64,000 nucleotides of DNA from Desulfovibrio sp. TomC (lineage in GTDB: Bacteria > Desulfobacterota > Desulfovibrionia > Desulfovibrionales > Desulfovibrionaceae), in NCBI RefSeq assembly GCF_000801335.2, contig NZ_JSEH01000006.1:124001-188000 (forward strand). The letters are read 5' to 3'. Shown piece after piece: positions 1-64,000 of the stretch. Position 1 is the first letter of the stretch, and every line of letters begins with the position of its first letter. The notes under the pieces are model-generated. The model was not told the origin of the DNA. It saw nothing but the letters and a program-made list of their open reading frames with translations, and ran no database searches. Both the position numbers and the translations under genes were made by a program.

Positions 1-22
1 GCACCTTTCCCCCCGCACCATC

Positions 23-58
23 AAAAAAGCCGCCGGCATCACTGCCGGCGGCTTTTTT
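23..58. terminator. Bidirectional rho-independent terminator
   Basis: A perfect 16-bp inverted repeat with a 4-nt loop (39-42) has an A-run on its left edge and a T-run on its right edge, so it can end transcription in both directions. It lies just beyond the 3' end of the minus-strand gene that stops at 76, and probably also serves a plus-strand gene lying before the window. Confidence 0.85.
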
Positions 59-75
59 GTCGGTGCAGGGGGAGA

Positions 76-507
76 TCAGCCCTTGTCAATGTAGGGCTTG
101 CACTCGACGGTCAGATGCTTTTTGAAATGCTTCTTGAGCACCAGGGCCTTGCAGGCGGCGCATTGGAAGGTTACCAATCCACCGAGGTTGGCGTTTCGCA
201 GGCGAAAAACCCGCGGCTCGTCGGCCCGCCAATCCTCGGTCTTGGCGCCGCAACAGTCGCAGTGCACGTCGTAGGCCGGGGGATAGGTGAAATCCCAATA
301 GGCCAAAAGCGTTTCCCACTCGGCGATAGGTTCGGGCCGCTCCTCGGGTTCGGGCCGACAGGCCGGATCGAGAACATAGAGCGCTCGCAGCAGCTCCGGC
401 AGCACGGCCTCGTGGCACTTGGCCCACAGTTCGGGGCTGATACGCACGCCGCGCGGCGTGCCGGCGGCGTCAAAGAGTTCCAGGAAATGGGGCGAAATGG
501 GCGGCAC
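76..507 (-). CDS. Conserved hypothetical zinc-ribbon-like protein
   Basis: A protein of 143 residues starting at GTG 507. AAGGAG lies a few bases upstream on the minus strand, which is why I prefer this start to the longer open frame reaching 822. The C-terminal half carries two Cys-x2-Cys pairs (CDCC and CAAC, about 30 residues apart) that could hold a zinc ion, followed by a lysine-rich end. I do not recognise a family or function. It is divergent from parB and ends against a bidirectional terminator, so it is probably a single-gene unit. Confidence 0.65.
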   Translation of the reverse strand: MPPISPHFLELFDAAGTPRGVRISPELWAKCHEAVLPELLRALYVLDPACRPEPEERPEPIAEWETLLAYWDFTYPPAYDVHCDCCGAKTEDWRADEPRVFRLRNANLGGLVTFQCAACKALVLKKHFKKHLTVECKPYIDKG

Positions 508-643
508 GGATGGCTCCTTGGCTGGCGGCGGACACGACCGGATGGATCGCGGCGGCCATTGAAAAAGAATCGAAACAGGGTAACCCTCAAGACGGAAGCG
601 CCACGGGCGTCGTCCGAAAACTACGATAAGAAGGAATGCATCC

Positions 644-1576
644 ATGGCGCAAGCCCAAAAAGGATTGGGCCGGGGGCTTGAGGCCCTGCTCGGCGGTTTT
701 GGGGAAGAGCGGGAGACCGACAACGCCGTCCTGGTCCTGCCCCTGGAGGGCGTCCGGGCCAATCCCGACCAACCCCGGCGCGCGTTTTCCGACGAGGCCT
801 TGGCCGAACTGGCGGATTCCATCCGCGAGCAGGGGTTGCTGCAGCCGGTGTTGGTGCGACCGGTTTCGGGACACGGCCCGGCCAGCTACGAAATCGTGGC
901 CGGCGAGCGGCGCTGGCGGGCCGCCCGGCTGGCCGGGTTGACGGAAATTCCGGTGCTGGTGCGCCAGGTGGATGAGGAAACCGGCTTTGCCCTGGCCCTG
1001 GTGGAGAACCTCCAGCGCGAAGACTTAAATCCCATGGAAGAGGCGGCCGGCTACCAACAGTTGGTCAACCGCTACGGCCTGAGTCAGGACGCCGTCGCCA
1101 AAAAAGTCGGCAAAAGTCGCTCCGCCGTGGCCAACGCCCTGCGGCTCAACGCCCTGTCCGAACCCATCCGGACCGATCTGGCCGAAGGCCGGCTGACGGC
1201 CGGCCATGCCCGGGCCTTGCTGGCCTTGCCCGAGGGCGATTTGCGCGAGGCCCTGTGGCGGCGCATCGTTGACGACGGACTCAGCGTCCGCGAGGCCGAG
1301 GCGGCTGCCGGCTATGCCAAGGCCCACGGCTGCCTGCCCGAGGCCGGGGCCGGGCCGGCGGCGGAAAACAGCCGCAAACCCGCAGCCAAACCGGCCGTGG
1401 ACGGCCGTCTGGTCAGTCTCGAAGCCCTGCTGACCGAACGGGCCGGGGTGCTGGTCAAAACCGCCGGCACGGCCGAACACGGCCGATTGACCTTCCACTT
1501 CAGTTCCCGCCGCGAACTGGAGGGGCTGCTTGAGCGCTTCAATCTCCAGCCGGCCGCTCTGGGAGACGAGGTGTGA
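644..1576 (+). CDS. parB: Chromosome-partitioning protein ParB
   Basis: ParB/Spo0J family, 310 residues. These proteins bind parS sites, hydrolyse CTP and spread as a clamp to organise the replication-origin region. The N-terminus has the short GLGRGLEALL motif that contacts ParA in relatives. The CTP-binding motif GERRWRAAR is at 88-96, a second conserved block (ENLQREDLNP) begins at 121, and the helix-turn-helix lies at about 147-170. AAGGAA precedes the ATG. No parA is adjacent here, so its partner must be elsewhere. The stop codon overlaps the GTG start of the next gene. Confidence 0.95.
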   Translation: MAQAQKGLGRGLEALLGGFGEERETDNAVLVLPLEGVRANPDQPRRAFSDEALAELADSIREQGLLQPVLVRPVSGHGPASYEIVAGERRWRAARLAGLTEIPVLVRQVDEETGFALALVENLQREDLNPMEEAAGYQQLVNRYGLSQDAVAKKVGKSRSAVANALRLNALSEPIRTDLAEGRLTAGHARALLALPEGDLREALWRRIVDDGLSVREAEAAAGYAKAHGCLPEAGAGPAAENSRKPAAKPAVDGRLVSLEALLTERAGVLVKTAGTAEHGRLTFHFSSRRELEGLLERFNLQPAALGDEV

Positions 1577-2607
1577 ATGCCGCTTCGGACCTGCCCCGTT
1601 TGGCCGACGCCCTGACCCGGGCGGCCAAACGGCCCATCGTGGTCGTGGGCGACAGCATGCTCGACCACTATCTCATGGGCGAGGTGAGCCGTATTTCCCC
1701 GGAAGCGCCTGTACCGGTGGTGCGGGTGGGCAGCGAGCGCCATCTGGCCGGCGGGGCCGGCAACGTGGCCCGCAACATCGCTGCCCTGGGCGGGAAACCG
1801 GTTTTGGTGTCGGCCACGGGCGATGACGACGCCGGGAGTATGTTGGCTGCGCTTCTGGAGCACGAAGGCATCGAGGCTTTGCTCGTGCGCGACCGCACCA
1901 GGCCGACCACCATCAAGACGCGCATCATCGCCCAGAACCAGCAGGTGGTGCGGGTGGACCGCGAATCCGACGCCCAACTCTCCGATCGGGCGCGCCAGGG
2001 CCTGATCGACGGCTTGACCGGGCTGGTGCGCCAGGCCGGGGTGGTGGTGGTCTCGGACTATGCCAAGGGCGTCATTGGTCGCGAGCTCATGGACGCCCTG
2101 CGCCTGGCCATGGCTGATCTCGACCCCAAGCCCCTGGTGTTGGTTGATCCCAAACCAGCCAATGCCGCCTGCTACGGCGGGGTCGATCTGCTGACGCCAA
2201 ACCTCAAGGAAACCCTGGAGATGGCCGGCCCCCGGGGGCTGGTCCGGGAATCGGGACCGCGCGGCGTGCTGCGGGCCGGGCTGGCCCTTTTCAAGTCCGT
2301 GCGCTGCAAACATCTGTGCGTGACGCTTGGACCGGATGGCATCGCGCTTTTTCGCACGCCCTCGGATGTGACGCATATTCCCACGGCCGCACGGCGCGTC
2401 TATGACGTCACCGGGGCCGGCGATTCGGTCATGGCCGCCCTGGCTTGCGGTCTGGCTGGCGGGCTTGATCTGCTCGACGCCTGTATCCTTTCCAATTATT
2501 GTGCCGGTATCGCCGTCTCCCAGGTGGGCGCCGTGGCGGTCGCGCGGCAGGAGCTGACGGCCGTGCTGGCGCGCGCGACGCCCCCGACCATGGAACGCTG
2601 GCTCTAG
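1573..2607 (+). CDS. rfaE1: D-glycero-beta-D-manno-heptose-7-phosphate kinase (kinase-only form)
   Basis: PfkB/ribokinase-family kinase of 344 residues that phosphorylates heptose-7-phosphate at C1 on the way to ADP-heptose for the lipopolysaccharide inner core. Visible signatures are GDSMLDHY (26-33), GGAGNVARN (60-68) and the nucleotide/anion-hole GAGD at 281-284. Escherichia coli HldE carries an extra C-terminal nucleotidyltransferase domain that is absent here, so this is the separate kinase form and an adenylyltransferase must be encoded elsewhere. It starts at GTG 1573, overlapping the parB stop, which implies translational coupling. Confidence 0.88.
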   Translation: MNAASDLPRLADALTRAAKRPIVVVGDSMLDHYLMGEVSRISPEAPVPVVRVGSERHLAGGAGNVARNIAALGGKPVLVSATGDDDAGSMLAALLEHEGIEALLVRDRTRPTTIKTRIIAQNQQVVRVDRESDAQLSDRARQGLIDGLTGLVRQAGVVVVSDYAKGVIGRELMDALRLAMADLDPKPLVLVDPKPANAACYGGVDLLTPNLKETLEMAGPRGLVRESGPRGVLRAGLALFKSVRCKHLCVTLGPDGIALFRTPSDVTHIPTAARRVYDVTGAGDSVMAALACGLAGGLDLLDACILSNYCAGIAVSQVGAVAVARQELTAVLARATPPTMERWL

Positions 2608-2642
2608 CTGGCGCAACTCCCAACGCAAGGCTGGAGCCGATT

Positions 2643-2975
2643 TTGACCAGTACCCCATCGGAAGCAAGCCAGAGCTGGACGCTGACGGCTGGCGATTCAC
2701 CGGGACAGGTGATCCTGAGCGGCGAAATTGATTTCGCCTCGGCCCCGGCCGTGCGCGCGCGCCTGTTGGCGGCCATGGACTGCGACGCCAAGGAAATCGT
2801 GCTGCATCTGGCCGATCTGGCCTATATCGACAGCTCCGGGCTGGCCCTTTTCATTGAGGCCCGCAAACTGTTGGCCGAATCCGGGCGCACCATTCGTATT
2901 GCCGACATCTCGGGGCAGGTCCGCAAACTGTTTCGGCTGACTCAACTCGGCGAACTGTTCGGCCTGCCTGAGTAA
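2643..2975 (+). CDS. mlaB: STAS-domain protein, probable MlaB component
   Basis: A small cytoplasmic STAS protein of 110 residues. The conserved loop reads YIDSSGLALF; its serine is the residue phosphorylated in anti-sigma-factor antagonists and functionally important in MlaB. I chose TTG 2643 because TGGAG lies six bases upstream. The longer open frame from 2499 runs inside the kinase gene. Position directly before permease, ATPase and MCE genes points to MlaB, which stabilises and regulates the MlaFE transporter. A stand-alone anti-sigma antagonist is the alternative, but no anti-sigma kinase is nearby. Confidence 0.75.
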   Translation: MTSTPSEASQSWTLTAGDSPGQVILSGEIDFASAPAVRARLLAAMDCDAKEIVLHLADLAYIDSSGLALFIEARKLLAESGRTIRIADISGQVRKLFRLTQLGELFGLPE

Positions 2976-2999
2976 CGGCTTTCGGCGCACGACAGGGCA

Positions 3000-3770
3000 A
3001 TGGGCAGGAAGCAAAACGAACTGGGCGCGTTGGTCGGGCTGGTGTCCGGCTTGCTGCGCTGCGGCGCGGCCGCGGTCAATCCCCTGCGCCGGTCCAAAAC
3101 CTACCTCCGTTCCCGTACCGTCAGCCACCTCGCCTGGGTGGGGGCTGATTCCCTGGGCATCGTCAGCATCATCGCCGCCTGCGTGGGCATCATCCTGGCC
3201 TTGCAGGCCGCCATCCAGTTGGAAAAAGTCGGGGCCATGAGCTATGTGGCCAATCTGGTGGGCTTTTCCCTGGTCACCGAGCTCGGCCCGCTCCTCACCT
3301 GCCTGATCCTGTCCGGCCGGGCCGGGGCCGCGTTTACCGCGGAAATCGCCACCATGCAGATCAACGAGGAAATCGACGCCTTAAACGTCATGGGCATCGA
3401 GCCGGTGCGCTTTCTGGTGTGGCCCAAATTCGTGGCCATGGCCGTCATGGCCCCGCTGCTCACCTTGTGGGCCGACGCCGTGGGCATCACGGCCGGCGGG
3501 GTGTTCGCCTCCCTGGCCCTGGGGCTTTCGGGCAAGGTCTACTTCGAACAGACCGCGTATTTTCTCGGCTTTCGCGACCTGCTTTCCGGCCTGGTCAAAA
3601 GCGCCGGATTTGGGGTGGCCATCACGGTCATTTCCTGCTGGCAGGGTTTTTTGGCCCGGGAAGGCGCGGCGGACGTTGGCCGGCGCACCACCAGCGCCGT
3701 GGTCCAGTCCATCTTCGTCATGATTCTTTTGGATTTGTTTTTTACCGCGCTCAATTATATCTTCCGCTAA
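3000..3770 (+). CDS. mlaE: MlaE-family phospholipid ABC transporter permease
   Basis: An inner-membrane permease of 256 residues, the usual MlaE length. It has about five hydrophobic segments and a conserved central section rich in Glu, Gly and Ala (around ELGPLLTCLILSGRAGAAF) that is typical of the MlaE family. With MlaF and MlaD it would move phospholipids between inner and outer membranes to keep outer-membrane asymmetry. It lies 24 bp after the STAS gene and 15 bp before the ATPase gene, in one operon. Confidence 0.92.
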   Translation: MGRKQNELGALVGLVSGLLRCGAAAVNPLRRSKTYLRSRTVSHLAWVGADSLGIVSIIAACVGIILALQAAIQLEKVGAMSYVANLVGFSLVTELGPLLTCLILSGRAGAAFTAEIATMQINEEIDALNVMGIEPVRFLVWPKFVAMAVMAPLLTLWADAVGITAGGVFASLALGLSGKVYFEQTAYFLGFRDLLSGLVKSAGFGVAITVISCWQGFLAREGAADVGRRTTSAVVQSIFVMILLDLFFTALNYIFR

Positions 3771-3785
3771 ACGAGGAGACTTTGC

Positions 3786-4613
3786 GTGGCTGGCCGTCTG
3801 GAATCCCCTGCAATTGCGCTTTCCGACGTCAGTGTCGGCTACGGCGACCGGGTGGTGCTCTCGGGAGTGACCACGGTGCTGCCTGGCGGCCAGGTGAGCG
3901 TCATACTCGGCGGTTCGGGCTGCGGCAAATCCACCCTGCTTCGCAACATTATCGGCCTCGTCCCCATCAAGTCCGGGCGCATCGTGCTGGGCGGGCGGGA
4001 CATGGAACACCTGTCCCCGGCCGACCGGCTCGACACCAGACGGCGCATGGGGGTGCTTTTTCAGGATGGGGCACTGCTCGGGTCCCTGCGTCTGGGCGAG
4101 AACATCGCCCTGCCCCTGCGCGAGCATACGGAACTGTCCAATTCGCTTATCGAGGAAATCGTCCATATGAAGCTCAAACTGGTCGGCTTGGACGACTTCA
4201 TGGACTACTACCCCAGCGAACTGTCCGGCGGGATGCGCAAACGGGCCGGACTGGCCCGGGCCATGGCCCTGGACCCGGCCGTGCTGCTGTGCGACGAGCC
4301 GACGTCGGGACTTGATCCGATCACCGCCGCCGACATGGACCAGCTCATTCTCGAACTGCGGGCCACCTTTGACATGACCATCGTGGTCGTCTCCCATGAC
4401 CTGGAAAGCCTCGCGGCCATTGCCGACCATGTCGTGGTCTTAAGCGCCGGCAAGATGTTGTTTGAAGGTCCGTTGCCAAAGCTTGCGACCTGCGACGACC
4501 CGTTCATCAAACAGTTTCTGGCCCGCCAACCCAGCCGCGAAAGTCGCATTCTTGGCCAGGATTGGGCCGCCATGAACGAGAAACGGCGTGCGTCTCTCGC
4601 CGGGAGGCCCTGA
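3786..4613 (+). CDS. mlaF: MlaF-family phospholipid ABC transporter ATPase
   Basis: ATP-binding subunit of 275 residues. The Walker A motif GGSGCGKST is at 42-50, the ABC signature LSGGM at 146-150, Walker B VLLCDE at 166-171 and the switch histidine at 204 within VVSHD. It starts at GTG 3786 with a strong GAGGAG ribosome-binding site. It would power the MlaE permease encoded just upstream. The stop codon is one base before the ATG of the MCE-domain gene. Confidence 0.94.
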   Translation: MAGRLESPAIALSDVSVGYGDRVVLSGVTTVLPGGQVSVILGGSGCGKSTLLRNIIGLVPIKSGRIVLGGRDMEHLSPADRLDTRRRMGVLFQDGALLGSLRLGENIALPLREHTELSNSLIEEIVHMKLKLVGLDDFMDYYPSELSGGMRKRAGLARAMALDPAVLLCDEPTSGLDPITAADMDQLILELRATFDMTIVVVSHDLESLAAIADHVVVLSAGKMLFEGPLPKLATCDDPFIKQFLARQPSRESRILGQDWAAMNEKRRASLAGRP

Positions 4614-4614
4614 T

Positions 4615-5526
4615 ATGCTCTCTGCCAAAGCCAGCCGTTCGGAATATATCAAGGCCGCCGTGACCCTGGCCCTGGGACTGTGCATCCTGGGCGGGTTCAT
4701 GGTGGTGCTCGGCGGCAACTGGTTTTGGGTCAAGTACGACATGTACGACATCCGGTTCACCTCCATCAAGGACCTGAACCGGGGCCGGCCGGTCAAATAC
4801 GCCGGCCTGGATGTCGGGCGGGTCGAGGACATCAGCCTGGATATTCACGACCCCCGCTCCATCCTGGTGAAAATCGCCATCAAACAAGGCTTTCCGCTCT
4901 TTGCCGGCACCGTGGCCCGCATCGCCCAGAAGGGGCTGGTGGGGGATTATTATGTTCTGCTGGAACTGCGCGGCCAGCCCGGGGACAAACTCGTCCCGGG
5001 CGGGACCATTCCGGCCATCGTCACCATGGACATGCAGGAACTGGCGGCCAAGGCCGGCGAACTGCTGGATGACATCCGTCCGAAAATTAACGAGATCGCC
5101 GAAAACATCGCCAACCTGTTTACGCCGGAAAATACCGAATCCCTGAAAAAAGCCCTGGAAGGGACGCCGAAACTGGTGGAAGACCTGCGGCTGGCCGCGG
5201 GCGACTTCCGCCGCAATTGGGAGTCTTTGTCCACCAAGGGCGGCAAGGCGGCCGAAACCCTGGATGCGTCGCTCAGGCGCATGGACAAGGCCGTAACCAC
5301 TGTCGAAGCCGAACTGACCAAGACCCTGGGCACGTTTCGCACCCAGGCCACCGGCGTTGGCGGCCTGGTCGCCGACGTGCGCCAGGGCTTTAACTACGAT
5401 CAGGAACAGCTCGAGGACATCCTCAAGAACCTCAACCGTACGAGCCGGGAAGTCCGGGAACTCGCCGCAAGGCTGCGGGAGCGTCCCTGGGAACTCATCC
5501 GGCCGCCATCAGGACCAGCAAAATGA
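4615..5526 (+). CDS. mlaD: MlaD-like MCE-domain periplasmic lipid-binding protein
   Basis: A protein of 303 residues anchored by one N-terminal membrane segment (about residues 10-32), followed by a single MCE domain (roughly 38-120) and a long helical C-terminal region. E. coli MlaD is about 180 residues, so the C-terminal helical extension is a notable difference and may build a longer channel or needle. ATG 4615 follows the ATPase stop directly and has GGGAGG upstream. I rejected the earlier in-frame codon at 4588, which lies inside mlaF. It overlaps the lipoprotein gene by ATGA. Confidence 0.9.
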   Translation: MLSAKASRSEYIKAAVTLALGLCILGGFMVVLGGNWFWVKYDMYDIRFTSIKDLNRGRPVKYAGLDVGRVEDISLDIHDPRSILVKIAIKQGFPLFAGTVARIAQKGLVGDYYVLLELRGQPGDKLVPGGTIPAIVTMDMQELAAKAGELLDDIRPKINEIAENIANLFTPENTESLKKALEGTPKLVEDLRLAAGDFRRNWESLSTKGGKAAETLDASLRRMDKAVTTVEAELTKTLGTFRTQATGVGGLVADVRQGFNYDQEQLEDILKNLNRTSREVRELAARLRERPWELIRPPSGPAK

Positions 5527-6158
5527 GCACGCTTCGTCTTTTCGCCCGCATGGCCCTGTGCGGCCTTTTCGCCGCCGCCCTGTCCGGTTGCTTCGGCAAA
5601 CCGCCCCCGGAGCAGCGCTATTTGCGCGTGGCCATGGAATCGACCCCCTGCCCTGGAGCCGCCAGCCAGCAGCATCGCCTGCCGCTTGGCTTCAAGCCGC
5701 TCAAGTCGCTGGAAAATCTGGACCGGACCGCCGTCATGACCGCCCAGAATCAGGTGTTGACGGCAAGCCTGCAGTATTATTGGGAAGGCGCGCCCCAGGA
5801 CGTGGTCGGCGGCATCCTGCGCCAGGGCATAGAATGCCAATCCACGGCGTTAACGCCGGTGGATTACCAGCCGCGCGTCGAGCACGATGCCGTGCTCACC
5901 GGCGAACTCACGGCCTTTAATGTCGATTACACCGACGGCGGCCGGTTCGTGGTCTCCCTGCACCTCGACCTGTGGACCAAGAACATGGGCGCCCGCATCT
6001 CCACCGGCGATTTTAACGCCTACGCCCCCCTGCCCGACTTCCAGGGCGATACCATTGCCAAGGCGGCCACCGATGCCCTGGGCCGGGTCACTCCCAAAGT
6101 CGTCGACTGGCTGGACCAGGGCATGCCCAAGCTGCAAAAGGCCCTGGAACATAAATAA
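5523..6158 (+). CDS. ABC-type transport auxiliary lipoprotein (PqiC/DUF330-like)
   Basis: Lipoprotein of 211 residues. A signal peptide ends in the lipobox LSGC with the lipidated cysteine at residue 23. Outer-membrane lipoproteins of the PqiC/DUF330 group accompany MCE transporters and may bridge them to the outer membrane. The start overlaps the MCE gene stop as ATGA, so it belongs to the same operon. There is no MlaC-type soluble carrier in the cluster, so this lipoprotein may take over part of the periplasmic transfer. Family assignment rests on context and general features rather than a diagnostic motif. Confidence 0.72.
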   Translation: MSTLRLFARMALCGLFAAALSGCFGKPPPEQRYLRVAMESTPCPGAASQQHRLPLGFKPLKSLENLDRTAVMTAQNQVLTASLQYYWEGAPQDVVGGILRQGIECQSTALTPVDYQPRVEHDAVLTGELTAFNVDYTDGGRFVVSLHLDLWTKNMGARISTGDFNAYAPLPDFQGDTIAKAATDALGRVTPKVVDWLDQGMPKLQKALEHK

Positions 6159-6173
6159 CCGCGAGGGACGGCC

Positions 6174-6572
6174 ATGTTCGCCTTTACCTGGATTGCCGAA
6201 CGCCGGATCGAGGAAGCCATGCGCCGGGGGGAATTTGAGAACCTGGAAAACCAGGGTCGCCGGATCGAATACGAGGACGATTCCATGGTTCCGGCCGACT
6301 TGCGCATGGCCTACAAGATTTTGAAGAACGCCGGGTATCTGCCGCCGGAGCTGCTGGAAGAAAAAGAGATCATCACTGCCGCCGAACTGCTGGCCGCCGC
6401 AACCGACGAGCAGGAACGTTACCGGCAGATGCAAAAGCTCAATCTCCTCGTCGCCAAGGCCAATGCCCGTCGCCGCAGTCCGCTCACTTTGGAAAAAGAC
6501 GCGGCCTACTACCAGAAGGTGGTGGAACGGATATCGGTCAGGAAGCCGGGGAACGAGCCAGAATCCCGTTAA
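6174..6572 (+). CDS. DUF1992 (DnaJ homologue subfamily C member 28-like) protein
   Basis: A protein of 132 residues opening with WIAERRIEEAMRRGEF and GRRIEYEDDS, the conserved core of the DUF1992 domain found in bacterial proteins and in eukaryotic DNAJC28. It contains no J domain. The molecular role is unknown. It follows the mla cluster by 15 bp and may be co-transcribed. Its 3' end overlaps the tail of the opposing TetR gene by 35 bp, a convergent overlap. Confidence 0.8.
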   Translation: MFAFTWIAERRIEEAMRRGEFENLENQGRRIEYEDDSMVPADLRMAYKILKNAGYLPPELLEEKEIITAAELLAAATDEQERYRQMQKLNLLVAKANARRRSPLTLEKDAAYYQKVVERISVRKPGNEPESR

Positions 6573-7161
6573 GGAGCAGGGTGCAGGCCGTTTGGCCCAA
6601 CTGGGTCGTCTCCCCCTCGGTTTCGCCGCCCGGCGCAAGCCGGCCCGAAATACGCAACTCCGTCAGTCCGTGGACCATGGCCCAGGCGGCCATGGCCATG
6701 GACGCGACAGGTCCCTCCCGAAAAATCCCCGCTTCCTGGCCCCTGGTCAGGCTGGCCGCCAGGGCGTCATAGGCGGCGCTTTCGGATTCAGCCAGTTCCG
6801 GCTGCCCGCCAACGCCCGGCCGCTCTTGTCCGAACATCAGCCGGTACATGGCCGGATGGGCTTGGCCCAGGGCGATATAGCGCCGGCTGGCTTCCAGAAA
6901 CCGGGCCTCATGGGCATCGGGGTATAGGTCCATGGTGGCGACAAGGCTCTGGGCCAGTCGACTAAAACCCCGGGCGGCCAAGGCGGCCAGGAGGTCGGCC
7001 TTGTCGGCAAAATGCCGATACGGGGCGCTGTGGCTGACCCCGATTTCCCGGGCCAGGGCGCGCAGGCTCAGGCCCTCGACGCCGACCGTTTCCAGCAGCC
7101 GTTCCCCGGCTGTAAGCAGTTCCTGACGCAAATTTCCGTGATGATAGGGGGCTGGCGACAT
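6538..7161 (-). CDS. TetR/AcrR-family transcriptional regulator
   Basis: A regulator of 207 residues with an N-terminal helix-turn-helix at about 30-50 (LSLRALAREIGVSHSAPYRH) and a C-terminal ligand-binding domain of the WHG/TetR_C type. AAGGAT sits before ATG 7161; the longer frame upstream lacks family sequence. It is divergent from a flavodoxin-fold reductase gene, and a near-perfect 17-bp palindrome in the shared intergenic region is its likely operator. TetR repressors commonly control a divergent neighbour and themselves. Confidence 0.88.
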   Translation of the reverse strand: MSPAPYHHGNLRQELLTAGERLLETVGVEGLSLRALAREIGVSHSAPYRHFADKADLLAALAARGFSRLAQSLVATMDLYPDAHEARFLEASRRYIALGQAHPAMYRLMFGQERPGVGGQPELAESESAAYDALAASLTRGQEAGIFREGPVASMAMAAWAMVHGLTELRISGRLAPGGETEGETTQLGQTACTLLLNGILARSPAS

Positions 7162-7204
7162 AATGGATCCTTTGGTCGAGTGGTGGGGTGAGAGCAGCAA
7201 ACAA

Positions 7205-7221
7205 TGTTGACGCTGTCTACA
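7205..7221. promoter_or_regulatory. Probable TetR operator
   Basis: TGTTGACGCTGTCTACA is an imperfect palindrome of two 7-bp arms around GCT, with six of seven positions pairing. It lies 44 bp before the TetR start codon and 56 bp before the divergent reductase gene, where one bound dimer could repress both. Binding by this TetR protein is inferred from position and symmetry only. Confidence 0.5.
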
Positions 7222-7276
7222 TAAAGTTTTCCCCGATGTTTCCATTGGCAACATTGGCAGCCGGGAGAGAAACGCA

Positions 7277-8041
7277 ATGGCGGCAACGTGGTTGGTGCTC
7301 GATGCCCTGGGCGGGGAAGGAGGCGGCCGGGCCGCCATTGGTCTGGCGGTGCGGCAACAGGCAGCGCTGGTGGGGGTGCGCCTGGACGTGGCCTGTCTGC
7401 CGGAAACAGACGTCGCGCCCTGCCGGGGCTGGTTTGGCTGTGCTGCCTCCAAAGGGGCCACGGTTCACCTGGTGCATCTGGCCAGGATGTCCGGCGATGC
7501 CGAGGCCTTGGTTGAACTGGCGGACCAGCGGGACAGGGTGGACGGCGTGTGTCTGACCTACCCGCTCTACGCCGACCAGTTGCCCGGCCAGGTGCTTGAG
7601 GTCCTGGCCTGGCTGGCCGAACGGAGAAGGGAAATCCCGCCGGCCAAACCGCAACGTTTCTTTGCCGTGGCCAATTGCGGTTTCCCCGAAGCGGTCGATA
7701 ACGATGGTTCCCTGGAGATGTGCCGGCTCTTTGCCGCTGAGGCGGGCTTCGCCTGGATGGGCGGTTGCGCCGTTGGCGGCGGCGGCCTGTACGAGGGGCG
7801 GGCGCTGGCGTCGCTGGGCTGGCTGGGACGCCGGGCGCGCACGGCGCTGGCGTAAAAGACCGCGCTGCTCCTGGCCCTGGAACAGCCTGATATCGCGGAA
7901 ACAAAGACCATTGCGGTCCCCTGCCCGCTGCCTGCCCGGGCGTATCTGTTCATGGCCGATTGGGGCTGGAAAAAGGCTTTGCGCCGGCACAAAGGCGTAA
8001 TTGACGGGTCTGCCCGGCCTGACGCACGCGGGGCGTTGTAA
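7277..8041 (+). pseudogene. Flavodoxin-fold NAD(P)H-dependent reductase gene interrupted by an in-frame TAA
   Basis: The first open frame gives 192 residues and stops at TAA 7853-7855. In the same frame the sequence continues for 61 more sense codons to a stop at 8039-8041. The continuation is protein-like, including LPARAYLFMADWGWKKALRR, which resembles the C-terminus of NADPH-dependent FMN reductase-like proteins. The upstream part carries DGVCLTYPLYADQLPG and NCGFPEA, both typical of that flavodoxin-fold family. The likely explanation is a nonsense mutation or a sequencing error. TAA is not a selenocysteine codon. The truncated protein may retain the flavin-binding core. The gene is probably controlled by the divergent TetR regulator. 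Confidence 0.6.
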
Positions 8042-8081
8042 GAGGCCGGCGGCCGGGGACGAAGCCAGGAGGCAAGGAGAT

Positions 8082-8118
8082 GCCTCCGGCGGCCAAAGGG
8101 GTGACCCCTTTGGAATCC
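8082..8118 (-). repeat. Dispersed hairpin repeat of the GGCCGCCGGAGGC family, copy a
   Basis: Read on the minus strand, a palindrome built from CCAAAGGGG and CCCCTTTGG is followed by GGCCGCCGGAGGC. It lies between the convergent reductase and glycosyltransferase genes. Related copies are at 36245, 38343, 51841 and 63437. Confidence 0.65.
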
Positions 8119-8231
8119 CGACCGAAGGCAAGGGGTGATCCCTTGAAACTTGTTCCGTTGCCGGTGGCCGCAGGCGACGTTCCCCCAGTCCGTCGGGGCA
8201 TCAGCCGCCTTTTCCTGCCGCCTGTTCCCTT

Positions 8232-9242
8232 CTATTGGTCTGACAGTGCATAATAAAATTTCCGTTCCTCCAAAGACAGCGGCAAATCATTGTCCGCAGC
8301 CAGAATGACGTAAGCCTTGCGCAGCAGCGGCTCCACGCGCTCCATGGCCGCCAATCGTCTGGTTGGCGCGCCGCTGGCGGCCAGCTCTACCGCAGTATCC
8401 AGAATCTGTCTGGCCCGGCTGACCACGGTATGGCGGGCCAGGGTCTTGCGTTTGGCGTTTGCGGCCATGGCCGCCAGCCGCTCGGGGTGGGCCAGGGCGG
8501 CCCGGGCCACGGCTGCGGCATGGCCGGCGTCGCCCCGGCGGTAGGTCAGCAGATCTTCACCGGGCGTGAAGAGGTCGCTAAGTCCGTTGGAGGTGTCTTC
8601 GGTCAGCAGACAGGCCCCGCAGGCCATGGCCTGGAAGAGGCGGTAATTGAGTTCCCCGGCAGCGCTTTGATTGAGCACGATCTGGCTGCGGGAAAAGATG
8701 GGCACGTAGCGCCCAGAGGTGGCAAAAAGGGGCGCATTTGCCCGGAAAGCGTCCAGGAAGGGTTTGCGCTGCGGGTTGGCCGGGCTTTGCAGCGTGCCGA
8801 CAAAGGAGACCGGAATATCGCGGGAGACCTCCTGGTCGCGGTCGTAGGAGGCATCGCAGAAAAGCGGCATCCAGCGGGCCGGCCGATTGGTCGGGGAGGC
8901 GGCAAAAAGGGGGAGATAATCTTTCTGGGCCACGAAAAGCGTATCAAAGGCGGCACTGTAGGGAATGTGCCAGGGATTCATGTACTGGTCCACGGAAAAG
9001 CCGATGACCACCGAAGGCAGGGTATGGAATCCGAAGACCCAGGGCAGCTGGCAGGCGTCGCTCCACAAGATGAGGTCCGGGATCAGGGCTTTGGCGCGCA
9101 GCAGATCAAGGAATCGCATACAGGACAGGGGTTCGGTCAGGTGGACGTCGCAGTCCGGGGTGGTGCCGATGGAGAGCACGTCGTGGCCGAGTTTGCGAAA
9201 GGTGGCGACAAAGCCGGGGTGATGCAGGGTGACGATGCGCAT
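8232..9242 (-). CDS. Glycosyltransferase family 1-like (CgeB/DUF3880 type)
   Basis: A protein of 336 residues starting at ATG 9242. The C-terminal half has the GT-B pattern NQSAAGELNYRLFQAMACGA followed by LTEDT, as in CgeB-like glycosyltransferases, where the donor nucleotide-sugar binds. The N-terminal half is the divergent acceptor side. It is probably cytoplasmic and acts in polysaccharide or protein glycosylation; the substrate cannot be told. A good AGGAG lies about 18 bases upstream of the chosen start, rather far, so the start is tentative. Divergent from ilvD. Confidence 0.75.
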   Translation of the reverse strand: MRIVTLHHPGFVATFRKLGHDVLSIGTTPDCDVHLTEPLSCMRFLDLLRAKALIPDLILWSDACQLPWVFGFHTLPSVVIGFSVDQYMNPWHIPYSAAFDTLFVAQKDYLPLFAASPTNRPARWMPLFCDASYDRDQEVSRDIPVSFVGTLQSPANPQRKPFLDAFRANAPLFATSGRYVPIFSRSQIVLNQSAAGELNYRLFQAMACGACLLTEDTSNGLSDLFTPGEDLLTYRRGDAGHAAAVARAALAHPERLAAMAANAKRKTLARHTVVSRARQILDTAVELAASGAPTRRLAAMERVEPLLRKAYVILAADNDLPLSLEERKFYYALSDQ

Positions 9243-9370
9243 GGCTGTTCCGGTTGGTTGCTCCTGTAACAAGGCGACACTGCCGGGCCGGCCTTGCCAG
9301 CCGGCCGGTGATTGTGGAAAACTAGTCGTTCCGGCGGCAGACCGGACAACCATCCCCCAAGGACACCGTC

Positions 9371-11047
9371 ATGCGCAGTTCGCTTTTCAAATCCGGGCTG
9401 GAAAAAGCCCCGCATCGTTCATTGCTCTACGCTCTTGGCCTGACAAAAGAGGAAATGGAACGGCCGCTTATCGGCGTGGTCAATTCAGCCAACGAGGTCG
9501 TCCCCGGCCACATCCATTTGAACACCATTGCCGAAGCGGTCAAGGCCGGCATCCGTATGGCCGGCGGCACGCCCATGACCTTCCCGGTCATCGGCGTGTG
9601 CGATGGCCTGGCCATGAACCATGCCGGCATGCATTTTTCCCTGGTCAGCCGTGAGATCATCGCCGATTCCATCGAAATCATGGCCTCGGCCCATCCCTTT
9701 GACGCGCTGGTGTGCATTCCCAACTGCGACAAGGTGGTGCCGGGCATGCTCATGGCCATGCTGCGGCTCAACATCCCCTCGATCATCATAAGCGGCGGTC
9801 CCATGCTGGCCGGCACCACCGATGACGGCCAGTGCGACCTGATCGACGTGTTCGAGGCCGTGGGCAAGTTCAAGCGCGGCTCCATCGACGCGGACAAGCT
9901 CGACGAACTGGAGCAGAACGCCTGTCCCGGCTGCGGCTCGTGCTCGGGTATGTTCACGGCCAACTCCATGAACTGCCTGTCCGAGTCGGTCGGCCTGGGA
10001 CTTCCCGGCAACGGCACCATCCCGGCGGTCACGGCCAAGCGGGTGCGTCTGGCCAAGACGGCCGGCATGCGGGTCATGGATCTCTTGGCCAAAAACATCC
10101 GGCCGCGCGACATCGTGACCGAAAAGAGCATTGAAAACGCCGTGACCATGGACATGGCCCTTGGCTGTTCCACCAACACGGTGCTGCATCTGCCGGCGGT
10201 CTTTGCCGAGGCCGGCTTGCCGCTGACGCTGGACATCTTCGACGCCATCTCGCGCAAGACCCCCAATCTGTGCAAGCTCTCGCCGGCCGGCAAGCATTAT
10301 CTCGACGATCTGGAGCGGGCCGGCGGCATCCCGGCCGTCATGTCCGAGTTGGCCGCCCGGGGCCTTTTGCACCTCGACGTCCTGACCGCCACCGGCAAGA
10401 CGCTGGGGGAAAACCTGACCGACCTTAAGGCGCGGGTGCGCAATTTCGACGTCATCCGGGCCAAGGAGCCCTATGCCAACGAGGGCGGCATCGCCATATT
10501 GCGCGGCAGCCTGGCCCCGGACGGGGCGGTGGTCAAACAGTCGGCCGTGGCCCCGGCCATGATGCGCCACGCCGGCCCGGCCCGGGTGTTTGACGATGAG
10601 GAAGCGGCCAACGTGGCCATCCTTGGCGGCCGGATCAATCCCGGCGACGTGGTGGTCATCCGCTACGAAGGCCCGCAAGGCGGGCCGGGCATGCGCGAAA
10701 TGCTCTCCCCCACCTCCAACATCATGGGCATGGGCCTGGGCGAGTCGGTCGCGCTCATTACCGACGGCCGGTTTAGCGGCGGCACGCGCGGCGCGGCCAT
10801 CGGCCATGTCTCGCCCGAGGCGGCCGACGGCGGTCCCATCGGGCTTGTCCGCGAGGGCGACCGCATCGAGATCGACATTCCGGCCCGCAAACTCGACGTG
10901 TGCGTGGACGCGGCCGAACTGGAAGCCCGCCGGGCCACCCTTGTGCATCCCGAAAAGGTCATCGAATCGCCACTGCTGCGTCGGTATGCTTCGTTGGTCA
11001 AATCAGCGGCCCAGGGCGCGGTGTACAAGGACCCCCGGGGACGATAG
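9371..11047 (+). CDS. ilvD: Dihydroxy-acid dehydratase
   Basis: The enzyme of valine and isoleucine (and pantothenate) synthesis that dehydrates 2,3-dihydroxy-acids to 2-oxo-acids using an iron-sulfur cluster and magnesium. Length is 558 residues, as usual for the family. Cluster ligands are visible in VCDGL (Cys78), PNCDK (Cys119) and [11 protein letters not shown], and the C-terminal GRFSGGTRG loop is intact. AAGGA precedes the ATG by about nine bases. It appears to be a single gene followed by a methyltransferase after 102 bp. Confidence 0.97.
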
Positions 11048-11149
11048 GATCAGGCAGCGGCCGGGAGCGAGAAACCTGGTTTGCAACGCAATCGGAGGGG
11101 GCCGGCCGGCCGGGGGACGCCATCCCGGACCGGTCGGCCCGTACGCAGC

Positions 11150-11881
11150 ATGTGGGACAAGGAAACGGCCCGACGCTACGACGCCTGGTTTCAGACCCGG
11201 GCCGGCGCGTTTGCCCTCAAGCGGGAAATCCGCCTGTTGGAGCGCATGACGGCGGCCTGGCCCCGGCGCGGCCAGCGGCTGCTGGAAATCGGCTGCGGCA
11301 CCGGCGTGTTTCTCGACGTGCTGCACCAGAGCGGTTTTGACGTCACTGGCCTTGACGCCTCGCCCGACATGCTCGAACAGGCCCGGGGCCGCCTGGGCAA
11401 CCGGGCCGATCTGCACCTGGGCGACGCCGGGCACCTGCCCTTTGACGACAAGCACTACGATTTCGCCGTGCTGTTGACCGTACTGGAATTTTGTCCCGAT
11501 CCGGCCTTGGTGCTGCGCGAGGCGGCCCGGGTGGCCCGTAAGGCCGTGCTGGTCGGGTTTTTGAACCGTTGTTCGCTCTACGGCCTGTCCTCGAAGCTCT
11601 GGCCCGGGACCACGGGCAAGCTGTTGCGAAACGCCTGCTGGTTCACCCCCTGGGGGCTGACCGGGCTGGTGCGCCAGAGCCTGGGGCCGCGACCCATGCG
11701 CCTGGGCTCGGTGCTTGTCGGGCCGAAGTCCACCTGGCGCGAGTCGCCGCCGTGGCGACAGCTCAATTCGCTCATGCTGCCTGTGCCGGTTGGGGCGGTG
11801 TGCGCCTGCGCCGTCAATCTGACGCGCGAACCGGTGGTGACGCCGCTGCCGGCCTTTGGGGCCAAGGCCTGCCCGGGGTAG
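11150..11881 (+). CDS. SAM-dependent class I methyltransferase
   Basis: A protein of 243 residues with the SAM-binding motif LLEIGCGTGVFLDVL (about 44-58), followed by GLDASPDML and the acidic GDAGHLPF block. This pattern is the Methyltransf_11/UbiE-like fold. The substrate is unknown. The start at 11150 (MWDKETARRYD) was chosen because the preceding 23 codons are Arg/Gly-rich and unlike the family; a small-molecule or lipid target is most likely. No partner gene is evident. Confidence 0.82.
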   Translation: MWDKETARRYDAWFQTRAGAFALKREIRLLERMTAAWPRRGQRLLEIGCGTGVFLDVLHQSGFDVTGLDASPDMLEQARGRLGNRADLHLGDAGHLPFDDKHYDFAVLLTVLEFCPDPALVLREAARVARKAVLVGFLNRCSLYGLSSKLWPGTTGKLLRNACWFTPWGLTGLVRQSLGPRPMRLGSVLVGPKSTWRESPPWRQLNSLMLPVPVGAVCACAVNLTREPVVTPLPAFGAKACPG

Positions 11882-11891
11882 ATTCGGCCTT

Positions 11892-11920
11892 TTGACATTG
11901 GCGCTGCAGTCATCTAGGGT
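11892..11920 (+). promoter_or_regulatory. Sigma-70-type promoter of hisS
   Basis: TTGACA (11892-11897) is separated by 17 bp from TAGGGT (11915-11920), about 50 bp before the hisS start. The -35 is exact and the spacing ideal; the -10 is moderately diverged. Confidence 0.55.
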
Positions 11921-11969
11921 ATTGCCTCTTTTTCAACGACGCCATCCCGCGTCCATCCCGGCGGATTCC

Positions 11970-13238
11970 ATGGAAAAAATACAGAAAATCAAAGGCTTTG
12001 CCGATCTCTTTCCGCCTGACTCGACCGTGTTCTCGTTTATCGAGGCCACCGCCCGAAACGTCTTTTCCCGCTACGGCTACAAAGAACTGCGCGTTCCGGT
12101 CCTGGAACGCACCGAACTCTTTTGCCGTTCCATCGGCGAGGAAACCGACGTCGTCCAGAAGGAAATGTACACCTTCCCGGACCGCAAAGGCCGCTCGCTC
12201 ACCCTGCGCCCCGAAGCCACGGCCGGGGTCATGCGGGCCTTGGTCGAAGAAGGCCGGGCCACCGACGGGCTGGCCAAATATTTCGCCTACGGGCCGATGT
12301 TTCGCTACGAACGGCCGCAAAAAGGCCGCATGCGCCAGTTCCACCAGATCGACGTCGAAGCCGTCGGCTCCCCGGACGCGCTGCTCGACGCCGAAGTGCT
12401 GCTCATGCTCGATCAGTACCTGCGGGCGCTTGGCCTGACCAACCTGACCATCGAACTCAATTCGCTGGGCTGCCGCGAATGCCGGCCGATTTTTCTCGAC
12501 ACCCTGCGCGAGTTTTTAAAGGGCATGCACAAGGAACACCTGTGCGAAGACTGCATGCGCCGAAAACTGACCAACCCGCTGCGCGTGCTCGACTGCAAGG
12601 TGCCGTCCTGCAAGGAATATACGGCCGATGCCCCGAAAATCACCGACCACCTCTGCCCGGACTGCGCCGACCACTTCGCCGTGGTGCGCCGCATTCTCGA
12701 CGGGGCCGGGCTGGCCTATACGCTCAATCCCCGGCTGGTGCGCGGCCTGGATTACTACGTGCGCACCACCTTTGAGATCGTCTCCGGCGACATCGGCTCC
12801 CAGTCGTCGGTTGCCGGCGGCGGCCGCTACGACGGGCTGGTCCACTCCATCGGCGGCCCGGACGTCCCTGGCGTCGGCTTTGCCTGCGGCATGGAACGCC
12901 TGGCCCTTATAATCGACAAGGTGGCCGAACCCGCGCCTGATTTCGCCCTGGTCATCCTCGACGCCGCCGGCCTGGAGCGCGGCTTGCTCCTGGCCCAGGA
13001 ACTGCGCGCCGCCGGCTTCGCCGGCGAAGCGCCCTACGCCGCCAAGAGCGCCAAAAGCCAGATGCGCGCGGCCGACAAGTCCAAAGCCGCCTTCTGTCTG
13101 GTGCTCGGCCCGGACGAATTGGCTGCCGGCACGGTCGTGGTCAAGAATATGCGGGCCGGCGGCCAGGAAACCATCAGCCAGGATCTCCTCGCCGCCCACC
13201 TGCGCGCCCGCCTGGAAGAGGGCGAACCGGAAGCATAA
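11970..13238 (+). CDS. hisS: Histidine-tRNA ligase
   Basis: A class II aminoacyl-tRNA synthetase of 422 residues that charges tRNA-His. Class II motif 2 begins near MFRYERPQKGR; LRPEATAGVMRA and the histidine-binding GLDYYVRTTFEI are intact, and motif 3 is near GFACGMERL. The C-terminal anticodon-binding domain covers about the last 95 residues. ATG 11970 gives the canonical KIQKIKGFADLFP N-terminus; the longer frame from 11856 overlaps the methyltransferase gene and was rejected. Confidence 0.97.
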   Translation: MEKIQKIKGFADLFPPDSTVFSFIEATARNVFSRYGYKELRVPVLERTELFCRSIGEETDVVQKEMYTFPDRKGRSLTLRPEATAGVMRALVEEGRATDGLAKYFAYGPMFRYERPQKGRMRQFHQIDVEAVGSPDALLDAEVLLMLDQYLRALGLTNLTIELNSLGCRECRPIFLDTLREFLKGMHKEHLCEDCMRRKLTNPLRVLDCKVPSCKEYTADAPKITDHLCPDCADHFAVVRRILDGAGLAYTLNPRLVRGLDYYVRTTFEIVSGDIGSQSSVAGGGRYDGLVHSIGGPDVPGVGFACGMERLALIIDKVAEPAPDFALVILDAAGLERGLLLAQELRAAGFAGEAPYAAKSAKSQMRAADKSKAAFCLVLGPDELAAGTVVVKNMRAGGQETISQDLLAAHLRARLEEGEPEA

Positions 13239-13254
13239 GACAGAGGGAAGAAAA

Positions 13255-13380
13255 TCGGGGCGCTGCCCCGAGCCCTGCCGGGGCGCTGCCCCGGACCCCG
13301 CCGGGACGCTGTCCCGGACCCTGCCAGGGCGTTGCCCTGGACCCACCGGGGGGGTCACCCCCCCGGACCCCCGAAAGGGG
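13255..13380. repeat. Tandem GC-rich palindromic repeat array A
   Basis: Four or five units of about 23 bp, each a short palindrome (for example GGGGCGCTGCCCC, GGGACGCTGTCCC, AGGGCGTTGCCCT) followed by a GACCCYGCC-like linker. The array ends in a longer palindrome GGGGGGTCACCCCCC and GGACCCCC. The arms vary in a compensated way between units. It fills the first half of the 330-bp gap between hisS and aspS. Confidence 0.8.
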
Positions 13381-13488
13381 GTAAGGGGGAATTGGAACGG
13401 GGGTGGGGCTGGGAAAAGAGCGCTTTGGCGCGACCCAGGCGGCCACGTATAACGGCGAGACGGCGCACGAACGTGCGTCACCACGATA

Positions 13489-13543
13489 AAAGTTTTTGAA
13501 AAGGGGCGTGGGGAAAAACTTTTTCCAAAAAGTTTTTCCCCAC
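13489..13543 (+). repeat. AAAAGTTTTT-linked long hairpin, copy A
   Basis: AAAAGTTTTTG is followed by a perfect 17-bp inverted repeat (13508-13524 with 13527-13543) closed by CC. The hairpin ends 25 bp before the aspS start codon. Equivalent elements lie after aguB, the EamA-type gene and the chemoreceptor gene. It could act as a terminator for hisS or affect aspS translation. Confidence 0.7.
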
Positions 13544-13568
13544 ATGCTTGAAAAAAGGATCACACCAC

Positions 13569-15368
13569 ATGAGCGAGACCCTGGCCCTCGATATTCTGGG
13601 CGATTGGCGGCGCAGCCACGATTGCGGCGCGCTCACGGCTTCCGATGTCGGCAGCGAAGTCTGCCTGATGGGCTGGGCCCAGTTCCGCCGCGACCACGGC
13701 GGCCTTATTTTCATCGACCTGCGCGACCGGGGCGGTCTCACCCAGATCGTTTTTTGCCCCGAGGGCAGCGAAGACGCCCTGGAACGCGCCCATGTGCTGC
13801 GCACCGAGTTCGTGCTGGCCGTCAAAGGCCGGGTCCGCGCCCGGCCCGAGGGCATGGCCAATGCCGCCATGGCCACCGGAGCCATCGAGGTCGAGGTGGT
13901 GGAATTCAAGCTCTTAAATACCGCCGTCACCCCGCCCTTTCCCATCGAGGACCGCATCGATGCTTCGGAGATGCTCAGGCTCAAATACCGCTATCTTGAT
14001 CTGCGTCGGCCAAAGCTCGCCGCCAACTTTCTGCTGCGACACCGGGCCGTGCAAAGCATCCGCCGCTACCTCGACGAACTGGGCTTTCTCGAAGTCGAGA
14101 CCCCGGTCCTGACCAAGTCCACCCCCGAGGGCGCGCGCGATTTTCTGGTCCCCAGCCGGGTCAACAACGGGTCGTTTTACGCCCTGCCCCAGTCGCCCCA
14201 GCTTTTCAAGCAGCTGCTCATGATGTCCGGCTTTGACCGCTACTATCAGGTGGTCAAGTGCTTCCGCGACGAGGACCTGCGCGCCGACCGCCAGCCCGAA
14301 TTCACCCAGGTCGATATCGAGATGAGCTTTGTCGACGAAGAGCAGGTCATGGGCATGGCCGAGACCATGGTCAAGACCATGTTCCGCGAGGCCGCCGACA
14401 TTGCCCTGCCCGAGGTCTTCCCGCGCATGCCCTTTGCCGAGGCCATCCGCGACTACGGCCTGGACAAGCCCGACATCCGCTTTGGCCTGAAACTTGTGGA
14501 CGTAACGCCCATCGTGCGCGGCTCCGGCTTCCAGGTCTTTGCCAAGGCCGAGCTGGTCAAGGGCATCCGCGTCCCCGGCGGTGGGGCGCTCTCGCGCAAG
14601 GAGATCGACGACCTGACCGAATTCGTCAAGATCTACGGGGCCAAGGGCCTGGCCTGGATCAAGATCAAGGAAGACGAATGGCAGTCGCCCTTTGCCAAGT
14701 TCTTAAGCGACGAGGAGCGCCAGGGCCTGACCGAGGCCTTCGGCCTTGAAGTCGGCGACATCGTCTTTTTCCAGGCCGGCGGGGCCGACATGGTCAACAA
14801 CGCCCTGGGCTATCTGCGCCTCCAGCTCGGCGAACGCTTCAACCTGATCCCCGAAGGGAGCTTCGCCCCGGTCTGGATCACCGACTTCCCGCTCCTGGAG
14901 TACGATCCCGAGGCCAAGCGCTGGGTGGCCCGCCACCATCCCTTCACCTCGCCCCAGCCCGGCCAGATGGGCACCATCGAGTCCGCCCCGGGCGAAGCCC
15001 TGGCCCGGGCCTACGATCTGGTCTTAAACGGCAGCGAGATCGGCGGCGGCTCCATCCGCATCCATGACCGCGAAAGCCAGCGGGCCATGTTCGCCGTGCT
15101 TGGCATCGACGCCGAAGAGGCCGAGGAGAAGTTCGGCTTCCTGCTGCGCGCCCTGGAATACGGCGCGCCGCCCCATGGCGGCATTGCCTTTGGCCTGGAC
15201 CGCCTTATCATGATCCTGGCCGGGGCCAAATCCATCCGCGACGTCATCGCCTTCCCCAAGACCCAGAAGGCCTTGTGCCCGCTCACCGAAGCCCCGGGCG
15301 AAGTCTCTGCCAACCAGTTGCGTGAGCTTGGCATCAAACTGCGGACACGCGAGAAGGATAAGGAATAA
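13569..15368 (+). CDS. aspS: Aspartate-tRNA ligase (bacterial type)
   Basis: Class II synthetase of 599 residues with an N-terminal OB-fold anticodon-binding domain (about 20-105), the catalytic core and the bacterial-type GAD insertion (about 285-420). Signatures include FLVPSRVNNGSFYALPQSPQ, CFRDEDLRADRQPEFTQ (motif 2) and AFGLDRL (motif 3). AAGGA eight bases before ATG 13569 favours this start over TTG 13548. Whether it charges only tRNA-Asp or also tRNA-Asn cannot be settled from this window. Confidence 0.96.
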   Translation: MSETLALDILGDWRRSHDCGALTASDVGSEVCLMGWAQFRRDHGGLIFIDLRDRGGLTQIVFCPEGSEDALERAHVLRTEFVLAVKGRVRARPEGMANAAMATGAIEVEVVEFKLLNTAVTPPFPIEDRIDASEMLRLKYRYLDLRRPKLAANFLLRHRAVQSIRRYLDELGFLEVETPVLTKSTPEGARDFLVPSRVNNGSFYALPQSPQLFKQLLMMSGFDRYYQVVKCFRDEDLRADRQPEFTQVDIEMSFVDEEQVMGMAETMVKTMFREAADIALPEVFPRMPFAEAIRDYGLDKPDIRFGLKLVDVTPIVRGSGFQVFAKAELVKGIRVPGGGALSRKEIDDLTEFVKIYGAKGLAWIKIKEDEWQSPFAKFLSDEERQGLTEAFGLEVGDIVFFQAGGADMVNNALGYLRLQLGERFNLIPEGSFAPVWITDFPLLEYDPEAKRWVARHHPFTSPQPGQMGTIESAPGEALARAYDLVLNGSEIGGGSIRIHDRESQRAMFAVLGIDAEEAEEKFGFLLRALEYGAPPHGGIAFGLDRLIMILAGAKSIRDVIAFPKTQKALCPLTEAPGEVSANQLRELGIKLRTREKDKE

Positions 15369-15378
15369 GCCTGCCGCT

Positions 15379-15900
15379 ATGCCCCTTGAAATACTGAAAT
15401 ATCCGCATCCCGTCCTGGCCCGCAAGGCTGCGCCGATCCCTGCCGTCACCCCGGAAATCCGGGAGTTGGCGGCAGGCATGGCCGAAGCCATGTACGCCAA
15501 CCAGGGCGTTGGTCTGGCCGCGCCGCAAGTGGGCGCGTCCATCCGCATGGTCGTGATTGATCTGTCCGGGCCGGACAAGCGCGAGGCGCTCATGACCCTG
15601 GTCAATCCCGTCATCACCGCCGCCTCGGGCGAGCAGGAGGACGAGGAAGGCTGCCTGTCCGTGCGCAATTATCGCACGATTGTGCGCCGGGCCGCCAACG
15701 TCACGGTCGAGGCCCAGGACCTTGAGGGCCAGCCCCTGGTCATCGAGGCCGACGAACTGCTGGCCGTGTGCCTGCAGCATGAGATAGACCACCTTGACGG
15801 CGTGCTTTTTATCGACCGCATCAGCCGGCTCAAACGCGCCATGTACGACAAGCGGGTGAAACGATGGACAGCAGAGACGACGGACCAGACAAACTCGTAG
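15379..15900 (+). CDS. def: Peptide deformylase
   Basis: Metalloenzyme of 173 residues that removes the formyl group from nascent proteins. All three active-site motifs are present: GVGLAAPQVG, EGCLSV (metal ligand Cys) and QHEIDHLDG (two metal-ligand His and catalytic Glu). ATG 15379 gives the family N-terminus PLEILKYPHPVL. It follows aspS by 10 bp and overlaps fmt by 37 bp, the usual pairing of deformylase with formyltransferase. Confidence 0.96.
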   Translation: MPLEILKYPHPVLARKAAPIPAVTPEIRELAAGMAEAMYANQGVGLAAPQVGASIRMVVIDLSGPDKREALMTLVNPVITAASGEQEDEEGCLSVRNYRTIVRRAANVTVEAQDLEGQPLVIEADELLAVCLQHEIDHLDGVLFIDRISRLKRAMYDKRVKRWTAETTDQTNS

Positions 15901-16877
15901 CCGTGTTCATGGGCACGCCCGAGTTCGCCGCCACCGTGCTCGAGCATGTGTTGGCCAGCGAGGACGTCACTGTGGCCGCCGTCTACACCCAGCCCGACCG
16001 GCCGTGCGGCCGGGGCAAGAAATGCCTGCTTGGACCGGTCAAAAAGCTGGCCCTGGAAAAGGGCTTGCCCGTCCATCAGCCCGAGACGTTCAAGGACCCA
16101 GCCGAGGTGGCCGCCCTGGCGGCCTATAAGCCCGACGTGCTGCTGGTGGCCGCCTACGGCATGATTTTGCCCCAGGCCGTGCTGGATGTGCCGACCAGGA
16201 TGCCGCTCAACGTCCACGCCTCGCTGTTGCCGGCCTGGCGCGGCGCGGCCCCCATCGAGCGCTCCATCGCCGCCGGCGAGACCCTTACCGGCGTGACCAT
16301 CATGCGCATGGCCCTGGCCCTGGATGCCGGACCCATGGTCATGCAGCGCACCCTGGGCATCGGCGTGAACGACACGGCCGGGGTGCTGCGGGCCGAGCTG
16401 GCCGATCTGGGCGGCCGGCTGCTCACCCACTGTCTCATGCGGCTGCGCATGGGCTCGGTGCCGCTCATTGACCAGGACCCGGCCCGGGTCACCTACGCCA
16501 AAAAGATCGACAAGGCCGAGGCGCTGATCGACTGGACAAAGCCGGCGGCCGAAGTCCACAATCTGATCCGGGCCATGACCCCAAACCCCGGGGCGTTTTT
16601 TTTCTGGAAGCCGTCGGCCGACAAGCCGGCCCTGCGCATCATTGCCCAGCCCGGCAAGGTAGGCTGTCCCCTGCCGCCCGGGGCCAAACCCGGCGACATC
16701 CTGGGCCTTATGGACTGCCATATCGGCATTGCCTGCGCCGATGCGGTCTATCTCGTCCCGGCCGTGATCCCGGCCGGCAAGCGGCCCATGAACGGGCAGG
16801 CCTTTTCCTGCGGCTATCTGGGCAAGTGCGACGAAGACGCCATGGCCGTGTGCGGACCGCCGGACGGGCTGTCCTAA
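15864..16877 (+). CDS. fmt: Methionyl-tRNA formyltransferase
   Basis: Transfers a formyl group from 10-formyl-tetrahydrofolate to the initiator Met-tRNA. Length 337 residues. The N-terminal formyltransferase domain has VFMGTPEFA, LNVHASLLPAWRGAAPIERSI with the catalytic Asn-His pair, and a C-terminal OB-like tRNA-binding domain. The chosen ATG at 15864 lies inside def; a later GTG (15903) would cut into the first beta strand, so the overlap appears real. Confidence 0.95.
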   Translation: MDSRDDGPDKLVAVFMGTPEFAATVLEHVLASEDVTVAAVYTQPDRPCGRGKKCLLGPVKKLALEKGLPVHQPETFKDPAEVAALAAYKPDVLLVAAYGMILPQAVLDVPTRMPLNVHASLLPAWRGAAPIERSIAAGETLTGVTIMRMALALDAGPMVMQRTLGIGVNDTAGVLRAELADLGGRLLTHCLMRLRMGSVPLIDQDPARVTYAKKIDKAEALIDWTKPAAEVHNLIRAMTPNPGAFFFWKPSADKPALRIIAQPGKVGCPLPPGAKPGDILGLMDCHIGIACADAVYLVPAVIPAGKRPMNGQAFSCGYLGKCDEDAMAVCGPPDGLS

Positions 16878-16895
16878 CGCGGTTGCAGGAGCAAC

Positions 16896-17729
16896 GTGGA
16901 ACGCAGCGAACCTTCGCGAAAGCGCCTTTTTATTGGCCTCTTGTGCGGCACCGGACTGGCCGTCTGCGCGCTTTTGATTTTCGTGTGGGCCGTGCCCTCC
17001 ATCGGGCTGGCCAACATCCATCCCCTGGCTCCCCTGGTGCTCGGGCTGGTCTCGGCTGCGGCCATTGTCCTGGTCCTGTGGGCCACGCTCGGGCTGGCCG
17101 CCAGCGTGGCCCTTGGCCGGCCGTTTCTCGGGTCCGACCATTTGCGCGGGGTCATGGCCCGGGTGTTTTTGCCGCTCATGACCATTTTCGCCCGGCTCTT
17201 TCACATCTCCAAAAGCCGGGTGCGCTCCTCGTTTATCAAGGTCAACAATGAAATGGTGGCGGCCCGGGCCGGACGCTATGAGGCCGGGCAGGTGCTGGTG
17301 CTGTTGCCCCATTGCCTGCAATCGAGCCGCTGCAAGCACCGTCTCACCTACGACATCAACAACTGCAAACGCTGCGGCGAGTGCCCGGTGGACGGGCTGA
17401 TCGCCCTGTCTGAGGCGTATGGCGTCCATATCGCCATTGCCACCGGCGGCACCATCGCCCGGCGCATCGTGGTCCAGAAACGGCCCAGGCTCATTGTGGC
17501 CGTGGCCTGCGAACGCGATCTGACCAGCGGCATTCAGGACACGTATCCCATTCCGGTTTTCGGCGTCTTAAACGACCGGCCAAACGGTCCCTGCCTGGAC
17601 ACCCAGGTGGCTCTGCCCCATCTGGAGGCTGCTCTGCGCTTTTTTCTCACTGGCGGCGAGGCCCGCGAACCTGTGTTCGGTCCCTTTCCCGGGCTGGCCC
17701 GCTTCACCCCGGCCGGCGGTGCCCGATGA
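16896..17729 (+). CDS. DUF116 membrane protein
   Basis: A protein of 277 residues with two N-terminal membrane segments (about 10-32 and 42-68) and a cytoplasmic part with conserved cysteines: LPHCLQSSRCKH and NCKRCGECPVDGL, then VAVACERDL. This Cys pattern is the DUF116 domain, which could hold a metal or iron-sulfur cluster; function is unknown. GTG 16896 is preceded by AGGAG. In related genomes DUF116 genes often sit with fmt and rsmB, as here, and the stop overlaps the rsmB ATG. Confidence 0.85.
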   Translation: MERSEPSRKRLFIGLLCGTGLAVCALLIFVWAVPSIGLANIHPLAPLVLGLVSAAAIVLVLWATLGLAASVALGRPFLGSDHLRGVMARVFLPLMTIFARLFHISKSRVRSSFIKVNNEMVAARAGRYEAGQVLVLLPHCLQSSRCKHRLTYDINNCKRCGECPVDGLIALSEAYGVHIAIATGGTIARRIVVQKRPRLIVAVACERDLTSGIQDTYPIPVFGVLNDRPNGPCLDTQVALPHLEAALRFFLTGGEAREPVFGPFPGLARFTPAGGAR

Positions 17730-19072
17730 ATACCCCGACGCCCCCGACCCCGGCCGCGCCGCCTCCGGCCCGCCGCATCGCCCTGGCTGTTCTTGGCCGG
17801 GTGCTGCCCGGTCCCAAATCGGGCCTTGGCCAGGATGTGCAGGCCGCCCTGGACGCCGGGCTGGCCGATTCCACCCTGGACCCCCGGGACCGGGGCCTGG
17901 CCACCGAGCTGGTCTACGGCTATCTGCGCCTGTGCGGCCGCATTGATTTCATCCTCTCGGGGTTTTTAAAAAATCCCGAGGCCGTGCCCCTGCCCGTGCG
18001 CCGCATCCTGGGCCTGGCCACCTACGAGATTCTCTACTGCGGCAAGGTGCCGGTCTACGCTTCGGTCGATTGGGCCGTTTCGGCCGTGCGCCGGGCCGCC
18101 GGCAAGGGCCTGTCCGGCATGGCCAACGCCGTGCTGCGCCGGGTGGCGGCCGATCCCCAGGCCTTTGACGATCCGGCCTTTTACCGCCGCGATCGCCCAA
18201 GCGAGGCCGTCTATCTCAGCCGGGGCTTTTCCTGTCCGGAATGGATCGTGGAGCTGTGGCTGCGGGCCTACGGGCCTGAGGCCACCCGGGCCTATCTGGC
18301 CGCCCAGGCCGAACCGGCTCCGCTGGGGCTTCGCATCAACCGGGCCAGACCCGGGGCCCGGGCCCTTTTTGACGCCCTGGCCGCCCTGCCCGGGGCCTTG
18401 TGGGCGGATTATCCCACCCTGGCCGTGCCCACGGGCACGGATTTCACCCCGGCCGGGGTGAGCCTGCCCGACGCCCTGGCCGCCGGCGACCTGTCGCGCC
18501 AGTCGGCGGCCGCCCAGCGCATCCTCTACGAACTGGGGCTTCCCGACTGGCCGGAACCGATTTTCGACGCCTGCGCCGGGCGCGGGGGCAAGACCCTGCT
18601 GTTGGCCGAGGCCGGCAAGCGGGTCTATGCCGCCGACATGCACGCTGTGCGGCTGGCCGGCCTGCCCCGGGAGGCCGCCCGCCTGGGCCTGCCGCCGGTT
18701 GCCGCCTTTCGCGCCTCGGCCACGAAGATGCCGCTGGCTTCGCCGCCCGGGACGATTTTGCTCGACGCCCCCTGCTCCGGCCTGGGCGTGCTCTCGCGCC
18801 GGCCCGACTCGAAATGGCGGCGCAATCCCGAGGACATCGCGGGGCTGACCCGGCTGCAAGGCGCCATGCTGGAGTCGGCCTACGCCGCCCTGGCCCCGGG
18901 CGGCCGCATTGTCTACATCACCTGCACGGTCAATCCGGCGGAAAACGAGAAGGCCGTGGACCGCCTGGGCAGCCGCCATCGCGATCTGGTCCTCGAAGCC
19001 GAAATCCCGGCCGATCCGGAAACCATGCTCGGCGAGACCTTTTACGGCGTGGTGCTGCGCAAACCGGCCTGA
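17726..19072 (+). CDS. rsmB: 16S rRNA (cytosine-967-C5)-methyltransferase
   Basis: RsmB/Sun family, 448 residues: an N-terminal NusB-like RNA-binding domain (about 15-150) followed by a Rossmann methyltransferase domain. Catalytic motifs are DAPCSGLGVLSRRPD, with the release cysteine, and the TC nucleophile in YITCTVNPAENE. It would methylate C967 of 16S rRNA using SAM. The ATGA overlap with the DUF116 gene shows coupling. It ends the def-fmt-DUF116-rsmB cluster. Confidence 0.93.
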   Translation: MNTPTPPTPAAPPPARRIALAVLGRVLPGPKSGLGQDVQAALDAGLADSTLDPRDRGLATELVYGYLRLCGRIDFILSGFLKNPEAVPLPVRRILGLATYEILYCGKVPVYASVDWAVSAVRRAAGKGLSGMANAVLRRVAADPQAFDDPAFYRRDRPSEAVYLSRGFSCPEWIVELWLRAYGPEATRAYLAAQAEPAPLGLRINRARPGARALFDALAALPGALWADYPTLAVPTGTDFTPAGVSLPDALAAGDLSRQSAAAQRILYELGLPDWPEPIFDACAGRGGKTLLLAEAGKRVYAADMHAVRLAGLPREAARLGLPPVAAFRASATKMPLASPPGTILLDAPCSGLGVLSRRPDSKWRRNPEDIAGLTRLQGAMLESAYAALAPGGRIVYITCTVNPAENEKAVDRLGSRHRDLVLEAEIPADPETMLGETFYGVVLRKPA

Positions 19073-19096
19073 CCGCGTCTCCCCTCCCCTGCTCCT

Positions 19097-19118
19097 GGGC
19101 CTTGCTAACGCAAGGCCC
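19097..19118. terminator. Hairpin after rsmB, possible terminator
   Basis: GGGCCTTGC and GCAAGGCCC form a perfect 9-bp stem around a TAAC loop, 24 bp after the rsmB stop. There is no U-tract, so a rho-independent role is doubtful. Confidence 0.4.
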
Positions 19119-19135
19119 GGATCGTTTAAAACAGG

Positions 19136-19165
19136 TTGCCTTGGCGGCTGTAGGCTGATTACAGT
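19136..19165 (+). promoter_or_regulatory. Possible sigma-70 promoter of the hydrolase gene
   Basis: TTGCCT (19136-19141) and TACAGT (19160-19165) are 18 bp apart, followed by an AT-rich stretch and a leader of about 100 bases before the hydrolase gene. Both boxes are partial matches. Confidence 0.35.
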
Positions 19166-19273
19166 CTTTTTAGATGCCCCGGCCGCTTGGGTTGGTCTTG
19201 CTTTGCGTCCCATCACCGGAAAGTGCGCCGACGCGGCCTGCTCACAAGGTTTTCATACAGTGAAGGAGGGGTG

Positions 19274-20128
19274 ATGAAACGGATCATTGCTTTTGGCGTT
19301 TCGCTGGCCGTCGTCCTGGCCTTGTTGGCGGCCAGCGTTTCCGCCGGCCCCATCGTGCCGGTTGGCGCGGCCATTGGCGCAGACAAACAGGGAAACAGCA
19401 TCTACCGGGTCCGCGCCAATGGCATTGAAATTGCCTACAAGTTGATTGGCCAGGGTGATCCCCTGGTCATGCTCATGGGCCTTGGCGGCACCATGGAGCG
19501 TTGGCCGGAAGCTGTCGTCGCTCTCTTGTCCAAGCAGTATCAGCTGATTCTGCTGGATAATCGGGGCATGGGCCTGACCACCGTCAATGACGAGACATTC
19601 AGCTACAAACTGTTTGCGGATGATGTTGTCGGATTGCTCGATGCGCTTGGAGTGGCCAAGGCCAATGTGCTGGGCTTTTCACTCGGCAGTACCATGACGC
19701 AGGAATTGTTGTATGCATATCCACAGCGCGTCAATAAAGCAGTCATCTACGCCACGTCCGTCGATGGAAGCCGTGTCGCCAAGGTCCTGGGCGGTTTGAA
19801 AATTACCGATCCCATCATTTTGCGCTATTTGGAAGCGACGTCCCGGTGGAAAACGCCGATGGAGAAACTGCCGGGTATCACCAATCCGGTCCTGTTTCTT
19901 GTGGGCACGGCCGACGCCGTTGTCGGTCCGGAAAGCTCCAAGCTCCTGGCCGCAGCGTTGCCCGGGGCGTGGCTGGTGCAATTTACCAACGCGACCCACG
20001 AGCTGATGTTTGAAGCGCCAACAGCGTTTGCCCAAACGGTTCTGGCTTTTTTAACCATTGATGCGACGATATCGCCGCCGGCGGCCACAACAAATGCCAG
20101 CCCCAGTGGGCACCAGGAGCAACCATGA
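19274..20128 (+). CDS. Exported alpha/beta-fold hydrolase
   Basis: 284 residues with a cleavable signal peptide (about 1-24, ending near SVSAG). The alpha/beta-hydrolase triad is visible: nucleophile Ser136 in GFSLG, Asp214 in GTADAVV and His242 in ATHELM, with the oxyanion-hole segment GLGGTMERW. The cap between strand 6 and helix D is very short for the family. The substrate is unknown; an esterase or lipase acting in the periplasm is most likely. GAAGGAGG precedes ATG 19274. The stop overlaps the next ATG, so it may be coupled to the reductase gene. Confidence 0.82.
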   Translation: MKRIIAFGVSLAVVLALLAASVSAGPIVPVGAAIGADKQGNSIYRVRANGIEIAYKLIGQGDPLVMLMGLGGTMERWPEAVVALLSKQYQLILLDNRGMGLTTVNDETFSYKLFADDVVGLLDALGVAKANVLGFSLGSTMTQELLYAYPQRVNKAVIYATSVDGSRVAKVLGGLKITDPIILRYLEATSRWKTPMEKLPGITNPVLFLVGTADAVVGPESSKLLAAALPGAWLVQFTNATHELMFEAPTAFAQTVLAFLTIDATISPPAATTNASPSGHQEQP

Positions 20129-21231
20129 TCGACTGCGCACCCACGACAACCGACACGGGTCCGACGCTCTTTTCACCCTTGACCGTGCGCGGGGTCACCC
20201 TGCGAAACCGCATCGGCGTCTCCCCCATGTGCCAGTATTGCTGCACGGACGGGTTGGCCGACGCGTGGCATCTGGTCCACCTGGGCAGCCGGGCGGTTGG
20301 CGGGGCCGGGCTGGTCATGGCCGAGGCCACGGCTGTGACGCCCGAAGGCCGCATCTCCCCGGCCGATCTGGGCCTGTGGAGCGAGGCCCACGCCGCCGCC
20401 CTGGCCCCGGTCGCCGCCTTTATCCGCCGCATGGGGGCCGTGCCCGGCATCCAGCTGGCCCATGCCGGGCGCAAGGCCAGCTGCCTGCCGCCCTGGGACG
20501 GCGGGGCCAGGATCGTGGACCGGCAAGACGGGGCCTGGGATGTCCTGGCCCCGAGCGCCATCCCGTTTTCCGAGGGCGAGCCGCTGCCCATAGCCCTGGA
20601 CGCGGCCGGCATCGACGCCGTCAAAGAGGCCTTTGTCGCGGCCGCCCACCGGGCCGTGGCTGCCGGCTTTGCCGTCATCGAGCTGCACGCCGCCCACGGC
20701 TACCTGCTGCACCAGTTTCTCTCGCCCTTAAGCAACCACCGGGACGACGCCTACGGCGGCAGCCTGGAAAACCGGATGCGTCTGCCCCTGGAGATCATCG
20801 CCGCCCTGCGGGCCGTGATCCCTGGGGCCATGCCGCTTTTGGTCCGTATCTCGGCCACCGACTGGATGGAAGGCGGCTGGGACCTGGAGCAATCCGTGTG
20901 TTTCGCCCGGGAAATGGGCAAGCTCGGCGTCGATCTCGTCGATGTCAGTTCCGGCGCTCTGGTGCCCCACGCCCGCATTCCGGTGGCTCCCGGCTACCAG
21001 GTGCCCTTTGCCGCCGCCATCCGGGAGCAGGCCGGGATACGCACCAGCGCCGTCGGACTCATCACCGAACCAGCCCAGGCCGAGGCCATCGTGGCCACGG
21101 GACAAGCCGATATGGTGCTTCTGGCCCGGGAAATGCTCCGCTCGCCCTACTGGCCCATCCAGGCGGCGGCGGCCCTGGGCTGTGAGCAGCCCTGGCCGCA
21201 GCAGTACGGCTACGCCGTCAAACGACGCTGA
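20125..21231 (+). CDS. namA: Old-yellow-enzyme NADPH:flavin oxidoreductase (YqjM type)
   Basis: FMN-binding TIM-barrel ene-reductase of 368 residues. The N-terminal SPMCQY with its modulatory Cys, the HAGRKASC block and HAAHGYLLHQFLSP (His-x2-His substrate-binding region) mark the YqjM/NamA subgroup. It reduces activated C=C bonds of enones or nitro compounds with NADPH; the natural substrate is unknown. It overlaps the upstream hydrolase gene by ATGA and ends 13 bp from the convergent moeA stop. Confidence 0.85.
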   Translation: MIDCAPTTTDTGPTLFSPLTVRGVTLRNRIGVSPMCQYCCTDGLADAWHLVHLGSRAVGGAGLVMAEATAVTPEGRISPADLGLWSEAHAAALAPVAAFIRRMGAVPGIQLAHAGRKASCLPPWDGGARIVDRQDGAWDVLAPSAIPFSEGEPLPIALDAAGIDAVKEAFVAAAHRAVAAGFAVIELHAAHGYLLHQFLSPLSNHRDDAYGGSLENRMRLPLEIIAALRAVIPGAMPLLVRISATDWMEGGWDLEQSVCFAREMGKLGVDLVDVSSGALVPHARIPVAPGYQVPFAAAIREQAGIRTSAVGLITEPAQAEAIVATGQADMVLLAREMLRSPYWPIQAAAALGCEQPWPQQYGYAVKRR

Positions 21232-21244
21232 CGCGGCCTGGCCG

Positions 21245-22480
21245 CTAGATCGGCCGCACCGCCACTTCGGTCGCGCCGGCGAGGCCTTCGCGGTCGGCGG
21301 CGATGGTGATGAGGCCGTCGGCCATGAGCAGCGTTTTGAGCAGCCCGGACTTGCCGAGCACGGGATGGGCCAGGGGCAGCGCGCCGGGGCGCTCTTCCAG
21401 GCGCACGCGCACGTGGTCTTCGCGGCCCTGCTTGGAGGCGATGTTGCGGGACAGGACGGCCGGGAAGGTGCGCGGGGTGCGGGTGAAGGCGGCCGGGTCG
21501 CCGGCCAGATGGGCCAGGAGCGGCAGGGCAAAGATGAGGAGCACGATCTGGGCCGAGGTGACCTGTCCGGGCAGGCCGATGACCGGTTTGCCGCCAAGCG
21601 AGGCCAGGATGGTCGGTTTGCCGGGACTGATGGCCACGCCGTGGGCCAGGATGTCCGCGCCGAGGTTTCGCAGGGCATCGAGGGTGAAATCGCGCGCGCC
21701 CACCGAGCTGCCGCCGGAGAGCAGCGTCAGGTCGTGGCTGGCGGCCGCAGTAGCCAGGGCGGCCTGGATGCCGGCCAGATCGTCGGGGACCAGGGGGAAG
21801 GCGGCGGGGGCGGCCCCGGCCTGACGCAGCATGGCGGCCAGGGTGTGGCTGTTGACGTCGCGGATCTGGCCGGGCAACGGCGTGGCCTCGGCCGGGACCA
21901 GTTCGTCGCCGGTGGAAAGTAAGGCCACGGCGGGAATTTTGCCGACCGTTGCCCGGGTAATGCCGAGCGCCGCCAGCAGGCCGATCTCCTGGGGACGCAG
22001 CACGGTCCCCCTGGCCAGCACCTGCTGGCCGGCGGCGGCGTCTTCGGCCGCCAGCATGATGTTGTCGCCCGGGGCCACGGACCGGCGCATTTCGATGGCT
22101 CCGGCTCCCATGTCCTCGGTGTATTCGACCATGACCACGGCATCGGCTCCGGCCGGCAGGAACGCGCCGGTCACGATGCGGGCGCAGTGGCCGGCGGGGA
22201 GCGGTTTGTCCGGGATGACGCCGATGGGGATGTCCATGGCCAGATCGAGGTAGCCGGGGTTGGATTCGGTTGTGCCGAAGACCTCGGCGGCCCGCACGGC
22301 GTAACCGTCCATGGCGGCGCGGCTGGCCGCGGGCAGGTCCTCGGCGGCCACGATGTCGGTGGCCAGGATACGGCTGCAAGCGGCATCAAGACTGACGGTT
22401 TCGCTGGCCAGGGGAGCAAACGTCCGCAGCAGATCGCGGAATTCGGCCGTGGACACGGCCCGGAAAAAACCTTCGCGCAT
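21245..22480 (-). CDS. moeA: Molybdopterin molybdenumtransferase MoeA
   Basis: 411 residues with the full MoeA layout. SRAAMDGYAVRA is the conserved N-terminal motif, STGDELV lies in the linker, LSGGSSVGARDF and GLPGQVTSA are the central MPT-binding loops, and a C-terminal domain IV is present. It inserts molybdate (or tungstate) into adenylylated molybdopterin. AAGGAT precedes ATG 22480 and overlaps the glk stop, so glk and moeA form a minus-strand operon. It is one of two MoeA paralogues in the window. Confidence 0.92.
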   Translation of the reverse strand: MREGFFRAVSTAEFRDLLRTFAPLASETVSLDAACSRILATDIVAAEDLPAASRAAMDGYAVRAAEVFGTTESNPGYLDLAMDIPIGVIPDKPLPAGHCARIVTGAFLPAGADAVVMVEYTEDMGAGAIEMRRSVAPGDNIMLAAEDAAAGQQVLARGTVLRPQEIGLLAALGITRATVGKIPAVALLSTGDELVPAEATPLPGQIRDVNSHTLAAMLRQAGAAPAAFPLVPDDLAGIQAALATAAASHDLTLLSGGSSVGARDFTLDALRNLGADILAHGVAISPGKPTILASLGGKPVIGLPGQVTSAQIVLLIFALPLLAHLAGDPAAFTRTPRTFPAVLSRNIASKQGREDHVRVRLEERPGALPLAHPVLGKSGLLKTLLMADGLITIAADREGLAGATEVAVRPI

Positions 22481-22487
22481 GGGGTGG

Positions 22488-23477
22488 CTATCCTTTGGAC
22501 GGGTTGGAGACGAGCAGGTTTCGGGCAATGGCGGCCGCACCATAGAGGCCCACATTTTCATCGCGCACCAGCCGCACCGGGATGCGCTCCAAAAACGCGG
22601 CGTAGGTGGGCGAGGCGTGAAACTCCCGGGCGAATTCGGGATGGGCGACGAGGAGCGGATTTTTCGCGGCCACGCCGCCGCTTATAAACACCCCGCCGGC
22701 CGCCAGCACGGTCAGGGCAAAATCGCGGGCGGCCCGGCCGTAGAAACGGGCAAAAAAGGCGGTTGTCGGGCTGTCGGCGACGAGTTGGCGGCTGATCTGG
22801 GCCGGGGTCAGGTCCTCGCCGGTCACAAACCGGTGGAGGTGGGCCAGGCCCGAGCCGGACAGGACGCTGTCGCCGCGCACGTAGGCTTCGCCCGTGGCCC
22901 GGGCCAGGTAATCGGCAAAGGCGGTTTCCTCTGGCCCGAAAAAAGGGGCGGCGGTCTGGCCGGCTTCCGAAGGCAGGGCCAGACTGGTCCCGTCGGCCAG
23001 GGGGATCAGGGCGGCATGGCCAAGGCCGGTGCCGGCTCCGATGACGGCCTGAATCCGGGCCGGGTCCATCGCGCCCGGCAGGATCATGTCGGCGCTGTCG
23101 CCAAGCAGGCGGCAACCGTGGGCCTGGGCCAGGAAATCATTGACGCAGGCGGTGCATTCCAGGCCGTGGGTCCGCTCCAGATCGGCCAGATCGAGGCTCC
23201 AGGCGATATTGGCAAAATGCACCGTGCGTCCGACCATGGCTCCGGGCACGGCAAAGGCGGCGGCCTGGACCTGGCCGAGGGGCAGATCAAATCCGGCTGC
23301 CGGCAGGGCGTCCAGGAGTTCGAGGAACGAGCCGGCCGCCTGGGTGGAAAGGCGGATCTGCCGGTCAAGCGTCAGTGCGCCGTCCGGGGCCAGGGTGAAA
23401 TGTCCGAAACGGCTGGTTGTACCGCCAATGTCGGCGGCCAGGATGTGCCGCAGCAAAGGCGTAGCCGGCTGGGACAT
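22488..23477 (-). CDS. glk: Glucokinase
   Basis: Bacterial Glk-family (PF02685-type) glucokinase of 329 residues: ATP-binding ILAADIGGTTSRFG near the N-terminus, the sugar-binding VNDFLAQAHG segment, GAGTGLGHAALIP and SGGVAAKN. It phosphorylates glucose to glucose-6-phosphate in the cytosol, which fits the glycogen phosphorylase encoded at 41.7 kb. ATG 23477 begins the family N-terminus. It is followed at 7 bp by moeA on the same strand. Confidence 0.9.
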   Translation of the reverse strand: MSQPATPLLRHILAADIGGTTSRFGHFTLAPDGALTLDRQIRLSTQAAGSFLELLDALPAAGFDLPLGQVQAAAFAVPGAMVGRTVHFANIAWSLDLADLERTHGLECTACVNDFLAQAHGCRLLGDSADMILPGAMDPARIQAVIGAGTGLGHAALIPLADGTSLALPSEAGQTAAPFFGPEETAFADYLARATGEAYVRGDSVLSGSGLAHLHRFVTGEDLTPAQISRQLVADSPTTAFFARFYGRAARDFALTVLAAGGVFISGGVAAKNPLLVAHPEFAREFHASPTYAAFLERIPVRLVRDENVGLYGAAAIARNLLVSNPSKG

Positions 23478-23567
23478 GGCTGACTCCTTGAAAGCGAGAA
23501 CGGTTTGAGGCAGGTATCTGCACGCGCCAATAGCCAGTGTAGCCGGGGCGCACAAGGAAACGCAAGC

Positions 23568-24194
23568 ATGGCCGATGTCGCCGCCGCAGCCCTGGCCGGG
23601 GCAACCCTGGGCCTTTCCGCCGGTTTGGCCCCAGGGCCGCTGCTCACGCTCGTCTTGTCCCAGACCCTGGCCCATGGCCCGCGCGAGGGCGTCAAAGTGG
23701 CCCTGGCCCCGATCCTGACCGACGCGCCCATCATCCTGGCCGCCTGGCTGGTGCTGTCGCGTTTTGCCGGCACGCCGGGCATTCTGGGCGTTGTGGCCCT
23801 GGCCGGGGCGCTGCTCCTTTGCCGCTACGGCTGGGACTGCTTCAAGGCCCCGCCGCCAAACGCCGGCGACCCGCACACCGCCCCGCGCTCGATCCTGCGC
23901 GGCGTGGCCGCCAATTTCGCCAACCCGCACCCGTATCTGTTCTGGGCCGCGGTCGGCGTGCCGTTTCTCCTGGACACGGCCGCGTCCGGCGTCGTTCCCG
24001 TGGTTGTCTTCCTGACCGTGTTTTACGGATGCATCGTCGGAGCCAAAGTGGCGGCGGCGCTGTTGGCCGGCCGATTCCGGCAATTCCTGTCCAGCCGGGC
24101 CTACCGCCTGTTCATGGCCGGCCTTGGGCTGTCGCTGTTTTTTTTCGCCTACGGCTTTGCCCGCCAGGGCTTTTCCCTGCTCGCCGGGGCCTGA
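23568..24194 (+). CDS. LysE/RhtB-family transporter
   Basis: An inner-membrane protein of 208 residues with about six hydrophobic segments. The N-terminal GATLGLSAGLAPGPLLTLVLSQTLAHGPREG segment is the LysE-family hallmark (its G-P-x-x-x-x-V region with a following basic loop). Relatives export amino acids such as lysine, arginine, threonine or homoserine. AAGGAA precedes ATG 23568; the longer frame from 23505 has no hydrophobic start. Substrate not predictable. It is followed by aguB after 88 bp. Confidence 0.82.
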   Translation: MADVAAAALAGATLGLSAGLAPGPLLTLVLSQTLAHGPREGVKVALAPILTDAPIILAAWLVLSRFAGTPGILGVVALAGALLLCRYGWDCFKAPPPNAGDPHTAPRSILRGVAANFANPHPYLFWAAVGVPFLLDTAASGVVPVVVFLTVFYGCIVGAKVAAALLAGRFRQFLSSRAYRLFMAGLGLSLFFFAYGFARQGFSLLAGA

Positions 24195-24282
24195 TCGGGC
24201 GTTGTCCTTTGGCAAAATCGCCCGTATATCATGGCTGACGGCGCAGCCGTGCGCCGCTTCCTATCCCAGACAAGGAGTCTCC

Positions 24283-25170
24283 ATGGCCGCGCCCTTTACC
24301 ATCGGCCTTATCCAGATGGCCCCGGAAAAAACCGTGGCCGCCTCGCTTGAAAAGGCCGCCGGCCGCATCGAAGCCGCCGCCAAGGCCGGGGCCAATGTGG
24401 TCTGTCTGCCCGAACTGTTCGCCACGCCGTATTTCTGCCGCACCCAGGACCACGACGCCTTCGATCTGGCCGAACCCATCCCCGGCCCCACCACCACGGC
24501 CATGGCCGAAGCGGCCAAGGCGGCCGGCGTGGTGGTCGTGGCGCCGCTGTTTGAGCGGCGCGGCCCCGGCTGCTACCAGAATTCCCTGGCCGTGCTCGAC
24601 CCGGACGGCAGCCAGGCCGGGGTCTACCGCAAAATGCACATTCCCCACGATCCGGGCTTTGAAGAGAAATTCTACTTCGCCCCGGGCGACCTGGGGTTTA
24701 AGACCTTTGCCACGCCCTTTGGCCCCATCGGCACGCTGATCTGCTGGGACCAGTGGTTCCCGGAAGCGGCCCGGGCCACGGCCCTTCTTGGCGCATCGGT
24801 CATCTTCTACCCCACGGCCATCGGCTGGCATCCCAGCGAAAAGGCCGAATACGGCGAACGCCAGCGCGATTCCTGGATCACCATCCAACGCAGCCACGCC
24901 ATCGCCAACGGTCTCTACGTGGCCGCCGTCAACCGGGTGGGCACCGAAGGCTCGGGCGAAGGCTACGGCGAAACCCTGGAATTCTGGGGCTCCTCCTTCG
25001 TGGCCGACCCGTCCGGCCAGATCGTGGTCCAGGCCGGCATCACGGCCGAAGATATCCTGTTGGCCGAGATCAACCCCCAGACCATCGAAACCACCCGCCG
25101 CCACTGGCCCTTTTTGCGCGACCGCCGTATCGACGCGTACGGTGGTTTAGGCAAGCTGTACGGGGAGTAA
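24283..25170 (+). CDS. aguB: N-carbamoylputrescine amidase
   Basis: Nitrilase-superfamily enzyme of 295 residues that hydrolyses N-carbamoylputrescine to putrescine, CO2 and ammonia. The catalytic triad is visible: Glu44 in LPELF, Lys117 in YRKMHIPHDPGF and Cys154 in LICWDQWFPEA. The HIPHDPGF and TAIGWHP segments are typical of the AguB branch. AAGGAG lies before ATG 24283. The partner agmatine deiminase gene is about 10 kb away at 35065. Confidence 0.92.
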   Translation: MAAPFTIGLIQMAPEKTVAASLEKAAGRIEAAAKAGANVVCLPELFATPYFCRTQDHDAFDLAEPIPGPTTTAMAEAAKAAGVVVVAPLFERRGPGCYQNSLAVLDPDGSQAGVYRKMHIPHDPGFEEKFYFAPGDLGFKTFATPFGPIGTLICWDQWFPEAARATALLGASVIFYPTAIGWHPSEKAEYGERQRDSWITIQRSHAIANGLYVAAVNRVGTEGSGEGYGETLEFWGSSFVADPSGQIVVQAGITAEDILLAEINPQTIETTRRHWPFLRDRRIDAYGGLGKLYGE

Positions 25171-25185
25171 GAGAGAAAGAGAGGA

Positions 25186-25243
25186 AAATCGGGGCGCTGC
25201 CCCGAACCCCGCCGGGGGGATCATCCCCCCGGACCCCCGGAAA
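25186..25243. repeat. Tandem GC-rich palindromic repeat array B
   Basis: A short version of the array: one unit with GGGGCGCTGCCCC plus GAACCCCGCC, then the terminal palindrome GGGGGGATCATCCCCCC with GGACCCCCGG. It starts 16 bp after the aguB stop and has the same order of modules as arrays A and C. Confidence 0.75.
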
Positions 25244-25291
25244 TGAGAATTTTAACGGGGGTAAATGGCATCGCAACACCCATCCCCGTTA

Positions 25292-25364
25292 AAAGTTTTT
25301 GGGGAAAGAGGGGGGCGCGGGGGGAGGAAACCCCTTTTTCCAAAAAGGGGTTTCCTCCCCCCGC
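25292..25364 (+). repeat. AAAAGTTTTT-linked long hairpin, copy B
   Basis: AAAAGTTTTTGGGG is followed by a perfect 23-bp inverted repeat (25317-25339 with 25342-25364) joined by CC. Its T-run lies in the left arm, not after the stem, so it is not a standard terminator. It ends 28 bp before the GTG start of the MoeA-fusion gene. Confidence 0.75.
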
Positions 25365-25392
25365 ATTCTCCCCCACACAACCGGAGGTCGCC

Positions 25393-27336
25393 GTGAGACG
25401 CAATATCTATCTGCGCACGATTCCTATTGAAGAAGCGCTGTCGCGGGTGATGGCCGAGCTTGATCGGGAGACGCTGGTGGGCGTGGAGCGCATCGGGGCC
25501 GAGCGCTCGGCCGGGCGCATCACGGCCGAGCCGGTCATGGCCCTGTACTCCTCGCCCACCTACCACAGCGCGGCCATGGACGGCATTGCCGTGCGCGCCG
25601 CCGAGACCTTTGCCGCCCGGGAAGGATCGCCGGTCCGGCTGGTTCAGGGCGAGAATTTCGTCTTCGTCAACACCGGCCATGCCATGCCGGCCTCCTATGA
25701 CGCCGTGATCATGATCGAAAACGTGGTCATGGACGGCGAGGCGGCCACCATCGAGTCGCCGGTGGCCCCGTTTGCCCATGTCCGGCGCATCGGCGAGGAC
25801 ATTGTGGCCACGGAGATGATTTTGCCGGGCCATCGCCGCATTTCGCCCTACGATGTGGGGGCGCTGTTGTCGTGCGGGGCGTATGACGTTTCAGTTTACG
25901 AACAAATCCGCATCCGGGTCATCCCCACCGGCGATGAGGTCATGGATTTCACCACCCGCCCTGCTCCCGGGCCGGGCCAGGTGGTGGAGAGCAATTCCAT
26001 GCTGCTGTGCGCCCTGGCCGACGAATGGGGCTTTGCCTGCCACCGGGTGCCGCCGGTGCCCGATGATCCCGAAGCCCTGGCCCAGGCGGTCAAAGAGGGT
26101 CTGGAATCGGACGCCCACATCGTGGTGACCGTGGCCGGGTCTTCGGCCGGCAGCAAGGATTTCGCCCGGGCCACCATGGAACGCTTCGGCCAGGTGCTGG
26201 TCCACGGCGTGGCTGCCATGCCGGGCAAGCCGTCGCTTCTGGGCGTGGCCAAGGGCGGCAAGCTGCTCGTTGGCGCACCGGGCTATCCGGTCAGCGCGGT
26301 GGTGTGTTTCGAGCGGCTGCTCTATCCCCTGGCCTGCTGGCTGACGCGCTCCGAGCCTCGTCGCCGTCAGACGGTGACGACGTCTCTGGCCCGCAGCGTC
26401 CCTTCGCGCCTGGGCATGGTGGATTTCGTGCGTCTGGCCGTGGGCCAGGTGGGAGATCGCTATGTGGCCCTGCCCCTGTCGCGTGGAGCGGGCAGCATCT
26501 CCACCATGACCAAGGCCCAGGCCGTGACCCAGCTGCCGGCCGAGGCCGAAGGCCTGGAGGCCGGAGCCGAGGTCACGGCCGAACTGCTCGTGGACGCCGG
26601 CGAACTGGAACGCACGCTGGTGTGCGTGGGCAGCCACGACAACACGCTGGACATCCTGGCCGATCTGCTCATGCGCCGGCTGCCCTCGATCCGGCTGGCT
26701 TCAAGCCATGTGGGCAGCATGGGCGGGCTTATCGCCCTGCGAAACGACGCGGCCATGATCGCCGGTTCCCACCTTTTTGACCCGGCCACCGGCGATTACA
26801 ATTTCCCGTTCCTCACCAAGTACCTCTCCGGCCTGGACGTCACCGTCATCAATCTGGCCATCCGCCAGCAGGGCCTGATCGTGGCCCCGGGCAATCCGCT
26901 GGGCATTGCCGGCGTGGCCGATCTGGCCGACGGCGCGGTGCGCTATTTAAACCGCCAGCGCGGAGCCGGAACCCGGATACTGTTTGATTACCATCTGGCC
27001 CAGGCCGGCATCGAACCGGGCCGGGTGTCGGGCTACGACCGCGAGGAGCACACCCACATGGCCGTTGCCGTCAACATCCACACCGGAGCGGCCGACTGCG
27101 GCCTGGGCGTCTATGCCGCCGCCAAGGCCTTGGGCCTGGACTTCGTGCCGCTGGCCCGGGAACGCTACGATCTGGTTGTGCCCACGGCCTATCTGGACGA
27201 TCCCAAGATCCGGGCGGTGTTCGAGGTGGTGGACAGTGCCGCCTTCAAGACCCGGGTCCATGAGCTTGGCGGTTACGAAACGGACTGGACCGGCCGGGTG
27301 ATGCAGCCGGGCATGGGGTTGCCGGGCGGGAAGTGA
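25393..27336 (+). CDS. MoeA fused to a substrate-binding-protein-like domain
   Basis: 647 residues. The first 400 or so are a MoeA domain (HSAAMDGIAVRA, PTGDEV, VTVAGSSAGSKDFA, GAPGYPVSAVVCFERLL). The last 200 form a periplasmic-binding-protein-like domain of the type fused to MoeA or ModE relatives (VCVGSHDNTLDILADLL, NRQRGAGTRILFDYHL, DCGLGVYAAAKALGLDFVP). It probably acts in molybdenum or tungsten cofactor insertion with an added sensing or anion-binding function. GTG 25393 has GGAGG eight bases upstream. It is distinct from the stand-alone MoeA at 21.2 kb. Confidence 0.88.
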   Translation: MRRNIYLRTIPIEEALSRVMAELDRETLVGVERIGAERSAGRITAEPVMALYSSPTYHSAAMDGIAVRAAETFAAREGSPVRLVQGENFVFVNTGHAMPASYDAVIMIENVVMDGEAATIESPVAPFAHVRRIGEDIVATEMILPGHRRISPYDVGALLSCGAYDVSVYEQIRIRVIPTGDEVMDFTTRPAPGPGQVVESNSMLLCALADEWGFACHRVPPVPDDPEALAQAVKEGLESDAHIVVTVAGSSAGSKDFARATMERFGQVLVHGVAAMPGKPSLLGVAKGGKLLVGAPGYPVSAVVCFERLLYPLACWLTRSEPRRRQTVTTSLARSVPSRLGMVDFVRLAVGQVGDRYVALPLSRGAGSISTMTKAQAVTQLPAEAEGLEAGAEVTAELLVDAGELERTLVCVGSHDNTLDILADLLMRRLPSIRLASSHVGSMGGLIALRNDAAMIAGSHLFDPATGDYNFPFLTKYLSGLDVTVINLAIRQQGLIVAPGNPLGIAGVADLADGAVRYLNRQRGAGTRILFDYHLAQAGIEPGRVSGYDREEHTHMAVAVNIHTGAADCGLGVYAAAKALGLDFVPLARERYDLVVPTAYLDDPKIRAVFEVVDSAAFKTRVHELGGYETDWTGRVMQPGMGLPGGK

Positions 27337-27403
27337 GGTCTGGCCGGGGCGAATCCGTCCCGTGTGTGGTTGAATCCATTGGTTGTGAAGCGATGAGGGC
27401 TGC

Positions 27404-27676
27404 ATGGACTGGAAACTGTTAGCAACGACGTTTGCCACGATTTTCGTGGCCGAGCTTGGCGACAAGACGCAGCTGGCCTGCATCTTGACCGCCGCCGACT
27501 CCAGGAACCCCTGGGTGGTGTTTGCCGGTTCTTCGCTGGCCCTGGTCGCCACGTCGCTTTTGGGCGTGATCTTCGCCCAGTTCATCTGTAATTTCGTGTC
27601 GCCTGACATCATCAAGAAGGTCGCTGCCGTGGCCTTCGTGGTCATGGGCGTGCTGATTTATTTCGACAAACTGTAG
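27404..27676 (+). CDS. Half-size UPF0016/GDT1-family membrane protein
   Basis: 90 residues with three hydrophobic segments and one copy of the family motif ELGDKT (17-22). GDT1/TMEM165/MneA members are cation (Mn2+/Ca2+) transporters, normally with two such motifs in about 200 residues. A single-motif protein would have to work as a homo- or hetero-oligomer. Its stop codon TAG overlaps the ribosome-binding site of the selenoprotein gene that follows. Confidence 0.82.
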   Translation: MDWKLLATTFATIFVAELGDKTQLACILTAADSRNPWVVFAGSSLALVATSLLGVIFAQFICNFVSPDIIKKVAAVAFVVMGVLIYFDKL

Positions 27677-27684
27677 GAGTTCCC

Positions 27685-27918
27685 ATGGCCGGCGAGCGCC
27701 TTTCCTTTGATCTGCGCCAGATGTGCTGAGGCCTGGGGCTGGAGATAGGTTGGTATCTCCGACTTTCCCGGGCCGGCGAACTGGAATTTCTGGTGCCCCC
27801 CAAGGCCAGGGCGGTGCTTGAGGATCAGTTGGCCACGGTTTCGGGCTGGTTGCTCACTGTGGCCCAGGAGGACGGGCATCTGCGCGCGCTTTTTTGCCGT
27901 GCCGCTCCCCAGGGCTGA
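27685..27918 (+). CDS. TusA/SirA-like selenoprotein (TGA 27727-27729 read as Sec)
   Basis: Reading through the TGA gives 77 residues with Sec at position 15. The N-terminus reads SFDLRQMC-Sec-GLG, aligning with the DLRGLxCPxP active site of TusA/SirA proteins, so Sec falls on the catalytic cysteine. The rest follows the TusA layout (AGELEFLV, then AQEDGHLRALF). AGGAG overlaps the upstream stop, five bases before ATG 27685. A hairpin 18 nt after the TGA resembles a bacterial SECIS. Such proteins move sulfur or selenium; the neighbouring MoeA-fusion gene hints at Mo/W-cofactor or selenium metabolism. A nonsense-mutated tusA gene is the alternative. A caller treating TGA as stop would miss it. 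Confidence 0.68.
27741..27760 (+). promoter_or_regulatory. Predicted SECIS hairpin
   Basis: GGAGATA (27741-27747) pairs perfectly with TATCTCC (27754-27760) around the loop GGTTGG. The loop starts exactly 18 nt after the TGA, as in the E. coli fdhF SECIS element, whose loop also begins with GGU, the bases SelB contacts. The hairpin is inside the reading frame, as bacterial SECIS elements are. No bulged U comparable to that of fdhF is evident, so function needs a test. Confidence 0.62.
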
Positions 27919-27990
27919 CCCAGCCGCGCTGAGGGCGGGGCGCTAGCCCGGAAGCTGGACAATTTAAGGGAATTGGTATTGAGGATAGGG

Positions 27991-30306
27991 ATGAGAATCC
28001 CTCTCCAGGCGCTTTGGACGCGGCTCACAGGCGGGTCCATCACCACGATACTGGTCGGCGTCGTGCTCCTGGCGGCTCTGCCGGCCATGACGGCCATCGT
28101 CTGGACCAGCTTCGACGCCCGCAGCCGGGCCAAAGCCGAGGCCATCTACCAGCTCTCCATCGTCTCCCACAGCCTGGCCGTGGCCCAGCGCACCATTACC
28201 GCCCAGGCCATCAACCTGCTTGGCGTCCTGGCCGCCGCCGAACCGGTCAGAAGCCAGGACCGGCCGGCGGCAAGCGTCCTTTTTGCCTCCATCCTGCGCG
28301 AGCATTCGGAACTTTCCAATCTGTTTATGACCAATGCCGCCGGTCGCGTCACGGCTTCGGGCCTGCGGTCGTTTCTGGACATCGATCTTTCCGACCGCAA
28401 ATATTTCCAGGATGTGGCGGCGACCAACGCCCCGAGCGTGGGCGATTTCATCCTGGGCCGTTCGAGCGGCAAGCCCATCATGGTCTTCGCCGTGCCGTTG
28501 CACGACGCCGACGGCGCCATGTCCGGCGTGCTTGGCCTGTCCTATTATCTCGACGGCTACGAACGGATGCTGCAAGGCTTGGTGATGCCCCCCCATGCCC
28601 GGGTCACCCTGCTCGACTACCAGGGGCGGCGCATGATCGCCTCTCCGGCCAACCCCGCCTACCCTCTGGGGCAACAGGCCCACCCTCCGGCCTGGGCCAG
28701 AATGCGCGACAGCGCGGCAGACGAGGGGGTTTTCATCGGCTCGCGGCCGACCGGCCAGGAAGCCATCTTCAGTTTTATCCGTCTGCGTCTGGCCCCAGAC
28801 CAACCGCCCTACCTCACCATCGTGATCACCAGCGCCCTCTTTGAAGCCTATGCCAACGCCGACGCCTTGCTCTCCCGGGGACTGGCCCTGGCCGGTCTGG
28901 CCACGTTGCTGGCCCTGGTCATTGCCCGGTTGGCCGGACAGGCCGCCATCGGACGCGGCCTCGCCGCCCTGGGCGCTGCGGCTGCCCGGTTGGCCGGCGG
29001 CGACCTGTCGACCAGGGTCGACTCCTCCCTCGGAGCCCTGGAACTGGGGCAACTTGGCCGCAACTTCAATGCCATGGCCGACACCATTGAGATCAGGGAA
29101 CAGCAACTGGCCCAGGCCGCCAGGGCCTTGGACAAGGTGCGCAACCAGTTAAGCAATATCCTCGAATCAATGCCCTCAGCCATCATCGGCGTGGACGCCG
29201 CCGGCCGCGTCAGCCATTTCAACGCCCAGGCCGTGGCCCTGTTCGCCCGAACCCGCGAAGCCGTCATCGGCAGCGACGCCGCAACCGCCGTGCCCTTTCT
29301 TGCCGAGCATAGGCGCACCATGGAAGCCGCCCTGCGGGAACGCCGCAGCATGGTCCTCGAACGCATGCCCCTGTGCCACAATGGCGACTGCGACCTCGTC
29401 ACCATGCTGTTTTATCCGCTGGTGGCCAATGGCGTCGACGGCGTGGTTATCCGCATCGACGACATCACCGAACGCGAACGGCTGCGCGAACTCATGATCC
29501 AGACCGAAAAAATGATGAGCGTCGGCGGGCTGGCCGCCGGCATGGCCCATGAGATCAATAATCCGCTGGGCAGCATCCTCCAGGCCGCCCAGGTCGTGGA
29601 AATGCAGCTCGATCCGGCCATCCCGGCCAATCAGGCGGCCGCTGCCCAGGCCGGGATTACGGTTGAAGCCGTGCGCGCCTATCTGGAGGCCCGCAAGGTG
29701 CTTAAGTTCATTGCCGGCATCCGTGAGGCCGGGGTGCGCGCCGCCGGCATTGTGGCCAGTATGCTGGAATTTTCCCGGCAAAGCGATTCACGCCAGGCCC
29801 CGGCTGACGTCCGGACCATGGTGGACAAAAGCCTGGCCCTGGCCGAAAGTGACTATGATCTTAAAAAGAAATATGATTTCAGACATATAACCATAGTTCG
29901 CGACTATCCGGAACATCCGGTCGAGGTCGTCTGCGCGGCCACGGAAATCGAGCAGGTGCTGCTCAATCTCCTCAAGAATGCCGCCCATGCCCTGGCCGCG
30001 ACCACCGACCCGACCCGGAAACCGACCATCACCGTCGGCATCCGTCCCCTGCCCGAGGCCGTGGAAATCACGGTGGCCGACAATGGTCCCGGCATGGACG
30101 AAGCCGTGCGGGCCAGAATCTTCGAGCCGTTTTACACCACCAAGCCCCAGGGCGAAGGCACGGGCCTGGGCCTGTCGGTGTCCTACTTCATCATTGTCAA
30201 CAACCACGGCGGGGCCATTCGCATGGATTCCACTCCGGGCCAGGGAGCCGTCTGCACCGTCACCCTGCCCTGTTTGCCGCGCCCACCCCGAGGAGGAACG
30301 GCATGA
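27991..30306 (+). CDS. Membrane sensor histidine kinase (Cache-HAMP-PAS-HisKA-HATPase)
   Basis: 771 residues. One membrane segment at about 20-42, a periplasmic Cache-type sensor domain (about 43-285), a second membrane segment near 290-310, HAMP, a PAS domain (about 385-490), then the kinase. The phospho-acceptor is His520 in GMAHEINNPLGS; N-box NLLKNAAHAL and G-boxes DNGPGMD and GTGLGLSVSY are intact. GAGG six bases before ATG 27991 sets the start. The stop overlaps the start of a receiver protein gene as ATGA, so the two are a cognate pair. The signal is unknown, probably a small organic ligand. Confidence 0.92.
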   Translation: MRIPLQALWTRLTGGSITTILVGVVLLAALPAMTAIVWTSFDARSRAKAEAIYQLSIVSHSLAVAQRTITAQAINLLGVLAAAEPVRSQDRPAASVLFASILREHSELSNLFMTNAAGRVTASGLRSFLDIDLSDRKYFQDVAATNAPSVGDFILGRSSGKPIMVFAVPLHDADGAMSGVLGLSYYLDGYERMLQGLVMPPHARVTLLDYQGRRMIASPANPAYPLGQQAHPPAWARMRDSAADEGVFIGSRPTGQEAIFSFIRLRLAPDQPPYLTIVITSALFEAYANADALLSRGLALAGLATLLALVIARLAGQAAIGRGLAALGAAAARLAGGDLSTRVDSSLGALELGQLGRNFNAMADTIEIREQQLAQAARALDKVRNQLSNILESMPSAIIGVDAAGRVSHFNAQAVALFARTREAVIGSDAATAVPFLAEHRRTMEAALRERRSMVLERMPLCHNGDCDLVTMLFYPLVANGVDGVVIRIDDITERERLRELMIQTEKMMSVGGLAAGMAHEINNPLGSILQAAQVVEMQLDPAIPANQAAAAQAGITVEAVRAYLEARKVLKFIAGIREAGVRAAGIVASMLEFSRQSDSRQAPADVRTMVDKSLALAESDYDLKKKYDFRHITIVRDYPEHPVEVVCAATEIEQVLLNLLKNAAHALAATTDPTRKPTITVGIRPLPEAVEITVADNGPGMDEAVRARIFEPFYTTKPQGEGTGLGLSVSYFIIVNNHGGAIRMDSTPGQGAVCTVTLPCLPRPPRGGTA

Positions 30307-30686
30307 CGCCAGACCAACCTGTCGTGCTGGTCCTTGACGACGAGGAGCTGCTGCGCGAAAGCCTGTCTCTTTTCCTGGAAAACGAAGGCTTTATCGTATT
30401 TCAGGCGGTAAGCGCGGAAAACGCCCTGGCCTTGCTGCCCGGCCTGTCCTGCCAGGCCGTCGTGGTGGACATCCGCCTGCCCGGCCTGTCCGGCCTGCAA
30501 TTTATTGAAAAAGCCCATGGCCTGTGGCCCCGGCTCAAATTTCTCATCTACACCGGCTCGCCCGGCGTTTTCCTCAGCCCGGAGGTCCTGGCGGCCGGCG
30601 TCACACCGGATTTCCTCTTTACCAAACCGGCCGCGGATCTCTCATACCTGGCCCAAGCCCTGCGCCGACTGCTCGCCGTTCCGTGA
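30303..30686 (+). CDS. Single-domain response regulator
   Basis: A CheY-like receiver of 127 residues without an output domain. The phospho-acceptor is Asp56 (VVVDIRLPG), with the acidic pair in LDDEE near residue 12 and a conserved lysine near the C-terminus (TKPAAD). It overlaps the upstream kinase gene and lies 8 bp before the hybrid kinase gene, suggesting a relay kinase - receiver - receiver-kinase. Confidence 0.9.
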   Translation: MTPDQPVVLVLDDEELLRESLSLFLENEGFIVFQAVSAENALALLPGLSCQAVVVDIRLPGLSGLQFIEKAHGLWPRLKFLIYTGSPGVFLSPEVLAAGVTPDFLFTKPAADLSYLAQALRRLLAVP

Positions 30687-30694
30687 GGTTGATT

Positions 30695-32563
30695 ATGCCC
30701 GAAACGAGGCCAGCCACCATTTTGACCATGGATGATGCCGAGATCCTGCGCGAAGCCATGGCCATGTACCTGGAGAGCCACGGCTACCGGGTGCTCCAGG
30801 CGGCAGACGGCCGGGAGGGACTGGCCCTTTTTGCCGCCGAACACCCGGATCTGGTGCTTATCGACCTGCGCATGCCGGTCATGGACGGCCTGGAGGTCCT
30901 GGCCAGCCTGCGCGAATCGGCCCCGGACGTTCCCGCCATCGTCGTCTCCGGCACAGGCCTGTTGCAGGACGCCCTGCAGGCCATCCGGTTGGGAGCCTGG
31001 GATTTTATCACCAAACCCCTGCCCGACATGGCCGTCCTCCTCCACGCCGTTCGTAAAGCTCTGGAACGCGCCCGGCTTCTGGCCGAAAACGCCCGCTACC
31101 AACAGGGGCTGGAAGAGGAAATCCGGCGGCGCACAAAGGACCTGGAAACGGCCGGCAGACGACTTGAGGAGCAAAACCTGTTTCTCAAGACCCTGATTGA
31201 ATCCATCCCCAACCCGATTTTCTACAAAGACGCCGAAGGTCGGCTCATGGGCGTCAACGAGAGTTTCTGCCGGCTGGTGGGACGCGGCCGCGACGAACTG
31301 GCCGGTCGCAGGCCCGAGGAGGTCTTTCCCGACGATCAGACCGGGCTGTTCGGCTCCATCGACCTCGAAAGCCTGTCGCCGCGGGCAGCCTTCAGCCATG
31401 AAGCGGCCTTTGTCGATGCCGCCGGCCAGCCCCGCCATCTGGTCGTTGGCAAGTCGGCCTACCCCGACGCCGCCGGCCGTCCGGCCGGGCTGGTCGGCGT
31501 CATAAACGACCTGACCGCCCACAAGCGGCTGGAAGACCGGTTGCGCCAAAGCGAGGCCCGCTACCGCCTGCTCGTCGACACCCTGCCCACCGGCATTGTC
31601 GAGCTGGACAAAAACGGCATGTTCCGCTTTGCCAACCCCTCCTTCGACGCCATCTTCGGCTACGGCCCGCGCCAGCTTCTGGGCACCAATATATGCGGCC
31701 TGGCCGCCGACGAACTCGGCAAAAACCGTATCCGCAACCTGCTGCAGCCAGGGGAACCGGGCAGTCCGGCCAAGGGGATCTGCAACATCAAGAGCAAGAC
31801 CCGGGACGGCCGCATCCTGGACGTGCGCATTGACTGGAGTGAAACCACTGCCGTTCATGATACCGGGACGGCCCCGGCACAGCGGACCGGTTTTATCGCC
31901 GCCATCACCGACATCACCGACCTGGAACGGGCCAAGGACGTGGTGCAGCGTTCCCTGGACGAAAAACAGGTGCTATTGGCCGAAATCCACCACCGGGTCA
32001 AAAACAACCTGCAAATCATCCTGGGGTTTATCAACATCCAGGCCGAAGAAGCAGCCAGCGACGGCGAACGCGACCGCTTCGCCCGCCTGGAGACGCGCAT
32101 CCGCTCCATGGCGCTTATTCACCAGCAACTCTACAAGCACGGCGATCTCTCCACCATCGACATGGCCGAATACGCCCAGACCCTGACCCAGTCCCTGGCC
32201 TCGATTTTCCGCCACACCATGGCCACTGTCGCCGTGACCTGCGATTGCCAGACCTTCCATCTCCATCTCGACAAGGCCGTGCCCTGCGGCCTGCTCCTAA
32301 ACGAATGCATCACCAACGCCTGCAAGCACGCCTTCCTCCCGGGCCAGCCCGGCCAACTCACCGTGCGCATGCGCCTGACTGACGGCCAGGCTACAATCCT
32401 GGTGGCCGATTCCGGCCGAGGACTGCCCCCGGAATTCGATCTGGAAACGACCCAATCCATGGGCATGACGCTCATCAAGGAACTGACCCGCCAGTTGGCC
32501 GGCGAACTTCACTTCGCCACGGGTCCGGGGCTGCGCGTGGAAGTGCGCTTCGCCACGGCCTAG
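30695..32563 (+). CDS. Cytoplasmic hybrid kinase: receiver-PAS-PAS-HisKA_2-HATPase
   Basis: 622 residues with no membrane segment. An N-terminal receiver with phospho-acceptor Asp57 (LIDLRMP) is followed by a short coiled coil (about 125-160), two PAS domains (about 165-280 and 290-410) and a HisKA_2-type kinase with EIHHRVKNNLQ (His432/433). The ATPase domain has NECITNACKHAF and GRGLPPEFD. HisKA_2 kinases often signal to receiver-only or diguanylate-type partners. It is the third gene of the operon, and its receiver could take phosphate from the upstream membrane kinase. Confidence 0.9.
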   Translation: MPETRPATILTMDDAEILREAMAMYLESHGYRVLQAADGREGLALFAAEHPDLVLIDLRMPVMDGLEVLASLRESAPDVPAIVVSGTGLLQDALQAIRLGAWDFITKPLPDMAVLLHAVRKALERARLLAENARYQQGLEEEIRRRTKDLETAGRRLEEQNLFLKTLIESIPNPIFYKDAEGRLMGVNESFCRLVGRGRDELAGRRPEEVFPDDQTGLFGSIDLESLSPRAAFSHEAAFVDAAGQPRHLVVGKSAYPDAAGRPAGLVGVINDLTAHKRLEDRLRQSEARYRLLVDTLPTGIVELDKNGMFRFANPSFDAIFGYGPRQLLGTNICGLAADELGKNRIRNLLQPGEPGSPAKGICNIKSKTRDGRILDVRIDWSETTAVHDTGTAPAQRTGFIAAITDITDLERAKDVVQRSLDEKQVLLAEIHHRVKNNLQIILGFINIQAEEAASDGERDRFARLETRIRSMALIHQQLYKHGDLSTIDMAEYAQTLTQSLASIFRHTMATVAVTCDCQTFHLHLDKAVPCGLLLNECITNACKHAFLPGQPGQLTVRMRLTDGQATILVADSGRGLPPEFDLETTQSMGMTLIKELTRQLAGELHFATGPGLRVEVRFATA

Positions 32564-32730
32564 ACTTCCAATCCGGCCGCCCTGCGCCTGATTGCCGACC
32601 GCAGGGCTTCGTTCGCCCTGCCCCGGCGCATCCCTGGCCCGGCCGGTTTTCCATCGTCCGCCGCCTTTGCCCCCGCCCCGGCGACGTGGTAAGCCAAGCC
32701 ATCCCATCCACCCGCCGAACGGGAGGCATT

Positions 32731-33006
32731 ATGACCTTGGAATGGACCAGACACGACGACAGCACCCACTACATCAATCTCGGCAAAGCCCTGCTTGTGG
32801 CCGTCGTCCATGAAAAAATGGGCGCGCCAGGCTGGAAGATCACCGTGGGCAAGCGTTCGCTCAAAGACAAGATCCCCACCCTTGAAGACGCCAAGCGCGT
32901 GGCCATCGCCTTTGCCCAGCGCGTGCTCAAGGACGTTATAACCGACCTCGACGCCCTGGCCCCGGCCGCTCCGGCTGCCCCGGCCGCGCCCAAGGAGCCG
33001 TCATGA
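32731..33006 (+). CDS. Small protein with Ala-Pro-rich tail, unknown function
   Basis: 91 residues. The first 70 look like a folded alpha/beta unit (EWTRHDDSTHYINLGKALL, then a lysine-rich middle); the tail is a low-complexity Ala/Pro run (APAAPAAPAAP). I do not recognise a family. ATG 32731 follows GGGAGG. The stop overlaps the ATG of the HD-domain gene, so the pair is probably made together. Confidence 0.62.
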   Translation: MTLEWTRHDDSTHYINLGKALLVAVVHEKMGAPGWKITVGKRSLKDKIPTLEDAKRVAIAFAQRVLKDVITDLDALAPAAPAAPAAPKEPS

Positions 33007-33560
33007 TCGACCGCGCCGCCGCCCTGGCCCTGGTCAAGGCCCAGAACCCCAACCCGGGCCTGCTCGCCCATGGGCGCCAGACCGAGGCCGTCATGCGCGC
33101 CCTGGCCGCCCGCCTGGGCCAGGACCCCGAACTATGGGGCGTAACCGGCCTGCTCCACGATCTGGACTACCCGGCCACCGCCGCCACCCCCGAACGCCAC
33201 GGCCTGGCCCTTCGCGACCACCTCCCCGCAAACGCCCTGCCGGCCGAGGCCCTGGACGCCATCGCCGCCCACAACGACGAATACACCGGCCACGCCCCGA
33301 CCACCGCCTTTGACTTCGCCCTGCGTGCCGCCGAATCCGTCACCGGCATCATCAGCGCCGCCGCCCTGGTGCGGCCCGACAAGATGCAGGGCATGGCCGC
33401 CAAAAGCATCAAAAAGAAGATGAAGGACAAGGCCTTTGCCGCCAACGTCCGCCGGGCCAATATCCTCGAATGCGACAAGGCCGGCCTGCCGCTCGACGAA
33501 TTCCTCACCCTGGCCATTGCCGCCATTGCCGACGTGGCCGCCGAAACCGGACTGGCCTAG
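33003..33560 (+). CDS. HD-domain (HDIG-type) phosphohydrolase-like protein
   Basis: 185 residues. The metal-binding HD pattern is complete: His at HGRQTE, the HD pair in GLLHDLDY, and further His/Asp in AHNDEYTG, as in the HDIG subgroup. The substrate is not evident; relatives act on nucleotides or phosphorylated metabolites. A lysine-rich segment (SIKKKMKDK) follows the metal site. It overlaps the small upstream gene as ATGA and ends 11 bp before the transporter gene. Confidence 0.8.
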   Translation: MIDRAAALALVKAQNPNPGLLAHGRQTEAVMRALAARLGQDPELWGVTGLLHDLDYPATAATPERHGLALRDHLPANALPAEALDAIAAHNDEYTGHAPTTAFDFALRAAESVTGIISAAALVRPDKMQGMAAKSIKKKMKDKAFAANVRRANILECDKAGLPLDEFLTLAIAAIADVAAETGLA

Positions 33561-33571
33561 ACGCCCGCCCC

Positions 33572-34504
33572 ATGGCCCGGACCGTTCTCCTCGGCGCACT
33601 GGCAGCGCTCTTTTTCAGCTCGACCTTCATCCTCAACCGGGCCATGAGCCTGGAAGGCGGCCACTGGCTCTGGGCCGCCAGCCTGCGCTACGCCTTTATG
33701 CTGCCGGTTTTGCTCCTGTGGACGTTGGCCGCCGGCGGTCCCAAAGCCGTGGCCGACGCCCTGCGCCTGTTCCTGCGAAACCCCCTGTTCTGGACCCTGG
33801 CCGGCTCCATCGGCTTTGGCGTCTTCTACGCCGGCGTCACCCTGGCCGCCGCCTACTCTCCCGGCTGGGTCACCGCCACCACCTGGCAGGCCACCATCCT
33901 GGCCACCCCGCTGGTGCTCGCCCTGCTCGGCCGGCGCGTGCCCAAAAAAGGGCTCGCCTTCACCGCCGCCATCTTTGCCGGCATCGTCATGGTCAACTAC
34001 GAACAGGCCAGCGCCTCTGCCAGCGTCGGCAACCTCTGGGGCGTGGCCGCCGTCCTCGTCGCCGCCCTCGCCTATCCGCTGGGCAACCAGCTCGTCTGGG
34101 AAGCCCGCCACGGCGGCAAAGGACGCATCCCGCGCATCGACCAGCCCTGCCTCGATGCCGGACGCACCCCCACCCTGCTCCTGACCATCGGCTCCATCCC
34201 CTTCTGGCTCATCCTCATCGCCGTCATCCAGCCGCCGCCACCCAGCCACGGACAAATCACCCAGACCGCCCTGGTGGCCCTTTTCTCCGGCGTCATCGCC
34301 ACCACACTCTTCCTGCGCGCCCGCAGTCGGGCCAAAAACGCCTACGAACTGGCCGCCACCGACGCCACCCAGGCCCTGGAAGTCGTCTTCTGCCTGCTCG
34401 GCGAAACCCTGCTCCTGGCCGCACCCTGGCCCGGTCCCCTGGGACTGGCCGGCATTACCCTTGCCGTCGTCGGCCTTGTCCTCTACGTCTGCCGACAGGT
34501 GTAG
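33572..34504 (+). CDS. EamA/EmrE-like multidrug transporter family protein
   Basis: Inner-membrane protein of 310 residues with about ten hydrophobic segments and an EamA-like duplicated layout (N-terminal FFSSTFILNRAMSLEGGHW, middle LWGVAAVLVAALAYPLGNQL, C-terminal LVALFSGVIATTLFLRAR). This matches the putative multidrug resistance efflux group related to DMT transporters. Substrate unknown. There is a weak ribosome-binding site upstream. A tandem palindromic array follows its 3' end. Confidence 0.8.
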   Translation: MARTVLLGALAALFFSSTFILNRAMSLEGGHWLWAASLRYAFMLPVLLLWTLAAGGPKAVADALRLFLRNPLFWTLAGSIGFGVFYAGVTLAAAYSPGWVTATTWQATILATPLVLALLGRRVPKKGLAFTAAIFAGIVMVNYEQASASASVGNLWGVAAVLVAALAYPLGNQLVWEARHGGKGRIPRIDQPCLDAGRTPTLLLTIGSIPFWLILIAVIQPPPPSHGQITQTALVALFSGVIATTLFLRARSRAKNAYELAATDATQALEVVFCLLGETLLLAAPWPGPLGLAGITLAVVGLVLYVCRQV

Positions 34505-34517
34505 CAGCAGCTTGCTG

Positions 34518-34640
34518 CTGCTGGGGCTTTGCCCCAGACCCCACCAGGGCAGCGCCCTGGACCCACCAGGGCGCTGCCCTGGACCCGCCGGGGCGCTGCC
34601 CTGGACCCGCCGGGGGGATCATCCCCCCGGACCCCCGGAT
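34518..34640. repeat. Tandem GC-rich palindromic repeat array C
   Basis: Five units of 22-25 bp: palindromes GGGGCTTTGCCCC, AGGGCAGCGCCCT, AGGGCGCTGCCCT and GGGGCGCTGCCCT, each with a GACCCRCC-like linker, then the terminal GGGGGGATCATCCCCCC and GGACCCCCGG. It opens the 560-bp gap between the EamA-type gene and aguA. It is the best example of compensatory changes in the arms. Confidence 0.8.
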
Positions 34641-34702
34641 AGGGTGGGTGGGAAGGCGGGAAGCGGGTTGGAGGCGTGGTCGGGTGCGGGAACGTCCCAA
34701 GA

Positions 34703-34775
34703 TGGGGTTGGAATGAGGGGCGATGCTGCCGCCGCTGGCGCGGCTGGCTCATCGCCCCCCATTCCAACCCCAACC
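34703..34775. repeat. Long imperfect hairpin in the aguA upstream gap
   Basis: GGGGTTGGAATG near the left end pairs perfectly with CATTCCAACCCC at the right end, with a further mostly paired segment (AGGGGCGATG with CATCGCCCCCC) inside. A second small hairpin (GGCCCCG/CGGGGCC) follows at about 34785-34802. Nothing in this part of the gap looks like coding sequence. Confidence 0.55.
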
Positions 34776-34956
34776 GGCCCTCGGCCCCGAAGACGGGGCC
34801 GGCAGGTTCGAGGAAGAACGACCGGACAGGGTTGTCAGGTGCATGAAATAGTATTTTATTCCGGTCTGTTGACAGGTATTCTTGTAAATTATTGCCGTGG
34901 GGCCACAATGGTTCGGCGTCCTGCCTGACAGGCAAAACGGCTGGCTTTCCCCCTTT

Positions 34957-35029
34957 AAAAAGTTTTTGGGGAGGGTGGGGGTCTGGGGGAGGGAACCCCT
35001 TTTTTCCAAAAAGGGGTTCCCTCCCCCAG
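34957..35029 (+). repeat. AAAAGTTTTT-linked long hairpin, copy C
   Basis: AAAAAGTTTTTGGGG is followed by a perfect 22-bp inverted repeat (34983-35004 with 35008-35029) with a 3-nt loop. It ends 35 bp before the aguA start. The rest of the gap back to 34841 is unusually AT-rich but shows no convincing promoter or gene. Confidence 0.75.
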
Positions 35030-35064
35030 GTCTTCCTCTCCTCGCATCGCCCTCAGGAGTGCAT

Positions 35065-36102
35065 ATGACCGTACAATGGCCTGCGGAATTCGAGAAACAG
35101 ACGGCGGTGTGGTTGGCTTGGCCGGGCAATGCCTCGGACTGGCCGGGCCGGTTTGCGCCGATTGCCTGGGTCTATGGCGAGATGGTGCGCAAGCTGACCG
35201 GGGCTGGCGAACGGGTGCGGCTGCTGGTGCGCGACGGGAAGCAGGAAGCGGCCGCCAAGCGGGTGCTGGCGTCCGTGGGGGCGGATACGGCGTTGGTGGA
35301 GTGGTTCACGGCTCCCATGGACCGGGGCTGGACCCGGGATTTCATGCCGTTTTTCGTGCGCCGGGCCGGGCAGATTGTGGCCGTCGATTTCGGGTTCACG
35401 GGCTGGGCCAAGTATCCGGACCATTTGCTCGATGACGCGGTCGGGCCGGCGGTGTGCCGGGAGCTGGGCCTTCCGGTCGTGCCGGCGATGCATGACGGCC
35501 GGCGGGTGGTCTTGGAGGGCGGCGGCATGGACGGCAACGGCCGGGGCGACGTGCTGACCACCGAGGAATGCCTGCTTGATCCCCTGGTCCAGGTGCGCAA
35601 TCCCGGCTTTGGCCGGGCTGAGTACGAAGCGGTGTTCCGGGACTATCTGGGGACGCAGAACGTCATTTGGTTGGGCAAGGGCATTGCCGGCGACGACACT
35701 CATGGCCATGTGGACGATCTGTGCCGGTTCGTCGACCCGCAGACGGTGGTGTTGTGCCGGGAAGACGATCCGGCCGACGCCAATTATGCGCTGTTGGCCG
35801 AGAACCGGGAACGGTTGGAAGGCGTGCGGTTGGCCGATGGCGGCAGTTTGCAGGTGATCGACCTGCCCATGCCCCGGGCGCTGGTCTTTCGGGGCCAGCG
35901 GCTGCCGGCCAGTTACGCCAATTTTCTCATTGCCGACCGGGCGGTGCTGGTCCCGACCTTCAACGACGCCCGGGACCGGCTGGCCCTGGGCATTTTGGCC
36001 GAAGCCTTTCCGGGCCGCGAGGTGGTGGGCATTTCAGCCGTGGATCTGGTCTGGGGCCTGGGCACCATCCACTGTCTGAGCCACGAAGAACCGGCCGCCT
36101 GA
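35065..36102 (+). CDS. aguA: Agmatine deiminase
   Basis: Converts agmatine to N-carbamoylputrescine and ammonia, the step before AguB in putrescine synthesis. 345 residues, pentein fold. Active-site segments are visible: DRGWTRDFMPFF, LEGGGMDGNGRGDVL, GDDTHGHVDDLCRF and the catalytic Cys337 in GTIHCLSHEEP. AGGAG precedes ATG 35065. The gene stands alone downstream of the long hairpin. Confidence 0.95.
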   Translation: MTVQWPAEFEKQTAVWLAWPGNASDWPGRFAPIAWVYGEMVRKLTGAGERVRLLVRDGKQEAAAKRVLASVGADTALVEWFTAPMDRGWTRDFMPFFVRRAGQIVAVDFGFTGWAKYPDHLLDDAVGPAVCRELGLPVVPAMHDGRRVVLEGGGMDGNGRGDVLTTEECLLDPLVQVRNPGFGRAEYEAVFRDYLGTQNVIWLGKGIAGDDTHGHVDDLCRFVDPQTVVLCREDDPADANYALLAENRERLEGVRLADGGSLQVIDLPMPRALVFRGQRLPASYANFLIADRAVLVPTFNDARDRLALGILAEAFPGREVVGISAVDLVWGLGTIHCLSHEEPAA

Positions 36103-36137
36103 CCCGCCAGCGTCTCTTGAAAAACGTCCCGTTACAG

Positions 36138-36164
36138 GGGGCCGGGGGCCTCTCCCCCGGCCCC
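36138..36164 (+). terminator. Strong GC hairpin after aguA
   Basis: A perfect 11-bp GC stem (36138-36148 with 36154-36164) with a CCTCT loop lies 36 bp after the aguA stop. Only a weak T-rich stretch follows, so it may need Rho or act as a 3'-end stabiliser. Confidence 0.5.
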
Positions 36165-36244
36165 ATCCCGTTATTTCCTGCACAACTTCCGCTCACCTGC
36201 TTGGCAGCGTACCCGGGCAAACCAACCGTCCCCCAAGTGGGTTT

Positions 36245-36276
36245 CCAAAGGGCACTGCCCTTTGGCCGCCGGAGGC
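36245..36276 (+). repeat. Dispersed hairpin repeat of the GGCCGCCGGAGGC family, copy b
   Basis: CCAAAGGGC-ACT-GCCCTTTGG palindrome followed directly by CCGCCGGAGGC. It lies 15 bp from the 3' end of the convergent cysQ gene. Confidence 0.7.
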
Positions 36277-36291
36277 ACTCTTTCTCTTCTC

Positions 36292-37080
36292 CTAGAAAAA
36301 CAGCCTCCTATCGACCACGTCCAGGCTGTGGGCGAGAAATGGTCCGTTGAGGAGTTGGGGTTTGTTGTAGAGGAAGGGCGACCCGTCCAGGGCGGTCATG
36401 GTCCCGCCGGCTCCGAGCACGATGGCGTGGCCGGCGGCGGTGTCCCATTCCGAAGTGGGTCCCAGGCGCGGATAGAGGTGGCAGGCCCCTTCGGCCAGGG
36501 CGCAGAATTTCAGCGCGCTGCCCCGGCTGATGCAGCGCAGGCCGGGGAAGCGTTCCAGGTAGGCGGCCAGTCCAGGCGAGGGATGGGAGCGGCTGGCCAC
36601 GGCGATAAGCGGCTCGTCCGGGGCCGGACGGCGCACCCGGATGGCCTCGGACGGGCCGTCGGCCACGCGACGGGTGCTCGGGATGTCCGGGCCGCCGGCG
36701 TAGAGCGTGTCGGCCACCGGGGCGTGGATGACGCCGAAGACCGGCCGGCCGTGTTCGACCAGGGCGATATTGACGCAGAATTCACCGTTTTTGTGGAGAA
36801 ATTCCTTGGTTCCGTCCAGGGGATCGACCACGAAGCACCGGGAATACCGCTGACGGACGGCGTAGGGGGCATTGGCGGTTTCCTCGCCCACCACCGGGAT
36901 GTCGGGGAAGAGCTGGGCCAGCCCGGCCAGGATGATCTCGTTTGACCGGGTGTCGGCGGTGGTCAGCGGGGTCTGGTCATCTTTCATTTCCACGGCAACG
37001 CTGCCGTGGTAGAGTTCCAGGACCGCGTGTCCGGCCAGACGGGCCAGCCCCATGAGAGCGGTGCGGTCAAGTTCGCGCAT
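36292..37080 (-). CDS. cysQ: 3'(2'),5'-bisphosphate nucleotidase
   Basis: Inositol-monophosphatase superfamily, 262 residues. CysQ removes the 3'-phosphate of PAP (and PAPS), a by-product of sulfation and of acyl-carrier-protein maturation. Metal-site motifs are present: Asp in TPLTTADTRSN, GEE in PVVGEETA, DPLDGTKEF and the C-terminal EWDTAAGHAIVLGAGG. AAGGAAG sits before ATG 37080. It is divergent from a response-regulator gene. Confidence 0.9.
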   Translation of the reverse strand: MRELDRTALMGLARLAGHAVLELYHGSVAVEMKDDQTPLTTADTRSNEIILAGLAQLFPDIPVVGEETANAPYAVRQRYSRCFVVDPLDGTKEFLHKNGEFCVNIALVEHGRPVFGVIHAPVADTLYAGGPDIPSTRRVADGPSEAIRVRRPAPDEPLIAVASRSHPSPGLAAYLERFPGLRCISRGSALKFCALAEGACHLYPRLGPTSEWDTAAGHAIVLGAGGTMTALDGSPFLYNKPQLLNGPFLAHSLDVVDRRLFF

Positions 37081-37141
37081 GTGTTTCTTCCTTTACGGGC
37101 AAGTATCGGTGGGGCTTCGGATTTTGTCAAAATGCCGGCGG

Positions 37142-37170
37142 TTGCTTTTCCCCTGGCGCGCAGCTATGAA
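37142..37170 (+). promoter_or_regulatory. Possible sigma-70 promoter of the receiver pair
   Basis: TTGCTT (37142-37147) and TATGAA (37165-37170) are separated by 17 bp, 37 bp before the GTG start of the first receiver gene. Confidence 0.45.
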
Positions 37171-37206
37171 ATGGGCACTTTTCCACGTCCAATCGGAGGA
37201 ATACTT

Positions 37207-37596
37207 GTGAGCGAGTCCGTGCGGGTACTGCTGGTGGATGACGAAGAAAGCTATGTGGAAACGCTGCGCAAGCGTCTGATGCGTCGGGGGCTGGAGGTCG
37301 GCATGGCCCATAGTGGCGAACAGGCCTTGGAATCGTTGGCAGCCAACCCTGTGGACGTGGTGCTGCTGGACGTCAAAATGCCCGGCATGGACGGCATGGA
37401 GACGCTTTCGCGCATCAAACAGGCCCATCCCCGGACCGAGGTCATCATGCTCACCGGCCATGCCAACGTGGATGTGGCCATTCGCGGCATGGAGCAGGGG
37501 GCCTTTGACTATCTCATGAAGCCGGCGGAAATGGACGACCTGTACTACAAAATCCAGGACGCCCATAAAAAGATCCTGTTGGCCGGGAAAAGTTAG
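37207..37596 (+). CDS. Single-domain response regulator (first of a tandem pair)
   Basis: CheY/NtrC-type receiver of 129 residues with phospho-acceptor Asp55 (LLDVKMPGMDG), acidic pocket DDEE (11-14), Thr in MLTGHA and Lys in LMKPAEMDD. No output domain. GTG 37207 has GGAGG seven bases upstream. It is followed after 22 bp by a second receiver gene; no histidine kinase is adjacent, so the partner kinase is elsewhere. Confidence 0.88.
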   Translation: MSESVRVLLVDDEESYVETLRKRLMRRGLEVGMAHSGEQALESLAANPVDVVLLDVKMPGMDGMETLSRIKQAHPRTEVIMLTGHANVDVAIRGMEQGAFDYLMKPAEMDDLYYKIQDAHKKILLAGKS

Positions 37597-37618
37597 CGCG
37601 GCCCAGGGGAGGGCGGAG

Positions 37619-38260
37619 ATGGAGGACACGGTCCGCAAATCACGTTCGGTGCTCATTGTCGAGGACGATACCCTTTCGGCCCGGGTGGCGGAGAAGATAC
37701 TCGGACGTCTGGGCTATACCGTGCTCGATGTCATCGAGACCGGCGAGGCAGCCGTGGATGCGGCCAGGAGCCTCGGTCCCGACGTGGTGCTCATGGACAT
37801 CAATCTGGCCGGTCCCATGGACGGCGTGACCGCAGCCAAGGGCATTATCGACAGTCTGGGCGTGCCGGTCATTTTTTTAACCGCCACCGTGGACCATGAC
37901 ATCATGGACCGGGTGGCCGGCACCGGCGCGGCCGGCTACATCCAAAAGCCCGTCAAACTGCTTGATCTCAAAGCCAATCTGGAAATGGCCATCACCCGCC
38001 GCAGTCGGCAGCAGCCCTGCGCCACGGACGCGGCCGTGAACTTGTACAAAGCCATTTTGGCCGCTGTGCTGACCGCCTGCGACCGGCCCTTGGCAGTGGC
38101 CGATCCCCACGGCCGCATTCTTTTGGCCCATCCCGACGAGCATCTGGCCGGCATGCCCTTTGCCGAGGCCTTTCCGGCCGAGCCGCCCCTGCCCGGGCCG
38201 GCCGATGTCCCGCTGGCCACTGGCGGCGCGTCGCTGGGCTGGCTGCGCCTGCTTTCCTGA
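37619..38260 (+). CDS. Response regulator with atypical C-terminal domain
   Basis: 213 residues. A receiver with Asp60 (LMDINLAGPMDG), Thr in FLTATVD and Lys in IQKPVKLLDL occupies the first 130. The remaining 80 residues (from about NLYKAILAAVLTACDRPLAVADPHGRIL) resemble a degenerate PAS-like sensor rather than a DNA-binding domain. It is the second gene of the tandem receiver pair and probably works with it by protein contact. Confidence 0.82.
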   Translation: MEDTVRKSRSVLIVEDDTLSARVAEKILGRLGYTVLDVIETGEAAVDAARSLGPDVVLMDINLAGPMDGVTAAKGIIDSLGVPVIFLTATVDHDIMDRVAGTGAAGYIQKPVKLLDLKANLEMAITRRSRQQPCATDAAVNLYKAILAAVLTACDRPLAVADPHGRILLAHPDEHLAGMPFAEAFPAEPPLPGPADVPLATGGASLGWLRLLS

Positions 38261-38342
38261 GCCTTCCCGACGTCTTCCCACACCCCCTGGCCACCAGCCG
38301 GGCAACGCCCGCAGTCACAGCAAACTCCCCCAGGAGGGGATT

Positions 38343-38376
38343 CCAAAGGGACTCAGTCCCTTTGGCCGCCGGAGGC
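38343..38376 (+). repeat. Dispersed hairpin repeat of the GGCCGCCGGAGGC family, copy c
   Basis: CCAAAGGGACTCAGTCCCTTTGG palindrome, with ACT/AGT arms not seen in copy b but still pairing, followed by CCGCCGGAGGC. It ends 8 bp from the 3' end of the convergent gene at 38385. Confidence 0.7.
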
Positions 38377-38384
38377 TCCCCCCC

Positions 38385-39275
38385 TCAAAACGCCTCGGCC
38401 ACGGCCATGCCGGTTGCCGGGGGCGGCTGGCGCACGGGCCGGTCGGCCAGCCGGGCGGTGTGGGCGGCGTGGCGTTCGATATTGGCGGCGTAGTAGACGG
38501 CCACCTGCAAGGCGTGGCCGGTCCGGGTCACGGTGACCAGGCCTTTGTCCCTGGCCCAGGCCGAACCGTCCCGGCCCATGGGCGAGGGCGGGCCGAAGCG
38601 GTCGCTTAGGTGTTTGGCGAGGGTGGCGCCGTAGCCTTCGGCATTGTCGGAAAAGCGCAGATTGAGGGTTAAAAGGCCGCCGCCGACTTCGGAGAACACG
38701 GCAGCGCCGGAAATGGGGGCGGCTCCCTTGCCGGTGTCCTTGCCGGCGGGCTTCTCCTGGGTGCGGGTAAAGGCATAGGTGGCCAGCTGTCCGGGCAGAG
38801 CCTGGGCGGCGGCGCAGCAATCCCGGCCGAGATCGCGGATGTAGGCGGCCACGGCTTCCTTGTCGCCGGCCGGAGCGGTCAGGGGATAGGCGAAGTTGCA
38901 GGACTGGCCCTGGCCGCGGGTCACGCGAAAGCGTTTGTTGGCCAGCTTGTCGGCCAGGGACTGGGGTGTTTCCCGGTCGCTCAGATCGTAGAAGGAAAAA
39001 CCCGTTTGGGCGTCGGCGTCGGCGGAAAATCGGGCCTGACGGCTGACCGGCGCGCGCAGGGCGTAGCCGGGTGTGTGGCCGGGCGGCGTCTCCCGGGCCA
39101 GGACGGCCCTGGCGGCCTCGGAAAGCCGGGGAGGGCGCTTTTGCAGTTGTTCGTAGCAAAAGGCTCCGGCAGTCAGGACAAAGGCCAGGACGGTAATCCC
39201 CGAAGCGAGCAGGTATTTAAGCAATCCCAGCCGGTCCAGGGTCTCAATGACGGACACTCGTTTGCGGCATGCCAT
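38385..39275 (-). CDS. Membrane-anchored hypothetical protein
   Basis: 296 residues with one N-terminal membrane segment (about 20-42) and a large extracytoplasmic part, starting at ATG 39275 after GGGAGG. I recognise no family. Visible features are two adjacent cysteines (RDCCAAAQ) plus a single earlier Cys (SCNF), and a lysine/proline-rich middle. A divergent gene would be expected upstream, but the next gene is a ferredoxin on the same strand 89 bp away. Confidence 0.6.
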   Translation of the reverse strand: MACRKRVSVIETLDRLGLLKYLLASGITVLAFVLTAGAFCYEQLQKRPPRLSEAARAVLARETPPGHTPGYALRAPVSRQARFSADADAQTGFSFYDLSDRETPQSLADKLANKRFRVTRGQGQSCNFAYPLTAPAGDKEAVAAYIRDLGRDCCAAAQALPGQLATYAFTRTQEKPAGKDTGKGAAPISGAAVFSEVGGGLLTLNLRFSDNAEGYGATLAKHLSDRFGPPSPMGRDGSAWARDKGLVTVTRTGHALQVAVYYAANIERHAAHTARLADRPVRQPPPATGMAVAEAF

Positions 39276-39364
39276 GACGGCCTCCCAGGCGACGCACGGA
39301 AAAACCGCCGCCAGCATCCTATCGGACGGCGGCGGCCGGGCATTAGGGCGGGCCTGGAAGGGGG

Positions 39365-39562
39365 TTATTCGCTTTCGATGCAGTCGTGGGGACAAAAGGC
39401 CATGGCCCGCTCCACGTCTTCCACAGGCGCTTCCGTGAGCAGAAGCACGGGCTTTTCGCTGACCTCGTCCATGGCAAACAATTCCGGGGCCATGGCGGCG
39501 CACGCGCCGCAGCCGTTGCAGCATACCGGATTGACAGAGTAGCCGGTCAGGATCGTCTCCAT
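39365..39562 (-). CDS. Small ferredoxin with one iron-sulfur cluster
   Basis: 65 residues, similar in size to Desulfovibrio ferredoxin I. Probable [4Fe-4S] ligands are Cys15, Cys18, Cys21 (CNGCGAC) and Cys57 (AFCPHD). The Cys present four residues after the third ligand in D. gigas ferredoxin is Ala here, and there are extra cysteines at 14 and 61. It would carry electrons for cytosolic oxidoreductases. AGGAAGG precedes ATG 39562. Confidence 0.85.
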   Translation of the reverse strand: METILTGYSVNPVCCNGCGACAAMAPELFAMDEVSEKPVLLLTEAPVEDVERAMAFCPHDCIESE

Positions 39563-39652
39563 GCGCCTTCCTCGGTTTTGGTGGCGGGTAGAACCTTTTC
39601 CATCTATGCTTCCCAATCATGTTGTCAACAAATCGACCGGACGAAAGACGCC

Positions 39653-40096
39653 ATGCATTGCAATAAATGCGGCAGCGACAATCCCGACGACCGACGGGTC
39701 TGCGCCCTGTGCGGCCACAAGCTCCAGTCCGGCCGGGGCGGGGGCGAGGATGGCGACGGCGACGGCGTCGAGGCCCCGATCTCCGGGACCGGCTCGCCGG
39801 GGCAGTTGCCCCGGCCGACCGATCAGGCTGACGGGAGCCGGCCGGGTACGCCGGACTCCCGCACGGGCCATCCGGAAGTCGCCTCCGGGTCCGAAACCCA
39901 GCGGCAAAACTCCCGGCTCCTGGATTTCCAGGGCTGGACCAGTCCGTTGCGCGGCCTTGGCCCGTACGTCGAGGCCTGTCTGTATGCCGGCGTTCTGGCC
40001 GTGGCCGTGACCGCCTGCCTGCTGACCGGGGTCCTGTGGCCGCTCTATCCGCTGCTGGCCCTTCTGGCCGCGGCGGCCTGGCTGCGCCGGTTATAG
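39653..40096 (+). CDS. Zinc-ribbon membrane protein
   Basis: 147 residues. Four N-terminal cysteines (3, 6, 17, 20; CNKC and CALC) make a zinc-ribbon like those of uncharacterised membrane proteins. A long acidic, Gly/Pro-rich linker (about 25-100) leads to two close hydrophobic segments at the C-terminus (about 108-145). Function unknown. ATG 39653 lacks a strong ribosome-binding site, so the start could be wrong by a few codons. Confidence 0.65.
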   Translation: MHCNKCGSDNPDDRRVCALCGHKLQSGRGGGEDGDGDGVEAPISGTGSPGQLPRPTDQADGSRPGTPDSRTGHPEVASGSETQRQNSRLLDFQGWTSPLRGLGPYVEACLYAGVLAVAVTACLLTGVLWPLYPLLALLAAAAWLRRL

Positions 40097-40136
40097 CCCG
40101 CCGTTCGCCGGCACCCTGACGCCCCGGAGAAGGGTC

Positions 40137-40166
40137 TTGCCATATTTTCTACGAATGATGTAGTGT
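40137..40166 (+). promoter_or_regulatory. Possible sigma-70 promoter of the metalloprotease
   Basis: TTGCCA (40137-40142) and TAGTGT (40161-40166) with an 18-bp spacer lie in the only AT-rich stretch upstream of the metalloprotease gene. Confidence 0.35.
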
Positions 40167-40200
40167 TTGCTTGACCTCACAGCCCCCCTTGGAGAGCGCC

Positions 40201-41559
40201 ATGGATCTGATTCGCGCCGGCATCCTGCTTGTGGCAGTCCTTTTCCTCTTCCCGGCCGCCCCGGTCCGGGCCGGGGCGACTCCAGGCATCTTCACGGCCG
40301 CGCCAGCAGCCTCCGAGACCCAGTCCAAGGCCGTCCCGGCCCCGGGAAAAACCCTGCCGGCGCTGCGAAGCCGCACCGTGCTTGTCGATCAGGCCGCTCT
40401 GTTCCCGGCGGCAGCCGACGGCCGCAAGGCCGCCGTGCCCGATGCCGCGCTGACGCTCAATCTGTTTGACGACGTGACCATCGCCATGACGCCCCGGGAG
40501 TCCGAGCGGGCAGGCACGGCCGGGACCACGGTGCTCGTTGGCGACAACGACGCAGCCAGCGGCGGCCAGACGCGCTTTGCCAATACGGCCGGCACGCTGT
40601 ACGGCATCGTGCGCACCAGCGGGAATCTGCTCTACGAAATCACGCCGACCGGGAGCGGGGAGGGAACCTACGTCATCCGGGAGATCGACCAGGGAAGCTA
40701 TCCTGACGAAGAGGAAAAGCTGCCGCCCGATGCCGGCCCGGCCGCGTCCGATGCCGCAGGCGCTTCGGGCGGCGCTGCGGTTGCCGGCGACGACGGCTCG
40801 ATCATCGACGTCATGGTGCTCTACACGCCCTCGGCCCGGGCCGCGGCCGGCGGCGAGGCGGCCATGCAGGCGCGCATTGCCCTGGCCTTCAGTGAAACCA
40901 ACCAGGGGTATGCCCAAAGCGGCGTCATCCAACGCTTCCGGCTGGTCCATGCCCAGGAAGTGGCCTACGTGGAGGATACCGGGAGTTCCGGCTTCGACAT
41001 CGCCCTGGGCAACCTCCAGAATCCATCCGACGGCGTCATCGACAACATCCACGCCCTGCGCAACCAGTATGGAGCCGACATCGTGTCGCTGCTCATCAAC
41101 AACGGATGGTACTGCGGCCTGGGCTATCTCATGACCTCGACGAGTTCGAACTTTGCAGCCAACGCCTTCAACGTCGTGGATTATTCCTGCGCCACCGGCT
41201 ATTATTCCTTTGCCCACGAATGCGGCCACAACCAGGGAGCGCACCACGACCGGGCCAATGCCGGCGGCTCGATCCTGTACAGCTACGCCTACGGTTTCCA
41301 GCAGACCGCCGCCTCGCCGGCTTTTCGCACCATCATGGCCTATAACTGCAGTCCGTCCTGCACCCGGGTCAATTACTGGTCCAACCCGGAAGTCAGCTAC
41401 AAGGGCTACCCCACCGGCGTGCTGTATACTGCGGGCAATGCGGCGGATAATCGCCGGACACTCAACAATACCCGCACCATCGCGGCCAACTGGCGGCAGG
41501 CGATCAGGCAGGCCGTAGGGGTTGTGCCCCCGACCAGCCTGCTGCTTCAGGGCCAGTAG
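40201..41559 (+). CDS. Secreted metzincin-type zinc metalloprotease
   Basis: 452 residues. Signal peptide at about 1-24, a pro-region rich in Ala, Pro and Gly to about 190, then a catalytic domain. The metzincin zinc site reads HECGHNQGAHHD: His339, His343 and His349 as ligands, Glu340 as catalytic base. A Met-turn (IMAYNC) follows about 40 residues later, as in reprolysin-like and similar metzincins. It would be exported and degrade proteins outside the cell or in the periplasm. GGAGAG precedes ATG 40201. Confidence 0.85.
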   Translation: MDLIRAGILLVAVLFLFPAAPVRAGATPGIFTAAPAASETQSKAVPAPGKTLPALRSRTVLVDQAALFPAAADGRKAAVPDAALTLNLFDDVTIAMTPRESERAGTAGTTVLVGDNDAASGGQTRFANTAGTLYGIVRTSGNLLYEITPTGSGEGTYVIREIDQGSYPDEEEKLPPDAGPAASDAAGASGGAAVAGDDGSIIDVMVLYTPSARAAAGGEAAMQARIALAFSETNQGYAQSGVIQRFRLVHAQEVAYVEDTGSSGFDIALGNLQNPSDGVIDNIHALRNQYGADIVSLLINNGWYCGLGYLMTSTSSNFAANAFNVVDYSCATGYYSFAHECGHNQGAHHDRANAGGSILYSYAYGFQQTAASPAFRTIMAYNCSPSCTRVNYWSNPEVSYKGYPTGVLYTAGNAADNRRTLNNTRTIAANWRQAIRQAVGVVPPTSLLLQGQ

Positions 41560-41582
41560 CCGTCCACGGCCCAGGCCGCAAA

Positions 41583-41623
41583 ATACGGGCGCGCAACCGC
41601 AACAAGCGGTTGCGCGCCCGTAT
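41583..41623. terminator. Perfect 18-bp hairpin between convergent genes
   Basis: 41583-41600 pairs perfectly with 41606-41623 around AACAA, between the metalloprotease stop and the glycogen-phosphorylase stop. There is no U-run on either strand, so it is a strong structural stop but not a classic intrinsic terminator. Confidence 0.6.
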
Positions 41624-41661
41624 GGCGTTTGGGGCAGCAGCCAGTCGGCCGGACCCGCCGG

Positions 41662-44115
41662 CTATTCTCCCAGCGGGGCAATATTCCAGATGTTTGCGGC
41701 GTATTCCAGGACCGCCCGGTCGCTGGAAAAATACCCCATGGCGGCGGTGTTGCGGATTGAGGCCGCGGTCCAGGCTTCCGGATCGAGGTAGAGGGCACTC
41801 ACCGCATCCTGGGCCTCGATGCAGGACCGGTAGTCGGCCGTGACCAGATAATAGTCGCCGTTATGAAGCAGGTTGTCGAGAATCGGCTGGAACAGGTCCG
41901 GTTCCTTGGGCGCGAAATACCCTCGGCCGATCATGTCCAGGGCCTCGGCCAGTTCGGCGTCGGCGGCGACCCGGCGGTTGGGGTCATACCCGGCAGCCCG
42001 GGTAGCCTCCACTTCCGGGGCGGTCAGGCCGAAAATAAAGATGTTCTCCCGGCCGACCGCCTCCATGATCTCGACATTGGCCCCGTCGAGCGTCCCAATG
42101 GTCAGCGCGCCGTTTAAGGCGAACTTCATGTTGCCCGTGCCCGAGGCCTCCATGCCGGCGGTGGAGATCTGCTGGGACAGGTCGGCGGCCGGAATGACCT
42201 TTTCGGCCTGGGACACGCAGTAGTTGGGCAAAAAGACCACCCGCAGGCGGCTTCGGATGGCGTCGTCGGCGTTGACCGTCTCGGCCACGGCGGTAATGAG
42301 CCGGATGATGCGCTTGGCCATGAAATAGCCGGGCGCGGCCTTGCCGCCGATCAGCACCGTGCGCGGCGGCACGGACAGGTCCGGGTTGCGGCGCAGGCGG
42401 TTATAGAGCGTCACGATGTGCAGGACGTTTAAGAACTGGCGCTTGTACTCGTGCATCCGCTTGACCTGGACGTCAAAGAGCGTGTCCGGGTTGATGCCGA
42501 TGCCGGATTTGCGCAGGACATAGCGGGCCAGGCGTTTTTTGTTCTCGCGCTTGGCCAAGCGCCAGGCGGCGCGGAAATCGGCGTCCTCGGCCAGGGGCAG
42601 GAGCCGGGCCAGCTGGTCGAGGTCGGTCACCCAGTCCGGGCCGATGTGTTCGGTGATGAGCTTGGAAAGGGCCGGATTGGCCTGATTGAGCCAGCGCCTG
42701 GGCGTTATGCCGTTGGTGACGTTGGTGAATTTGCCGGGATACAAGGCGTCGAAGTCCGGAAAAACCTTTTCGCGCAGGATGTCGGAGTGGAGCTTGGCCA
42801 CGCCGTTGACCTTGTGGCTGCCGACGATGGCCAGATGGGCCATGCGCACCCGGTGGCTTCCCCGGTCGATGATGGCCATACGGGCCAGCTTGCCGCCGTC
42901 GCCCGGATAGGCGGCGGCCACCTCTTCGAGAAAACGGCGGTCGATTTCGGCGATGATCTCCAGATGGCGCGGCAACACCCGGCCCAGCAGGTCGGCCGAC
43001 CAGGTTTCCAGGGCTTCGGGCAGCACGGTGTGGTTGGTATAGGCAAAGGTGCGGCGGCAGATGTCCCAGGACTCGTCCCAGCCCATGAACTCCTCGTCAA
43101 CCAGGATGCGCATGAGTTCGGCCACGGCAATGGTGGGGTGGGTGTCGTTGAGCTGGATGGCCACCTGATCGGGAAAATCCGCAAAGGACGGGCCGGATTT
43201 CTTGTGGCGGCGGATGATGTCGCGCAGCGTGGCGGCCACCAGGAAATACTGCTGGCGAAGGCGCAATTCCTTGCCCTGGATGGGTTCGTCGTTGGGGTAG
43301 AGCACCTTGGAGATGTTTTCCGACAGGATCTTGGACTGCATGGCTCCCAGGAAATCGCCCTGGTTGAAGTCGCGCAAGGAAAAGCCGGTGGACGAGGTGG
43401 CCGCCCACAGGCGCATGTTGGTGACGTGGCGGCCGCCGTGGGCCGGAATCAGGATGTCGCAGGGCATGGCCATGACCGTGTCGGCGTCCACCCACCGGTA
43501 GCGCAGCGCCCCCTTGGAGTCGGTATAGGCCTCGCTGCGGCCGAAAAAGCGCACCTCATAGAGATGTTCCACCCGGTTGATCACCCAGGGGCTGCCGTGG
43601 CGACGCCAGTTGTCGGCTTCCTCCTCCTGCCAGCCGTCCACGATGCGTTGGTGGAACAGGCCGTAGTCATAGAGAATGCCATAGCCGTAGCCCGGGATGC
43701 GCAGGGTTGCGACGGAGTCCATGTAGCAGGAGGCCAGCCGCCCCAGGCCGCCGTTGCCAAGGCCGGCGTCGCGTTCCTCCTCGGCCAGATCATCCAGGGA
43801 ATAGCCGAGTTTGGTCGCCGCCTCGCGACAGCCGTCTTCCATGCCCATGTTGGTGATGTAATTCATGAGAAAGCGGCCGGGCAGGAATTCCATGGACAGG
43901 TAATAGACCCGTTTGGACATGGAGTCGTAATACGACTTCTGGGTGGCCAGCCACATCTTGATCAGCCGGTCGCGGATGGCATAGGCCAGCCCGCTGTAAT
44001 AGCGAAAGGGATCGGGCGGGTAGAGGTCGTTGCCGAGAATGGAGAGAATGTGGCGGCGAATGTCTTCGCCAAGGCTGGCGATATCGTGGAAATCCTCGAC
44101 GCTTGGCTGGCGCAT
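41662..44115 (-). CDS. glgP: Glycogen/starch/alpha-glucan phosphorylase
   Basis: 817 residues, the usual length. It releases glucose-1-phosphate from alpha-1,4-glucans using phosphate and pyridoxal phosphate. The PLP lysine region EASGTGNMKFALNGALTIGTLDGANVE is intact, as are the N-terminal YYLSMEFLPGR and GLGNGGLGRLA segments. ATG 44115 follows GGGGGA; the longer frame adds 15 uncharacteristic residues. It pairs metabolically with the glucokinase at 22.5 kb. Confidence 0.96.
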   Translation of the reverse strand: MRQPSVEDFHDIASLGEDIRRHILSILGNDLYPPDPFRYYSGLAYAIRDRLIKMWLATQKSYYDSMSKRVYYLSMEFLPGRFLMNYITNMGMEDGCREAATKLGYSLDDLAEEERDAGLGNGGLGRLASCYMDSVATLRIPGYGYGILYDYGLFHQRIVDGWQEEEADNWRRHGSPWVINRVEHLYEVRFFGRSEAYTDSKGALRYRWVDADTVMAMPCDILIPAHGGRHVTNMRLWAATSSTGFSLRDFNQGDFLGAMQSKILSENISKVLYPNDEPIQGKELRLRQQYFLVAATLRDIIRRHKKSGPSFADFPDQVAIQLNDTHPTIAVAELMRILVDEEFMGWDESWDICRRTFAYTNHTVLPEALETWSADLLGRVLPRHLEIIAEIDRRFLEEVAAAYPGDGGKLARMAIIDRGSHRVRMAHLAIVGSHKVNGVAKLHSDILREKVFPDFDALYPGKFTNVTNGITPRRWLNQANPALSKLITEHIGPDWVTDLDQLARLLPLAEDADFRAAWRLAKRENKKRLARYVLRKSGIGINPDTLFDVQVKRMHEYKRQFLNVLHIVTLYNRLRRNPDLSVPPRTVLIGGKAAPGYFMAKRIIRLITAVAETVNADDAIRSRLRVVFLPNYCVSQAEKVIPAADLSQQISTAGMEASGTGNMKFALNGALTIGTLDGANVEIMEAVGRENIFIFGLTAPEVEATRAAGYDPNRRVAADAELAEALDMIGRGYFAPKEPDLFQPILDNLLHNGDYYLVTADYRSCIEAQDAVSALYLDPEAWTAASIRNTAAMGYFSSDRAVLEYAANIWNIAPLGE

Positions 44116-44207
44116 GCTGGTCCCCCGGTGTGGTGGTGGTCGGGTGAGACTTCTTGCCATGCTCTACGGAAGAGGGGGCGCGCTGTCAAAGCGGCCGGGC
44201 GCAACAA

Positions 44208-44244
44208 AGGCCGGGAACCGATAGCGGCGGTCGGTTCCCGGCCT
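44208..44244 (-). terminator. Terminator of the NifU-like gene
   Basis: A perfect 14-bp stem (44208-44221 with 44231-44244), read on the minus strand, is followed by TTTGTTG. It lies 54 bp after the stop of the NifU-like gene. Confidence 0.65.
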
Positions 44245-44297
44245 GTCCCGGACGCCCGCGTGGGACGGGTTGTGTCCGATGCTGGGGAGCGGGGTGC

Positions 44298-44663
44298 CTA
44301 GGCCGCTTCCCGGAGGCGGTAGTTGCGCAGGGCGATGCGCAGCGCCGCCACACACCAATTGTCGCAGCCGAGCTTTTCAATGACGCGGGTCATGAGCGGC
44401 TGAAAATCTTCGCTGGACACCGTCTGGGCGTCCATGGTGTTCATGCCCTTGATGGTGGCGATGAGTGCGGCCATGCATTCGCGGCTGTAGCCGCAGCTTT
44501 CCACCGTACCGCCGGCGTCGACGATGATGTCGTTCTCAATAAGCAGCTGCATCTTGACGGCGCGTCCGCAGGCGGAACATTCGCTTGTGCCTTCAACAGT
44601 GAAGTGTTCCAGGGGCTTAACGGAGAGACGGGTCTTGGTGGTGGTGGTGGTGGTGGCGGTCAT
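44298..44663 (-). CDS. NifU/IscU-N-like iron-sulfur scaffold-type protein
   Basis: 121 residues. After a Thr-rich N-terminus (encoded by a run of ACC codons) the sequence follows the IscU/NifU-N pattern with cysteines at 29/32 (SECSACG), 57/63 (ESCGYSREC) and 100/104 (CDNWC), and the IKGMNTMDA and ALRIALRNY helices. Classical IscU has three cluster ligands at equivalent positions, so it may assemble or sense an iron-sulfur cluster. AAAGGAGA precedes ATG 44663. A consensus sigma-54 promoter lies upstream, so expression needs an activator, probably the divergent one. The family call is moderate. Confidence 0.68.
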   Translation of the reverse strand: MTATTTTTTKTRLSVKPLEHFTVEGTSECSACGRAVKMQLLIENDIIVDAGGTVESCGYSRECMAALIATIKGMNTMDAQTVSSEDFQPLMTRVIEKLGCDNWCVAALRIALRNYRLREAA

Positions 44664-44729
44664 GGCGGTCTCCTTTATAAAAAATGTGCAGTTGATTTGC
44701 AGTGTATCGCGCGCTCTTGCCTCTCTTTA

Positions 44730-44745
44730 AGCAATGGCCGTGCCA
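44730..44745 (-). promoter_or_regulatory. Sigma-54 promoter of the NifU-like gene
   Basis: Read on the minus strand, TGGCACGGCCATTGCT matches the sigma-54 consensus (TGGCAC, five bases, TTGCW) at every defined position. The -12 GC is at 44731-44732, so transcription should start near 44719, leaving a leader of about 55 bases before the ATG at 44663. Confidence 0.8.
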
Positions 44746-44879
44746 TTTTTTTAACATACTCATTTCATTGACGAATAAAATAAAACATCAGATGAATCAC
44801 CTGCTCCACTGCGGGGTGTTGCAATTTGGCATCATCTTTTTTTGTCTGATTTGGAGTAAAGCAAACGAAATCGGCAACT

Positions 44880-44911
44880 TGGCAGAAATGCAACATGTTG
44901 CACCTTTGCCA
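44880..44911. promoter_or_regulatory. Nested dyad, probable activator-binding site
   Basis: A perfect 14-bp palindrome TGCAACATGTTGCA (44889-44902) is flanked at four bases on each side by TGGCA and TGCCA. It sits about 135-165 bp upstream of the sigma-54 promoter, the normal distance for an enhancer site, and 78 bp before the activator gene, so it could also serve autoregulation. Confidence 0.6.
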
Positions 44912-44989
44912 CGAGTTGCGCTATTGCAGCAGGGAAATCCCGGTCGCTTGGGAAAATTGTGACAAACCAGTGCGTGAAAGGGGTCAGTT

Positions 44990-46447
44990 TTGAGAAAAAA
45001 GGTACAATCCCCCCTCGACCCCGTGGCCGGACACCTCGACGCCATCCTCGACAGCATCGAGGACGGCGTGTTCATTGCCGACCGCGACGGCTACGCCCTC
45101 AAGGCCAATGCCGCCTACGAACAGCTCACCGGCATGAGCAAGTCTGAACTCATCGGTAAGAACGTCGAGGAACTCAAAAAAGAGGGCCTGTTCAACATCG
45201 CCCCCATCACCCCGGAAATCGTGGCCACGGGCCGCCCGGCCTCCTCCATCCAGGTCACCCGGGACAACCGGTCCATGACCATCGACGGCAAGCCCATCCG
45301 CGACCCGGACGGCAAGGTCAGCCTGGTCGTGCTCTATGCCCGCGACATCACGCTCATGGCCCGGATGCGCGAGCGCATCTCCCGCCAGCAGGAGCTGATC
45401 GAGACCTATCAGCACCAGATGGATTTCTTTATCCGCGAGGGCGGCGGCATTACGAGCTTTATTGCCGAGAATTCGGCCATGAAGCGCCTCATGGACCTTT
45501 TGCGGCGCATCGCCGCCACCGACGCCGTGGCCCTGGTCCTGGGCGAGACCGGCGTTGGCAAGGAGCTTTTTGCCCGCATGATCCACGAGGCCAGCCCCCG
45601 GCGGGAGAAGCCCTTTGTCAAAGTGGACTGCGCCTCGATCCCGGAGAACCTGATCGAGGCCGAACTGTTCGGCTACGCCCCCGGGGCCTTCACCGGCGCC
45701 CATCCCAAGGGCCGGGTGGGCTTTTTCGAGATGGCCGACGGCGGCACCATCTTTCTCGACGAAATCGGCGAGATGCCGCTTGGGCTGCAATCCAAGCTCC
45801 TGCGCGTGCTCCAGGACCGGGAACTGACCCCGGTCGGGTCCAGCAAGTGCCGAAAGACCAACGTGCGGGTCATTGCCGCCACCAACCGCAATCTCGAAGC
45901 CGAAGCCCGGGTGGGCACCTTTCGCAGCGACCTTTTTTTCCGGTTGCGGGTGGCTGTCTTGGAGATTCCGCCGCTGCGCGACCGGCCCGACGACATCCTG
46001 CCCCTGGCCCGGATGTTTTTGCAGCGTTTCGGTTCGCGCTACCGCAAGCGCACCACCTTGTCGCTCGAATCCGAACGCATTCTGGCCCACTACAACTGGC
46101 CGGGCAACGTGCGCGAACTGGAAAATCTCATCGAGGGCCTGGTCATCACCTGCGACTCCGGCTGCATCGAATCCGACGATCTGCCGACGGCCATGCGGGT
46201 GACGGAATGCCTGCTGTCCGCTGCCGAAGCCGCTGCCCAGCAACCGGCTCTGTCCCTGGCCGCAAGCGCCCCGGCGGCCATCGAGCCGGACTGGGAGCGA
46301 CCCTATAAGGACGTGATTTCGACCTTCGAGCGGGACTATCTCGAAGGAGCCATCAGCCATTTCGGTTCGATCGGCGAGGCGGCCAAGCGCCTGGGCCTGG
46401 ACCGCACGACCATTTTCCGCAAGCTCAAGCGCGCCGCCGGGGAGTAG
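44990..46447 (+). CDS. Sigma-54-dependent transcriptional activator (PAS-AAA-Fis)
   Basis: 485 residues: a PAS sensor domain (about 15-125), a short coiled-coil linker, an AAA+ ATPase with Walker A GETGVGKE (185-192), GAFTGA loop (232-237) and Walker B IFLDE (254-258), and a C-terminal Fis-type helix-turn-helix (about 463-481, RLGLDRTTIFRKLK). There is no receiver domain, so it senses its signal through the PAS domain directly. TTG 44990 is preceded by AAAGGGG. It is divergent from the NifU-like gene with the sigma-54 promoter and is its most likely activator. Confidence 0.92.
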   Translation: MRKKVQSPLDPVAGHLDAILDSIEDGVFIADRDGYALKANAAYEQLTGMSKSELIGKNVEELKKEGLFNIAPITPEIVATGRPASSIQVTRDNRSMTIDGKPIRDPDGKVSLVVLYARDITLMARMRERISRQQELIETYQHQMDFFIREGGGITSFIAENSAMKRLMDLLRRIAATDAVALVLGETGVGKELFARMIHEASPRREKPFVKVDCASIPENLIEAELFGYAPGAFTGAHPKGRVGFFEMADGGTIFLDEIGEMPLGLQSKLLRVLQDRELTPVGSSKCRKTNVRVIAATNRNLEAEARVGTFRSDLFFRLRVAVLEIPPLRDRPDDILPLARMFLQRFGSRYRKRTTLSLESERILAHYNWPGNVRELENLIEGLVITCDSGCIESDDLPTAMRVTECLLSAAEAAAQQPALSLAASAPAAIEPDWERPYKDVISTFERDYLEGAISHFGSIGEAAKRLGLDRTTIFRKLKRAAGE

Positions 46448-46462
46448 GGGCGGCCTGCGGAG

Positions 46463-46580
46463 GCCCGCCTGTTCCCCGGCGACGCCGGCCGCGCGGCCGG
46501 GTCGCAAGGCAGGCGGGCGGACGGCGTCGCTTGAAGCCGCCCAGGCTGCGCCGCCTCGGGCCGGCAGTCCTGCCGGCCCG
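46463..46580. repeat. Inverted repeats downstream of the activator gene
   Basis: GCCCGCCTG (46463-46471) pairs with CAGGCGGGC (46520-46528), and CGGGCCGGCAG (46557-46567) pairs perfectly with CTGCCGGCCCG (46570-46580). Further CTGCCGGCC copies occur at about 46603-46660. The 299-bp gap up to 46746 shows no gene. Confidence 0.5.
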
Positions 46581-46674
46581 ACCAACGGCAGTGCGCCTGA
46601 CAGGACTGCCGGCCAAATGTCCTTGCGGCCCGCCTCGTCCGCAATCGACCACTCCTGCCGGCCCGCACCCTCCA

Positions 46675-46713
46675 AAAAACAAAAAAAGGGCCGGGAACAA
46701 GTCCCGGCCCTTT
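46675..46713 (-). terminator. Intrinsic terminator of the RRM-protein gene
   Basis: On the minus strand a GC-rich stem (46688-46697 with 46701-46710) is followed by a run of seven or more T. It lies 34 bp after the RRM-gene stop. Confidence 0.8.
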
Positions 46714-46746
46714 CACTGGCGTTATGACGCCTGGAAAGCTTTTGGC

Positions 46747-47037
46747 CTACCAGCGACGGTCGCCGCGACCACCGCCGCCGCCACCGGAGCGGGGCTTGTC
46801 TTCGGCTTCGTTGACCTTCAGGTTACGACCGCCGAACTCCTGGCCGTCCATGCCGGCAATAGCGGCACGAGCGCCTTCCTCGTCCATCTCGACGAAGCCG
46901 AAGCCGCGCAGGCGGCCGGTTTCGCGGTCAGTGATGAGGTTGACGCTGATGACTTCACCGTAGGTGGAAAACTGGGTGCGGATATCGTCTTCGGTGGAAT
47001 TGAACGAAAGGTTACCGACGTAGAGTTTCTTGGACAT
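46747..47037 (-). CDS. RRM-type glycine-tailed RNA-binding protein
   Basis: 96 residues: one RNA-recognition motif with RNP2 LYVGNL (5-10) and RNP1 GFGFVEM (about 45-51), then a Gly/Arg-rich tail. Proteins of this type in bacteria bind single-stranded RNA and in some species are cold-induced; no evidence here fixes the role. AGGAG is upstream of ATG 47037. The leader on the minus strand (47038-47200) is unusually AT-rich for the region and may carry the promoter. Confidence 0.9.
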   Translation of the reverse strand: MSKKLYVGNLSFNSTEDDIRTQFSTYGEVISVNLITDRETGRLRGFGFVEMDEEGARAAIAGMDGQEFGGRNLKVNEAEDKPRSGGGGGGRGDRRW

Positions 47038-47702
47038 GGGGCTCTAGCTCCTGTTTTTGGCACTTATTTTCGTATCAATTGGAGCTGCACATCAGAAAAG
47101 CCCAAGATCCAAAAAATCAATGCTCGTTTGAATGACTCGACAGGAGACAGATACGCCCATTTGCCGGGATGTAAAGGGCGGGCCGGCTAAAATATTTTTT
47201 CCAGGCCATTATTTCATCTATGGCCTTTACGAACAGCCTTTTTCTTTGGTTTTAGAGAGTCCCTGCCAAATAATAAAGACGAATGAAATCCAGCTGACAG
47301 CCGCAACGTGACCCTTTTCAGGGCCGGTCGCCGGGCGGCGGTATTGCCGGGCTGGGCCTGGAGGGGGGGCGGCGGCGGGCCAGGGAGAACCGAAAGCGTC
47401 GCGTAGCCGTCGGACAGCCCGTCTGGAGCCGGCCCGGCCCGACCCAGGCCGGCCCGGACTGGCCCGGACTGGACCGGCGATAGCCGGACCGGACAGCCAA
47501 ACGAACGTCTCCACGCCAAACTGGCCCGGCTCGGCCCGGGCTGGACCGGCGACAGGGCGGCGGGGCGGCAAGCCATCCCCGCCGGCTTGACGGCCACCGG
47601 CAAAACCGGGCAATTGGCTGTGAAACGGCCACTTTTTGTGACCCCGGCGTCGCGCCTGTCGCGTTGCCGATCATCTTTCCCTGCCTACGGAGCCTGCCGC
47701 CC
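47038..47702. other. Long gap between RRM and carbonic-anhydrase genes
   Basis: 665 bp without a gene I can support. The first 200 bp are AT-rich and probably hold the RRM promoter. From about 47310 to 47600 the DNA is a GC-rich low-complexity tract with short direct repeats of GGCCCGGACT and GGACCGG. Overlapping frames on the minus strand are compositional artefacts. Confidence 0.6.
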
Positions 47703-48359
47703 ATGAAAGATATCCCGCGCTTTCTGGCTGGTTTTAAAAATTTCCAGCGCACCTATTTCTGCGACGGCAGCACCTTTTTTACCGATCTCAAACAAGGGCA
47801 GACCCCCAAGGTACTGGTCGTCGCCTGCTCGGATTCCCGGGTGGACCCGGCCATCCTGACCGGCTGCGAACCCGGCGACATGTTCGTGGTGCGCAACGTC
47901 GCCAACCTCGTGCCGCCGTATGAAACCTCGCCCGGCAACCACGGCGTCAGCGCCGCCGTGGAATATGCCGTCAAGATGCTGGCCGTGGAGCACATCATCG
48001 TCCTTGGCCACTCTTGTTGCGGCGGCATCCAGGCGCTGATGCACCCCCAAACCGCCGAACTTGGCGAATTCATCGCCCCCTGGGTCAGCATTGCCGAGCC
48101 GGCCCTGCGCGAGGTCAACGCCAAGCTCGTGGGCAAAAACATCGCCCTGCGCCAGCATGCCTGCGAACAGGCCGCCGTGCTCGTTTCCCTGGAAAACCTG
48201 CTGACCTTCCCCTGGGTCTTTGACCGGGTCATGCGCGGCGAGGTCCATCTGCACGGCTGGTACTTCGACCTGCAAAAGGGCGAACTGCTCAGTTATCTGC
48301 CCGAAACCGGCACCTTTGAGCCGCTGGTGGCCCGTTGTGAAACCGACGACCCGGCCTGA
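47703..48359 (+). CDS. Beta-class carbonic anhydrase
   Basis: 218 residues. The zinc site is complete: Cys42 in ACSDSRVDP, His103 and Cys106 in GHSCCGG, with the Asp44-Arg46 pair. It interconverts CO2 and bicarbonate, likely in the cytoplasm because no signal peptide is seen. ATG 47703 was preferred to the longer frame from 47664 because it begins at the conserved helix. It probably forms its own unit. Confidence 0.94.
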   Translation: MKDIPRFLAGFKNFQRTYFCDGSTFFTDLKQGQTPKVLVVACSDSRVDPAILTGCEPGDMFVVRNVANLVPPYETSPGNHGVSAAVEYAVKMLAVEHIIVLGHSCCGGIQALMHPQTAELGEFIAPWVSIAEPALREVNAKLVGKNIALRQHACEQAAVLVSLENLLTFPWVFDRVMRGEVHLHGWYFDLQKGELLSYLPETGTFEPLVARCETDDPA

Positions 48360-48443
48360 GACGACAACCGAAACGGGGCCGCGCCCAGGCAAGCCCCGCC
48401 CCTGCCAGCCCAGTCCGGGCTGCCCACTGAAAAGGTCCGTATC

Positions 48444-50831
48444 ATGTCCCTGACCATGCCGCCCGAATCCAACACCGCCATCTCCCTGAGGACTGTGTTC
48501 CAGGACCGCCTCGCCCTGATTTTCCTGCTCCTCTATGTCTGCCTCGGGCTGTATCATCTCGGCGTGCCCTCGCTGTGGATGGATGAAGTCCTGGTCCCCA
48601 TGACCGCCGCCCATTCCAATGAATTCATCCTCAATCAGAGCAAATACATCGAGGTCCATCCCCCGCTGTTTTATTTTATCACCAAATTGGCGCTGCTTGT
48701 TGGCAGCGACGACTTCACCGTGCGCCTTTTTTCCGTGCTGTGCGGCCTGGGGACCTGCATTGTCGGGTTTGCCGCCTGCTGCCTCGTCCTGCCCCGGCCC
48801 CAGGCCAGAGCCGCCCTGCTTTTCCTGATCGCCAACAGCCAGTTTCTGTTTCTGGCCCGAACAGCCCGCCCCTATGCCTTTATGGTCCTGCTTTTTTCCC
48901 TGATCCTGTACCTGTATCTTCAATACTTCGAATCCAAGAAACCGGATATGGTCCGCGTGGCCCTGCTTGGCGGCCTGCTTGGACTGGCCTTTGCCACGGT
49001 CTACACCTCCATTTTTCTCATTGCCGCCGTCGTCGGGTCCATGGCCCTGGTCGGAACGCAGCGCCGCAAATCCGGCAATCTCGCCGCCGTGGTCCTGCTC
49101 AGCCTGGTTGCCGGCCTGTTCCTGTACTTCTTCTATGAGGCCTTCATTTCCAAATCCAGAGTCAGCCAAGCCTATCTCGACGCCGGCATGGACTACGCCA
49201 CCATTAGCGCCATCTACGTCAACGCGATCTTTGATAATATCTTTTATTTCAACAATCTGCCCGCCAGGATAGGTCTGGGGGCATTGACCGCCTGGGGCCT
49301 GTGGCTGCTGCGCGGCAACCGGCCGTTTTGCATCCTCACCCTGGCGTTGCTCCTTGTCCCCTACGCCCAGCTCATCGTCACCAAGAGCGCCCTCAACTTC
49401 TGGGGCCGCCACATTGCGTTCCTGATGCTTCCCATGGCCATGGCCCAGGCAGCCGCCGCGGCCCGGCTCTTTGGCCGGTTCGGGACAACCGCCCCGGTCC
49501 TGGCTGCCGCTACCCTGAGCCTCCTGACCCTGGCCGGCTACCACCACAAGTATTTTGCCGTAGACAGCTACGACGTGGAGGTCATCGGCGACAATTACAA
49601 AAGCATCGCCGCCCATCTGGCCGAGACCGCCGTCCCCGGGGAGGCCCTCAACTACACCGGCGAATACCTGGAAAAATGCACCAACTGGTATGTGAACCGC
49701 CTGCTGCCGGCGGCAGCCCGCATGAACAATCCCCAGGCCGATGCACCGGTTGCCAGCGTCATCGTGGCCAAGGAGTACCTCTACCTTGGCGGGGACAAGG
49801 CCGGCTTTCGACAGCGCTTCGGTCCCTTCGATACCGAGGAGCAGTACCGCTCCGTCACCATCTATCGCCGCCACGTGGCCAAAACCGGACCTGTGGCCAT
49901 GAACGGTCCCCTTTTCAGACAAGATTTCACCTTTGACTACACCCGGCTCTATGCCGAGGCCGCCGCCGTCTCCAACGTCAACGTGGCCTTCTCGGCCCGG
50001 GGTTTTGCCGTCCTCCCCACCCGGCCGGACACGCCGGGCACCTGCGACTACGTGTTCACCAACCCGGCCGGGCATACCCATTTCGGCGTGGTCCTCGACT
50101 ACAGGAGCGCCGGCTGGGGCAACGTGGTGGCCGTTGATGTGCGCTACGACGACGAACCCTTCACCACGGTATTCACTACCGGCGGCATGGACCCCCGACG
50201 CCAAGCCATTGTCCCCTTTCACCGTGATGCGCCCTTTGCCACCATGACCGTACGCCTGCGTCTGGTGAGCCACGACAGCCTGCCCGACACCCCGGGCAGC
50301 GGCCTGCGTACCGTGACCCTGGAAGGCTTCACCGTTATTGCAGCCGACGACGAGGCCAGCGTGACCCGTAAATACGGCCCGGCCGCTTACAATACCTACT
50401 TGCTGGACAACTACGAGACCGTCCGCTTTCCAGCCACAAGCGGCATCGAACAGGAGCTTGTCTTTGATCCCGAGGTGGTGGCCTGCCGCCATCCCGACGA
50501 CGTCGAGGACAAACGGGCGCAAGTCTGCGCCTTGATCCCCGGCCAGACCGCCGGCCATATCGACATCCGTTACCGCGCTCCCCATAACGATGCCGTGTTT
50601 TTGCCCCGCGTCTCCGGCGAGACCACATCGCTTGTCGCTGCCGTGCTGGACGCGAACGGCGTTGAATCAGGATTTTTCACCATGCATGGCATCTCCAACA
50701 CCAGCTGGTCGCCCGTGGCCGCCCAGTTCCGGCTGCCTCTACCGGCCCTGACGGGCGCCGTGCGCGTCAAACTTCAAGGAGGAGCCCAGCTGTGGACCGT
50801 GGACGGCAAGGCCCTGTTTCGGAACAGATGA
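48444..50831 (+). CDS. Polytopic glycosyltransferase (GT39/GT83-like)
   Basis: 795 residues: about ten membrane segments in the first 380, then a large extracytoplasmic C-terminal part of mainly beta strands. LWMDEVLVP in the first periplasmic loop and HPPLFYFITK are the acidic and His-Pro motifs of the lipid-linked-sugar-using GT-C superfamily (ArnT/RgtA-D-like). It would move a sugar from a polyprenyl-phosphate carrier to a glycan or protein on the periplasmic side. The acceptor is unknown. The adjacent small glycosyltransferase supports a role in envelope glycans. Confidence 0.82.
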   Translation: MSLTMPPESNTAISLRTVFQDRLALIFLLLYVCLGLYHLGVPSLWMDEVLVPMTAAHSNEFILNQSKYIEVHPPLFYFITKLALLVGSDDFTVRLFSVLCGLGTCIVGFAACCLVLPRPQARAALLFLIANSQFLFLARTARPYAFMVLLFSLILYLYLQYFESKKPDMVRVALLGGLLGLAFATVYTSIFLIAAVVGSMALVGTQRRKSGNLAAVVLLSLVAGLFLYFFYEAFISKSRVSQAYLDAGMDYATISAIYVNAIFDNIFYFNNLPARIGLGALTAWGLWLLRGNRPFCILTLALLLVPYAQLIVTKSALNFWGRHIAFLMLPMAMAQAAAAARLFGRFGTTAPVLAAATLSLLTLAGYHHKYFAVDSYDVEVIGDNYKSIAAHLAETAVPGEALNYTGEYLEKCTNWYVNRLLPAAARMNNPQADAPVASVIVAKEYLYLGGDKAGFRQRFGPFDTEEQYRSVTIYRRHVAKTGPVAMNGPLFRQDFTFDYTRLYAEAAAVSNVNVAFSARGFAVLPTRPDTPGTCDYVFTNPAGHTHFGVVLDYRSAGWGNVVAVDVRYDDEPFTTVFTTGGMDPRRQAIVPFHRDAPFATMTVRLRLVSHDSLPDTPGSGLRTVTLEGFTVIAADDEASVTRKYGPAAYNTYLLDNYETVRFPATSGIEQELVFDPEVVACRHPDDVEDKRAQVCALIPGQTAGHIDIRYRAPHNDAVFLPRVSGETTSLVAAVLDANGVESGFFTMHGISNTSWSPVAAQFRLPLPALTGAVRVKLQGGAQLWTVDGKALFRNR

Positions 50832-50880
50832 GCGCGTCCCTTGCCGCTCTGGTCTCTCCTCGGCTAGTATGGCGGCCATC

Positions 50881-51711
50881 ATGAAACGCGCCCTGGCCAC
50901 CCTGGTTGTCGGCGACCGCTGCCGCCACGACTTCGCCGACCGCGCCGCCCCGTCCTTTCGGGCCTATGCCAAGGCCCATGGGCTGTCCCTGGTGGTGCTC
51001 GACCGGCTTATCGACCCCTCCCCCCAGGGGACAAGCCGCAGCCCGGCCTGGCAGAAATGCCTCCTTTTTCACCATCCCAAGCTGCGCGCCTGCGACCAGG
51101 TGCTGTGGCTCGACGCCGACATCGTCATCCATCCGGACGCCCCGGACGTCTTTGACGGCCTGCCGCCCGGGACCCTTGGCGCAGTGGAGCAGTTTTCCAG
51201 CCCAAGCCGCGAGGCTTACGCCGCCGCCCTGGAGAAAACCCGACGCCACCTGGCCCGAAACGGCCTGAGCGCCCCGGACGACAGCACGCCCGAGGCCTTT
51301 TACCGCCACTACGGCTACAGCGACGGCCCCGACGCCGTCGTCCAGACCGGAGTCATGGTCCTGACCCCCGAGGCCCACGCGCCGGCCATGGCCGCCGCCT
51401 ACGCCGAGAACCGCCGGCCCGACAGCCGGGACATGCTCTTTGAGATGCGTCCGCTGTCCTACCATCTGCTGCGCGCCGGCCCGGTGCGCTGGCTTTCCCC
51501 GCGTTTTAACACCCTGTGGGCTACGGCCCTTTGCAATCATTACCCTTTTCTCATGGACCCGGCCTTTCTGGCCGCCGGCCGGGACCGGCCCGACCTCCTG
51601 GCCCGGCTCAAGGCCGCCTGTCTCCAAACCGTCTTTGACGACGCCTATTTCCTGCACTTTGCCGGGGTTGGCCAGGATATGCGCTATCTTCTGCCGCCCC
51701 AAATACTGTAG
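50881..51711 (+). CDS. Cytoplasmic glycosyltransferase with DxD motif
   Basis: 276 residues, GT-A-like, with WLDADIVIH (DAD at 78-80), the metal/nucleotide-sugar binding motif, after WQKCLLFHHP, as in GT34-like or nucleotide-diphospho-sugar transferases. It may start at ATG 50881 or at ATG 50869; neither has a clear ribosome-binding site. Likely coupled functionally to the polytopic glycosyltransferase 49 bp upstream. Confidence 0.75.
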   Translation: MKRALATLVVGDRCRHDFADRAAPSFRAYAKAHGLSLVVLDRLIDPSPQGTSRSPAWQKCLLFHHPKLRACDQVLWLDADIVIHPDAPDVFDGLPPGTLGAVEQFSSPSREAYAAALEKTRRHLARNGLSAPDDSTPEAFYRHYGYSDGPDAVVQTGVMVLTPEAHAPAMAAAYAENRRPDSRDMLFEMRPLSYHLLRAGPVRWLSPRFNTLWATALCNHYPFLMDPAFLAAGRDRPDLLARLKAACLQTVFDDAYFLHFAGVGQDMRYLLPPQIL

Positions 51712-51718
51712 ACAATCC

Positions 51719-51838
51719 GACCGGAGTGATGGCATGCCGCGTCCCGAACACTGGGGACTCCGGGAGCGCCAGCGGCATCTGCCGTGGACAACCCAAGCGT
51801 GTGCGAGGGCCAACCAATCGTTTTGCAACTTCTCCCTT
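51719..51838 (+). other. Structured leader region of the SMR exporter gene
   Basis: CCGGAGT pairs with ACTCCGG across about 30 bases, and a CGGCA/TGCCG hairpin follows. Some SMR exporters of the Gdx/SugE type are controlled by guanidine riboswitches. I could not match the conserved bases of guanidine-I, -II or -III classes, so this is only a structured leader. Confidence 0.3.
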
Positions 51839-51840
51839 GG

Positions 51841-51877
51841 CAGGGCAGGGGGCTTCGCTTCCCCGGCCGCCGGAGGC
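51841..51877 (+). repeat. Dispersed hairpin repeat of the GGCCGCCGGAGGC family, copy d
   Basis: A weaker palindrome (GGGGGCTTCGCTTCCCC) precedes GGCCGCCGGAGGC. The GGAGG inside this copy lies five bases before the ATG of the SMR gene and appears to act as its ribosome-binding site. Confidence 0.55.
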
Positions 51878-51881
51878 AATC

Positions 51882-52205
51882 ATGCGTCCATCGTGGATTT
51901 TTCTGGTCGTGGCCGGACTGTTTGAAGTCGGTTGGCCGGTTGGCCTCAAGCTGGCCCAGACGCCCGGTCGCGGCTTGGTCGGCAGCCTTGTGGCCATCGT
52001 CTGCATGGCGGCCAGCGGCCTGCTGTTGTATCTGGCCCAGCGCGACATTCCCATGGGCACGGCCTATGCGGTCTGGACCGGCATCGGCGCGGCCGGAGCC
52101 TTCGTCGTGGGCCTTGCGCTCTATGGCGATCCGGCCAACCTGCCCCGCATTTTGGGCGTCGGTCTGATTGTGGCCGGCGTGGTAACCCTCAAGCTCTCCC
52201 ACTAG
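51882..52205 (+). CDS. Small multidrug-resistance family exporter (SugE/Gdx-like)
   Basis: 107 residues with four hydrophobic segments. The first includes the essential Glu in AGLFEVGWPVGLKLA, and a later segment reads GTAYAVWTGIGAAGAF, both typical of the Gdx/SugE branch of SMR exporters, which exports guanidinium with proton exchange. Specificity cannot be proved from the sequence alone. ATG 51882 was chosen because the upstream extension is not hydrophobic and GGAGG lies five bases away. Confidence 0.85.
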   Translation: MRPSWIFLVVAGLFEVGWPVGLKLAQTPGRGLVGSLVAIVCMAASGLLLYLAQRDIPMGTAYAVWTGIGAAGAFVVGLALYGDPANLPRILGVGLIVAGVVTLKLSH

Positions 52206-52611
52206 ACTCTCTCTGCTCCAAGGAGCAGCGCCGCTCTGTTGCCGCTTGAGGGGCTGCGGTGCTTCTGGGAGATCTGACTGCTTTGCATCCAGGCGGCCTC
52301 CCGGCTGCTGGTCTGCCCGCACACGTCGGACAGCCGACCCTGCACCGGGCATCACGCGCTGCCGCTGCCGGGGGGGGGCATTTATGCTTTTCTTAGCTCG
52401 TGGCGGCGATCCGTACAGGGGCCAGTCTGGATGGCGATAAGATCGACGGCGGCGAGATTGAATATCAAAGATCAATTATTGACCATCGTTTTCCCGGGTG
52501 CTATTTTTTAATCCCTCGAATTTATTGTTGCCGATCAAGGCAGGCCTGATACAGTGTCAGTGCAGTATGCTCGATTGCGAAATCCGAAAAGACATCCCCG
52601 GGGGCCTTGCT
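52206..52611. other. Intergenic leader before the chemoreceptor gene
   Basis: 406 bp with no gene I can support. The first half is GC-rich with short inverted repeats; the second half (from about 52440) is AT-rich and contains the promoter listed separately. Confidence 0.5.
52479..52507 (+). promoter_or_regulatory. Sigma-70 promoter of the chemoreceptor gene
   Basis: TTGACC (52479-52484) and TATTTT (52502-52507) with an ideal 17-bp spacer. Transcription should start near 52514, giving a leader of about 100 nt. Confidence 0.55.
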
Positions 52612-54678
52612 ATGCGTATTGGAATTACCAGTAAAATAATCATCATGATTGTTTCATCTGTAGTCATATCGTGTCTGGCCATTCTGTATGCGGGCAGGGT
52701 CGCCTTTGAATCCGGTTTTTCCAAAGAATATGAAGAGAATATAAGATCTTTCTACAATGTCGGCGCGGCTCGCATTGAAGCCCAGCGGGCACAGTACGGG
52801 CAATTGGCCCGGGGGCAGGCCGTACGACCCAACGTCATAAACGGCGTGGCCGGAGCCGACAAAGACCTGCTGCAAAAGCTCGGACAGGACTTGGTAGGGG
52901 TCGGACAGGCCGGCTTTGTCCTGTTTACCGACGCCGCCGGCACAGTGCTGGCCACGGCCGGCGACGTCTCCGAACTGGAAGCGGTGGTTCGGGCCAGGGC
53001 GGCAGACACGGCCGCCGGGCGGGACAGCGAAGGTTTTGCCGCTGTCTCCGGCAGCCGACTGCCGCTTCTGGCCAGCGCGCCGGTGCGCAAAGACGGCAAG
53101 GTGGTGGGCGGCGTGTTGGTCGGCGCGGATCTGGCCGCCAAACACACGCTGGTCGACAGTCTCAAAGCCATGCTTGGGGCCGAGGCCACCCTTTTTTCCG
53201 GCTCGACGCGGGTTTCTTCCACGATTGTCAGCGGCCAGACCCGGGTCGTCGGCACCAGCATGACCGACCAGGAAATCGTCTCCACGGTTCTTGGCCAGGG
53301 CAAGCCGGTTTTCAAGCACCTCACCCTCTTTGACGCACCCTATATCGCCGCCTACTGGCCGCTTTTTGACGCCGCCGGCAAGCCCATGGGCATTGCCTTC
53401 GTCGGCAAGGACATGAACGCGCTGACCGTGGCCCTGGGCGCGGTCAACCGCAACGCCGCCCTGTGCGCCCTGAGCACTATTCTGATCCTGGGCCTGCTGG
53501 GCTATCTGGTCTCCAAGGCCTTTAGCCGCCCCATCCTGGCCCTGGCTGATTTTTCCGGGGTCGTGGCCGCCGGGCGGCTCTCGGAGAAACTGACCGTGTC
53601 CAGCCGTGACGAGGTGGGCGATCTGGCCGACTCCCTGCGCCGCATGGTGGCCACGCTGATCGAAAAGATCACCGAGGCCGAGGCCGCCACCGAGAGCGCC
53701 CGGCAGGAGTCCGAACGGGCCACGGCAGCCATGGAGGCTGCCGAAGAAGCCAAACGCCAGGGCGAAATGGCCCGACGCGAAGGCATCCTGCACGCAGTGG
53801 CCCGGCTTGGCTCGGTGGTGACCGGGATCAACGAGGCGGCGGGTTCGCTTCGCGCCCAGATCGAGCAGTCGCAAAACGGCTCGGAAATCCAGTCGCGTCG
53901 GGTAGCCGAAACCGCCACGGCCATGGAAGAGATGAACGCCACGGTCCTGGAAGTGGCCCAGAACGCCTCCCAGGCCGCAACCACGTCCGACGGGGCCAAG
54001 AAGCAGGCCGAGCGCGGAGCCGCCATTGTTGCCGAGGCCGTGGCCCGCATTGACGCCGTGCGCGCCCAGGCGCTGACGCTCAAGACCGGCATGGGCACGC
54101 TTGGGGAGCAGGCCACCGGGATCGGGGCCGTCATCGGGGTGATCAGCGATATCGCCGACCAGACCAATCTGCTGGCCCTCAATGCCGCCATCGAGGCAGC
54201 CCGGGCCGGCGAGGCCGGGCGCGGTTTTGCCGTGGTGGCCGACGAGGTGCGCAAACTGGCTGAAAAGACCATGACCGCCACCCGCGAGGTCAGCGACGCC
54301 ATCCACGGCATCCAGCAGGGCACGGCCGTCAATATCGGCAACGTCGAGCAGGCCGTGACCGGCATTGCCGAGGCCACGGCCAAGTCCCGGGAATCGGGCG
54401 AATCCCTGGGCGAGATCGTGGGCCTGGTCGATTCTGCCTCGGATCAGGTGCGGGCCATTGCCACGGCCACGGAAGAGCAGTCGTCGGCGACCGAGGAAAT
54501 CAGCCGGTCCATTGAAGAGATCAACGTCATCTCGGCGGAAACGAGCCGGTCCATGAACGAGGCGGCCCGGGCCGTGGCCGATCTGGACGGCGAAGCCGCC
54601 GCCTTGCAGGAACTCATCCTCACCATGGAACGCGAGGCCAGCGACACGGCCAGCGGTCCCAAGGCCCTTGGCCGATAG
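52612..54678 (+). CDS. Methyl-accepting chemotaxis protein
   Basis: 688 residues: a membrane segment at about 10-30, a periplasmic single-Cache-type sensor domain (about 31-285), a second membrane segment near 290-310, a HAMP domain and a long cytoplasmic signalling helix pair. The hairpin tip reads [43 protein letters not shown], the standard CheA/CheW contact region. Length and layout match a transmembrane chemoreceptor for a small-molecule ligand. ATG 52612 is preferred over the earlier frame because it begins just before the first membrane segment. Confidence 0.94.
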
Positions 54679-54847
54679 GACGCAACGGACGGAGCGGGAG
54701 CTGGGAGCTGGCCGGGGTGGACCTTGGGTTCACTCTCGGGAGAATCCGGCGCTTAAGGAAGAGACTGGCGCGGGACGAACCGCTTTTATTGGGCAGCCCC
54801 GCGTGAGCGCGTCGTTGGCGCGACGCCCCGTTCCCCCCTTTGAAAGG

Positions 54848-54914
54848 TTTTTGGGGAAGGAGGGGGCGTGGGGGAGGGAACCCCTTTTTTTCAAAAAAGG
54901 GTTCCCTCCCCCAC
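54848..54914 (+). repeat. AAAAGTTTTT-linked long hairpin, copy D
   Basis: AAAGGTTTTTGGGG leads to a perfect 16-bp stem (54868-54883 with 54899-54914) extended by a T6/A6 pairing. Unlike copies A-C it lies between convergent genes (chemoreceptor and DUF1134), with no palindromic array before it. Confidence 0.7.
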
Positions 54915-54932
54915 ATTCCGGAGCTTTTTCCC

Positions 54933-55901
54933 CTAAAAGGGATTCACTTCCTGGTTGCGGGTGTAGACTTGGTAGCCGATGTTGGCTCCCAGGCGCAGGC
55001 CAACGCCCATGCGGATGGGGGCCAGGGTGATGTCTCCGGAGCGTTGGTAGTTCATGCCGAAGCCGCCCAGGATATAGGCGCTGCCGTCCACGCCGGGGAA
55101 GCGTTGGAAGATCTGCTCCGGCCGGGTCATGCCGTAGACCAGGGTGAAGACCTTGCCGGCGTTGACCCCGAGATCGAATCCCACCGACGGGCTTTGCCAG
55201 TAGACCGGCAAAGGCGGGTAGCCTTTGAGGTGCAGGGTCCCGACGCCGTAGCGCAGACCGACGATCAGGGCGCCGCCGCCCTCGTTGCCCTTGATAAAGC
55301 CCGTGGGCTGGCCAAGATCGTGAAACGGCCGGGCCACCATTTCCGCCAGACCGCGCGAGCCGCTCTCAAAAAATCCCATGACTTCCCGGTTGACTTCGTC
55401 GCGGTTGTAGCTGCCGGGCTTGGTCACGGGCGGCGGTGGCGGCGGCGGCGTGCCGACGGCCTGGCCGTTTATAGGCGTACCACCGCCAGGGGGCGGCATC
55501 TGCGCGTTCGGCGGCGGCGGGCTGCCGGCCGGGGGCGGGGCATACTGGGGAGCCGCCTGGGCCGGCTGACCATACTGCGGCGCAGCCTGGGCCGGCTGGC
55601 CGTATTGGGGGGCCGCCGGCGCGGGCTGGGCGTATTGGGGAGCCGCCTGGGCGGGCTGACCATACTGCGGCGCAGCCTGGGCCGGTTGGCCGCTTTGGGG
55701 CGCGGGCTGGGCGTATTGGGGCGCATTTTGGGTGCCGACGCTGGTTGGCGCGGGCGGCGTTGGCTGCTGGGCCGGCGTCGGCTGGTTTTGGGGGGCGGGG
55801 TCGGAAAGGGAGCGTTCCTTGAGGGTCTGGGCGTGGCTGGTCGGGACGGCGCTAAGGACGCACCAGCCGGCCAGGGCAGTCACGGCGACGAGGCGTTTCA
55901 T
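54933..55901 (-). CDS. DUF1134 exported protein with Pro/Gln/Ala/Tyr repeats
   Basis: 322 residues. Signal peptide (about 1-24, ending near SHAQ), a central low-complexity region made of imperfect 9-residue repeats (APQYGQPAQ and variants, about 55-130), then a folded C-terminal domain with IFQRFPGVDGSAYILGGFGM and MGVGLRLGANIGY, the DUF1134 pattern. The repeat region may tether the domain across the periplasm. It overlaps the SGNH-type gene upstream by 4 bp. GGAGG precedes ATG 55901. Confidence 0.85.
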   Translation of the reverse strand: MKRLVAVTALAGWCVLSAVPTSHAQTLKERSLSDPAPQNQPTPAQQPTPPAPTSVGTQNAPQYAQPAPQSGQPAQAAPQYGQPAQAAPQYAQPAPAAPQYGQPAQAAPQYGQPAQAAPQYAPPPAGSPPPPNAQMPPPGGGTPINGQAVGTPPPPPPPVTKPGSYNRDEVNREVMGFFESGSRGLAEMVARPFHDLGQPTGFIKGNEGGGALIVGLRYGVGTLHLKGYPPLPVYWQSPSVGFDLGVNAGKVFTLVYGMTRPEQIFQRFPGVDGSAYILGGFGMNYQRSGDITLAPIRMGVGLRLGANIGYQVYTRNQEVNPF

Positions 55902-56983
55902 GGCTGACCTCCGGTCACAGTCGGGACGTTGCAGGGGAGCCGGTCGCGGATGTGGGGCAGCATGGCGGCCACAATCCCCTCGCGCCCGGCATCGGTGTTG
56001 TGGACGCCGTCGGCGGTGTAGGCCGGTGCGGTTCGGTCGCACAAGGCGTTTCGCAGGTTGACGAAATAGGGTTTGCCGGCCAGGGCCTTTTCCAGGGCGG
56101 CGTAGACGATGTTGAAGTTGTCGCGCACGTGGGGAAAGGTTTTACGGCCGAGAATGGTTTGCTGCTCGCTGGCTGCTACAGTCGCGTTCACGTCCTTGCT
56201 GGTTTCAACCCAGTAGACCGGTTGCAGGAAAAGCAGGAACTTCGCATCGTAGCAGGCGCTTAAGCGTTCGGCAAAATCGTAGCGGGCCACGGCCTGGGCG
56301 ACAAAGGCGGCCAGTTCCGGGGAATCGGGATCGAGCGGGGTGGCCGTGTACAGGAATTTTTGCAGCAGCTCCCGGGTAAACGAGGCAAAGTAGGCGGCGT
56401 TGACCGGCTTCAAGAGGCCGATGCCGGATTTATAATAGCTTTCGATCACGCCCTGGGCGCGTTCCTTGCCTTCGTGGGCGTACGGGTCCTTTTGCACGGC
56501 AAAATAGTTGGCGTCATTGGCCCCATCGTAAAAGACGACCAGATTGGGCTTGATGATAAATTCCAGAAACTGCTTTTGCAGGTACTTGATTTCCAGAAGC
56601 GAATTGAAAGAATTGACGCCGAAGTTGAGGCAGTTAAAGGCGCAGGGTTTGTCCCGCTCGTTTAAGGCCTTGGCCACGAGGCTTGGGATGGAGCGTTCGT
56701 AGGGCGCTGAACTGGCCCGCATGGTGGAGCCGCCGAAAAACCAGATGGTGCGGGAGAGTTCCGGGTGGAAATTGATCACTTCGCAGTTGGCCGTGGGCCA
56801 TATGCCGTTTTCCATGAGAAACAGCGTATAGGGGTCGTAGACGGCCTTGGGGCCTTCGCGCAGACTGCCGTAGATGATCCAGTTGCTGGTGGTGATGACG
56901 GCAAACGACAGCACTTCCACCGCCACAACGGTGAAGAAGATCCATTTGATCGTTCGGGCGGCCAGGGAGAAAAAACGCTTCAC
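55898..56983 (-). CDS. Membrane-anchored SGNH-hydrolase-like protein
   Basis: 361 residues with one N-terminal membrane anchor (about 12-33). SGNH-like blocks are visible: FFGGSTMRA (Ser), GVNSFNS (Gly), YDGANDAN (Asn) and DGVHNTDAG (Asp-His). Relatives modify polysaccharides, often as acyl-esterases or acetyltransferases. It starts at GTG 56983 with GAGGTG upstream. It is followed by the DUF1134 gene with a 4-bp overlap, so the two are co-translated. Confidence 0.75.
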   Translation of the reverse strand: MKRFFSLAARTIKWIFFTVVAVEVLSFAVITTSNWIIYGSLREGPKAVYDPYTLFLMENGIWPTANCEVINFHPELSRTIWFFGGSTMRASSAPYERSIPSLVAKALNERDKPCAFNCLNFGVNSFNSLLEIKYLQKQFLEFIIKPNLVVFYDGANDANYFAVQKDPYAHEGKERAQGVIESYYKSGIGLLKPVNAAYFASFTRELLQKFLYTATPLDPDSPELAAFVAQAVARYDFAERLSACYDAKFLLFLQPVYWVETSKDVNATVAASEQQTILGRKTFPHVRDNFNIVYAALEKALAGKPYFVNLRNALCDRTAPAYTADGVHNTDAGREGIVAAMLPHIRDRLPCNVPTVTGGQP

Positions 56984-57012
56984 GAAGTCACACCTCGGGG
57001 CATAGGGCCGGC

Positions 57013-58080
57013 CTATTTGGGGATTTTAAGGGCCACGCCTTCCGGCACCCGGACGGCTGTGGGTGCGCCGCGAAGTCTGGCCGGGGCGTCCGGAGCCATG
57101 TCGAGGACGACCCGGAACTTGTCGGGGTGCTTGCCCACCCGGATTTGGCGGATGAAGGCATCGCCGGTGGAACTCGACAGCGGGCCGTTATAGTTCCAGG
57201 AACCGGCGATATCCAGGACCAGGCGCGGCGGATCGGTGTAAAACATCCGCTCGAAGCTGGCCGGGCTTTTATTGGTCTGGATGGTGAGCACGTATTCGCC
57301 GGGGTGTTCCTCGGCAACCACCCGGATGACGTTGCCGGCGTTGGCCACGGGTTTGGCGTCCGGTTTGGTTGCCGATTGGGCGGCGGCGGGAGCGGGTTTT
57401 GCCGCTTCGGCCTTGGCTTTGGCGGCGGCCTTGGCAGCGGCCTTGGCCTCGGCTTTGGTCTGGGGCTTTTCTTTGGTCTCGGCCTTGGCCGGCGCAGCCG
57501 GTTTGGCCGGGGCCACGGCAGCGTCGCTGCCCGGGGCCGGGGCGGCCTGGGGTTCGGGCAGGGCGGCGGCTTCCGGGCCGTCTGCCGGCGCGGGCGGGAT
57601 GGCGGCCGGGACAGGCGCGGCCGGAACCGGAGCCTTGGGATCGGCCTTGGCCGGGCCGGCCTTGGCGTTGCCGGGTTTGCCGGCCGGGGCGGTATCGGTG
57701 GCCAGTTCCGCGAACATTTTTTCCAGGGTGTCGTCCCCGGCCACGGGCGGCTGCGACGCTTTGGCCGGCGTTGCGGGGGCCAAAGCGGGCGCGGTTGCGA
57801 CCGGAGCGGGAGCCGGGGTGGCCGGGGCAGGAACCGGGGTGGCCGGGGCCGGGGACGGCGTGGCCGCGGCCACGGCCGCCGGGGGGGCGGTCAGGGGCAG
57901 GGCGGCCGGCGTCGGTTCCGGGCTGGCGGCTGTGGGGGCCGGCGGGATGTCCGCAGCCGGCGTCTTGGCGCCGCCGCCGAAAAGGTGGGGTTTCTTGAGC
58001 ACGGCAAGTCCCAGTACCACGGTGACGGCCAGGGCGACCGCCCCTGCAATGATCATTTTGTCGCCGCGTGTCAGCGCCAT
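57013..58080 (-). CDS. AMIN-domain membrane protein
   Basis: 355 residues. One membrane segment (about 10-30) is followed by a long Ala/Pro/Lys-rich linker (about 40-255) and a C-terminal AMIN domain (about 265-355; YTDPPRLVLDIAG and RVVLDM). AMIN domains target proteins to peptidoglycan in the cell envelope. It lies 29 bp before the SGNH gene on the same strand, suggesting an envelope cluster of three genes. Confidence 0.82.
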   Translation of the reverse strand: MALTRGDKMIIAGAVALAVTVVLGLAVLKKPHLFGGGAKTPAADIPPAPTAASPEPTPAALPLTAPPAAVAAATPSPAPATPVPAPATPAPAPVATAPALAPATPAKASQPPVAGDDTLEKMFAELATDTAPAGKPGNAKAGPAKADPKAPVPAAPVPAAIPPAPADGPEAAALPEPQAAPAPGSDAAVAPAKPAAPAKAETKEKPQTKAEAKAAAKAAAKAKAEAAKPAPAAAQSATKPDAKPVANAGNVIRVVAEEHPGEYVLTIQTNKSPASFERMFYTDPPRLVLDIAGSWNYNGPLSSSTGDAFIRQIRVGKHPDKFRVVLDMAPDAPARLRGAPTAVRVPEGVALKIPK

Positions 58081-58183
58081 GCCTTTCCCCCTTTTGCGGA
58101 GCTGCCGATATCGGTGCAGCATCGGGCCGGACGCTACCCGAGCTTGTCGATTCCCTCAAGGGGAAGCCTGCGGCTTTGGCGCG

Positions 58184-58211
58184 TTGACAGGCCGGCCGTT
58201 TATCGTATTTC
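58184..58211 (+). promoter_or_regulatory. Sigma-70 promoter of the small gene at 58234
   Basis: TTGACA (58184-58189) and TATTTC (58206-58211), 16 bp apart, 23 bp before the ATG. Confidence 0.5.
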
Positions 58212-58233
58212 GTTAAAAAAACAGGAGGCCGGG

Positions 58234-58470
58234 ATGCAAAGCAAGGTTCGTTCGGTGCGGGTTCCGCCGGAAATCGAGACCATCGACCTGCCCGGGCTGA
58301 TCAAGGAGTGCGCCCGGCACCTGCGGGATCTGGAGTCGGCCTCGCTGCTCAAGACCCAGGGCAACGGCGAGGCGGCCGAGGCCTTGCTGCGGGCGCGCCA
58401 GGCCGATCTGGGCCGCCGGGTGGGCCGGCTTGTCTGGGAAGCGGGCAAGCGGGCTCAGGAACCCAAGTGA
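58234..58470 (+). CDS. Small hypothetical protein, helical
   Basis: 78 residues, mostly charged and probably helical (EAAEALLRARQADLGRRVGRLVW). ATG 58234 has a near-perfect AGGAGG five bases upstream and a promoter before it, so expression is likely, but I recognise no family. It is divergent from the AMIN-domain gene and 77 bp before the next exported protein gene. Confidence 0.6.
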   Translation: MQSKVRSVRVPPEIETIDLPGLIKECARHLRDLESASLLKTQGNGEAAEALLRARQADLGRRVGRLVWEAGKRAQEPK

Positions 58471-58547
58471 GTGCGCCCGTCATCCCTTGCCGAATGCCGG
58501 GGCCGGCAGTACATGTCCGGCCATCCGATTTGTGGAGGCCGTCCCGT

Positions 58548-59081
58548 ATGCCCCGTCTTGCCTGCTTCTTGGTGTTGTGTTGTCTCGCCGTCCCGCTGCC
58601 GGCCCGGGCCGGGGTCACCCTGGTGGGCGATACCTGCCGCCAGATTTTTGATAATCCCCGGGCCGAGACCATCGCCTGCCAGACCGGGTTTCGCCTCGAT
58701 GCGGCCGGCCGGGGCCGGCTGGCAAGCAATTCCTTCGGCCTCGTTTCCGATCTGGCCTGTTCGGCGGTCATAAGCGCCCGGCGTTCCGAGGTAATTGCCA
58801 AGGTCCGGGCCAGGGGCGACGTGGCCCTGCCGGCGCAGGAGGTGCGTTGCAACCTCGTCTCGGGCGGCGAACCCGTGCCCGTGGCCTTCCATCTGGCCCC
58901 GGTCGTGCGCCTCAACCCAGCCGGCCAGGCCGTGGACGCCCGCCTGGGCATCCGCGACCTGACCGGCATCCCGGAACCCCTGGCCACGGCCGTGGCCGAA
59001 TTTCTCAACAACGACGCCGGGCTGCGCCAGAATCTGGTGGCCGCTGCCAACGAGATCATCCCCAACCTGCCCAAGCGGTAG
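58548..59081 (+). CDS. Exported hypothetical protein
   Basis: 177 residues with a cleavable signal peptide (about 1-20, ending at ARAG). The mature part has cysteines at CRQIF, IACQTG, LACSA and VRCNL that could form two disulfides. I recognise no family. ATG 58548 is preceded by GGAGG. It ends opposite the lipA 3' end. Confidence 0.62.
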   Translation: MPRLACFLVLCCLAVPLPARAGVTLVGDTCRQIFDNPRAETIACQTGFRLDAAGRGRLASNSFGLVSDLACSAVISARRSEVIAKVRARGDVALPAQEVRCNLVSGGEPVPVAFHLAPVVRLNPAGQAVDARLGIRDLTGIPEPLATAVAEFLNNDAGLRQNLVAAANEIIPNLPKR

Positions 59082-59174
59082 GGGAGGCTTCCGGCCCGCG
59101 TTCCTGTCTGCGGCATGAAGGTTTCGGCCCGGGACGGCGTCAGGGCCGCCACGCGGCTTTTCCCTGACCGGGGC

Positions 59175-60059
59175 TTATACGAAGCGTCCGGCGTTGTAGC
59201 TGCTGCGCACCAGCGGGGCGCAGTGCATGCGGGGGATGCCGAGGGAGAGGCCGTAGGCGGCCCAGGAGTCGAATTCCTCGGGCGTGACGTAGCGGTGGAT
59301 GGGGGCGTGGCGGGCCGAGGGGGCCAGATATTGTCCGATGGTGACGATATCGCAGCCAACGGCGGCGAGATCGGCGAGCACGCGACGGATCTGGCTTGGC
59401 GTTTCGCCAAGGCCGAGCATGAGGCCGCTTTTGGTCAGGCTGCCGGAGTCGGATTTTTTGGCTCGTTTGAGCAGCGCAAGGCTCCTGGCGTAGCCGGCCT
59501 GGGGGCGGACGGCGGCATAGAGTTCCGGCGCGGTCTCCAGGTTGTGGTTCAGTACGTCCGGTCGGGCGTCGAGAACGATCTGCAGGCTGTCCGGGTCGCC
59601 GCCGAAATCCGGGATGAGCACTTCCAGGGTTGCGTTTGCCAGCGAGCGGCGCAGGGCCATGAGCACCGAGGCGAAATGGCCTGCCCCGCCGTCCGCAAGG
59701 TCGTCGCGGCTGACCGAGGTGACGACCACATGTCCAAGGCCAAGGCGCGTTGCGGCTTGGGCCACGCGGCCGGGTTCATCCGGATCAACCGGTTCCGGGG
59801 TCCCGGGGCGAATGTTGCAAAAGGCGCAGTTGCGGGTGCAGACCCGGCCGAGGATAAGAAAAGCGGCCACGCCGCAGGCGTAGCATTCCATGCGATTGGG
59901 GCAGTTCGCTCCGTCGCAGACGGTGTTGAGGCCCAGGTCGCGCAACAGGCTTTTGGTGCGGACAAAGGCCGGCCCCTGGGGCAGCGGCCGTCTAAGCCAG
60001 TTCGGCTTTCTGGCCGAAGACGCTTGCAAAGGAGGCGACAAGGGTTCGTTTGACATCAT
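59175..60059 (-). CDS. lipA: Lipoyl synthase
   Basis: Radical-SAM enzyme of 294 residues that inserts two sulfurs into octanoyl chains to make lipoyl groups. The auxiliary cluster ligands are Cys48, Cys53 and Cys59, and the radical-SAM cluster is CTRNCAFC (Cys74, 78, 81). The C-terminal RSSY serine is present. It overlaps lipB by about 68 bp; two adjacent ATGs (60059, 60056) are possible starts, and no later start would keep the conserved KPNWLRR. Confidence 0.95.
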   Translation of the reverse strand: MMSNEPLSPPLQASSARKPNWLRRPLPQGPAFVRTKSLLRDLGLNTVCDGANCPNRMECYACGVAAFLILGRVCTRNCAFCNIRPGTPEPVDPDEPGRVAQAATRLGLGHVVVTSVSRDDLADGGAGHFASVLMALRRSLANATLEVLIPDFGGDPDSLQIVLDARPDVLNHNLETAPELYAAVRPQAGYARSLALLKRAKKSDSGSLTKSGLMLGLGETPSQIRRVLADLAAVGCDIVTIGQYLAPSARHAPIHRYVTPEEFDSWAAYGLSLGIPRMHCAPLVRSSYNAGRFV

Positions 60060-60654
60060 GGATCAGGTCGCTCTCGGTCGGGTAGTGGGCGGCCGCCGCC
60101 GGCATTTCCAGCCAGAGGGACGTGGGGGCCACGCCTTGCAGGCCGCAGGGGGTTATGAGCGAAAAGACTGCAAGATCCCGGCCGACGTTCAGGGCCAGCC
60201 CGTGGGACGTGACATACTTTTTGACGGCCAGTCCGATGCTGGCGATCTTGCGTCCGGCGACGAACACCCCGGGGCGGCCCGGTTGGCGCTCGCCGCTTAC
60301 GCCATAGCCCGCCAGGGTCGCGATGACAACGGCTTCCAGGTCGGCGAACAGGCCGCGCAGACCGCCCCTGGCCGGCGCTATCTTGAAAATAGGATAGGCC
60401 ACGACTTGTCCCGGGAAATGGCAGGTGATGTTGCCGCCCCGGCTGGCCTCGGCCAGGGCAACGCCGCGCCCGGCGAGTGAGGCGGGCGCGACGAGCAGGT
60501 TTTCCCGGCCGCCGTGGCGTCCCAGGGTGATGACCGGGTCGTGTTCAACCAGAAACAGCCGGTCAGGCCCGCCTGCCAGACGTTCGGCCACAGCCTGCTC
60601 CTGGACCCGCCAGGCCTCGTCAAAAGCCATACGGCCCAGATCGGTCACGATCAT
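59992..60654 (-). CDS. lipB: Octanoyltransferase
   Basis: Transfers octanoate from acyl carrier protein to lipoate-dependent enzymes, 220 residues. The active site is visible: SRGGNITCHFPGQVVAYP, the lysine in GRKIASIGLAVKKYVTSHG and the catalytic Cys in SLITPCGLQG. GGAGGG precedes ATG 60654. It overlaps lipA on the same strand, so the two lipoylation genes are coupled. Confidence 0.93.
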   Translation of the reverse strand: MIVTDLGRMAFDEAWRVQEQAVAERLAGGPDRLFLVEHDPVITLGRHGGRENLLVAPASLAGRGVALAEASRGGNITCHFPGQVVAYPIFKIAPARGGLRGLFADLEAVVIATLAGYGVSGERQPGRPGVFVAGRKIASIGLAVKKYVTSHGLALNVGRDLAVFSLITPCGLQGVAPTSLWLEMPAAAAHYPTESDLIHDVKRTLVASFASVFGQKAELA

Positions 60655-60737
60655 GTTTTTTCCCTCCGACTGCCCTTTTGGCGCGGCACTGCAGGCATTC
60701 CCCCGCCTGTGACAGCGATGGCCGGCCAGCGGCGCGT

Positions 60738-60774
60738 AAAAAAAGGCTGCGAGCGCCATGCCCGCAGCCTTTTT
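60738..60774 (-). terminator. Intrinsic terminator of hisI-hisG
   Basis: GGCTGCG (60745-60751) pairs with CGCAGCC (60763-60769); on the minus strand the stem is followed by a run of eight T. It lies 26 bp after the hisG stop. A shorter T-run on the plus side makes it partly bidirectional. Confidence 0.85.
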
Positions 60775-60799
60775 GCTTCCAGCCCGGCAACCGCCGGAA

Positions 60800-61681
60800 C
60801 TAGATGACCTTATTGAGGGCGTACTCGATGATGCCCTCGGCGCCCAGGTCGTGGAGCTTGGGGATCAGATCGCGCACGGTGCCTTCGGCCACCACGATTT
60901 CAACCGACAGCCAGTCCTTGTTGTACAGGCCGGCCACGGTCGGGGCGGTCAGGCTCGGGAGCAGGGCCATGATGGCCGGCATCTTCTCTTCAGGCACGTT
61001 CATCTTGAGGCCGACAAGGCCCTCGGCCCGCAGCGCGCCCTGCAGCATCATATTCAGGATCTCGATCTTGCGGCGCTTAAACGGAATTTCCCAGGCCTTC
61101 TTGTTGGCAATAAGCTGGGTGTTGGTCGACAGCAGGTCGGAGATGATGCGCAGGCCGTGGGCCTTGATCGTGGTGCCGGTCTCGGTCACTTCCACGATGG
61201 CGTCGGCCAGGCCTTCGACCACCTTGGCTTCGGTTGCGCCCCAGGAGAATTCGACTTCCACCGGGATGCCCGCGCCGGCAAAATACTGTTTGGTGAAATT
61301 GACCAGCTCGGTGGCGATCTTTTTCCCGGCCAGATCCTCGGGGCGCTTGTACGGCGAATCGGCGGCCACGGCCAACACCCAGCGGGCCGGGCGGTTGCTC
61401 ACCTTGGAGTAAACCAGATCATCGACCAGGACGACGTCGGACTCGTTTTCCAGAATCCAGTCCTTGCCGGTCAGGCCGCAGTCCAGCGTGCCGGACTCGA
61501 CGTAGCGCGACATTTCCTGGGCGCGGCACATGGAGCAGGTGATCTCCGGATCGTTTATTTCCGGGAAATAGTTGCGGTGGTGCATCCGGATCTTCCACCC
61601 GGACTTTTCGAAAAGCGCCATGGTGGCGTCCTGGAGGGAGCCTTTGGGGATGCCGAGTTTGAGCATGTTCTCGCTGGCCAT
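60800..61681 (-). CDS. hisG: ATP phosphoribosyltransferase (long form)
   Basis: First enzyme of histidine synthesis, joining ATP and PRPP. At 293 residues it is the long form, with a C-terminal ACT-like regulatory domain (from about 215, [22 protein letters not shown]) that binds histidine, so it should not need HisZ. N-terminal signatures [14 protein letters not shown] and [12 protein letters not shown] are intact. AAGGAGG precedes ATG 61681, which overlaps the hisI stop. Confidence 0.95.
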
Positions 61682-62055
61682 TATTTGTAGACCTCCTTGG
61701 GGTCGAAGACTTTCGGGGAACAGGTACGTTCGCCGTCGTTGGTTACTTCCGTAAAAAAGCAGGACTTGTAGCCTTCGTGGCAGGCCGCGCCGCCAATCTG
61801 CTCGACCAGCACCAGGATGGTGTCGGCGTCGCAGTCCAGGCGTATGGATTGCACCTTTTGGACATGGCCGGAGGTGCCGCCCTTATGCCAGATTTTCTGC
61901 CGGCTGCGGCTGAAGTAATGGACTTCGCCGGTCGCCAGGGTTTTGTCGTAGGCTTCTTCGTTCATGTAGGCGAGCATAAGCACTTCGCCGCTGCACGCTT
62001 CCTGGGCGATGGCGGGGACGAGGCCGCCGCATTTCGCAAAATCGGGTCGTTTCAT
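61681..62055 (-). CDS. hisI: Phosphoribosyl-AMP cyclohydrolase
   Basis: Histidine-pathway enzyme of 124 residues that opens the adenine ring of PR-AMP. Metal-site motifs [10 protein letters not shown] and [12 protein letters not shown] are intact. It is the stand-alone HisI, without the HisE domain of the E. coli fusion. The stop overlaps the hisG start. AGGAG is five bases before ATG 62055, and only 14 bp separate it from the AT-rich gene upstream. Confidence 0.95.
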
Positions 62056-62069
62056 CTTCGCTCCTAACC

Positions 62070-62924
62070 TTAAGAACAGCTTCCAACGAAATTGATTTTG
62101 AATGCCAAGCGGGAAACGAAGTACGGTGACAAAAAAACTACTTCGGTATCTACGTTCCCAAGTTCAGACCAAGTAGTTCCGTTGTGTAAAGAAAGGGGAA
62201 TATTAAACTCCACAATTTCTTCTGGCAATATTAAGTCTGGAAGTTCAAAGTAGATGATGTGGGTGTTTTGATTGTGACTTGTCAAAAATCTTCTTCCCTG
62301 CGACTCCCCTCTTCTGTAGATACTCTTAGGGACTACTAATCCAAGTTTGCAAAAATCTTTACAAAGTGGTTCACTTCCAGTATTGCTCAGAGATACCTTC
62401 AGGCTAACTCCGAATAAATTCGAAGTCGACTTTATTGTAGTGTCTATTGTTGTACCATCATGAATTTTTATCCCATTGAGAAAGAAAGACACTCCGCTTG
62501 AATAGCTACATTGTCTGGTCACCTTTGCGCTTACGAGATGTTCAACTAATTTTGTCAATTTTGATTTCAGTTGGACTATGCTATCATTGTATACAATATG
62601 ATTAAAGTGTTTTAGATCAAATGGGATATCATTGGCGTTATTTGTAAGAGCAACAACTGTTTTGTTTAATGCATGTGCATAGCCAACTTCATAAAAAACA
62701 TTAGGATTCTTGCCACTCATATCTGCAATAATAATGTCCGCCTTCGATATTTCTTTGTAAATTTTTGACAGCATGTCCTCTACGAAAAGCTGTTCATCTA
62801 ATCTTTCACAGTGTGTTCCTGCATCCTTGCAAGCCGCCTGAATCCCAAGCTGATACACATCATCAAACTCAGGGTCAAACGGCATGAGCACGAAGACGAA
62901 CGGTTTTGGGGCGGTCGATTCCAT
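62070..62924 (-). CDS. NDT/TIR-like protein, candidate defence effector
   Basis: 284 residues. The N-terminal half reads [14 protein letters not shown], then [25 protein letters not shown], the pattern of nucleoside 2-deoxyribosyltransferase/TIR-like domains that often act as nucleotide- or NAD-degrading effectors in anti-phage systems. The C-terminal half (from about 140) is beta-rich and not recognised. The gene is markedly AT-rich compared with its neighbours, suggesting transfer. It lies 14 bp upstream of hisI on the same strand, so it now feeds into the his operon. No sensor or partner gene is visible, so a defence role is inference. Confidence 0.75.
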
Positions 62925-62957
62925 GTGGTAGGCTTTCTCTTCTCAGAAAAATAAAAA

Positions 62958-63176
62958 TTACTTGGTTCTCTGGTCTTTCTGCTTCGCACTGCCAACAGTA
63001 TCCACACCTGAAATAACCCCAATCCGTTCTTCCCGAACCCGCTCAACTAAACTTTCCACGTCGCCAACCGTCACACCCGCCAAGAGAAGCACGCTGTCTT
63101 TCACGACAAGCCCTTCCCCGCAGCCTCTACGGCCATTTTCAAAGAACATCGTTTGGTCGCGTGGACGCCGCACCAT
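62958..63176 (-). CDS. Possible small protein next to the AT-rich gene
   Basis: 72 residues if started at ATG 63176 (AGAGGG seven bases upstream) or 63 if started at 63149. The valine-rich middle (VVKDSVLLLAGVTVGDVESLVERV) looks foldable, and composition is nearer the AT-rich gene than the host average. No family recognised. It could be random. Confidence 0.35.
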   Translation of the reverse strand: MVRRPRDQTMFFENGRRGCGEGLVVKDSVLLLAGVTVGDVESLVERVREERIGVISGVDTVGSAKQKDQRTK

Positions 63177-63495
63177 GGGGACACCCTCTTGCGTTCGTCC
63201 TTCTCGCTTTATTACGAAAAAGGAGCGTTAGCTTACCCAAACGACAAACAAGTGACAAGCGCCTCGTCGCCGGCCGAATTTTATGCGCCGGCTTCCCCCA
63301 TTGCATGGGTCCGGGGAATCATCCTCCCGCGCCGGAGCAACGGTGGTTCCCGTCAAGCATCAGTTTCGGCCGTCCCGGTCCACAGCCGATCGAGTTGTCC
63401 GTCACCGCCAAGAATCTTCAAAAATTTCTCCCATCAAGGGGGTCCGGGGGGGATTATCCCCCTCGGCCGCCGGAGGCCTCTTCTCTTCTTTTCTC
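63177..63495. other. Gap between the accessory gene and rlmN
   Basis: 319 bp with no supportable gene. Its 3' part holds dispersed repeat copy e (63437-63478), listed separately. Confidence 0.5.
63437..63478 (+). repeat. Dispersed hairpin repeat of the GGCCGCCGGAGGC family, copy e
   Basis: A GGGGGGATTATCCCCC palindrome like the terminal unit of arrays B and C is joined directly to CGGCCGCCGGAGGC. This copy therefore links the two repeat families in one element. It lies 17 bp from the rlmN stop. Confidence 0.6.
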
Positions 63496-64000
63496 TTACC
63501 TTCCCTCACTCTCTCCCTCACTTTCTCCCTCGCACTCCGCCCGCAACTGGCCGCAGGCCGCCGCGATGTCCGCGCCCTTGCTCTTGCGCAGCGTTGCCGT
63601 CAGCCCTTTGGCCTTCACAATCTCCTGAAAAGCCAGCACCCGCTCCATGTCCGGCGGCCCGTAGGGCAACCCGGGCGTGGCGTTGTACACAATCAGGTTC
63701 ACCTTGGCCTTGACCCGTGAAAGCAGCCGCACCAGCTCCCGGGCGTCCGCGTCCGAATCATTGACCCCGGCCAGGAGCAGATATTCAAAGGTCAGCCGTT
63801 CCCGGGGCTTGAGCGGATACTGGGCCAGCAAATCCATCAACTTGCCAAGCTCCAGCTTGGCCGCGCCGGGCATGATCTTCTCGCGCTGGGCCTGGGTCGG
63901 CGCATGCAGCGATATGGCCAGCGAACACAGGCCCGTGCGGCCCATGTCCAGCAGATGGCGCGCCACGCCGGCCGTCGAAACCGTGATGCGCCGGCCGGAA
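63496..64000 (-). CDS. rlmN: 23S rRNA (adenine-2503-C2)-methyltransferase, 3' part
   Basis: The gene runs off the right edge; 168 C-terminal codons are visible. The segment starting ITVSTAGV, then SLAISLHAPTQ, ANVN-like LAGVNDSDADA, and KVNLIVYNATPG is the RlmN/Cfr radical-SAM family, and RKSKGADIAAACGQL is the usual RlmN C-terminus with its conserved Cys. Only the tail differs: a Glu/Ser/Gly repeat (ESEGESEGESEGR) follows. The start and the CxxxCxxC motif lie outside the window. Confidence 0.9.
   Translation of the reverse strand, partial: SGRRITVSTAGVARHLLDMGRTGLCSLAISLHAPTQAQREKIMPGAAKLELGKLMDLLAQYPLKPRERLTFEYLLLAGVNDSDADARELVRLLSRVKAKVNLIVYNATPGLPYGPPDMERVLAFQEIVKAKGLTATLRKSKGADIAAACGQLRAECEGESEGESEGR

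Follow-up and report, generated by a model that had tools for sequence, protein, structure and literature searches.

The window, that is, the whole 64,000-nt stretch of Desulfovibrio sp. TomC DNA that was analysed, contains a short open frame interrupted by TGA, preceded on the same strand by genes for a MoeA-PBP fusion and for one half of a GDT1/UPF0016 cation antiporter (Table 1). The frame starts at ATG 27685 and, past the in-frame TGA, ends at a second TGA (27916-27918). With the first TGA read as selenocysteine (Sec, U), the translation is MAGERLSFDLRQMCUGLGLEIGWYLRLSRAGELEFLVPPKARAVLEDQLATVSGWLLTVAQEDGHLRALFCRAAPQG. A preliminary description of this DNA had proposed such a read-through protein of 77 residues, with its ribosome-binding site on the preceding stop. 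The frame was confirmed, and GGAG does overlap the TAG of the GDT1/UPF0016 gene (27674-27676). A second MoeA-like open frame, recognised by eye from its translation, lies near the fusion gene on the opposite strand (window 21245-22561).

Table 1. Positions in the window of the predicted selenoprotein gene, its parts and its upstream neighbours
Feature	Position	Strand	Remarks
Predicted selenoprotein gene	27685-27918	+	77 aa; Sec is residue 15 (C14-U15-G16)
In-frame TGA read as selenocysteine	27727-27729	+	Homologue TGA in 164/348 class genomes and 32/32 named loci
SECIS-type hairpin	27730-27774	+	Shuffled-fold comparison; synonymous-site covariation (upper stem)
Ribosome-binding site GGAG	27676-27679	+	Overlaps upstream TAG stop
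GDT1/UPF0016 cation antiporter half, 90 aa	27404-27676	+	Upstream neighbour; adjacent in 11/101 loci
MoeA-PBP fusion	25243-27336	+	NCBIfam NF011068; local neighbour only

Selenocysteine coding at the in-frame TGA

The genes selA, selB, selC and selD, of which a missing selB or selC would have counted against Sec insertion, are all present in the genome: SelA was found at 612 bits, SelB at 374 bits, SelD at 331 bits and tRNA-Sec, with anticodon TCA, at 83 bits. The three other matches over the Rfam cut-off in the tRNA-Sec search are two Ser tRNAs and one Trp tRNA. SelD of this genome itself has one in-frame TGA. Across the class, SelB was found in 284 of 348 genomes, with 152 of the 164 carriers of the TGA gene positive vs 132 of the 184 others; the 12 carriers where it was not found are all drafts of 30 or more contigs. 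Since those 132 SelB-positive genomes are without the Sec form, the Sec trait is not sufficient for the gene.

The window protein was used to search 99 relatives, 68 of which matched at E <= 1. The 59 places with E <= 2.7e-4 have an in-frame TGA in 57 cases and no stop in two. A profile search of the 348 class genomes matched 167, and in 164 of these the homologue has the in-frame TGA (G101, locus L212, among them), in agreement with the proposed reading of TGA as a Sec codon; the other three are G256 and G259, with a distant Cys relative only, and G110, with a changed orthologue. A scan of a collection of named genomes found the pattern in 43 stretches and confirmed 32 loci, every one with TGA, from Desulfovibrio, Solidesulfovibrio, Pseudodesulfovibrio, Humidesulfovibrio, Salidesulfovibrio, Desulfonatronovibrio and less precisely named MAGs. 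In a phylum sample of 395 genomes there were six matches, all in the window's own family. In the searches made here the TGA-gene family was seen only in the window's order, the named loci being Desulfovibrionales.

From these searches 126 distinct TGA genes were collected, with Cys before Sec in 125 and Gly after Sec in 114. Their terminators are mixed (TGA 76, TAA 25, TAG 25), which rules out a general reassignment of TGA. The frame after the TGA is under purifying selection: over 58 codons the Nei-Gojobori omega between the window gene and nine relatives was 0.19-0.30 in eight comparisons and 0.59 in the ninth, with a gene from another genus (L022).

Some members depart from the common pattern. 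A divergent TGA copy at G327:C2:610070-610285 (L134; 31 bits) may be degenerating or may have changed its function. A subgroup in genus g22 (L121, L123, L128-L130, L132) has EISFYLG instead of EIGWYLR, along with an altered loop, and in one of its members, L132, Gly replaces the Cys before Sec.

The sequence that follows the TGA folds into the hairpin already described for it. Its upper stem of 7 bp joins 27741-27747 to 27754-27760, with an extra T-G wobble at 27740/27761, and closes on the apical loop GGTTGG (27748-27753), 18 nt from the TGA; the lower stem joins 27730-27738 to 27766-27774. The 54-nt fold has an energy of -27.5 kcal/mol vs -18.8 +/- 2.9 for shuffled sequences, none of 200 being as good. 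An Rfam scan of 27600-28000 returned one chance match only (E 8.5).

Conservation of the stem was assessed on 115 distinct 48-mers, in which the seven pairs make 805 cells. Watson-Crick pairs fill 706 of these. Codons redrawn for the same protein filled 440 +/- 11 (maximum 471 in 500 trials), and synonymous codons permuted within columns, keeping the same residue, filled 645 +/- 5.6 (maximum 666), with 0 of 1000 permutations reaching 706. At codon 6 after the TGA, Ile is ATA in 34 of its 40 occurrences and Val is GTA in 42 of 65, against backgrounds of 13% and 10%, respectively, in pooled long ORFs of the loci, which may contain some false ORFs. The Tyr codon follows the base with which it pairs (A, TAT in 37 of 37; G, TAC in 31 and TAT in 14; p 5.5e-12), and the third base of Val is A in 40 of the 43 cases where Tyr follows vs 2 of the 21 where His does (p 3e-11); these p-values ignore ancestry, and Fisher and permutation tests alike take no account of it. 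Because many sequences have His instead of Tyr, only 82 of the 115 form the innermost pair. Position 2 of the loop is G in 114 of the 115.

Bacterial SECIS elements are characterised by a stem-loop right after the UGA, a small apical loop and a conserved G (PMC1088965). The window family has the stem-loop following its TGA, the small loop and the loop G, together with the covariation. The hairpin is under RNA-level selection, with rare Ile and Val codons favoured and compensatory synonymous changes in excess of a protein-preserving null. The preliminary description had judged the arrangement hard to explain by chance and had named an unconserved hairpin as a reason to abandon it; the recurrence of TGA in 57 of 59 places and the excess of paired cells over the protein-preserving resampling bear that judgement out.

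That the TGA might be an ordinary stop, ending a leader of 14 codons or a TusA-like gene in decay and leaving the downstream frame and hairpin as chance or remnant, is scarcely conceivable: no library names the protein and the G327 copy looks divergent or decayed, but TGA with an open frame is held in 164 genomes down to ~30% identity, selection acts on the codons after it and the hairpin covaries at synonymous sites. We regard the Sec identity of this TGA as near certain, and the gene seemingly broken by a stop very probably encodes, as predicted, a real selenium-containing protein.

Predicted fold and cysteine counterparts

A structure was predicted with AlphaFold2 from an alignment of 31 members. 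These were the window protein and, with L056 and L064 excluded because of long tails, 30 proteins from the 32 named loci. The model has a pLDDT of 90.8 and the elements E5-9, H17-27, E32-37, H39-51, E55-62 and E65-72, a predicted beta-alpha-beta-alpha-beta-beta arrangement of the IF3-like type, as in the TusA/SirA family. Foldseek gave no match to it at E <= 0.001; the first match was SirA-like 3HZ7 (E 7e-3), and chains of Tdp2 and SpoVS came next. On Foldseek's list, VIA-align scored 3HZ7 at Z 9.7, YeeE-YeeD at 9.4 (8K1R) and 8.8 (8J4C) and Escherichia coli TusA at 8.7 (3LVJ) and 8.6 (3LVK). Entries for IF3, Smr and Alba scored below all of these, at Z 7-8.4, so the fold alone is not specific.

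The model points to a TusA/SirA-like fold, the likeness to 3LVJ and 3HZ7 extending over 69-72 residues. Judged from position ranges, Sec would lie just before helix 1, where TusA has its sulfur-accepting Cys. In the IscS-TusA complex that acceptor is Cys19, with Asp45 and Asp51 nearby (PMC2854127); by eye, no conserved Asp matching the Asp45/Asp51 region was seen in the Sec family.

The link in sequence is weak. PF01206, the TusA/SirA profile, matched none of 30 members at E <= 1, and stray matches to other families were at E 0.03 or worse. The CPxP motif of TusA is absent from the Sec family, which has C-U-G in its place, with Sec-Gly for Cys-Pro and a further conserved Cys before the Sec. 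Comparison by hhalign of the Sec family with 31 TusA sequences gave a probability of 25.5%, over the C-terminal half only, and the Sec profile, searched against PDB sequences, found no relative below E 0.9. We therefore name the family TusA-fold rather than counting it in PF01206. Of the TusA plan first suggested for this protein, the predicted fold and the probable placing of Sec at the catalytic-Cys position stand, and membership by sequence does not.

DsrE-like and rhodanese-like selenoproteins presumably have folds other than that of the window family. They are alike in being predicted Sec proteins of sulfurtransferase type, and different in the motifs given for them in Table 1 of a 2026 review (PMC13188914).

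Proteins with Cys at the Sec position were also found. Eight members of a Cys family with the motif xCGL[IVM]P (L107-L112, L124, L133) occur in the same order, and six of nine genomes examined (G033, G037, G041, G044, G049, G055) have both Sec and Cys forms. The profile of the eight aligned with the Sec profile in hhalign over 74 columns (probability 99.1, E 4e-19), with Cys at the Sec column, which answers the earlier suggestion that homologues be checked for Cys or Sec at the TGA. The two are homologous over their full length, and the Cys protein differs in having Cys for Sec, a Pro four residues later and a separate locus. Its first Cys is missing in five of the eight members. Against TusA the Cys family gave a probability of 45% in hhalign, with the Cys columns in register; the six members scanned with Pfam had no significant match. 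L107, L108 and L111 end in a tail of [DN]PLN type.

The orthologue in G110 (L125, G110:C7:10374-10589) has no TGA, and shows C-P-C-T where others have C-U-G. It keeps the same operon place, beside MBL-fold and flavoprotein genes, and the TGA is retained in the congeners G109 and G066. The SelB search gave no match in G110, an uncertain absence because this draft is only 85% complete. The G110 gene is possibly a natural case of Sec loss. Cys counterparts of the Sec family are distant relatives and this one changed orthologue only.

Gene neighbourhood and possible function

Neighbours were tallied in 101 loci, those of the 105 left after removal of duplicates that have 1.5 kb of sequence on either side. 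Many of them are from genus g5; genes farther than 1.5 kb from the Sec gene are undercounted in this set. A same-strand flavoprotein gene (PF03358/PF02525) starts <=600 nt downstream in 83 of 101 loci. A gene for an MBL-fold protein, GloB-like and below the cut-off of the GloB model, is present on the same strand in 79 loci and immediately precedes the Sec gene in 73; the order MBL-Sec-flavoprotein is found in 73. Other same-strand neighbours are ComF (82), nitroreductase-like (63), L27 (53) and Obg (44). GDT1 and the MoeA-PBP homologue are nearby on the same strand in 11 of 101 loci each, and the 11 with GDT1 all belong to genera g1 (that of the window) and g41. Among the recurrent neighbour clusters that were read, none was recognised as a sel gene; at the G043 locus selB is nearby, on the opposite strand.

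The flavoprotein, of FMN_red/Flavodoxin_2 type, has an invariant C-x2-C-x2-C-x7-C (cysteines 48, 51, 54 and 62) in an alignment of 16 of the 90 cluster flavoproteins; 14 were dropped because they misfit the motif pattern, and the remainder for similarity, length or choice. A PDB search with its profile found two weak relatives. It may resemble the archaeal iron-sulfur flavoproteins. In the window genome the MBL, flavoprotein and ComF genes are together on another contig (L258 2308-4445) without a Sec gene, and the same operon occurs in genomes of two genera that lack the Sec gene (g28, g48), where the gap between the MBL and flavoprotein frames is <=32 nt in the five loci read. At E <= 1e-25 the flavoprotein profile matched 324 of 348 genomes, namely 161 of 164 carriers and 163 of 184 non-carriers (counted by hand). 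The flavoprotein, then, does not need the Sec protein. The carriers without a match (G002, G007, G234) are 69, 89 and 66% complete. In genus g5, G311 is the sole genome without a flavoprotein match and also the sole one without the Sec gene; in genus g29, G256 and G259 are likewise the only ones without either. These joint absences are suggestive of a shared role. Flavoprotein matches in G302, G312 and G334 contain a TGA, which in G312 is an ordinary terminator.

In the mechanism that we tentatively favour, Sec15 would accept sulfane sulfur or an electron pair through its selenol, and Cys14 would serve as the resolving thiol. The Cys14-Sec15 relay, passing between selenol and selenenylsulfide, would exchange sulfur or electrons, in either direction, with the four-cysteine flavoprotein, which is encoded beside the Sec gene in most loci read, along with the MBL-fold hydrolase. 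Such a sulfur/redox relay is plausible, and we put it forward with less than even confidence.

In mammalian thioredoxin reductase the C-terminal Gly-Cys-Sec-Gly has a vicinal pair to which Cys14-Sec15 can be likened. The window protein might by this analogy be purely a thiol/disulfide redox protein, its vicinal selenenylsulfide reduced by the flavoprotein with no carriage of sulfur. The near-universal Cys14, the Gly usual after Sec and the four invariant cysteines of the partner agree with that, but the closest folds found are those of sulfur-carrier proteins and most of the Cys family does without the first Cys; we consider it somewhat unlikely.

A role in selenium homeostasis, as a carrier or sensor feeding or sensing the SelD pathway, seems improbable. 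Carriers of the gene are mostly SelB-positive, and we assume YedF to be a TusA domain protein. A part for YedF in Se-related redox processes has been proposed (PMC9312934). The recurrent neighbour clusters read, however, include no recognised sel gene, and the selB near the G043 gene is on the other strand.

The preliminary description looked instead to the adjacent MoeA, suggesting that selenium or sulfur is delivered to an enzyme of the Mo/W type, for example formate dehydrogenase. GDT1 and MoeA-PBP do adjoin the gene in the window, and PA1006 of Pseudomonas is presumably TusA-like. PA1006, which is persulfide-modified, affects molybdenum homeostasis (PMC3568144). Against this, MoeA accompanies the gene in 11 of 101 loci vs 73 with the MBL-Sec-flavoprotein order, the GDT1 setting is limited to two genera and the usual surroundings are MBL-flavoprotein-ComF, L27 and Obg being frequent as well; the Mo/W link is not supported, and we think this role very doubtful.

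Novelty of the family and its meaning

In Pfam and NCBIfam (June 2026) the family members scanned had no significant match. Table 1 of the 2026 review has 119 prokaryotic selenoprotein families or subfamilies with no TusA or SirA entry, and these words are absent from its main text (PMC13188914). A literature search covering titles and the starts of abstracts, a scope that leaves aside supplements and many subscription papers, returned no prior description of such a family. Within the literature and databases searched the family is undescribed. We hold it highly probable that the gene is a true selenoprotein gene of a family that we found listed nowhere.

Standard searches may have missed the family because almost no members have Cys for Sec. 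One published pipeline, as set out in PMC1088965, kept a TGA frame only with at least two Cys homologues. For deep-Sep, all new families are given as having Cys homologues, and its Table 2 credits Desulfomicrobium orale DSM 12838 with six known and no new selenoproteins (PMC12013277). That at least one pipeline required Cys homologues is a likely reason why the family went undescribed. This points to a blind spot: selenoprotein families without close Cys orthologues may escape searches that require Cys.

Because several of the carriers are named isolates, a direct test of the question looks feasible. The finding contributes a further Sec-dependent family, built on a carrier fold, that is absent from the 2026 inventory table and kept by many sulfate-reducing bacteria. 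Perhaps, though we would not lean on it, this Sec-dependent TusA-fold branch, with its vicinal Cys-Sec, a four-cysteine flavoprotein and an MBL-fold hydrolase, may form a sulfane-sulfur/persulfide reductase module of the Desulfovibrionales, and may also be an exemplar of selenoproteins hidden by the scarcity of Cys orthologues.
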